A DNA stretch of 42,941 bases, taken from the NCBI GenBank assembly GCA_030592655.1, contig JAUVIQ010000003.1, forward strand, positions 1 to 42,941. The letters are read 5' to 3'. Positions 1-42,941 of the stretch are shown piece by piece. The first letter of the stretch is position 1; each line of letters begins with the position of its first letter. The stretch comes from Planctomycetales bacterium. GTDB lineage: Bacteria > Planctomycetota > Phycisphaerae > SM23-33. A model generated the notes under the pieces. The model saw only the letters and a program-made list of their open reading frames with translations, was not told the origin of the DNA and searched no databases. A program made the position numbers and the translations under genes.

Positions 1-114
1 GCCGCGAACTGTCTTGTTTTTTAGGAATCAGACATTTTCCCGCACGGGCGAGATGTTTTTGCTGCCGCTGAATCCCTTTGAGCAACAGCCCCGCGCGCAA
101 ACGTGGACGAAAAA

Positions 115-199
115 CGTAAAATTGGGGACACCATACTATTTTTGTCTTTCTGGGATAATCCCAGAAAGACAAAAATAGTATGGTGTCCCCAATTTTACG
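115..199. repeat. Perfect 85-nt palindrome (42-bp arms, 1-nt centre at 157) containing AATTGGGGACACCATACTATTTTTGTC
   Basis: Direct reading: cgtaaaattggggacaccatactatttttgtctttctgggat / a / exact reverse complement. Confidence 0.95.
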
Positions 200-292
200 A
201 GAACTTTTCGGTCCTTTCTGCGTCTATTATATGGAGGGAGTCGGCGGCCAGGGGCCGCTGGGTGAATATCCGCCTTATCCGAAAGGGAAAAA

Positions 293-6466
<6,174 letters not shown>

Positions 6467-6525
6467 CCGCGACCACGCCACCAGGGCCGCCTTTATTGTT
6501 GTAAAGAGAATATTGAATATTGAAT

Positions 6526-7853
6526 CAGTACTGTCCGGTTAAAGATTTTAGAATTTCAGTTAAGACTATTACAAATAAAAGGATATAGCAAATTTTGATC
6601 GCAATCGACTTGAAATCCACCGTAAGTTTTGGCCATGCATCCTTTGTCTTGATGCGGAAAGGACGGGCCAATGTACACGGGGCGAATCGTATTCACCCAA
6701 CTGATGGACTTCATGCCCATCTGGGATTTCAGGCGTTGCGTCAAAAGGTATCGTGGCAACCATCGTGCGAGAACTTTTACCTGTCTCGATCAATTTCTCT
6801 GCATGGCCTTCGCTCAATTGACGTACCGCGAGAGCCTGAGAGACATCGAAACTTGTCTCCGCGCCATGCAGCCCAAACTCTACCATGCGGGAATCCGGGC
6901 AAAGGTATCGCGAAGCACGCTCGCCGACGCAAACGAAAAACGAGACTGGCGCATTTATGCCAACTTCGCGCAGGTTCTTATTCGCATTGCCAGAAGATTG
7001 TATGCCGGAGACGACTTCGGCGTGAACCTGGAGCAAACGGCGTATGCGTTCGATTCGACGACCATCGACCTGTGCCTGACGTTGTTCCCGTGGGCGCAAT
7101 TCCGAAAGCGAAAGAGCGCGGTCAAACTCCACACGCTTATCGACCTGCGAGGGAATATCCCTTGTTTTATCAGCATTACAAGCGGCAAAACGACCGACAA
7201 CATGATCCTGGACGAACTGGTCCTGGAGCCAGGTGCGTTCTACATCATGGACAGGGGATACATCGACTTCGCCCGGCTCCGCAGATTCGATACCAACGCA
7301 GCATATTTTGTGGTTCGCTCCAGGAGCAAACTGACTCATCGCCGACAATCTTCTCGACGCGTGGACAAATCGACCGGTTTGCGAAGCGACCAGACCATCG
7401 TCCTTACCGGCCCGTTGACATCGCAGAGGTATCCTGCTCGGCTTCGCCGAGTCAGTTACTTCGATGTTGGGATGGACAAGCGATTGGTTTTTCTGACGAA
7501 CAACTTCACGCTGCCGGCCCTGACCGTTGCGCAGCTCTACAAATGTCGCTGGCAGGTGGAGCTGTTTTTCAAATGGATCAAGCATTATCTTCGGATCAAG
7601 GCGTTCTATGGCACGTCGCTCAATGCCGTGAAGACACAAATTTGGATTGCGATCAGTGTTTATGTGCTGGTAGCCATCCTGAAGAAGGAGTTGCGAATTG
7701 ATCGTAGTTTGGGCGAAATCCTGCAAATTATCAGCATTACACTTTTTGAGAAAGTCCCTATAGGACAAGTACTTACGAGTTTTGATCTTCAAAACGGAAT
7801 ACATGGTTCTTGTAACCAATTGAAACTATTCAACTTATAACCGGACAGTACTG
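6526..7853 (+). mobile_element. IS4-family insertion sequence, ~1328 bp, 16-bp terminal inverted repeats CAGTACTGTCCGGTTA, 9-bp target duplication ATATTGAAT (6517-6525 / 7854-7862)
   Basis: TIRs and direct repeats read from sequence; single intact transposase inside. Confidence 0.95.
6671..7840 (+). CDS. IS4-family DDE transposase
   Basis: 389 aa; DDE residues in FDSTTIDLCL and YIMDRGYIDF; YREK signature Y-KC-R-WQV-E-LFFKWI-K; stop codon lies in the right TIR. Confidence 0.95.
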   Translation: MYTGRIVFTQLMDFMPIWDFRRCVKRYRGNHRARTFTCLDQFLCMAFAQLTYRESLRDIETCLRAMQPKLYHAGIRAKVSRSTLADANEKRDWRIYANFAQVLIRIARRLYAGDDFGVNLEQTAYAFDSTTIDLCLTLFPWAQFRKRKSAVKLHTLIDLRGNIPCFISITSGKTTDNMILDELVLEPGAFYIMDRGYIDFARLRRFDTNAAYFVVRSRSKLTHRRQSSRRVDKSTGLRSDQTIVLTGPLTSQRYPARLRRVSYFDVGMDKRLVFLTNNFTLPALTVAQLYKCRWQVELFFKWIKHYLRIKAFYGTSLNAVKTQIWIAISVYVLVAILKKELRIDRSLGEILQIISITLFEKVPIGQVLTSFDLQNGIHGSCNQLKLFNL

Positions 7854-8063
7854 ATATTGAATAGAGAATGTTGAATTTCGAAGTAAAAAGAAAAAAAGAC
7901 TCTGAATCCACGTTTTGGGTGTTATTCATCTTCTTTTTCTTCTTTTTACTTCGAAATTCAAAATTCTTTGTTCAATATTCATTATTCAAAAAAAAGGCAG
8001 GCGGCGTGGTCGCGGTGTTTGGGCAACAGGCCCTGATTGGCGGTGGTATAACTCGGATAAAAT

Positions 8064-8966
8064 TCACGCCGGCGGGTACGCCATCGTCTTTCGGCGATCC
8101 TCGTATATCTGCCAGAAGAGAATCCACGGATCGAGCAGGATATCCTCCCCATCGTCCGTATCGGGCTCGCGGACCTTGAACATGAAGTGGCTGTGTTCGT
8201 AACTGCCGATGTGTATTCCTGCGCCCTCGGCATAGTGCGTGCCCGCGGGAAACGGCTGACCCTCAGGCACAAGCAGGCGGATGAGGTGGCTTACCTGGAT
8301 AGTCCAGACAGAACCGTCAGGCCAGCGATGGCGCCCACGCCAGCGATTGTTGTTGTCGCCCGCATTCAGGCTGTTGAACAGATGATGGTCGTCAATGTCG
8401 ATTGGCGACCAAATGGGCGTGCCGGCGGGGTGGTTGATGTCCAGGCCGCCGTGGGCTTCAGCCCCGAAGTAAGGACCCATCCAACAGTCTCCACCATCGT
8501 AACAGTCCTCGATGCGAAGCCGGTGTTCCGGCAACGGGCACCATGCGTGCAACAGTACCGGGCAGATACGGCGCTGCGCGTCCTGCAGTGCGAATCGGGC
8601 TTGTTTGTGGGGTTTGCATTCGCCGTGCACTTCGATCAGGTAATCGAACAGATCAGCCGAAGCGTCAAACCAAATCCGCATACCGAACAGTTCCCATGGC
8701 TGGTAGAAACTGCGCTGGTTTCCGACCCAGCGAGACAATTGTATCCGGTGGCCTTCGATTCGCAGTTGGCAATGGAAGCGGCATACTGTTCTGCCGCCGA
8801 ATTCGGGTACGCCCACCTGCTTCAGAGTCGTTTCGTGCAGCTCCGCCCAGGTCCTCTCCAACACGACGGATCGCTTACTACCATCGGACAGAGTGAACAC
8901 CAGTTCGTCACCGACGTCGAGTTCAACGGCAGTTAGAGTTTCACGAGCGGTCTTTTTGACGATCAT
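8064..8966 (-). CDS. Divergent M23/LytM-like metallopeptidase
   Basis: 300 aa; 'AEAHGGLDINHPAGTPIWSPIDID' resembles the M23 HxxxD block, and 'GIHIGSYEHSHFMF' supplies an HxH motif. Confidence 0.6.
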   Translation of the reverse strand: MIVKKTARETLTAVELDVGDELVFTLSDGSKRSVVLERTWAELHETTLKQVGVPEFGGRTVCRFHCQLRIEGHRIQLSRWVGNQRSFYQPWELFGMRIWFDASADLFDYLIEVHGECKPHKQARFALQDAQRRICPVLLHAWCPLPEHRLRIEDCYDGGDCWMGPYFGAEAHGGLDINHPAGTPIWSPIDIDDHHLFNSLNAGDNNNRWRGRHRWPDGSVWTIQVSHLIRLLVPEGQPFPAGTHYAEGAGIHIGSYEHSHFMFKVREPDTDDGEDILLDPWILFWQIYEDRRKTMAYPPA

Positions 8967-9210
8967 AGGTACTCTCCGAAATTACGAAGCATTGGCTCGG
9001 CAGGATACTGCAATAGCAGAATACTCGCAAGGATGACTCTCACAAGCAGTCGGTATTGTCGCAGGGGAAAACTTTCGATCCGTAGGACTATCGGGGAACG
9101 AATGGGAACCAAGCGGGATTACCCGCTATTTTTCTTCCACGATGTCCGGACCTTATTCGGTAAAATACACCGCTCAAACATTATTGCAAGCCGCTTAGTT
9201 ACCGAAATTC

Positions 9211-11064
9211 CTACAAACTCCTGGAAGCCTCCTTTGTGTTTCCATATGCGCCCATGTTCAAACGTCCGCCGTTCGGGGCCGGCTCTTTTGAGAAATCAAC
9301 CTTCGGGTCGCCCGCGTCGATGCAGGGACTGCTTGCAGAATCCTTTACCCATTTCTTTGCCTTTGGATCCCACCGACCGGCCTTGCTTTTCAGGTGGAAA
9401 TTGCCGTTTGCGGGATCGGCAAAGATCGGCCTAACCGATATGTCCCCTGCCCCCGGAGAAACGCTGTTATAATTGCCCTTGGCGTTGTTGAAGACGTTAT
9501 TGTAGTTGGAGGAACCTTTGTCGAAATCCAGCCCGTAACCCTTGTTGTTGGCAATTATGTTGTTCCGCACGTGAAAGGTATAGACTGCCGTCCACTTCTT
9601 GGCTCGCTCAATGGCGATTCCGCCTTTGCCGCAATTGTAGATCACGTTATTGATTATCGTGGCGTCGCCGCGGCGCCATTCTGTCATTCCATATCCATAC
9701 TCAGTGCCGTAAATACCGTAGCCGGGACAATTATAAACAACATTGTTTCTGATCCGGACATTTTTCCAATGCTTCTGCTGCCTGAGGCCGATGCCGTTGA
9801 TCTTTGCCCCCGTTACGATATTGTTTTCTATACGAACGTTGCATGAGCCGCATCCGCGCATCCATATTCCCGACTGGGAGCCTTTGCAGATATTATTGAA
9901 AACATGAGCGCCACTCGACTCGATCTGTATGTTTCCATTCACGCCGGTGTTATCCAGATAGTTGTGGTGGATAGAAACGTTGTTATTTCCTGCTTCGAAG
10001 ATCAGTCCCCAGGACGAACGGTAGCGACCGGTCAGTGTGTTGTAAGCGGCCACCGCGTTCCTGGCGCAAATGGACGTTATACGGGAGTGTTGAATGGTAT
10101 TACCTATTATTCTCATTCCTTCACTCCTGGTCATATATGACCTGGCGCGACTATCCCGGATACCGTTTGTAGTAATAAAATGGCCGGCGAAAGAGAGATC
10201 CTTAAGACCTTCAATTGTCAGGTTGTTCACCTGGCAGGGGTGGAACAGGTTGCCGCGATGTTTCGTGTAGGTGCTGGTGATCTTGAATCCTTTGAAGGTT
10301 ATGTTTTCAAGAGGGGGATGCCCTTCCCACTTCTCGTTCATACTGAACAGGGCAGGAGCACTGAAGTATCTCTGCCCCTTCGGTATCAGGTCGGTGAACT
10401 CGGTTGAATCCAGAAGTCTTATCTCGGAGTCATGCGTGCCCCATAATGTAACGTTGCTCTTGTTGATAAATATCGCTTTTTTGACCTCATGCACGCCCGT
10501 GGCGAGTTCGACAATTCCGCCTTCAGAAGGGACCGCGTCTATCGCCTTCTGAATTGATTCGCCGGGTTTGACCTTTTTGACGAAGGTCGAGACGATCCAT
10601 TCCTTTCGGCATTGCGGCGGATAGTAGCCGTCCTTTATCGTTTCGGGAATTTCTCTGCGATCCTTGTCTGTAATCCATTTTTTCGCCTTCCTGTCCCATC
10701 GGCCCCAGGGAAACTTCCTGAAATCTTCAACCAGTCCGGCGACGTACCGCTCCTGAGACTTATTGGTCGATATGACCTGTATTTTCCACAGCCCCTTCTT
10801 GCCGGGAACGGTCCAGGTGAATGAGGCGCCTCCAGCCTGCGGTTTGGCTTCTCTATTCACCTGCCAGAGGTATTTGGCCGCACCTTCAGCCTTGACGCTG
10901 AAAGTAATCTTTTCTCCCGGCTTGACCTGAAATGCGGTCCCGGAGTCGCCGGTTTTGCTGTTGGACCAGGAGATGATTTTAGGTGGTTCTGCGCCTTTGG
11001 CTAAAGAATTCAAAGACACACAGCAGATCATCGCCATACTTGTCATCATCATTTTTCCAGACAT
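9211..11064 (-). CDS. Secreted right-handed parallel beta-helix protein with N-terminal PKD-like domain
   Basis: ORF extends to 11202; likely start is M47 (MSGKMMMTSMAMICCVSLNSLAKGAEPP, signal peptide). Beta-helix 'NNVIYN', 'RNNIIANNKGYG'; C-terminal 'NMGAYGNT'. Confidence 0.85.
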   Translation of the reverse strand: MSGKMMMTSMAMICCVSLNSLAKGAEPPKIISWSNSKTGDSGTAFQVKPGEKITFSVKAEGAAKYLWQVNREAKPQAGGASFTWTVPGKKGLWKIQVISTNKSQERYVAGLVEDFRKFPWGRWDRKAKKWITDKDRREIPETIKDGYYPPQCRKEWIVSTFVKKVKPGESIQKAIDAVPSEGGIVELATGVHEVKKAIFINKSNVTLWGTHDSEIRLLDSTEFTDLIPKGQRYFSAPALFSMNEKWEGHPPLENITFKGFKITSTYTKHRGNLFHPCQVNNLTIEGLKDLSFAGHFITTNGIRDSRARSYMTRSEGMRIIGNTIQHSRITSICARNAVAAYNTLTGRYRSSWGLIFEAGNNNVSIHHNYLDNTGVNGNIQIESSGAHVFNNICKGSQSGIWMRGCGSCNVRIENNIVTGAKINGIGLRQQKHWKNVRIRNNVVYNCPGYGIYGTEYGYGMTEWRRGDATIINNVIYNCGKGGIAIERAKKWTAVYTFHVRNNIIANNKGYGLDFDKGSSNYNNVFNNAKGNYNSVSPGAGDISVRPIFADPANGNFHLKSKAGRWDPKAKKWVKDSASSPCIDAGDPKVDFSKEPAPNGGRLNMGAYGNTKEASRSL

Positions 11065-11137
11065 TTCCTGGTTCCTCTTACTTGATTTCCTGCTTATCTG
11101 TTTATCCTGACGACCCATACCATATTCCCATAAGCGT

Positions 11138-14100
11138 TTATTTGCCGAACGCGTACAGATACCCATCCGCCGAGCCGATATAGACAGTTCCGTCTGCACC
11201 AATGGCCGGTGATGATACCACCGAACCGCCCGTCAGGTATTTCCAGAGCAGTTTACCCTTCGGGCTGAGGCAATAGACATAGTAGTCGTGCGAACCGAAG
11301 TATATCTTTCCTTCAGCGTCAATCGCAGCGGAAGAATGGATACAATCGCCGGCCTTGAATTTCCACTTCTCTTTGCCGTCTTTGTCCAAAGCGTAAAAAT
11401 AACCGTCACGCGAGCCGAAATAAACTGTTCCATCCTTCCCAATGGCGGGTGAAGAAGCTACCTCATCTCCGACCTGGAAAGACCATTTCAAGTTCCCGTC
11501 AAAACCGATGGCGAACATGTGTCCGGTTATTCCCTTACTTACAGCGGGATGCCCGCCCTGCTGGCAGCCTATATAGACGGTCTTGTCCTGAACCGATATG
11601 GCTGGGGAAGATAAAGTCCTGCCCTTGGCTTTACAGGTCCACTTTACCGTCCCGTCGGGCTTGATGGCGTGGAGTCCGCTGAAGTTTCCGCTGCCGCCGA
11701 CATAGATAGTCCCGTCGGGAGCAATTGCCGGCGAAGAGACGTGAGCGCCATGCCAGAGCCAGCGGAGTCCCACCTTGATTGGGCACTGCCATTTCACCTT
11801 CCCGTCCGGTAACATCGCGTACATGCGATACTCCGAGCCGCCTTTGCCTTCTTTAGTTTGGCGGCAGGTCGAAACGAAGTAAGTCGTATTATCAGGACCC
11901 GGAATGGTATAACACTGGTTCATGCCGTACGACGGGTACCCGTATTCCCACTTCTGTTTTCCCTCCGGGCTGACGGCCAGAAGGGTTCTGCGCCTGCTTC
12001 TATAAACCACTCCGGCATAGATTGTCCCGTCAAGGCCGACGGACGGGGCAAGCGCATTTTTGTAGAACCATTTACGGGTGCCGTCGGGGTTTATCGCGTG
12101 GATGCCGCTGTCCGGCACACTGGGGGTGATATAGATTGTTCCATCCGGTCCAATCACCGGAGAATATCCTATTATCTGACCACCGGTCTTGTACCGCCAG
12201 AGCACGTGGGGCTTCGAAGGTCCGACGTAGGGGCTTCTGCCTGTATGGGCATAGTCGGGACCGCGAAAACAAGGCCAGGGGCTTTTGTCGGTCTTGACCG
12301 GCGGACGAGCCTTCCTTCCCGGCTCGGCGGGTATGGCAACATGATCTACCGTTACCTTGATTGTCCGGGTCGGTTTGTCGGGGTCTTTGCGATACCAGTC
12401 CGGCCCGGGGTTTATCCCCTTGACCTCGCCATAGCGACCATCGGGTACAGCCACCTGCACTTTGTAGGTGAAATCCTGCCGACCATTCTCGTCCTGAACG
12501 AAATCGGTCAGCACAAGGGTATTGGCCTTGTCGTCGGGCAGGGCCGAGTGGCCGTTGCCGGCCACCGCCAGGTGCGTTCGCATATCGTTAACGTCAAGCC
12601 AGTTCTTGATCCATCCGTTATGAGTAACCATCTCGGATACCCAGTAGCGCTTTTCGAGAAGGTTCTCTGCCGGACGTCTCACATTGTCCACTTCATTGAC
12701 CACCCGCATCCTGCATCCGGACACCGGCTTACCTGCCTTATCGACGACGAGGACGTCCAGGTAATACTTGGGAATGACCCACGCTTTACCGCTTTGGACT
12801 TTCAGTTCCTTGAACTTGCAGTTAACCAGACTGACCGTGCAGCCCAACTGCTCGGACTCGTAGGGATAGATAATCCGCCAGTCCCTGAAGCGGTAGCCTC
12901 GCCTGGCTACGATATTGTCAAGACGGCAGTTCGAGATGGTTACCTTATGCAAATCGTCGCCGCCGATGAAGGTCATGTCTATCGGCTTGTCTTTACCGCC
13001 AATGGTGCAGTCTTCTATTCTGAAATCGACCAGTTCCTTACGGTTGTAGAACCACATGCCTTTTTTGCCTTTTCCCTGCTTTCTTTTCTTGTTGTTGTAG
13101 TAACCGCGTGCGCATTTCCAGTAGTTTCCGGCATCGACTTCCACCATATTCACAAATTTGCACCGTTTCAGGACCAGTTCGCCCGGAGTGTCGGGAAAGA
13201 AGTTCCCGCAATTGGATATGGTTGAATCGGTGGCCAGGAACCTGCCTGAGAACGTGTATGCCTCATATCCGCTCCAGTCCTTGTACATTTCCCACCTGGA
13301 CGCGGACGTAAAGGCCCAGAGATAATAAAACTCGTTGTCCGAAGTGATTGTGGCCTTGTTCAGGCGAATAATCGAGCCGTTCTTGACTCGAATCTGGTGC
13401 TCGCCGTCCTTGTTGCAGTGCATCTTAAGTGTTTCGCCGTCGATGATGAGTTCAGACGCCGGATCGACGACAAGGTCGGTATAGCATGTGGCTGTCCTGG
13501 TGGCCTGGTCATAGCGAAAGACTTTCGGGTCGCCTATGGCTTCGGCGATATCCTTCAAGGTAGCGCCGTGTCCGGTTATGACAATGCCCGTCCTTTTCAC
13601 CTCATGGTCGGGCTTGTTCTTCTCCCCGTCGCCCCAATCATCCCTGTACTGGCCGAGGCGTATTGTCTTTTTCGGCCAGACGGGATAGTCATAAACCTGG
13701 ATACCGTCGAGCAATGGCCCGTAGAGTTGCAGGGAACTGATTTCCTTCAGCGTGTTTTCGTTGGCCACGCTGTCGAACCAGAATTCCACGCCGTTCCAGA
13801 TATAGAACCATCCTTCCTTTGTGCGGATTATCCTTATCTGGCGCCACTTGTCGGTGCGCTCGTTCATATTGGCGCAGCATTCTCCCATTGACCGACATCC
13901 AAAACAGTGCTGCCCGACAGGGCCGTACTTCGAAGGTATTTCCCGAAAGTCAAACCCTTCGTCATTGGCCGTCTTGTGGTAAATGTAATGGGGCTCGCCG
14001 TGCGAGATACGCCAGCCGAACCACCCCCTCTTCCTCCTGCCTTCGGCTTTGGGTCTTAACTTGCGCTGGAATATCCAGGTGCCGTAGGCGTTCTTGGAAG

Positions 14101-14641
14101 GTATTGTAATTCGGCCTACGCCTCGGCTGTAGGCATGGGCTGTACAGTCGGGATGCTCTATCTTCTTTTGCTTCGCATCCTTCTTGTAGTCCCACTTTGG
14201 CAACGGCCTGTCCCAGGGGTCTTTCTGCGACCTGTCGGGATAGAAATAGTCGAAGATGACGGGGGCTTCGGATTTAGCAAGCGTCGAGACGACCCATTCC
14301 TGGTGCGCCTTGCCGTCTTTATTGGAAACCTCCAGGTGAATTTCCCAGATGCCCTTCTCTTGGGGCACAGTCCAGCCGAAGGTGTCGGTCTTTGCATCCT
14401 GGACTATCTTGTCAACCCGCCATTCGTATCCCTGCGAACCTTCAGCCTTTACCTTAAAAACGATCTTGTCGCCCGGTTTTGCCAGGTACATTACGTCCCT
14501 GGCGTTATCTTTATTTCGGGGTTTGCCTCCCTCGGAAGAGAATTCTTTTATCACCGGAGGGGCTGCGTGAACGAGACTGCCCGTAATCAACCACGTCAAT
14601 GTAACCAAGCATGACAGCGTTACTAATCTAACCTTTTTCAT
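11138..14641 (-). CDS. Secreted multidomain protein: PKD-like, LamG/jelly-roll-like, beta-helix-like and C-terminal PQQ-type beta-propeller (~8 repeats)
   Basis: Signal peptide MKKVRLVTLSCLVTLTWLITGSLVHAA; repeats such as 'VASSPAIGKDGTVYFGSRDGYFYALDKDGKEKWKFKAGD'. Confidence 0.85.
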   Translation of the reverse strand: MKKVRLVTLSCLVTLTWLITGSLVHAAPPVIKEFSSEGGKPRNKDNARDVMYLAKPGDKIVFKVKAEGSQGYEWRVDKIVQDAKTDTFGWTVPQEKGIWEIHLEVSNKDGKAHQEWVVSTLAKSEAPVIFDYFYPDRSQKDPWDRPLPKWDYKKDAKQKKIEHPDCTAHAYSRGVGRITIPSKNAYGTWIFQRKLRPKAEGRRKRGWFGWRISHGEPHYIYHKTANDEGFDFREIPSKYGPVGQHCFGCRSMGECCANMNERTDKWRQIRIIRTKEGWFYIWNGVEFWFDSVANENTLKEISSLQLYGPLLDGIQVYDYPVWPKKTIRLGQYRDDWGDGEKNKPDHEVKRTGIVITGHGATLKDIAEAIGDPKVFRYDQATRTATCYTDLVVDPASELIIDGETLKMHCNKDGEHQIRVKNGSIIRLNKATITSDNEFYYLWAFTSASRWEMYKDWSGYEAYTFSGRFLATDSTISNCGNFFPDTPGELVLKRCKFVNMVEVDAGNYWKCARGYYNNKKRKQGKGKKGMWFYNRKELVDFRIEDCTIGGKDKPIDMTFIGGDDLHKVTISNCRLDNIVARRGYRFRDWRIIYPYESEQLGCTVSLVNCKFKELKVQSGKAWVIPKYYLDVLVVDKAGKPVSGCRMRVVNEVDNVRRPAENLLEKRYWVSEMVTHNGWIKNWLDVNDMRTHLAVAGNGHSALPDDKANTLVLTDFVQDENGRQDFTYKVQVAVPDGRYGEVKGINPGPDWYRKDPDKPTRTIKVTVDHVAIPAEPGRKARPPVKTDKSPWPCFRGPDYAHTGRSPYVGPSKPHVLWRYKTGGQIIGYSPVIGPDGTIYITPSVPDSGIHAINPDGTRKWFYKNALAPSVGLDGTIYAGVVYRSRRRTLLAVSPEGKQKWEYGYPSYGMNQCYTIPGPDNTTYFVSTCRQTKEGKGGSEYRMYAMLPDGKVKWQCPIKVGLRWLWHGAHVSSPAIAPDGTIYVGGSGNFSGLHAIKPDGTVKWTCKAKGRTLSSPAISVQDKTVYIGCQQGGHPAVSKGITGHMFAIGFDGNLKWSFQVGDEVASSPAIGKDGTVYFGSRDGYFYALDKDGKEKWKFKAGDCIHSSAAIDAEGKIYFGSHDYYVYCLSPKGKLLWKYLTGGSVVSSPAIGADGTVYIGSADGYLYAFGK

Positions 14642-14697
14642 TCTTTTTTCTCCTTGTAAGTTTTTTGAAGTAAAAAGTATTTTTTCTCAATTACCTG

Positions 14698-14757
14698 TAA
14701 CTCATTCTGACCGCCGAGGTTTCGATTTTGATGCCGACTCCGTATTTCCATAAGCAC
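14698..14757 (-). pseudogene. Duplicated 3' fragment of the beta-helix gene (reads AYGNTESASKSKPRRSE*) between two PQQ-propeller genes
   Basis: Reverse complement of 14698-14757 reads GCTTATGGAAATACGGAGTCGGCATCAAAATCGAAACCTCGGCGGTCAGAATGA; near-identical to the true 3' end of the 18221-20089 ORF. Confidence 0.85.
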
Positions 14758-17700
14758 CTAATTGCCAAACGCATACAGATATCCGTCCGCCGAGCCGACA
14801 TAGACGGTTCCGTCTGCGCCGATTGCCGGTGAGGAGAGCACTGAACCGCCTGTCAGGCATTTCCAGATCAACTTACCCTTGGGGCTCAGGCAGTACAGAT
14901 AGTGATCGTGGGAACCGAAGAATATCTTGCCCTCGGCATCGACTGCCGGAGAAGAAAGGACACGGTCTCCCGTCTTGTATTTCCACTTCTCTTTGCCATT
15001 CTTATCTACGGCGTAGAGATATTCGTCACGGGAACCGAAATAAACCGTACCGTCCGACCCTATAGCGGGTGAACAGGTTACCTGATCTCCGACCTTGTAT
15101 CTCCACTTCAGTGAGCCGTCAAATCCAAGGGCAAGCAGGCATCCTCTTGCTTTACTGGAGGCCACGTAAACCGTCTCGGCCGCCACCGAGACAGCCGGAG
15201 AAGATGTAATCCTGCCTCCGCCTTCAGGCGGCGTGTATGTCCATTTTATTTTCCCTTCAGCATTGACGGCGACGACAGCGCTCATCCCATGACCTGCTGA
15301 CCCAATATAGACAGTCCCATCAGGGCCAAAGGCCGGTGCGGACATATGAAGCTGGCGGTAGTGCTTTCCTTTGTCTTTGACTTTGCATGCCCATTTCAAC
15401 TTCCCATCAGGACGGATCGCATACATCTGAAAATTCCGGCCGGACCTGTTCTGTCCTACCCCATAATAGATCGCCCCGTCAGGTCCCTGGATGGGCCAGA
15501 ACCGCCAATGATGCTTCGGGTCTTCGTATTCCCATTTTGATTTTCCTTCCGGACTGAGGGCGCGAAGCCTCGTTGCCCCATGATCGTAACTTTCCGCCAC
15601 ATAGAGCGTTCCATCACGCCCAATGGCCGGGGCGTACGAGCCGGGACTCCAGAGGTGCCTGATAAAAGTCGCCTTGTACCGCCACTTGCGGGTGCCGTCA
15701 GGGTTCACCGCGTGAAGGGTCGGAAGCATCACATTATCGCTTATATAGATTGTCCCATCTCCGCCGATTACCGGCGAGGAGTTTAATATCTCTCCATCGG
15801 TCTTATACCTCCACAGAGGGCGGCATTTTGATGGGCCGACGTGGGGGCTCCTGCCTGTATGGGCATGGTCCGGCCCCCGGAAACAGGGCCAGGGACTCCT
15901 GGCCGTCTTCACCGGTGGGCGAGTCTTTCTTGCCGGGACGGGTTCGGTGGCCTTGTCCAATACCACCTTTACCGTGTGTGCCGGCTTGTTTGGGTCCTTG
16001 CGATACCAGTCAGGTCCGGGGTCTATACCCTTAATCTCGCCGAAGCGACCGTCGGGAGCGATAACCTGCACAGTATAGGTGAATTCCTGTTGGTCGTCCT
16101 GGCCCCGTATATAGTCAGTCAGCACTAAAGTATTTGCTTTATCGCTCGGTGGGGCTGTGTGTCCGTCTTCGCCTGTGGGAACCGCCGTTTTCAGGTCGTT
16201 AACGTCCAGCCACACCTTAATCCACCTGTTATAGGTGAGGTTCCGGCCCACCCAGTCGCGCTTCTCTGCGAGGTTCTCGGCCGGATACTTCACATCGTCC
16301 ACTTCATTGGTAACCCGCACCCTGCATCCGGACGCAGGCTTACCCTCCTTGTCAACAGCCAGAACATCCAGGTAATACTTAGGCACAACCCACGCCTTGC
16401 TGCTCCGGGCCTTCGGCTTCTTGAACTTGCAGTTGAGAAGACTGACTGTGCAACTCATCTGCGTGGTCTCGTAGAAATAAGGCCTCCGCCAGTCGTTGAA
16501 CCGGTAGCCCTTTTTAGCAGAGATATTATCAAGACGGGAGTTTAGAATTGTTACCCTGTGTAAGTCGTCCCCACCGATGAAGGTGATGTCCAGCGGCTTT
16601 TCCTTGCCGCTGATGGTGCAGTCTTCAATCCTGAAATTGACCAGTTCCTTGCGGTTATAGAACCACAATCCCTTTTTGCCCTTTCCTGCCATTCGCTTCT
16701 TTGAAGAGTCGTAAGTACGTCCTTTCCAGTAGTTTCCGATATCGACTTCCACCAGATCCACCAGTTTGCACCTCCTGAGAATCATCTCACCCGGACTGTC
16801 AATGAAGAGATTCCCGCAGTTGGAAATGGTTGCATCGGTGGCCAGGAATCTGCCTGAGAAACTCATAGCGGGGTATCCGCTCCACTTTTTGTAGTGTTCC
16901 CACTTGCAGGCGGAGGTGAAAGCCCAGAGGTAATAGAAATCGTTGCCGGAAGTGACGGTGGCGTTGTTCAGCCGGACAGTGGAGCAGTTCTCTACACGAA
17001 TCTGATGCTCGCCGTCCTTATTGCAGTGCATCTTGAGGGTCTCGCCGTCAATGACAAGTTCGGCTCCGGGGCTGATGACCAGGTCGGTGTGGCAGGTCGC
17101 GGTTTTTGTGGCCGGGTCGTATCGAAAGATTTTCGGGTCGTTTATCGCCTCGGCGATGTCCTTCAGCCTGACGCCGTGCCCGTCTATGATGATACCTTTC
17201 CTTTTTTCCTGGTGGTCTTTCTTCCAGGAGCAGTCATCTCTGTACTCGTCGAAGCGTATCGACTTTTTCGGCCAGACCGGTCGGTCATAGACCTGCACGC
17301 AGTCAACCCACCTGCCCCAGAATCGCAGTGAGTCAACTTCCTTGAGCGTGTTTTCGTTGGCCAGGCTGTAGAACCACAGCTGCCCGTCGATCCAGACCCA
17401 GAACCACCCGTCCTTTGTTCGGACTATCCTCACCTCAGCCCAGTCATCGGTATCGTCGGCCCATGACGAGCAGCATTCTCCCATGGACGATCGTCCCATG
17501 CAGTGCACCTTGATAGGGCCGTACTTCGAAGGCAGCGTAAAGTCCCATGCCCCGCTGTTCATTGGTTTGGCGATATAATAATAATAACGAGGGTCCTCGC
17601 CGCGAGATATGCGCCACGAAAATGAACCGCGTTTGCCTTTGGGTCCGTACCTGCGCTGCCATATCCAGGTCCCGTAGGCGTTCTTGCAAGGTGTTACTGC

Positions 17701-18201
17701 CACAGTGCGATGAAGTGAGCAGTAGGAAAGGTCGATTTTCTTTTTCGACTCCCACTTCGGCAGAGGTCTGCCCCAGGGGTCCTTCTGCGACCGGTCGGGA
17801 CAGAAATAGTCAAACAGGACCGGCGCTTCTGATTTGGTCAGCGTCGAGACCACCCATTCCTGGTGTGCCGCACCGTCCTTGTTGCTCGCTTCAAGATGAA
17901 TTTCCCAGACGCCTTTTCCATCAGGCACAGTCCAGGCAAAGGTGTCGGCTTTTGCTTCCTGAACGGCCTTGTTGACCTGCCATTCGTATTTTTCCGCCCC
18001 TTCTGCCTTTACCTTGAAGGCGATCTTGTCGCCCGCTTTTACCAGGTACATTACGTCCCCGGCGTTATCTTTATTTTGGGGTTTGCCTCCTTCGGAAGAG
18101 AATTCTTTTATCACCGGCGGGGCTGCGTGAACGAGACTACCCGTAACCAACCACGTCAATGTAATCAAGCAGGACAAGGTTACCAATCTAACCTTTTTCA
18201 T
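14758..18201 (-). CDS. Secreted multidomain PQQ beta-propeller protein, paralog of 11138..14641
   Basis: ORF extends to 18270; likely start is M24 (MKKVRLVTLSCLITLTWLVTGSLVHAA). Collinear similarity to the neighbouring ORF throughout. Confidence 0.85.
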   Translation of the reverse strand: MKKVRLVTLSCLITLTWLVTGSLVHAAPPVIKEFSSEGGKPQNKDNAGDVMYLVKAGDKIAFKVKAEGAEKYEWQVNKAVQEAKADTFAWTVPDGKGVWEIHLEASNKDGAAHQEWVVSTLTKSEAPVLFDYFCPDRSQKDPWGRPLPKWESKKKIDLSYCSLHRTVAVTPCKNAYGTWIWQRRYGPKGKRGSFSWRISRGEDPRYYYYIAKPMNSGAWDFTLPSKYGPIKVHCMGRSSMGECCSSWADDTDDWAEVRIVRTKDGWFWVWIDGQLWFYSLANENTLKEVDSLRFWGRWVDCVQVYDRPVWPKKSIRFDEYRDDCSWKKDHQEKRKGIIIDGHGVRLKDIAEAINDPKIFRYDPATKTATCHTDLVISPGAELVIDGETLKMHCNKDGEHQIRVENCSTVRLNNATVTSGNDFYYLWAFTSACKWEHYKKWSGYPAMSFSGRFLATDATISNCGNLFIDSPGEMILRRCKLVDLVEVDIGNYWKGRTYDSSKKRMAGKGKKGLWFYNRKELVNFRIEDCTISGKEKPLDITFIGGDDLHRVTILNSRLDNISAKKGYRFNDWRRPYFYETTQMSCTVSLLNCKFKKPKARSSKAWVVPKYYLDVLAVDKEGKPASGCRVRVTNEVDDVKYPAENLAEKRDWVGRNLTYNRWIKVWLDVNDLKTAVPTGEDGHTAPPSDKANTLVLTDYIRGQDDQQEFTYTVQVIAPDGRFGEIKGIDPGPDWYRKDPNKPAHTVKVVLDKATEPVPARKTRPPVKTARSPWPCFRGPDHAHTGRSPHVGPSKCRPLWRYKTDGEILNSSPVIGGDGTIYISDNVMLPTLHAVNPDGTRKWRYKATFIRHLWSPGSYAPAIGRDGTLYVAESYDHGATRLRALSPEGKSKWEYEDPKHHWRFWPIQGPDGAIYYGVGQNRSGRNFQMYAIRPDGKLKWACKVKDKGKHYRQLHMSAPAFGPDGTVYIGSAGHGMSAVVAVNAEGKIKWTYTPPEGGGRITSSPAVSVAAETVYVASSKARGCLLALGFDGSLKWRYKVGDQVTCSPAIGSDGTVYFGSRDEYLYAVDKNGKEKWKYKTGDRVLSSPAVDAEGKIFFGSHDHYLYCLSPKGKLIWKCLTGGSVLSSPAIGADGTVYVGSADGYLYAFGN

Positions 18202-18220
18202 TCTTTTGTCTCCCTGTAAC

Positions 18221-20089
18221 TCATTCTGACCGCCGAGGTTTCGATTTTGACGCCGACTCCGTATTCCCATATGCGCCTATATTTGTCCTTCCGCCGTTCG
18301 GGACCGGTTCCTGCGAAAAAACAGTCTTCGGGTCGCCGGCGTCGATGCAAGGACTATGCACGGCGTCTTTTACCCATTTCCCGGCCTTCGGGTCCCATCG
18401 ACCGGCTTTGCTCTTGAGATGAAAATCCGCTTTGGACGGGTCGGCAAATAACGGGGCAACGGAAATATCGCCGGGCCCGGCGATACATCCATTGTAGTTG
18501 CCCTTCGTATTGTTCCAGACATCGTTATGGCCAAGAGTGATTTTACCCTTGATGGCGTTGATTCCGTAACCTTTGTTATTCGCGATTATATTGTTGGATA
18601 CGTTCAGGAAAGAATAGAACTTACTCTTCAATACAATACCGTCGCCGCTGTTGTTGTAGATTACGTTGTTTATTATGTCCGCATTGCTGCCGGGGCTGAC
18701 ATTATAACCTATGTCCGTCATGTATATTCCGAAACCGTTGCAGTCGAATATGCGATTGTTCACGATGAGTATGTTGTTTATTGGTCCCTGGGGTTTCGCC
18801 ATAATGCCCGCACAAAATTTTCCGTATTGCCTCGCCCCCCTTACAGTGTTATTGATAACTATCGCATCATGTACACTTGCCTCCATGTATATGCCTCTCT
18901 GACTTGCATTTACAACCTCATTGTCGCGCACGTTATAAGGCCCTCCAAGGTCCATGCACAAGGCAGCATTCACGCCACAGTTCTCGACGTAGTTACCCAC
19001 TACGTGTATGTCCCTGTTACCGGTGTCAATGTGCAGACCCCACGTAGTCTGCGGAAAATCCTTGAACGTATTGTTGACCACATAGACGGGGTTGGAGTGA
19101 TAGAGCGACATGGCGCTGTGATGTCCGATACAATTCCTGACAATTACGTTTTTACTGCGTACTTTCGCGTCGCCGTGCGAGAATGAATTTGTAACGACTA
19201 TCCTGCCAAGATAAGAGGAATTTTCTATGCCCTCGACGACCAGGTTGTCAACGTTCCAGGCGAGTATCACGCACCCGCCTCGAATGCGCTTGGTAACCGA
19301 ACCTGTAACCTTGAATCCGCGGAATACAATGTTCTCAACTTTGCCGAACGTGGCCCCGGTATTATCGCCCTTCGGTCTTTCGTTTGGTATTACAAAGACT
19401 CTCCGCACGCCGTCGTGTGCTTTTATTTCCGACTTGCGCGTTCCACAGACAACAACGTTGCTTATCTTGATGTAGATAGTCTTCGGCGCGTCGTGCAGGC
19501 CGGGGGCGAGTTCCACTATCCCGCCTTCGGGCGGAAGTGAATCTATCGCCTTCTGGATTGACTCACCCGGCTTGACTTTTGTCAGGAAGGTGGAAACTAT
19601 CCAGTCCTTGCGCGACTCGAAGGGATAGACGTTCAGGTCGATTACTTGTTGAATGAAGCCGCTGAAATCAATTTTCCGCCCCCTTCTACCGACGCGAGGT
19701 TTGAATCGGTCCTTCCAGACCGCGAAATCCTTCTGTGCCCATTCTTCTCGCGCCTTGTTCGTCGTCTTGAGACATATCTTCCACATCCCCTTCTTCTCAG
19801 GCACAGCCCAGGTGAACGATGCGTCTTTGGCTTTGGCCTGAACCGTTCCATTCACCAGCCAGACGTATTTCTCTGCGCCTTGGGCCTCGCCACGGCGAGT
19901 CTCGCCTGCGGCGGACTTGACGGTAAAGGAAATCTTCTCTCCGGGTTTGGCCTGAAATACGGTCTTTGCGTCTCCGGTTCCGGTGTTGGACCAGGAGGTG
20001 ATTTTGGGAGGTTCAGCCCCTTCAGCCGGTGAACTCAAAGACAGGCAGGAAAGTGCAACTACGATCGCTGTAACCAATCTTGTAGGCAT
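18221..20089 (-). CDS. Secreted right-handed parallel beta-helix protein, paralog of 9211..11064
   Basis: 622 aa; signal peptide; N-terminal 'EPPKITSWSNTGTGDAKTVFQAKPGEKISF'; beta-helix repeats; 'TNIGAYGNTESASKSKPRRSE' C-terminus. Confidence 0.85.
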   Translation of the reverse strand: MPTRLVTAIVVALSCLSLSSPAEGAEPPKITSWSNTGTGDAKTVFQAKPGEKISFTVKSAAGETRRGEAQGAEKYVWLVNGTVQAKAKDASFTWAVPEKKGMWKICLKTTNKAREEWAQKDFAVWKDRFKPRVGRRGRKIDFSGFIQQVIDLNVYPFESRKDWIVSTFLTKVKPGESIQKAIDSLPPEGGIVELAPGLHDAPKTIYIKISNVVVCGTRKSEIKAHDGVRRVFVIPNERPKGDNTGATFGKVENIVFRGFKVTGSVTKRIRGGCVILAWNVDNLVVEGIENSSYLGRIVVTNSFSHGDAKVRSKNVIVRNCIGHHSAMSLYHSNPVYVVNNTFKDFPQTTWGLHIDTGNRDIHVVGNYVENCGVNAALCMDLGGPYNVRDNEVVNASQRGIYMEASVHDAIVINNTVRGARQYGKFCAGIMAKPQGPINNILIVNNRIFDCNGFGIYMTDIGYNVSPGSNADIINNVIYNNSGDGIVLKSKFYSFLNVSNNIIANNKGYGINAIKGKITLGHNDVWNNTKGNYNGCIAGPGDISVAPLFADPSKADFHLKSKAGRWDPKAGKWVKDAVHSPCIDAGDPKTVFSQEPVPNGGRTNIGAYGNTESASKSKPRRSE

Positions 20090-20184
20090 TTTTGTTTCTC
20101 CTTTCGCTCTTTCAGTAAGTTACTCGAACTGACCGATTTAACCTGAATATCTGCCGTAAGTTTTGTTTTTATTTTACAAAATGT

Positions 20185-20271
20185 CGTAGCAACACGTACC
20201 ACGGGCGTCTCGCCCGTGAATTCTGTGGCTTTTTCCTGCTTTTTCGCACGGGCGAGACGCCCGTGCTACGT
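20185..20271. repeat. GTAGC...CACGGGCGTCTCGCCCGTG / CACGGGCGAGACGCCCGTGCTAC hairpin
   Basis: Each arm is itself palindromic and the arms are mutually complementary; located between two codirectional genes. Confidence 0.85.
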
Positions 20272-20300
20272 ATTCGGTCAGTTTGAGTAACGTAGTAGTT

Positions 20301-21938
20301 CTATGGACTAATCTCGTAAACGTGCACTCCGTATCCTTTGAATACATCGGTGAAGGAATTCGTAACTACCTTCGGCGCCTTCCTGTTCTCAAAGAGAACA
20401 GAGAGCCTGAATCCCGGCTTCAACCCTGGCAGCGTGAAAGTCGCCTTGATTTCTTTGGTATTCGGATTAGCGACAAAAATGTGTTTTTTACCGCCGTGTT
20501 CCTTCAACAGGTAGTGCAGGCCCGAATCGGCGGGAGTAACGCTTATCTCCTGCTTCGGCGTAGCCGACAAGATGACCGGGGCCAATTGCTTCAGTTCGGC
20601 GGTAAGGCCCTTAAACGAGTTCCACAGCGCCGGTTCGGTCTTGCGTTTCATCTGGGGATAAGAGAAATAGCAGAACCCCTTGACCCCGTGAATCAGTGTC
20701 ATATAGGTCATGCATCGTTCCTGGGCCACGGTTGGAAGGACCCTGCCGTCGCCTTTCCATTCATACGCCTGTATCCACCACCAGACGGGTTTTTTACCCC
20801 CGACCGCCTCGGAGGCCTGGTCCATCCAATCGGTGTCCTGGGTCAGCCTTGCCGAGCGGGTCTTGACCGGATATGCACAGGACATCAGAACGTCCGTCAT
20901 CTTCGCAAGGGCCTGAAAGGTTCGTGGGTTGGCGGCATTTATAATAATAGGTCTGCTGGGGTCGGCCTTCCTTATGATCGCGGCAGCCTTCCGTGCCGGG
21001 GCCAGGGCTTTCCGGCTCGGTTCATCCTTCGGATGCCAGCCAAGGACAGCCGGATTGTCCTTATACCTGGAAACCTGCCTGCGTATCTCGTCCCACTCCC
21101 GCATGTCGGTCAGGAGACTGAAATCAATAAAAGCGAACATCCCGGCATCATACACATCATCGAGCAGATGCACCGAGTCCTGAACCAACCATACAGTATT
21201 GAAGCCTTGTGCTTTAACCGCCTTAACACCGGCCTTGTCTTTGGGATGGGCGATTCCGATGGGAAGGAACGGTTTTGAGTCAAGCAGCAAGGCGTTGCTG
21301 GTTTTATCTATCTTTATCTTCGGCCTCTTTCGATAAACGCGGGGTTTTGTGGTCGTAGTCGGTTTAGATGGCGCTTTGCCCGAAGCATAAAGGCTCACAT
21401 CATCCACCCAAATCCTGTTATTGGGTTTCTTTCCCGGTGCGGGGTTAACATATATCGCCAATACGTCCATATCGGCGGGCATGGAGAAGGTCGCCTCGTG
21501 CCTTTGCCATTCCTTGTTCTTATAGATTTTTCCGAACAGCAACTTCCCCTTTCTTCCAATACCCCACCTCATAGGGTATGGAGCGGCGTGGATTCTTACT
21601 GAACAGCCATCTTCAACACCGTTCCATTTTGTGTAAAGGGAGAACTTATACTGCCTGCCCTTATCCAGGTTGAATACCCACTTGGTACCCCACGGAGTGC
21701 CCTCGTCGGGATCGGAGATAATGCACATGCAGGCATTGCCCGAACGGAACGTGCTTTTATCCACGAACATATTATTCGGCCTGCACTGAAGTCTGTACCA
21801 GCCTCGCGGAAGACTGGCGTCATACTCGTCGGGCCTCTCAAACCCGGGATTCCCGATCAGGTTCGGTTGGGTTGCACAAGCCGACACGGAAATCAGGACA
21901 ACCACCAGGAACGTCAAATATACCGACGTCGTTTTCAT
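20301..21938 (-). CDS. Secreted lipoprotein with N-terminal carbohydrate-binding-like domain and glycoside-hydrolase-like TIM barrel
   Basis: 545 aa; lipobox 'LISVSACATQ'; 'NLIGNPGFERPDEYDASLPRGWY' CBM-like start; 'NPAVLGWHPKDEPSRKAL' GH-like acid/base region. Confidence 0.7.
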   Translation of the reverse strand: MKTTSVYLTFLVVVLISVSACATQPNLIGNPGFERPDEYDASLPRGWYRLQCRPNNMFVDKSTFRSGNACMCIISDPDEGTPWGTKWVFNLDKGRQYKFSLYTKWNGVEDGCSVRIHAAPYPMRWGIGRKGKLLFGKIYKNKEWQRHEATFSMPADMDVLAIYVNPAPGKKPNNRIWVDDVSLYASGKAPSKPTTTTKPRVYRKRPKIKIDKTSNALLLDSKPFLPIGIAHPKDKAGVKAVKAQGFNTVWLVQDSVHLLDDVYDAGMFAFIDFSLLTDMREWDEIRRQVSRYKDNPAVLGWHPKDEPSRKALAPARKAAAIIRKADPSRPIIINAANPRTFQALAKMTDVLMSCAYPVKTRSARLTQDTDWMDQASEAVGGKKPVWWWIQAYEWKGDGRVLPTVAQERCMTYMTLIHGVKGFCYFSYPQMKRKTEPALWNSFKGLTAELKQLAPVILSATPKQEISVTPADSGLHYLLKEHGGKKHIFVANPNTKEIKATFTLPGLKPGFRLSVLFENRKAPKVVTNSFTDVFKGYGVHVYEISP

Positions 21939-22058
21939 TTCCTGCTCCCTTCGTTCTTACCGTTACTTTCCATCTTACCCTTTTCATCGCTTATAGGCTG
22001 TCCGACCAGGTCTGTCAACAATCAGGGAAATAGTAAATAAATAGGGGAAATGATTTAC

Positions 22059-22108
22059 GAAACGCGGCGGGTTGTTGAGCAAACAACCCGCCGCGCACAA
22101 AATTTACG
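22059..22108. terminator. GC-rich hairpin gcggcgggttgtt-gagc-aacaacccgccgc
   Basis: Perfect 13-bp stem downstream of the PilZ gene (minus strand). Confidence 0.6.
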
Positions 22109-22151
22109 CCCCCCACCCTCGTTGTTTCACCTCCGTAACCTGATCCGCCGT

Positions 22152-22502
22152 TTATGCAGCCACGGCTACGGGCGCTTCGTAAGCAGCCAGACCCAGAGCG
22201 GAAGGATCAAACTCCAGACCCGCACGGTACCCCTCCTCGATCTTTCGACAACGAACTACCGTGGCGTTCAGATTCCTTCGCTTATCATCAGGATGTAACG
22301 GAACAGATAAGACAATCCGCTGACCGGGATACAACCACCGTTCACTTACCACACCCATCCCGCCGCGAGAAATATCGACCATATGAAGGGTGTTTCGGAC
22401 GTCTCCACCGTCAGGGTCAAGCCGAACCCCGTGAAGCATCATCTGAAGATGCGTACGAGGATAACGACGACGCTCCGGAGGACTATAGCATAAACTATTC
22501 AT
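22152..22502 (-). CDS. PilZ domain protein
   Basis: 116 aa; 'ERRRYPRTHL' and 'VDISRGGMGV' (RxxxR...DxSxxG). Confidence 0.8.
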   Translation of the reverse strand: MNSLCYSPPERRRYPRTHLQMMLHGVRLDPDGGDVRNTLHMVDISRGGMGVVSERWLYPGQRIVLSVPLHPDDKRRNLNATVVRCRKIEEGYRAGLEFDPSALGLAAYEAPVAVAA

Positions 22503-22598
22503 AGCACATGCTCCAAAAGTAACCCAAGTCCTTCCGATGTATCGACTGGTAAAATAGGCGACTTAAGCAATCTGCGTAAAATATTACGATTGAAACAA

Positions 22599-22790
22599 TA
22601 GCAGGGATACAGGGGATGCAGGGGATGAAAAAAGAATATTGAATATTGAACAGAGAATTTTGAATAACGAAGTAAAAAAAACATTCCTCAAAGCTAACTC
22701 GTTTCTTTTACTTCAGAATTCGACATTCCGTGTTCATTATTCAATATTCATTTTTTCTGTTTATCCCCTGCATCCCCTATATCCCTGCTA
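22599..22790. repeat. Nested hairpin: outer stem TAGCAGGGATACAGGGGATGCAGGGGA (26/27 paired), inner stem GAATATTGAATATTGAACAGAGAATTTTGAATAACGAAGTAAAA
   Basis: 22599-22625 pairs with 22764-22790; inner arms ~22634-22677 and ~22706-22750. Confidence 0.9.
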
Positions 22791-22806
22791 ATTTTTTTTT
22801 CGCGGG

Positions 22807-22834
22807 TTGTCAGAATGAAAAGGTGTGGTATAAT
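22807..22834 (+). promoter_or_regulatory. Sigma70-like promoter TTGTCA-N16-TATAAT
   Basis: Direct reading; immediately upstream of the 22861 ORF. Confidence 0.6.
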
Positions 22835-22860
22835 AGATGTTGACGGAAAGGTTTTATGCG

Positions 22861-23406
22861 ATGCCGATAAGACAACAAAAACAACGAGTCTCGCAGCTGC
22901 GGCTGTTACTGTTCAGCAGGCCTGTGCATCCGGAACTGTTCGAGATATATCACGACCACCGTATCGTCAAAGACGGATACGAGGCCCAGATTTGGATTAC
23001 AGGCGTAAGCCACTTGACGGCATTCCATCGCGGTAAAGCGACAGTAACGGAAATAATTGCCGATACCTCGGCGATGATGCCGAGACACGGGAAACTGGCG
23101 TCGCTACGACTCCGGGGCGAAAAAGACCACGAAGTCGATGCCGGTCCGATACGACACATGATGAGTTTCCAGGTCGAGACGATGAGCCAGCGACTCTACG
23201 AGCGCGTCCATGCCGACCTGGTCGAACAGGCCGACCGGGGCGGATTGTTCCTGTCGTTCCCGGAGTGGGTTCCGGCCGATACGCTGGAACCATTCACCTA
23301 CATCGACTACGACGCCAAGCCCGGACATCTGCACGTATTCGCCTACCATGCATTCCCCGATGAGTTGACACTCATAAAAACTCAGTCTATATTCGAGCTG
23401 ATCTAG
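22861..23406 (+). CDS. DUF2617-like protein of unknown function
   Basis: ORF 22837..23406; ATG at 22861 preferred because a TTG start at 22837 would fall at or before the predicted transcription start. 'RPVHPELFEIY' motif. Confidence 0.6.
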   Translation: MPIRQQKQRVSQLRLLLFSRPVHPELFEIYHDHRIVKDGYEAQIWITGVSHLTAFHRGKATVTEIIADTSAMMPRHGKLASLRLRGEKDHEVDAGPIRHMMSFQVETMSQRLYERVHADLVEQADRGGLFLSFPEWVPADTLEPFTYIDYDAKPGHLHVFAYHAFPDELTLIKTQSIFELI

Positions 23407-23580
23407 GAACCACGAATTGCACGAATAAAAGACGAATTACACAAATTTCAGAAAAAGAAAAAACAGTTCGTGTAATTCGTAAAATTTGTGGTATTCTACG
23501 GGATTCGTGTAATTCGTGAAAATTCGTGGTATTTTGTAGAATTCGTGTAATTCGTCTTTTATTCGTGTAATTCGTGTTAA
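23407..23580. repeat. TTCGTGTAATTCGT word array/hairpin (four exact 14-nt copies plus inverted variants)
   Basis: Exact copies at 23467, 23504, 23542 and 23562; inverted forms 'acgaattgcacgaataaaagacgaattacaca' at 23410-23441. Confidence 0.9.
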
Positions 23581-23598
23581 GAGATTAGTGGAATAGAA

Positions 23599-23733
23599 AT
23601 GGGACATAAACGAAGCAACGGAAAACTCGGGTGGCGTAACAAGAAGGCCAATCACGGTATCAAACCTCACAAGGGTCTTGAAAAGAGCCGCTTTAACCGC
23701 CAATTCCGCAAGAAACGCAACCTCCCGGTGTAA
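23599..23733 (+). CDS. Small basic 44-aa protein (MGHKRSNGKLGWRNKKANHGIKPHKGLEKSRFNRQFRKKRNLPV)
   Basis: Complete ATG-TAA ORF below the ORF-track cutoff; very high Lys/Arg content. Confidence 0.65.
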   Translation: MGHKRSNGKLGWRNKKANHGIKPHKGLEKSRFNRQFRKKRNLPV

Positions 23734-23814
23734 GCAAAAATACCCAGAGATGAGCGATACGTAGTATCCCTTTGGGAAGCGAATCTCCGGGAATGCACAT
23801 CAAACCCAAAGTTC

Positions 23815-23844
23815 TTGACGACTCGGCATCCGGGTATCTACAAT
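23815..23844 (+). promoter_or_regulatory. Putative promoter TTGACG-N18-TACAAT upstream of hicBA
   Basis: Direct reading. Confidence 0.5.
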
Positions 23845-23860
23845 CATGGTGAGGTAAGTC

Positions 23861-24067
23861 ATGAAATTAATCGTAACTCTTGAGCGCGACGAGAGCGGCA
23901 TGATCGTTGCGGAGTGCCCTTCCATCCCGGGATGTGTTTCTCAGGGTGCTACTGAAGACGAAGCCATTGCCAACGTCCGCGAGGCAATCCTGGCCTGCCT
24001 CGAAACCCGCGCCGCCAACGGTATGCCATTAACTGTGGCGATACGCGAAGTCGAGGTCGTGGTGTAA
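23861..24067 (+). CDS. hicB: HicB-like antitoxin
   Basis: 68 aa; 'CPSIPGCVSQGATEDEAIANVREAI' HicB signature. Confidence 0.85.
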   Translation: MKLIVTLERDESGMIVAECPSIPGCVSQGATEDEAIANVREAILACLETRAANGMPLTVAIREVEVVV

Positions 24068-24288
24068 TGCCCAAATTGCCCGTGGTTTCCGGCGCTGAGG
24101 CTGTAAAGGTTTTCGAACGGGCCGGCTGGCACAAAAACCGCCAACGAGGCAGCCATGTCGTTATGCTCAAGCCGGGCCATATTGCCAGCCTCTCCGTTCC
24201 CCAGCACCGCGAACTTGCTCCCGGCACATTACGCTCGCTCATCAGAGCCTCCGGAATGACAGTCGGGGAATTCATCGACCTCCGGTAA
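24067..24288 (+). CDS. hicA: HicA-like mRNA interferase toxin
   Basis: 73 aa; 'FERAGWHKNRQRGSHVVM...VPQHRELAPGTLRSLIRASGMTVGEF'; overlaps hicB by 1 nt. Confidence 0.88.
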   Translation: MPKLPVVSGAEAVKVFERAGWHKNRQRGSHVVMLKPGHIASLSVPQHRELAPGTLRSLIRASGMTVGEFIDLR

Positions 24289-24314
24289 CAAGGGATGCCA
24301 TAGGTCGCAGTGGC

Positions 24315-24815
24315 TTGCCGGACTATAAGGTTTTCATTGTCGTGACGAAGAAAATGAAACCGATTCGAAGCGCACCTAAGGCGATTATTGTTGAGGATGG
24401 GCGTCTGCTGGCGTTGAAGATGCAGGACGCCGAGGGCGTCTGGTACATGCTTCCCGGCGGCGGCCAGCAGGTGGGCGAAACGCTCGACGAGGCGCTGAAA
24501 CGCGAATGCCGCGAAGAACTGGGCGTCGATGTCGAAGTAGGCAAATTGCGATTCGTCCGCGATTACATCGGTAAAAACCACGAATTCGCCGACGAAGACG
24601 GCGACGCTCACCAGGTTGAGTGCATGTTCGAATGTCGCATTATCGACCCCGCAGGCCTCGGCAACGGCGCCAAGCCGGACCCGGGCCAGGTCGGCGTAGA
24701 ATGGTTGCCGGCTGAAACGTTAGAAGAGTATCGCCTGTATCCCAAGGCCTTGCGCCCGCTGATAAAACGCATGGACACCGAGCCGCTGTCGGTCTATATG
24801 GGTGATGTGAATTGA
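24315..24815 (+). CDS. NUDIX hydrolase
   Basis: Nudix box GGGQQVGETLDEALKRECREELGV; true start uncertain (TTG 24315, or an internal GTG/ATG near 24342-24354). Confidence 0.85.
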   Translation: MPDYKVFIVVTKKMKPIRSAPKAIIVEDGRLLALKMQDAEGVWYMLPGGGQQVGETLDEALKRECREELGVDVEVGKLRFVRDYIGKNHEFADEDGDAHQVECMFECRIIDPAGLGNGAKPDPGQVGVEWLPAETLEEYRLYPKALRPLIKRMDTEPLSVYMGDVN

Positions 24816-24898
24816 GACCCTATCTTCTGCGGTACACGTCGCAATGGTGGGCGATCTTCAAGACCGGCGCGACAATAACGCTACACGAGAAGAGGATA

Positions 24899-25228
24899 TC
24901 AGGATTCCAGGAGTTGGCGGATCGCTTCACGAAGGACGGGCAGATGGTTCTCAATGATGTTCCAGACTTCGTTGAGATCGACGCCCATATAATCGTGGAT
25001 CAGGACATCTCGAAATCCCGCCACGTCACGCCAGACAATCTCAGGCCGCTTTTGCTTCGTGGCTTCGCTGATTCGTTTGGTCGCTTCGCCGATGATCTCG
25101 AAGTTGCGGATGATCGCATCCTGCGCCATTGGATTCTGCATGAACTCATCCCGCCCGCCGGCGCTATAGGCGTCCACCTTCTCGATGGCCTCTGCGATAT
25201 GTGTCAGATATACATGGTCGTCTTTCAC
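24899..25228 (-). CDS. hepT: HepT-like (DUF86) RNase toxin
   Basis: 109 aa; RX4HXY motif 'RDVLIHDY'; GTG start overlapping the upstream stop (GTGA). Confidence 0.85.
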   Translation of the reverse strand: MKDDHVYLTHIAEAIEKVDAYSAGGRDEFMQNPMAQDAIIRNFEIIGEATKRISEATKQKRPEIVWRDVAGFRDVLIHDYMGVDLNEVWNIIENHLPVLREAIRQLLES

Positions 25229-25749
25229 AGGGGCGCCACCTCCCGGAGAATACGGTCCCGAAGGGTATGATGCAGTGCATTCTCGTTAACGACGTCAACC
25301 TTGCGTCCCAGCAGGTCTTCCAGGTCATGGATCATCCCGATGCGGTCCAGCAGGGAGCGGTCCTGCTCCATTCGCACCAGAAGGTCCAGGTCGCTTTGCT
25401 CCGTCGCATCGCCGCGTACGAACGAGCCAAAGACGCGAACATCCCGTGCGCCGTGCCGCGCGGCAATGTGGAGAATCGCGTCGCGCTTCTTGCGAATGCC
25501 GTCCAGCGAGACCATAACCTGTTCCTTTTTCAGAGGGATATTCCGCCCTCGTTCCTTGCGGGCCTTGCGGGCGTCGGCGAGGTCAATCTCATCTTCCAGA
25601 CGCTGGAGGGCCTCCAAGTCGTCCACCGGCACAACGGCAAAGGCCGGTTTGCCGTTCCGGCTGACAACAACCCGCTCGCCGCGATGCTGAACCCTGCCGG
25701 TAATATCCGACAACTCCCTGCGAAATTCCCGTAGTGCGCACGAATCCAT
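25225..25749 (-). CDS. Phd/YefM-like antitoxin domain fused in frame to a MntA-type minimal nucleotidyltransferase
   Basis: N-terminus 'LREFRRELSDITGRVQHRGERVVVSRNGKPAFAVVPVDDLEALQRLEDEIDLADA' (Phd-like); C-terminus 'VRVFGSFVRGDATEQSDLDLLV' (GSxxRGxxxxxSDxDL NTase). Confidence 0.82.
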   Translation of the reverse strand: MDSCALREFRRELSDITGRVQHRGERVVVSRNGKPAFAVVPVDDLEALQRLEDEIDLADARKARKERGRNIPLKKEQVMVSLDGIRKKRDAILHIAARHGARDVRVFGSFVRGDATEQSDLDLLVRMEQDRSLLDRIGMIHDLEDLLGRKVDVVNENALHHTLRDRILREVAPL

Positions 25750-25885
25750 TATTCAATCCCCTGTTCCCGGTCAACAAAAGTTCAACTGTTTTCACTGTTT
25801 AATAAGTTACAACAGTTTATCGGACATGTCAAGTGAAAAATTCGTTAAAAAAGAATGGTGCGGGGCATAAAAATCCTGAAATGAT

Positions 25886-27190
25886 TCACATCTTTTCCAT
25901 CGCATCCTTCACTTCGCGTGAGAGTCTTACCGCGCACCAGCGTTTCCCGCACATTGCGCAGTAGTCTTCGTCCGCGGGTAAGTCTCTGTGGTGTATGTCC
26001 TTTGCGGCCTCGCCGTCAAACGCCAGTTCAAACTGTTTCGCCCAGTCGAGTTCTGCCCGCGCGTCGGAGATGGCGTCGTCGCGGTCCCGCGCGCCGGCTC
26101 TGCCGTGGGCAATATCGGCGGCGTGTGCGGCTATCCTGTAAGCGATGCAGCCGGTGCGGACGTCCTCCGGCGTCGGGAGCGTAAGATGTTCTGCCGGCGT
26201 TACATAGCACAAAAACGACGCGCCGTAATAAGCCGCCATAGTTGCGCCTATCGCAGAAGTAATGTGATCGTAGCCGGGGAAAATGTCGGTAACTATGGGG
26301 CCTAGAACGTAGAACGGCGCGCCGTCGCAGAGTTGCTCCTGGCGCTTCATGTTCATTTCTATCTGGTCGAGCGGAATGTGTCCGGGTCCTTCGACCATGC
26401 ACTGCACGCCGGACGCCCGCGCCCGGGCCACCAGTTCGCCAAGCGTCGCCAGTTCGGCGAATTGGGCGTCGTCCGAAGCATCGGCAAGGCAGCCGGGACG
26501 CAGGCCGTCGCCCAGTGAATACGTTACGTCATACTCGCGGCAGATGGCGGAAATTTCGTCGAACATCTCGTAGAGCGGGTTCTGACGGTTGTGGTGCAAC
26601 ATCCACTTTCCCAGCAGACTCCCGCCGCGAGAAACGATGCCCATCTTCCGAGGCTTGACCAAATCCAGATGCTCACGCAGCAGGCCGGCGTGGATCGTAA
26701 AGAAATCGACGCCCTGGGAAGCCTGTTTTTCAATCGTCGCCAGCATCTGCTCATACGTCAGGTCTTCGATGTCTCTTCCGGCGATCATCGAATATATCGG
26801 GACCGTACCGATCGGGACGGCGGCATTGGAGATCAGATGCGTGCGGATTTCGTCCAGGTCCCCGCCGGTGGAGAGGTCCATGACGGCGTCGGCTCCGTAT
26901 CGGACAGCCCACTGCAACTTCGTCAATTCCAACTCCTGGCAGGAACTGTCAGGCGAGGCTCCAATATTGGCGTTAATCTTAACGGTCGCCGCCCTGCCGA
27001 TACCGATCGGGTCGAGTTTGACGCCCGTTTCGGCGTTACCTGTAAGATGCAGTCGATTGGCGGGGATAACAAGTCGGCCTGCGGCGACCTCGGCGCGGAC
27101 TTCTTCGGCATCAAGCCGCTCGCGCCGGGCGACTCGTTCGATTTCCGGCGTGATTTTACCGGCAACAGCCTGTTGGTATTGCGTTGTCAT
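25886..27190 (-). CDS. thiC: Phosphomethylpyrimidine synthase ThiC
   Basis: 434 aa; ThiC-typical '[29 protein letters not shown]', '[14 protein letters not shown]', Fe-S motif 'CAMCGKRWC'. Confidence 0.97.
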
Positions 27191-27287
27191 TTTGGGACTC
27201 TATTCTCTTTCCGGCGGCGCAAAAGTAAAGCCGCTTCAGGTCGATGAAGCGGCCGGTGAGTATCCTGCTTTACTTAAACACGCGCCG

Positions 27288-27381
27288 ACTCGCTTCCCTA
27301 CGCAGTTCACGCTCGCCTGGGCGGGCATTTACCGGTCAGGTTCAAAGGGTCATTCTCAGTCCGTAAGGACGCCCCTAGCAA
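27288..27381 (-). promoter_or_regulatory. TPP riboswitch (THI box) upstream of thiC
   Basis: Minus strand reads GGGGCGTCCTTACGGACTGAGAATGACCCTTTGAACCTGACCGGTAAATGCCCG...CTGCGTAGGGAAGCG. Confidence 0.93.
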
Positions 27382-27409
27382 ACCTCATTTTTATAAACAA
27401 CAACAAATC

Positions 27410-27522
27410 TCACCGCAGAGATCGCAGAGAACGCAGAGAACAAATAAAAAAACTTTTTTGTTTCTTTTCTCTGCGGTCTCTGCGTGCTCCCCTTGGGACG
27501 GCGAACAGCCGCCTGCGGTGAA
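27410..27522. repeat. GCAGAGAACGCAGAGA-word hairpin
   Basis: caccgcagagatcgcagagaacgcagagaac...ctctgcggtctctgcg...ctgcggtg. Confidence 0.85.
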
Positions 27523-27546
27523 ATTCTTCTTTTGTATACTCTTACT

Positions 27547-28789
<1,243 letters not shown>

Positions 28790-28793
<4 letters not shown>

Positions 28794-29125
28794 TTACTCC
28801 CGTGTATTTTGTCCAGTTGTCGCTTGAGTTGTTTGATTATCTTCAACTCGGACTGATTGAAATCCGCTCGTTGCCTCTTACCCAATGCCGAAAGAAGGTA
28901 AGTTACACCGGCATCGGGATAATCCGCAAAAAGAACACGAACGCCGCCTCGCTTACCACGACCGGCAGCGCCACAGCGTATCTTTTTTATCCCTCCGCTA
29001 CCCGGCACTATCGCTCCGTAACCTTGCATTACCTGTTTTTCCATCTCACGAACTTGTTCATCCGATACGCCATTGGCCTCAAACACCTGCCTGACCTGAC
29101 CGCTCTCGACGAATTCACGCTTCAT
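28790..29125 (-). CDS. RelE/HigB-type toxin
   Basis: 111 aa; 'GSGGIKKIRCGAAGRGKRGGVRVLFADYPDAGVTYLLSALGKRQRADFNQSELKIIKQL'; 4-nt overlap with antitoxin. Confidence 0.85.
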
Positions 29126-29137
29126 TGTCCAATTCCC

Positions 29138-29160
29138 GCTATACTAATTATTAGTATAGC
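29138..29160. promoter_or_regulatory. Perfect 23-nt palindrome GCTATACTAATTATTAGTATAGC overlapping the -10 of the higBA-like promoter
   Basis: 11-bp arms, 1-nt centre; minus-strand TTGCTT(29181-29176)-N17-TATACT(29158-29153). Confidence 0.8.
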
Positions 29161-29404
29161 GCACATTCAGGGCACAAGCAAGTAGTAATATAAAAAGTCT
29201 GGAAAATATCCCCGTCATACCGCCGGTTGGAATAGTCGGTCCTGACCGGCGTTTTTGTTATCCGAGTTTCGTCGCGACATTTCAACGGTTTTGTCGATTG
29301 AGGCGTTGACGCCGACAATTAAATCGCTTACAGTCAGCCCGCTGTAAGGGGTCATGTGAATCCCTTTGTAAATTGGTGAAGATAGAACTGGAACTGATAT
29401 TCAA

Positions 29405-30847
29405 ATGACTGAAGAAACCAAAAACGCACCGGAACAGGATACGCCCACAGACGACAGCGTCGCTGTGGACAATAACACCGAAGCCGTCGAGTCCGAAGAG
29501 GCCAAACTGCCCGATAACACGGTAACGACCGAAGACGTCGGAACACTGAAGAAGAAGGTTACCATCCAGGTTCCGCGGAAGACAATCGACGCGAAATTCG
29601 ACGAGATGTTCGGCGAACTCAACAGAACGGCCCAGGTACCGGGCTTCCGCATCGGGCACGCCCCGCGACGACTCATCGAAAAACGCTTCGGTAAAGACGT
29701 AGCCGACGACGTCCGAAACGCCATCGTCGGCGAGGCCGTCGGCGACGCGCTGGAAAATGCCGATTTCAAAACCATCGGCGAACCGGAAATCAAACTCGAC
29801 GAGATAAAACTTCCCGAAAAAGACGATATGACCTTCGACTTCGAAGTGGAAGTCGTGCCGGAATTCGACCTGCCGGAATACAAAGGAATCGAAATCAAAC
29901 GCCCCGCCATCGAAATTACCGATGAGCACGTCGAAAAATTCCTGACCAATTACCAGCAGCGATATGGGCGGCTTAAACCAACCGATACGCCCGCTGAAAA
30001 CGGCGACCTGATTATCGCCGACGTGAAAGTTACCGGCGATGGTATCGACCAGGACCTCCCTGACGCTGAACTACGCGTAGCCCCCGCCCAGATCGAAGGC
30101 ATCATCGTCGAAGACCTCGCCAAGGCGCTCGCCGGTAAAAAGATCGGCGACTCCCCGTCCGTGAAGACCACCGTCCCAGCCGCACATCCGAACGAGGACT
30201 GGCGCGAAAAGGAAGTTACCATCACGTTCGACATCAAAGAAATCAAGCGTCTGGAACTTCCGGAACTGAACGAGGAATTCGCCAAACAGGAAGGGTTCAA
30301 CTCATTGGATGAAATGCGCGAGGCATTCCGCGAGAGATTCCAGGCCCGTGCCCCGTTCGAGCAGCAGCGGGCGATGCAGGATCAGGTTCGAGGCTTCCTG
30401 ATGGAAAACGCCAGTTTCGACCTGCCCGAAGGACTCTCGCAACGTTACGCCAACCAACTGCTGACGAGGCGGTCCGTGGAGTTGATGAACTCCGGCGTAC
30501 CGAAGGACCAAATCGCCCAAAACCTCCAGGAACTCCAGGCCGCCGCTACTGAACAGGCTACCGGTGAACTGAAACTCTCGTTCATTCTGGGAAAACTGGC
30601 TGAAGCCGAGGAAATCGAGGTGGACGAAGGCGAAATCAACGCCCGAGTCGCCCAGGTCGCCGCACAGTATGGCCGACGACCCGAACGCCTCCGACACGAA
30701 ATGGAAAGCGAAGGGAAACTCGACCATCTCGTTACCGCGATAATAGAAGAAAAGGCCATCGCGAAGGTGCTGGAACAAGCCAATATCGTCGATACCGAAC
30801 CGGAAAAAGATAAAGAGAAAACCGACAAGGACAAGAAAAAGAAATAG
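29405..30847 (+). CDS. tig: Trigger factor
   Basis: 480 aa; 'VPGFRIGHAPRRLIEKRFGKDVADDV' ribosome-binding region; located just before clpP genes. Confidence 0.93.
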   Translation: MTEETKNAPEQDTPTDDSVAVDNNTEAVESEEAKLPDNTVTTEDVGTLKKKVTIQVPRKTIDAKFDEMFGELNRTAQVPGFRIGHAPRRLIEKRFGKDVADDVRNAIVGEAVGDALENADFKTIGEPEIKLDEIKLPEKDDMTFDFEVEVVPEFDLPEYKGIEIKRPAIEITDEHVEKFLTNYQQRYGRLKPTDTPAENGDLIIADVKVTGDGIDQDLPDAELRVAPAQIEGIIVEDLAKALAGKKIGDSPSVKTTVPAAHPNEDWREKEVTITFDIKEIKRLELPELNEEFAKQEGFNSLDEMREAFRERFQARAPFEQQRAMQDQVRGFLMENASFDLPEGLSQRYANQLLTRRSVELMNSGVPKDQIAQNLQELQAAATEQATGELKLSFILGKLAEAEEIEVDEGEINARVAQVAAQYGRRPERLRHEMESEGKLDHLVTAIIEEKAIAKVLEQANIVDTEPEKDKEKTDKDKKKK

Positions 30848-30848
30848 A

Positions 30849-30904
30849 TAGCAGGATTACAGGGATTTTCTTTTATTTTTGTCCTGTAATCTTAAAATCC
30901 CTAC
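30849..30904. repeat. AGCAGGATTACAGGGATTTT-word hairpin
   Basis: agcaggattacagggatttt ... tcctgtaatcttaaaatccctact. Confidence 0.75.
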
Positions 30905-30976
30905 TTGCCACGCCGTAGCTTTGGCGAAGGCGGGTAATCCCGCTATTCTTCTTCAGAATCAGAGGAATCAAAGAAC

Positions 30977-31567
30977 ATGGCATACACCGAATACGCCCGC
31001 CAGCGTGAGATGACGCTGGAAGAGCGTCTCGCCGAAGAGCGAATCGTCTTTCTCTGGGGTGAGATATCCCCGCCCGTCGCAGGCGCGCTGATAATGAGGC
31101 TGCTGGAACTGCACTCGAAGGCACAGAACCGCGACATCCACCTGTACATCAATTCGCCCGGTGGGTCCGTCGATGATACGCTGGCGATCTACGATACGAT
31201 GCAATTCCTCGAATGCGACGTAGCCACATACTGCGTCGGTCAGGCAGCCAGCGGCGCAGCCATCATTCTCGCATCAGGCACAAAAGGGAAACGCTTCGCC
31301 CTTCCCCACTCGAAGATAATGATCCACCAGCCATGGGGCGGCGTTACAGGACAGGCGTCCGACATACAGATTCAGGCGGAGGAAATCCTCAAGGCCAAGC
31401 GGATGCTCAATGAAATCCTGGCCCAACACACCGAAAAAACCGTTGAGCAGATCGAAAGCGAAACCGAACGCGACCGATACCTCACGCCAACGGAAGCAAA
31501 AGATTACGGAATTGTGGACGAGATCGTAACGGCCACCACACAAACCACAAAAAAGAAGAAAAAATAA
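30977..31567 (+). CDS. clpP: ATP-dependent Clp protease proteolytic subunit (paralog 1)
   Basis: '[20 protein letters not shown]', 'GQAASGAAIILASGTKGKR' (Ser), 'HSKIMIHQP' (His). Confidence 0.93.
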   Translation: MAYTEYARQREMTLEERLAEERIVFLWGEISPPVAGALIMRLLELHSKAQNRDIHLYINSPGGSVDDTLAIYDTMQFLECDVATYCVGQAASGAAIILASGTKGKRFALPHSKIMIHQPWGGVTGQASDIQIQAEEILKAKRMLNEILAQHTEKTVEQIESETERDRYLTPTEAKDYGIVDEIVTATTQTTKKKKK

Positions 31568-31579
31568 TCAGGTGTAACG

Positions 31580-32206
31580 ATGGAAAACCAACATCTCGTA
31601 CCGATTGTAGTTGAAAAGACAGGCAGGGGAGAGCGGAGTTACGATATCTACTCCCGTCTGCTGCGGGACCGTATCGTATTCATCGGCGGGCAGATTGACG
31701 ACGACCTCGCCAATCTCGTCGTCGCGCAACTGCTGTTCCTCTCAAACGAGGACCCGAAGTCCGACATCAGCATCTACGTCAACTCGCCCGGCGGGAGCAT
31801 ATCGGCAGGCCTGGCGATTTACGACACCATGCAGTTCGTCAGATGCGACGTCTCGACCGTCTGCGTAGGAATGGCCGCCTCGATGGGCGCGCTGCTGATG
31901 GCTGCGGGAACCAGCGGGAAACGGGCCATCCTGCCCAACAGCCGAGTCCTTATCCATCAACCACTCATTCGCGGCGTCCTTACAGGACCGGCCACCGAAC
32001 TGGACATCGAGGCACGCGAAATCATCCGGCTGCGAAAACGCCTCTACGAAGTCATGTCCAAGCACACAGAACAACCCGTCGAGCAGATCGAACGCGATTG
32101 CGACCGGAACAAGTGGCTCAACGCCGAAGAGGCGGTCAAATATGGCTGCGCCGACAGAATACTCCAACACATGCCACAAGCGGCATCAGAGAAAAAAGAA
32201 AAATGA
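31580..32206 (+). CDS. clpP: ATP-dependent Clp protease proteolytic subunit (paralog 2)
   Basis: '[44 protein letters not shown]', 'NSRVLIHQP'. Confidence 0.95.
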
Positions 32207-32868
32207 GACGCACGTCTTCCAGGACGAAGTTACCGGCAACGATATGTCTTTGTCTCGTCGGCGCTCTTACCGCAGGCTGTGCTCTACCATCGCAAACCGA
32301 AGACCCCGTTACCCTGCTCCGCCATTCCCGGCGGGAAAACGAGAAACTCAAAACCAGCCTCCATGATATGCAAATGGAACTGCTGGCCCGGCAGAAGCAA
32401 ATCCAGACCCTTCAGGGCCTCGGCGAGAAGCGGCTGGAGTTGCTGTTCTGCGTTACCGATATAAAACTCGGTAAATACACTGCCGGCGTGGACCTCGACG
32501 ATAAGCCGGGCCACGACGGCGTCCGGGTCTATCTGACGCCGATCGACGCCGACGGACACGCAATCAAAGCCGCCGGTGCGGTGAAAATCCAACTGTTCGA
32601 CCTCGCAGCCAAGGCCGGCGAAAACCTCGTATCCGCCTGCGCTTTCCCCGTCGATAAAATCGCCGAGCGATGGTCTGCCGGCTTTATGACATACCACTAC
32701 CGTTTCAATTGCCGCTGGAAAACCCCGCCCAAACACGACGAAATAACCGTCCGCGTCGAATTCACCGACTACCTCACCGGAAAAACCTTCACAACCCAAA
32801 AAGTCTGCAAAGTAAAACTGCCGATTCCGACACCAGCCACTGCTCCAGCCACTCAGCCCGGAGGCTGA
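32203..32868 (+). CDS. Lipoprotein of unknown function with coiled-coil N-terminus
   Basis: ORF track gives 31843; lipobox start '[29 protein letters not shown]' at ATG 32203 overlaps the clpP stop (ATGA). Confidence 0.75.
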
Positions 32869-32871
32869 TCC

Positions 32872-33030
32872 ATGAAGAAGACATTTGACGCAGTTAAGTT
32901 CCAACGCAAAGCTCGCGAGGAGATCAGTGCGCAGTATAATGCCGACCCTAAGGCCTTTTTGGATAAGTTGAAGAAGCAATTCGGCCATCTGCGAAAAGAG
33001 AAGACCAATACCCATACCCGCGCGCTATAA
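32872..33030 (+). CDS. 52-aa small protein, 'KTFD' family member A
   Basis: MKKTFDAVKFQRKAREEISAQYNADPKAFLDKLKKQFGHLRKEKTNTHTRAL; SD-like GGAGG upstream. Confidence 0.7.
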   Translation: MKKTFDAVKFQRKAREEISAQYNADPKAFLDKLKKQFGHLRKEKTNTHTRAL

Positions 33031-33045
33031 GGCTATTGCAATTCA

Positions 33046-33297
33046 ATGGGGCATCAAAAGAAAACAATTGCGACTTCAGTGGACATAAAAAGATTCCTGA
33101 ATCTTATACCTGCGGTCAAAGACTCTCCTGATCGCCTCGTGTGGCTGTCTTATGACCTGGAGGCGGACACGCTTTACGTGAACTTTAAAAAGCCGAGTTT
33201 CGCCACCGACAGCGATTTGACCGATGATGATGTAATTGTCCGATACGAAGGAGACGCCATCATCGGCCTGACTATATTGCACGCCAGTAAGAGGTAA
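33046..33297 (+). CDS. DUF2283-like protein
   Basis: 'WLSYDLEADTLYVNFKKPSFATDSDLTDDDVIVRYEGDAIIGLTILHASKR'. Confidence 0.75.
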   Translation: MGHQKKTIATSVDIKRFLNLIPAVKDSPDRLVWLSYDLEADTLYVNFKKPSFATDSDLTDDDVIVRYEGDAIIGLTILHASKR

Positions 33298-33303
33298 GCC
33301 TTG

Positions 33304-33343
33304 CCGTGGCCGCAAACACCGCGACCACGCCACCGGCCACGGG
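33304..33343. repeat. CCGTGGCC...CAAACACCGCGACCACGCC...GGCCACGG hairpin (dispersed repeat copy)
   Basis: 8-bp stem; 19-nt core shared exactly with 8003-8021(-) and 42196-42214(+). Confidence 0.85.
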
Positions 33344-33355
33344 AGGTGGTAGGTT

Positions 33356-33523
33356 ATGAAGACAAAAACGTTTGATTGCGTTGCCATGAAAAGACGCGGC
33401 GCAGAGAGAATCTACGAGAAGACCAAGGGGATGACGCTTTCTGAACAAGTGGCGTTCTGGAAGGAACGGTCGGACGATCTCAGAAAAGCCCAACGCGAAA
33501 AGACAAAAACGCACAGGAAATAA
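33356..33523 (+). CDS. 55-aa small protein, 'KTFD' family member B
   Basis: MKTKTFDCVAMKRRGAERIYEKTKGMTLSEQVAFWKERSDDLRKAQREKTKTHRK; strong SD GGGAGGTGG upstream. Confidence 0.75.
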   Translation: MKTKTFDCVAMKRRGAERIYEKTKGMTLSEQVAFWKERSDDLRKAQREKTKTHRK

Positions 33524-33554
33524 CTCTGTTCCATCCCGCCACCATGATGCCCCG

Positions 33555-33965
33555 TTATTCAAACAGGATCGTTTTCACGCACGCGATCAGGCTCCATATT
33601 ATTATCCCACACGCCACAACGACTAATATCGGCCCCCATTGGCCTCGAATGGCACCGACAATCTGAAATACCGCAATTTCGCCTCCAGCAAGTATTATTA
33701 TCACCGGCAGCAAGATCGTTCCCTCGCTCAGGCCGCAATCTTCGACGAGTTTCCGCCCGACGGTGTAACCGATCGGATACCCCACCGCAGCAGTAATCAG
33801 AAACAGCACAGCCAGTATCGCCCAATGCAATGGAAAGAATTCGCCGATAGGCCAGGCGAAATACATCACCACACTGGCAACGCCGGCTCCCGCCGCAGTG
33901 CGATAGCCAGCCTTGCCCAGGGCAATCATCCATCCACGCGCAGGCGTCCAGTCATTCGGGTCCAT
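33555..33965 (-). CDS. Small multi-pass membrane protein
   Basis: 136 aa; several hydrophobic segments. Confidence 0.6.
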   Translation of the reverse strand: MDPNDWTPARGWMIALGKAGYRTAAGAGVASVVMYFAWPIGEFFPLHWAILAVLFLITAAVGYPIGYTVGRKLVEDCGLSEGTILLPVIIILAGGEIAVFQIVGAIRGQWGPILVVVACGIIIWSLIACVKTILFE

Positions 33966-33968
33966 AAT

Positions 33969-34826
33969 TCACTCCTTCCACAAGGAAGACTGAGACGCGT
34001 CAGCAGGCGAACGAAGCCCCACACGCCTTTGCGGTCGCAACGCTTCGGGATTCTCGGCGATTTCGGTCCCGGTTCGCAGGCCTGCGAGGGTGTCGGCGAT
34101 GCGTTTTGTGGATTCGGATACGTATTTTTTCGAAATGTCGATGCCGAGATATTTTCGGCCTAGTGTAGCGGCTACCGTGCATGTCGTGCCCGAGCCGCTG
34201 AACGGGTCCAGAACCAAGTCGCTCTCGTTACTCGATACGCTGATTATGCGTTCCAGAACTTTCTCCGGCATCTGGCATGGATGCCACCTGACACGCTCTT
34301 TAAAAGTCCCGCAAACACGCGAAAAACTCCACACGTCGTCGGGAACCTTGCCCTTGGGGTTGGCCCGCTTATCGGCGTAGGTGGTCTGGCGGGCGGATGG
34401 GACGCGGACAGCCATGTCGTTGAAGGTGAACTGCTTCGGGTCCTTGACCCAGTAAAATAAGTGTGCGTGGCTTCGGGCGAATTTGCGTTTAGTGGCCTGG
34501 CCGAAGGTGTAATGCCAGATAATCCAGTTCCGCAGGTGCAGGCCAAGGCTGTTGCCTATGATGCGGACCTCGGCGGCATATTCATCCCCGATGGCGATCC
34601 AGAAAGAACCCGTCGGCTTGAGGGCTTTTTCGACGCAGGCCTGCATCCAGTCATGCGTCCACTGGTAATACTCGTCGTACTCTTTGCGGTCTTTGTAAAT
34701 GTCGTACTTATAGCCGATGTTGAACGGCGGGTCGGCGAAGATGAGATCGGCAATCGGCTCGTCCAAATCCGACAGGATTTTGATGCAATCGCCTGCGATT
34801 ATTCGGTTGGGTGTAATTTTCTTCAT
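33969..34826 (-). CDS. Site-specific DNA methyltransferase (N6-adenine or N4-cytosine type)
   Basis: 'LIFADPPFNIGYKYD' (motif IV) then 'DLVLDPFSGSGTTCTVAATLGRKYLGIDIS' (motif I); start taken at MKKITPNRI. Confidence 0.9.
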   Translation of the reverse strand: MKKITPNRIIAGDCIKILSDLDEPIADLIFADPPFNIGYKYDIYKDRKEYDEYYQWTHDWMQACVEKALKPTGSFWIAIGDEYAAEVRIIGNSLGLHLRNWIIWHYTFGQATKRKFARSHAHLFYWVKDPKQFTFNDMAVRVPSARQTTYADKRANPKGKVPDDVWSFSRVCGTFKERVRWHPCQMPEKVLERIISVSSNESDLVLDPFSGSGTTCTVAATLGRKYLGIDISKKYVSESTKRIADTLAGLRTGTEIAENPEALRPQRRVGLRSPADASQSSLWKE

Positions 34827-34827
34827 G

Positions 34828-34920
34828 GGCCGCAGAGACACAGAGGACGCAGAGAGACAGAGAGTAAAAAAAGAAAAAGATATCGTTTTTTTTCTCTGTG
34901 CTCTCTGCGCCTCTGTGGCA
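34828..34920. repeat. GCAGAGACACAGAGGACGCAGAGAG-word hairpin (second copy of the GCAGAG family)
   Basis: gccgcagagacacagaggacgcagagagacagaga ... tctctgtgctctctgcgcctctgtggc. Confidence 0.85.
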
Positions 34921-34939
34921 AATTCCTGTATTACTGTAC

Positions 34940-35989
34940 CTATCCGAGTCGCGTTCCGAAGATGGCCATAGCCGCTACGTACGCGATATAAATCGCCACC
35001 AGCGGGACACCCTGCCAGCGGCGGAACGTCTTTCCGCCGGCGAAAATATACATCCGAAGTATAATCAGCACCAGCATCATCACCGGCAGGAGGAAAATGA
35101 AGAATACCGGTTCGACCTTCAGCGGAACAGCCGTCGCCGACGCGCCGATTACGAACAGTACGTTGAGGATGTCGGCCCCGATGACGTTCCCGACCAGCAA
35201 ATCCGGGTGCTTTTTGATGATAGCAGCAATGGCTGTGGCCAGTTCAGGCAGTGATGTTCCGAAGGCGACCACCGTCGCGGCAATGACGGATTCGGGGACG
35301 CCGGACCGCCGGCACAACACCTTTACCGACCCGACCAGCACCTCAGACCCTGCCACCACCAACGCCAGACCAACCAGCATTATCAGCAGATTTCCCACGA
35401 CCCTGGCGGAATGATGATTGGCTTTCATTTCAGCGCCGGCCTCGACGGAAATCATTTCAGGATGCTTACGCGCCCAGCGGACGGAAATGTACAAATATCC
35501 CGCAAGCAACAGCAGGAAGCCGACGCCGATGACTCGCGGAATCACAACATTGTCAATCGAGCCGCTCATAGCCCAGAGGATCAAAGCGGTGGCTGTCAGC
35601 AGCGCCCCTGCTCCGAGTTGCAACCAGCCGTGACGGTTCAGGACGAATCGGTCCTTAGGCAGTCGCGTCAGGCAGCAGCACAGTCCGAAGACCAGGGCCG
35701 TATCGCAGATAATCGACCCGACGCCGTTGCCCAGCGCCAGTCCGCCGTCGCCCTGAAAGGCGGCGTTGACCGAGACGGCTGCCTCCGGCGAGGTCGTCCC
35801 CAAACTCACAATCGTCGCGCCGATGAGGACCTTGCTCATTCCCATCGCAGCGGCGAGTTTGGCGGCAGCGCCGACGAGCCGATCCGCTCCGAAAACCAGC
35901 AACCCCACACCCAACACACCGAGCAGCCACAATATCAGGTCGCCACGGGCCTGGAAGAACACCTCCGGTATTATTTCGGCGAGCATCAT
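34940..35989 (-). CDS. Calcium/sodium antiporter (CaCA family)
   Basis: Duplicated alpha-repeats 'ATIVSLGTTSPEAAVSVNAAFQGDGGLALGNGVGSIICD' and 'ATVVAFGTSLPELATAIAAIIKKHPDLLVGNVIGADILN'. Confidence 0.93.
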   Translation of the reverse strand: MMLAEIIPEVFFQARGDLILWLLGVLGVGLLVFGADRLVGAAAKLAAAMGMSKVLIGATIVSLGTTSPEAAVSVNAAFQGDGGLALGNGVGSIICDTALVFGLCCCLTRLPKDRFVLNRHGWLQLGAGALLTATALILWAMSGSIDNVVIPRVIGVGFLLLLAGYLYISVRWARKHPEMISVEAGAEMKANHHSARVVGNLLIMLVGLALVVAGSEVLVGSVKVLCRRSGVPESVIAATVVAFGTSLPELATAIAAIIKKHPDLLVGNVIGADILNVLFVIGASATAVPLKVEPVFFIFLLPVMMLVLIILRMYIFAGGKTFRRWQGVPLVAIYIAYVAAMAIFGTRLG

Positions 35990-36034
35990 TGACGGATGAT
36001 TATTCCGGTTTGACGGACCAAAGGCAAGGAAAGA

Positions 36035-36103
36035 CTAGCAGGGATGCAGGGGATATGATTTTTTCTTTCTTCAATTAAATTTTTATCCCCTGCATCCCTG
36101 CTA
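36035..36103. repeat. TAGCAGGGATGCAGGGGATA hairpin (20/20 paired)
   Basis: 36035-36054 is the exact reverse complement of 36084-36103. Confidence 0.9.
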
Positions 36104-36175
36104 ATGTTTCGTTTCGCAGCACGGAGCAAAATTTCTTGACTGTTCGCCCTGTTCGGTTATCATTCTCTTGAGTTC

Positions 36176-36247
<72 letters not shown>

Positions 36248-36252
36248 GTGTT

Positions 36253-36346
36253 AGTAGCCAGTAGTCAGTAGCCTGTAGCCGGGAATGCGTAGCATTGCTA
36301 CGTGAAAACTGACTACTGACTACTGACTACCGACTACCGGCTACTA
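36253..36346. repeat. AGTAGCCAGTAGTCAGTAGCC-word hairpin
   Basis: agtagccagtagtcagtagcctgtagccggg ... ctgactactgactactgactaccgactaccggctacta. Confidence 0.9.
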
Positions 36347-36350
36347 CGTT

Positions 36351-36875
36351 ATGAACATCAGAAGCGTCTTATCTGTTTTCGCGTTGACCCTTTCATCCGT
36401 TCTGATTGGCGGGTGCGAGATGATCTTTTCCAAACCCGGAGCGCAACCTCCTGCCGCTGAAGTCGTTCCCGAACCAATCAACACGCTGCTACCGACGCAG
36501 ATTCGTATTCATCCGTTCACCGGAATGAGGGTCCTCTCTGAAAAAGGCAACATCAAGGGCATAGACGTCCGCATCGAGGCCATTGACGCCTTCGGCGACA
36601 CGAACAAGGCCTTCGGGCAGTTCCGCTTCGAGTTGTATCAATTCAAGCCCAACAGCCCCGACCCCAAGGGCGCCCGTCTGGCCGTCTGGAATGAGAACGT
36701 GGAAGACTTCGAGAGCAACCGCCGGCACTGGAGCAGTATCGCACGAACATACCAGTTCAAACTCGCCTGGAACCACCCGATACCCGTCGGGCAGAAATTC
36801 GTCCTGGTAACAGTCTTCCAGAGCCGATTCACCGAAAGACTCTTCGCCGAGCGAATGTTCGTGTCAGAACGGTAA
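36351..36875 (+). CDS. Lipoprotein of unknown function, possible distant relative of 32203..32868
   Basis: Lipobox 'SSVLIGGCEM'; 'GIDVRIEAIDAFGDTNKAFGQFRFELYQF'. Confidence 0.7.
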   Translation: MNIRSVLSVFALTLSSVLIGGCEMIFSKPGAQPPAAEVVPEPINTLLPTQIRIHPFTGMRVLSEKGNIKGIDVRIEAIDAFGDTNKAFGQFRFELYQFKPNSPDPKGARLAVWNENVEDFESNRRHWSSIARTYQFKLAWNHPIPVGQKFVLVTVFQSRFTERLFAERMFVSER

Positions 36876-36885
36876 CAATTGCCAA

Positions 36886-36988
36886 TTGCCGATTTTCAAC
36901 CTGTCCCTTTGGGATTGCCAATTGAGAGAAACCTCGTCGCCTCTTTCTGTTTAATTTGTTCAATTGGCAATTGAAAATTGGAAATCAG
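36886..36988. repeat. CAATTGCCAATTGCC-word hairpin between convergent genes
   Basis: caattgccaattgccgattttcaa ... ttcaattggcaattgaaaattgg. Confidence 0.85.
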
Positions 36989-37521
36989 TTAGAGCGTTCG
37001 ATAGTCTCCATGACAATCTCGTGCACCTCATCCGGCTTGGCGACGACGTTCCAGACAACGGCCGGCGTGTTTTGCGAATCTGTCATGCAGTAGATGCTTG
37101 CGACTCCGACGAGTCGTTCTGCCACGCTCGCCGCCGGCACTGCCCGGCTTACGTCGGAAATCGCAGCGGCGGTTACACGGACGTGAATAAGCCCGCGAAC
37201 AGTTACGATTCGACGATTCGTCAGGACATAAGTCCTCCCCATCCACTGCCAGCACGCAACTGTTACGCGTCCCAACGCCCCAGCGGCGCAAATGCACCCG
37301 ATAGTCTCAACGGGCGTCCCGCTACGATAGATGTCCGCGATAAATGCGATGGCCCCGACAATAATCGCAGTAACCAGCCACGGCAGCGATGCCAGCAGAA
37401 CGAACCACCCGCTCGGCTTGATTGCAAGAATGATAATCTCACCGCCGCTCAACAGGTCGGCAGGAACGAGCAGGGCTGCAATGTCCGCTCGTTGCGATGT
37501 CGGTTCGGCAGAAGGTGTCAT
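36985..37521 (-). CDS. Bacterial PH-domain membrane protein
   Basis: 178 aa; two TM segments then 'YVLTNRRIVTVRGLIHVRVTAAAISDV'. Confidence 0.65.
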   Translation of the reverse strand: MTPSAEPTSQRADIAALLVPADLLSGGEIIILAIKPSGWFVLLASLPWLVTAIIVGAIAFIADIYRSGTPVETIGCICAAGALGRVTVACWQWMGRTYVLTNRRIVTVRGLIHVRVTAAAISDVSRAVPAASVAERLVGVASIYCMTDSQNTPAVVWNVVAKPDEVHEIVMETIERSN

Positions 37522-37605
37522 AGCAATAACTCTCGGCCACCAATGCCCAATGCCTAATACTACAACGAAACTTTACTTCTCACTGGTGGCGGTAACTGCT
37601 TGTTT

Positions 37606-37700
37606 TGTAATCAGTAATTGGTAATTAGTAATTGGTAATTGGTCAAAAAATGTTCTGATGCCCAGTTACGAATTACGAATTACTAATTACTGATTACTCA
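37606..37700. repeat. TAATTGGTAATTAGTAATTGG-word hairpin
   Basis: aatcagtaattggtaattagtaattggtaattgg ... ccagttacgaattacgaattactaattactgatta. Confidence 0.88.
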
Positions 37701-37865
37701 TACGCGAAACGGTTTATCTGCGACGACCGAAGTTTCGTAGCAATACTAATGCCCAATGTCGCCGGATATGCTAACCTCTCACAACGAACGTTGCAACATA
37801 ACGAAAGCCGACTGGCGAACAGATTTTACAGGAGATACAATAGTTTCAGGATCAGGGATACTCTA

Positions 37866-38954
37866 ATGCACATAGTTCAATGCCCACATTGTCGGAGTAA
37901 CTTCAAGATTCCGGGGCCCGTAACGGACGCACGGATGAAGTGCAGCCGGTGCGGCTCGACCTTCGTCGGAACCAGTACGGAAAAAGCCGACGCGCCCGTC
38001 CCCCCTGTCCCGAGCAACGTCGAGGGCCCTGTCCCGAGCAACGTCGAAGGGCCTGCACCGAAACCACACCAGGCTGAACACGCGACAGCGCCGGGGCGCA
38101 CACGACGGAAAACTTCCACAAAATCCATAATCCTGTTAATCGTCGGCATCTTCGGGGTGCTCGGTATTGCCGTCATGCTTGCTATGGCGTATTACAGGCA
38201 GACCCATCCGATCTCTATCGAGCGTGACGCAAAAACGGGTAAAGTTATCGAGCGGGGAAGGGTTACGCAGGCAGAGGCGGAACGCAGGATAAAAAAACTT
38301 CGCACTTCGGCCGGCGACGAACGTGCCACACCGGGGACGAATGAGGGAGACAACCATCCCGACTCGCCGACGCAGGCAACTGAAGGCGACCCGAAACTCA
38401 AGGTCAATTGGAAAATCGTCAGGACCGGAGCCATCGAAACGACATATGTCTGCGGCAGCGTGCTTAATACATACGCCGCCCCGCAAAAACAGGTTACAGT
38501 TACCGCCTATATCAACGGCGTGCGCGGGCCCGGTAAAACCTACCGGTTCGTCCCGTCGGAAAAGGCGATCCGTTACAGCATTTGCCTGCGGGGACTACGC
38601 GCCACCGAAGATAACGTCAAGGTAGCGGCTACGGGTGAACCGGCGGATAGAGATACGATTGTCCTGTCCATCGAATCCGACCAGATGAACTACAGCGAAC
38701 AGAATGATAAAGCCGTCCGGACCGGAACCGTGCGCAACCGCTCGTCGGTACCGATAAAAGACGTCAAAATCTATTGTGATTTCTTCGATAGCGACGGTGT
38801 TCAGGGAAACGAGCAGGACGTGATCGGAAAACTGGTCTCGGTCAGGACGATCGGCGCTGGAAAAACAGCCCCCTTCCGCGTGGAATTTGACGCACTCGGC
38901 GCAACCGATTTATACAATACCGTCGTCGCCCGTGCGGTCGGGCTAAAATACTGA
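37866..38954 (+). CDS. Zinc-ribbon (MJ0042-like) membrane protein with C-terminal FxLYD-like domain
   Basis: 'MHIVQCPHCRSNFKIPGPVTDARMKCSRCGSTF'; TM 'SIILLIVGIFGVLGIAVMLAMAYY'; 'GTVRNRSSVPIKDVKIYCDFFDSDG'. Confidence 0.75.
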   Translation: MHIVQCPHCRSNFKIPGPVTDARMKCSRCGSTFVGTSTEKADAPVPPVPSNVEGPVPSNVEGPAPKPHQAEHATAPGRTRRKTSTKSIILLIVGIFGVLGIAVMLAMAYYRQTHPISIERDAKTGKVIERGRVTQAEAERRIKKLRTSAGDERATPGTNEGDNHPDSPTQATEGDPKLKVNWKIVRTGAIETTYVCGSVLNTYAAPQKQVTVTAYINGVRGPGKTYRFVPSEKAIRYSICLRGLRATEDNVKVAATGEPADRDTIVLSIESDQMNYSEQNDKAVRTGTVRNRSSVPIKDVKIYCDFFDSDGVQGNEQDVIGKLVSVRTIGAGKTAPFRVEFDALGATDLYNTVVARAVGLKY

Positions 38955-39018
38955 TAAATAGCGATCAGCAATCAGCGATCAGCAATCAGTAAAAAACTGA
39001 ATGCTGATTGCTTTTTAG
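38955..39018 (+). repeat. AGCAATCAGCGATCAGCAATCAG-word hairpin with trailing T-run
   Basis: agcgatcagcaatcagcgatcagcaatcagtaaaaaactgaatgctgattgctttttag. Confidence 0.8.
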
Positions 39019-39029
39019 AAAGAAACGGA

Positions 39030-40208
39030 ATGATTCCAATCGGAACTGACAGGCGGCTCAAGCATAGGCCTTGGATTAATTACGCACTTGTGGCTGCCAA
39101 CATATTCGTTTTTATCGTCCTCCAGCAGACGCGGTCGGACACGCCGGGGGTAAGGGCTTACCTCCTCTGGCCCGACCAACCAGAGGTCTATCAATTCTTC
39201 TCAAGCATGTTCATGCACGCCGGGTGGATGCACCTCATCGGAAACATGATTTTCCTGTGGGTTTTCGGTAACGCGGTCAACGACTCCCTCGGAAACGTCG
39301 GATACCTGGCGTTTTACCTTGCCGGCGGGGTCATCGCGGGCGTCGGGTACGTCCTGCTGGCGGGCACAGCCCCGGTGCTGGGAGCGTCGGGCGCCATCTC
39401 GGCAGTTACAGGAGCGTTCCTGGTCCTCTTTCCTCGCGTACGCGTAACCGTGCTGCTCATTTTCTACATAATCATGCCGATCGAAATCTCCAGCCTGTTC
39501 TTTCTACTGATGCAATTCGGATGGAACCTGTACGCTACACTTAGCCAGGCTGGCGGAGGCGTCGCGTACGTGGCGCATTCCAGCGGATACGCATTCGGCA
39601 TCATCGTTGCTGCCGGTTTCCTGGCCATTAAAGTCCTTCCGAGAGAACCATACGATTTACTCAGCCTGTTCCAGTCATGGCATCGCAAACACGGTTATAA
39701 CCAGACAGTCTCCGACGGATACGACCCGTTCAGCCGGACTCGCCCCGGGCGACACAGTGGAGGGCGAAGGTGGGTCAACGCCAGGCCAGTCTCGGCCGGA
39801 ACGCCCGAAGGACCGCCGGCTGAAGAACTGGAATTGCGGAAACAAATTTCCAGCGACCACGCCAGGCACGACTTCGCAGCCGCTGCGGACGGATATGTCA
39901 AACTACTCAAAGTCGCCGACGACGCACTCCTTCCGATGAACCAGCAACTGGACGTTTCCAACCACTTCATGTCCGCACAACAGTACCCCCAAGCCGCTGA
40001 CGCCTACGAACTTTTCATCAAACATTACGGAAATTACGAATACATAGGCGACATCAGGCTGATGCTGGGACTGATCTATAGCCGATATTTACACCAGGAC
40101 GAAAAGGCCCAAACGTATCTCTCTTCAGCCGTTGCGGACCTGTTCGACAAGAACAAAATTGAACTGGCCCGTAACGAATTGGCCGAGGTGCGCAAGCGGC
40201 TCGGATAA
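39030..40208 (+). CDS. Rhomboid-family intramembrane serine protease with C-terminal TPR-like region
   Basis: 'HAGWMHLIGNMIFLWVFGNAVND', 'GASGAISAVTGAFL' (GxSG), 'AHSSGYAFG' (His). Confidence 0.9.
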   Translation: MIPIGTDRRLKHRPWINYALVAANIFVFIVLQQTRSDTPGVRAYLLWPDQPEVYQFFSSMFMHAGWMHLIGNMIFLWVFGNAVNDSLGNVGYLAFYLAGGVIAGVGYVLLAGTAPVLGASGAISAVTGAFLVLFPRVRVTVLLIFYIIMPIEISSLFFLLMQFGWNLYATLSQAGGGVAYVAHSSGYAFGIIVAAGFLAIKVLPREPYDLLSLFQSWHRKHGYNQTVSDGYDPFSRTRPGRHSGGRRWVNARPVSAGTPEGPPAEELELRKQISSDHARHDFAAAADGYVKLLKVADDALLPMNQQLDVSNHFMSAQQYPQAADAYELFIKHYGNYEYIGDIRLMLGLIYSRYLHQDEKAQTYLSSAVADLFDKNKIELARNELAEVRKRLG

Positions 40209-40232
40209 GACGGATCGAAGAACGGTGCACGG

Positions 40233-40982
40233 ATGACACTTGCCCAGACCACACACGCCGAACAGGCCGGTAAAGGATTGATGTCGTTATTCGACGGGCT
40301 GTTGCATCTGAACTTCCCCACCCGCGAAGAGTTCGTCGTCTTTCTGGAATCCCTGACCACGCTCCAGGCCGCCGCCGTCGTCGCCATCGGGATATGGTAC
40401 ATATTTTACGGGCATAAATACTTCAAGGCTATGGTCGTTATCAACGGTATCGGTTTCGGCGCACTGATTGGGTTCTACATCGGGCAAACTTTTATGTCAG
40501 GCTCGCCGAAGACGCCGCTGCTGATGACGCTGGGAGGTGCGGCATTACTCGGCGCGGTGGCCTGGCCCATGATTAAATACGCCGTCGGAATTATGGGAGC
40601 GCTGGCCGGCGGACTAATCGGATATGCCGGATGGCACCTCATCACCACAGCCATCGGTAACGACGCGATGCAGCAACACGCATGGACCGGCGGGGTCATC
40701 GGAATGGTCGTCTTCGGAATGATCGCGTTCGTGGTCTTCCGCGTGTCGGTAATGGCCTTTACTTCCCTCCAGGGCGCGATTATGACAACCGGGGGAATAA
40801 TTTCACTACTCCTGTCCAATGCTTCAATGAGCGAATCCATCAGACCTGATCTGGTCGGAAATAAATTGCTGCTGATCATCCTCCTCGGCGTCCCCGCAGC
40901 CATCGGATTCGCCGTCCAGTACGCCACGGACGCAGCCGCGACCAGCAAAAAACGCAAAGCCACCGAAAAACCTCCTGTCTGA
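40233..40982 (+). CDS. Multi-pass membrane protein, TM198/DUF4203-like
   Basis: 249 aa; ~7 hydrophobic segments with glycine-rich helices. Confidence 0.6.
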   Translation: MTLAQTTHAEQAGKGLMSLFDGLLHLNFPTREEFVVFLESLTTLQAAAVVAIGIWYIFYGHKYFKAMVVINGIGFGALIGFYIGQTFMSGSPKTPLLMTLGGAALLGAVAWPMIKYAVGIMGALAGGLIGYAGWHLITTAIGNDAMQQHAWTGGVIGMVVFGMIAFVVFRVSVMAFTSLQGAIMTTGGIISLLLSNASMSESIRPDLVGNKLLLIILLGVPAAIGFAVQYATDAAATSKKRKATEKPPV

Positions 40983-41115
40983 ATTGCCAATCCCAAGGGG
41001 ACAGGTTGCCAATTGCCGATTTCCAATTGAAACAACGGAAACAAAAATATGGCAAATGGCCGTGAACATGGTCTCCGTCACCATATTTACCATATTTCCC
41101 ACCATATTTCCGCGG
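40982..41115. repeat. AATTGCCAATCCCAAGGGGACAGGTTGCCAATTGCC and ACCATATTT-word repeats between convergent genes
   Basis: Direct reading; ccatatttaccatatttcccaccatattt inverted against aaatatggcaaatgg. Confidence 0.75.
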
Positions 41116-41119
41116 CTTC

Positions 41120-42037
41120 CTACGGTGCCCGTTCTGTTCCTAAATCCGCAGGATCAACCGTGCCGTAGTGAAATACGACTGCAAGATAAGAGCCTTCGTC
41201 GTCATTGCGCTGAAAAGAGCAGATCGTGCCGGGACGCTCATTTCCAGGAATCACAGGTTGAACGGTAACAGCTTCCCGCCGAAGGCGCCCGTCTTCATCC
41301 TTCATCCCAGAAAGGACAGCCTCCGCGTTGACCCAGGCGTTACCATCTCGGCTGGTAATACGCGCTAGGATGTTACCGCTGTTCAATGTCTTACCGAGCG
41401 ACTTGGGGTCCGGACCCAGTTCGATCCATCTGCCGGTGCCCAAATCCTCACAGCCCACAGCGTGGAAGCCGGCCAACCATTTGACCGCCCAGTCGGGCAG
41501 GTCGGTCGGCCAGCCTTGACGAGTGCTGGATCTTCCATGCACCAGAACCGCGCGGGCGAAGATCGGGGGAGGTGCCCGATCCTCCCATCCCAAGCGAACG
41601 GCAATGGCGTCTCTTCCAGATAGGTGAATGAACCTCCTCTGGTTGACGCCTGGCCCCAGCGTGATGATTTTGCTGGAGCAGGAAACGCGCGAAGACGCTT
41701 CCACGACGACCTGACCGTCCTTACGCCTTTCGAGGACTCGGCAGGATACAATCTCCCTGACTGTAACCAGCAACCAGTACTCGTCAACTGTCGGAAGTTC
41801 CTGCCAAACGCCGACAGCATGAACTACGAGCCCCAGCGAGCCCGCCTCGTCCGATACCCACTTTGGCGAATCAACTCGCGCCGCGTTTGAACTGGTTTCG
41901 CCGACCCATACATACGCAGCCGTAACGAGCAACGACTCCGCGTTTGCCTCACGCTCGCCAACCGAAGCATTTCCCGAGCAGCCTGCGGACAAGGCTATCA
42001 AAACGACAGCAAGAACGATCTGTATTCTTTGGACCAT
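41120..42037 (-). CDS. Lipoprotein of unknown function
   Basis: 305 aa; 'MVQRIQIVLAVVLIALSAGCSGN' lipobox. Confidence 0.65.
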   Translation of the reverse strand: MVQRIQIVLAVVLIALSAGCSGNASVGEREANAESLLVTAAYVWVGETSSNAARVDSPKWVSDEAGSLGLVVHAVGVWQELPTVDEYWLLVTVREIVSCRVLERRKDGQVVVEASSRVSCSSKIITLGPGVNQRRFIHLSGRDAIAVRLGWEDRAPPPIFARAVLVHGRSSTRQGWPTDLPDWAVKWLAGFHAVGCEDLGTGRWIELGPDPKSLGKTLNSGNILARITSRDGNAWVNAEAVLSGMKDEDGRLRREAVTVQPVIPGNERPGTICSFQRNDDEGSYLAVVFHYGTVDPADLGTERAP

Positions 42038-42170
42038 TTGCGTTTTCTTTGTTATCGCTCCACTACAATAAATAGACGTCTATCGGCCTTAAAAGTTCCT
42101 ACGATTGCGAAAAATAACTCACGCGCTGCTTTATAGCAGTTCACGAATAACTATACACCATGCGCCGGGT

Positions 42171-42222
42171 ACCGTGGCCGCCCCAAAGGGGCAGGCAAAC
42201 ACCGCGACCACGCCACCAGCCA
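42171..42222. repeat. Copy of the CCGTGGCCGC-AAACACCGCGACCACGCCACC repeat with a 15-nt insertion
   Basis: Compare with 33304-33343; insert cccaaaggggcaggc. Confidence 0.8.
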
Positions 42223-42453
42223 TTATTCGGTCCGTCTTGACCGGACTTCGCGGACCGCCGACAGGATGTCTGATGTTGCCGCTTTGGTCTTTACGCCGGC
42301 GACATCAAAGGGCGATCCGGTCCGGCGCTGAGGCACCACTGCGAACACCTCCCCGCCGCGTCTGCGGATCACAACCCGTTCGGCCTTGGCGCGATTCAGG
42401 ACCTGCGACAGATTCTGCCTTGCTTGTGAGTACGTATAGACTTTCATGTTCAC
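42223..42453 (-). CDS. Phd/YefM-type antitoxin
   Basis: MKVYTYSQARQNLSQVLNRAKAERVVIRRRGGEVFAVVP. Confidence 0.88.
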   Translation of the reverse strand: MNMKVYTYSQARQNLSQVLNRAKAERVVIRRRGGEVFAVVPQRRTGSPFDVAGVKTKAATSDILSAVREVRSRRTE

Positions 42454-42839
42454 TCCACAAGTCTGATGTCCAGTTGCTTCGCCACGCCCTTCATAGCATT
42501 ATCGAGCGTCAGCAACGAACATCGTGCTTCCAGGGCACACTGTAAGAAATAGGCGTCGTAGGCATATATCCCGTAGCGTCCAGCCAGAACAAGAGCGGCT
42601 CGAACGTCGATCTCCACCAGTTCAACAGAAACACAGGCGACCGCATCCCACACGTCCGGTAGTTGCTCGGCAAGAACGACTTTTCTCTTGACCAGCGCCG
42701 ACAGAGCATTTCCGACTTCGTACGGCAGGACCGCCGGGGCCGCCAATTCGTGCTCCTCGGTTACCTGAACGAGCCAGGGTTTTTCCGGTTCATTCAGCGC
42801 CACCGCCAAGAACGTATTTGTGTCAGCCACATACTTCAT
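42450..42839 (-). CDS. PIN-domain (VapC-type) toxin
   Basis: 'MKYVADTNTFLAVALNE', 'PYEVGNALSALVKR', 'YDAYFLQCALEARCSLLTLDNAM'; start at Met29 of the ORF; 4-nt overlap with antitoxin. Confidence 0.88.
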   Translation of the reverse strand: MKYVADTNTFLAVALNEPEKPWLVQVTEEHELAAPAVLPYEVGNALSALVKRKVVLAEQLPDVWDAVACVSVELVEIDVRAALVLAGRYGIYAYDAYFLQCALEARCSLLTLDNAMKGVAKQLDIRLVE

Positions 42840-42941
42840 GCGCACAATTGTACACGTCAGAAGGCTTTTTGTCAATCCCCCAAGACGGATCAATTCCAAG
42901 GCGCCGTTGGCTTCGCCGCCCAATACGCCACAGGCGCAGCC

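Follow-up and report, generated by a model that had tools for sequence, protein, structure and literature searches.

How one palindrome comes to lie in the loop of another is the question raised by positions 22599–22790 of the window, the whole 42,941-nt stretch of DNA analysed here, contig 70 in a draft genome of 2.86 Mb (G000). The outer inverted repeat at this locus, designated F2, has arms of 27 nt with a nonamer period, and its left arm (TAGCAGGGATACAGGGGATGCAGGGGA, 22599–22625, plus strand) pairs at 26 of 27 positions with its right arm (TCCCCTGCATCCCCTATATCCCTGCTA, 22764–22790, minus strand), beyond which a T-run begins at 22791. Within the F2 loop lies F1, a palindrome of ~120 bp (22634–22750) recognized by its arms of GAANNNN heptads, its BLAST homologues and its absence from the orthologous F2 hairpin of a sister species, G001. 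The inner inverted repeat (22628–22682 with 22701–22755) is 82% complementary and closes an 18-nt loop. Folded as single-stranded DNA, F1 and F2 form one continuous rod of -60.8 kcal/mol, compared with -18.0 ± 3.5 kcal/mol for shuffled sequences (z = -12.3), and shuffled sequence of equal length contained no inverted repeat of this class. The paired outer arms and the single-rod fold bear out the original prediction of an F1 hairpin in the loop of an F2 hairpin, and F1 and F2 are two unrelated small non-coding palindromic repeats, the one nested in the other. The nested hairpin occupies a divergent intergenic region (22503–22836) between annotated genes for a PilZ protein (22152–22502, minus strand) and a DUF2617 protein (22837–23406, plus strand). 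A promoter-like TTGTCA-16-TATAAT element, recognized solely by consensus match, lies between the hairpin and the DUF2617 gene (22807–22834, plus strand).

Both families are dispersed through the genome and the genus, which was sampled through three further species (G001, G002, and G003). F2 arms were matched 60 times in G000, where a reversed control pattern was matched 0 times, and 18, 19, and 63 times in the other three species, while BLAST placed ~13 copies of F1 in G000, with dozens more in every one of the relatives. With arms of 27–48 nt and periods of 7 or 9 nt, F1 and F2 are short, non-coding, dispersed and bounded by terminal inverted repeats, as are miniature inverted-repeat transposable elements (MITEs). 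A census of 739 kb (four G002 contigs and the window) identified 115 intergenic hairpins. Arms were periodic in 42 of the 100 that were at least 20 nt long (31 at 7 or 14 nt, 10 at 9 nt), compared with 4 in shuffled sequences; the genus therefore holds a large repertoire of palindromes with heptad or nonad periods, of which F1 was the commonest in this sample. Intergenic regions are short (median 133 bp), and 25% of them, divergent regions included, carry a hairpin. An exact 17-mer was found in only two other genomes of the phylum sample, once each. Collapsed F1 hairpins retaining about one heptad pair occur at loci L246 and L088, one of them within an F2 loop, and are likely scars of palindrome deletion; at G002:C8, F1 is likewise collapsed to one heptad pair. 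At L114 (438–740), a tRNA-Leu-like gene is flanked by an F1 left arm and, on the right, by an F1/F2 remnant, and apparently the same gene adjoins F1 at L040.

Elsewhere in the window, F2 occurs alone with a simple loop upstream of a tRNA-Gly gene (36035–36103, inverted-repeat search), as had been predicted, and the F1 copy at 6467–8021 does have different outer arms. These are CCGCGACCACGCC (6467–6479, plus strand) and GGCGTGGTCGCGG (8003–8015 to within a few bases, minus strand), both read from the sequence. The F1 copy that they enclose (6507–7987, assigned by sequence and F1 homology) has its left arm split by an insertion sequence on the plus strand (6526–7853), which was overlooked in the original prediction; it encodes a DDE transposase (PF01609 and DUF4372) and ends with a 9-bp direct repeat, ATATTGAAT. 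A further nested pair consists of an outer TAAGTTACTCGAACTGACCGA palindrome (20116–20294) around an inner one, CACGGGCGTCTCGCCCGTG (20191–20274). The window also holds periodic hairpin families with 9-nt units at 23411–23576 (CACGAATTA) and 27414–27489 (CGCAGAGAA) and with 7-nt units at 36254–36337 (GTAGTCA) and 37607–37697 (GTAATTG). At 115–199 is a perfect 42-nt inverted repeat carrying GGGGACACCATACTATTTTT, a motif also present in hairpins adjoining a Y1 transposase gene at L224, and because of this shared motif the repeat may be moved by the L224 transposase. Among the longer features are an alpha-2-macroglobulin-like protein of 2057 aa (293–6466) and four long minus-strand ORFs (9211–20089) that are mutual repeats, sharing blocks of ~70–80% identity spaced 3.6 kb and 9 kb apart.

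The original prediction of one inner unit inside two different outer palindromes was correct as far as it went and undercounted the hosts, as at least six unrelated outer families enclose F1 across the four species. These include F2, GTAGGCTGGG REP pairs, GGGCGTA heptads, GGCATTA heptads, a AAAAGGGGACGGGAGTC hairpin, and the CCGCGACCACGCC palindrome. F1 also occurs outside palindromes, and it is itself the outer hairpin at G000:C8, G003:C214, and G003:C139. None of the nested loci had F1 splitting an outer arm, a class that is harder to detect than loop insertion. Micro-palindromes of ~20–36 nt do split arms, those in F2 arms measuring about 31–36 nt, and their persistence there indicates that arm insertions are tolerated. 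One of them, CACGTAGTGGTGCTACGCAC, is inserted into arms of F1, often at a TTC/AATATTC junction (L062, L069, L090, L097, L126, L144, L151, and L155), and another, GTCGTAGCGAAGCGGAGACTCGCCGTGGCGA, has a fixed place in F2 arms.

Whether such nesting exceeds chance was assessed by aligning the left flank of each F1 locus to the reverse complement of its right flank, with a threshold score of 18, which marks the 99.9% level among unrelated pairs of flanks in a census-derived null. This null replaced an overly strict one in which loci with a common outer family were mixed (3 of 57 loci above its 99% level). A spanning outer repeat scoring at least 18 was found at 17 of 57 distinct F1 loci, where ~0.06 would be expected, and only 2 of the 57 had a one-sided hairpin, lying entirely to the left or right of F1 and no more than 100 bp away. 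These loci were partly collected with a query containing outer arms, so nested copies in G003 and G001 were favored among them. The G000 list is complete and free of this bias; 7 of its 13 F1 copies are nested (P = 9e-6 against a loop share of ~7% of noncoding DNA in the 739-kb census), and when the F2 nests are merged into one event, 4 of 10 loci remain nested (P = 0.003). In the census itself, which is independent of F1, 7 of 10 close hairpin pairs were nested in loops, compared with 25% expected (P = 0.004). This count is conservative, since one GGGCGTA/F1 nest whose arms run together was scored as interlocked, and inner elements besides F1 also occurred in loops. Nested arrangements are thus more frequent than repeat density would predict, and inner units are not equally common off-center, such off-center or side-by-side positions being rare.

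Orthologous sites in the sister species reveal simple and nested states of the same hairpins. At the site of the window locus, G001 carries an F2 hairpin with a loop of ~30 nt, no F1, and a micro-palindrome in one arm, while G002 and G003 have neither F1 nor F2. Simple/nested pairs or center replacements were found at seven more sites. A simple outer palindrome in one species and the same outer palindrome with F1 in another distinguish the pairs G000:C11/G001:C431, G000:C236/G003:C191, G002:C59/G001:C415, and G002:C65/G001:C339. With F1 as the outer element, the hairpin is empty in G002:C20 and filled in G000:C8, and it is empty in G001:C42 and holds a ~300-bp palindromic insert in G003:C214, flanked by a possible 4-bp ACAG direct repeat; at G003:C139, a GC-rich palindrome has taken the place of the F1 center. 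Comparison by eye of empty with filled sites at ~27 loci showed apparent duplications of ~12 bp, 4 bp, or none, a length that seems not to be constant. Whole families also differ at the same position. F1 in G001 and G002 corresponds to F2 in G000 at the L125 and L120 sites, and a CGCAGAGAA hairpin in three species corresponds to a REP pair with F1 in the fourth. Some hairpin was present at 22 of 38 orthologous positions, compared with 25% of intergenic regions, and mosaic hairpins, whose two arms belong to different families, were found at L128 and, in G000 and G002, at the L118 site.

Candidate movers were sought among the transposases of these genomes. Y1 transposase genes are present, and direct mobilization of F1 or F2 by a RAYT (the Y1-type transposase of REP elements) was rejected, as none of the 20 Y1 loci scanned had F1, F2, or the GTAGGCTGGG REP-pair motif beside the gene. 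The IS1272 transposase is assigned to the DDE_Tnp_1_6 domain, and an IS1182/IS1272-type transposase was rejected, this domain being matched once, in G000 only. Among the F1 and F2 loci examined, there was no autonomous parent with F1 ends, and the sole transposase inside F1 arms was the secondary insertion in the window. Copying of one arm from its partner was rejected as well, because the two arms within a copy resemble each other no more closely than arms taken from different copies (similarity for F1 of 0.716 within and 0.748 between copies, permutation P = 0.994; for F2 of 0.612 and 0.631, P = 0.80). The slightly lower similarity within F1 copies is as if selection disfavored perfect palindromes. 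SbcD had no match in the four genomes of the genus, and 13 of 14 control genomes did match. In E. coli, long hairpins are cut by SbcCD (PMC3733652), the absence of which would therefore let such palindromes persist.

Loop-targeted insertion is the best-supported reading of the nests, short of proof; it is favored because one guest has many unrelated outer palindromes, lies centrally, and is rarely side by side with another hairpin, and because arm insertions survive. A preference for entry at hairpin tips, recognized by their shape, with some composites spreading later as units, is given a probability of about one half. F2 would have arrived first in the PilZ/DUF2617 intergenic region, and F1 would then have entered its loop in the lineage of G000; this polarity draws on a single sister, G001, and loss of F1 from G001 is possible, given the collapse of F1 to one heptad pair at G002:C8. 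The entry step presumably recognizes an extruded hairpin or a single-stranded tip rather than a sequence, with the transposase probably supplied in trans. F1 loops in turn receive other elements, and some finished composites were then probably copied elsewhere as units. The original prediction of insertion targeted to palindrome centers is accordingly upheld in part, in that the nesting excess, the central position, and the unfilled sister hairpins favor it, although some nests are probably copied composites. It further suggested elements that recognize hairpins or single-stranded DNA; no such enzyme could be tied to F1 or F2. A broader proposal is more tentative: the tip of any extruded hairpin might be a general landing site, read by shape, for unrelated small palindromes, which, with no SbcD detectable, would give rise both to nested palindromes and, from one species to another, to the swapping of whole hairpin families at a given intergenic position.

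The nests might instead reflect no targeting at all, if palindromes insert wherever they do no harm in short intergenic regions and the few nests arising in loops by chance are then amplified, either as composites or through recombination between outer arms that they share. Junctions look alike among several F2 + F1 and REP-pair + F1 composites, and the F1 tree partly clusters by context (P = 0.014), from which it follows that there were fewer independent insertion events than nests; some nests probably arose by the copying of intact composites and not by separate insertions. The small intergenic space and the moderate loop-nest excess in the 739-kb census also fit untargeted landing, which is nevertheless doubtful given the six or more unrelated outer families and F1 itself as an outer element, the far greater rarity of side-by-side hairpins than of nests among the 57 loci, and the excess that persists in G000 after F2 nests are merged.

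It is also conceivable, though unlikely, that breaks or stalled forks at hairpins were healed from another hairpin through shared A- or T-runs, exchanging centers and arms without a transposase. Such repair would suit the A/T-rich junctions, the mosaic hairpins, and the replacement of one whole-hairpin family by another at orthologous positions, where hairpins are enriched; against it stand the failure to detect SbcD, the obvious hairpin cutter, in the four genomes, the possible 4-bp direct repeat at one loop insertion, and the lack of homogenization between the arms of a copy. Selection for a terminator or insulator, which would keep some hairpin at each site and purge arm-breaking insertions so that loop insertions are the survivors, is very improbable. 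It could explain why different hairpins hold the same orthologous positions and why A-runs and T-runs flank F2 arms, but in the window both F2 copies are located upstream of the starts of genes, hairpins occur in divergent regions too, and micro-insertions persist in arms. An intrinsic terminator was rejected at the window locus, where a terminator scan called none at 22400–23000 and the divergent gene orientation is wrong for one.

The STRR of cyanobacteria are intergenic heptameric tandem repeats. The TAACTGA repeats of Beggiatoaceae are likewise intergenic with 7-nt units (PMC4679880), and the families described here share this feature with both but differ in that their units build the two arms of long hairpins and in that 9-nt families occur as well. 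REP elements and REPINs are short dispersed intergenic palindromes mobilized by RAYT transposases (PMC3733652, PMC3116915), and GTAG-class REP elements have been reported from Planctomycetes (PMC3733652). The GTAGGCTGGG outer pairs carry a GTAG-type tag and look like this class, whereas F1 and F2 have neither a GTAG nor a CGTC tag, nor the short stem of that class, and no F1, F2, or GTAGGCTGGG motif flanked a Y1 gene at the 20 loci. IS1397, ISKpn1, and other ISs also insert into palindromic repeats, namely REP palindromes (PMC1525189), but each recognizes one REP family, whereas here one guest enters many unrelated hairpins. The MITE-like M1 and M2 elements of pithoviruses are described as ~140-bp palindromes with putative TA duplications, adjacent in noncoding clusters (PMC10664404); they resemble F1 and F2 as two palindrome families close together in noncoding DNA, and differ in being viral and, in that account, adjacent rather than described as nested. 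A closer parallel in targeting is IS1272, which replaces stem-loops of any sequence without target duplications and for which the authors' model also allows loop entry (PMC5678879). Like IS1272, F1 is associated with stem-loops without sequence specificity, being hosted by at least six unrelated outer hairpins, and in many cases here a different hairpin family stands at a site in another species, which may reflect replacement of palindromes as in IS1272 transposition. Unlike F1 and F2, which are non-coding repeats of ~100 bp, IS1272 is an autonomous IS of ~1.9 kb; its target stem-loop is replaced, whereas the outer hairpin is usually kept in the nests, and the DDE domain of its relative is nearly absent here (the one match in G000). 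A literature search of incomplete coverage returned no report of such nested palindromes in bacteria, and the F1 motif was nowhere printed.

The nested hairpins are real and genus-wide, and they are a variant of known palindromic mobile repeats. If their loops are landing sites recognized by shape, the genus would be a natural record of structure-guided insertion, which has been reported for IS1272 and is rarely seen in sequence data. With the hairpin nuclease SbcCD apparently missing, the genus would also be a test of what becomes of long palindromes, and the same process would help to account for assembly breaks at repeats in these genomes.
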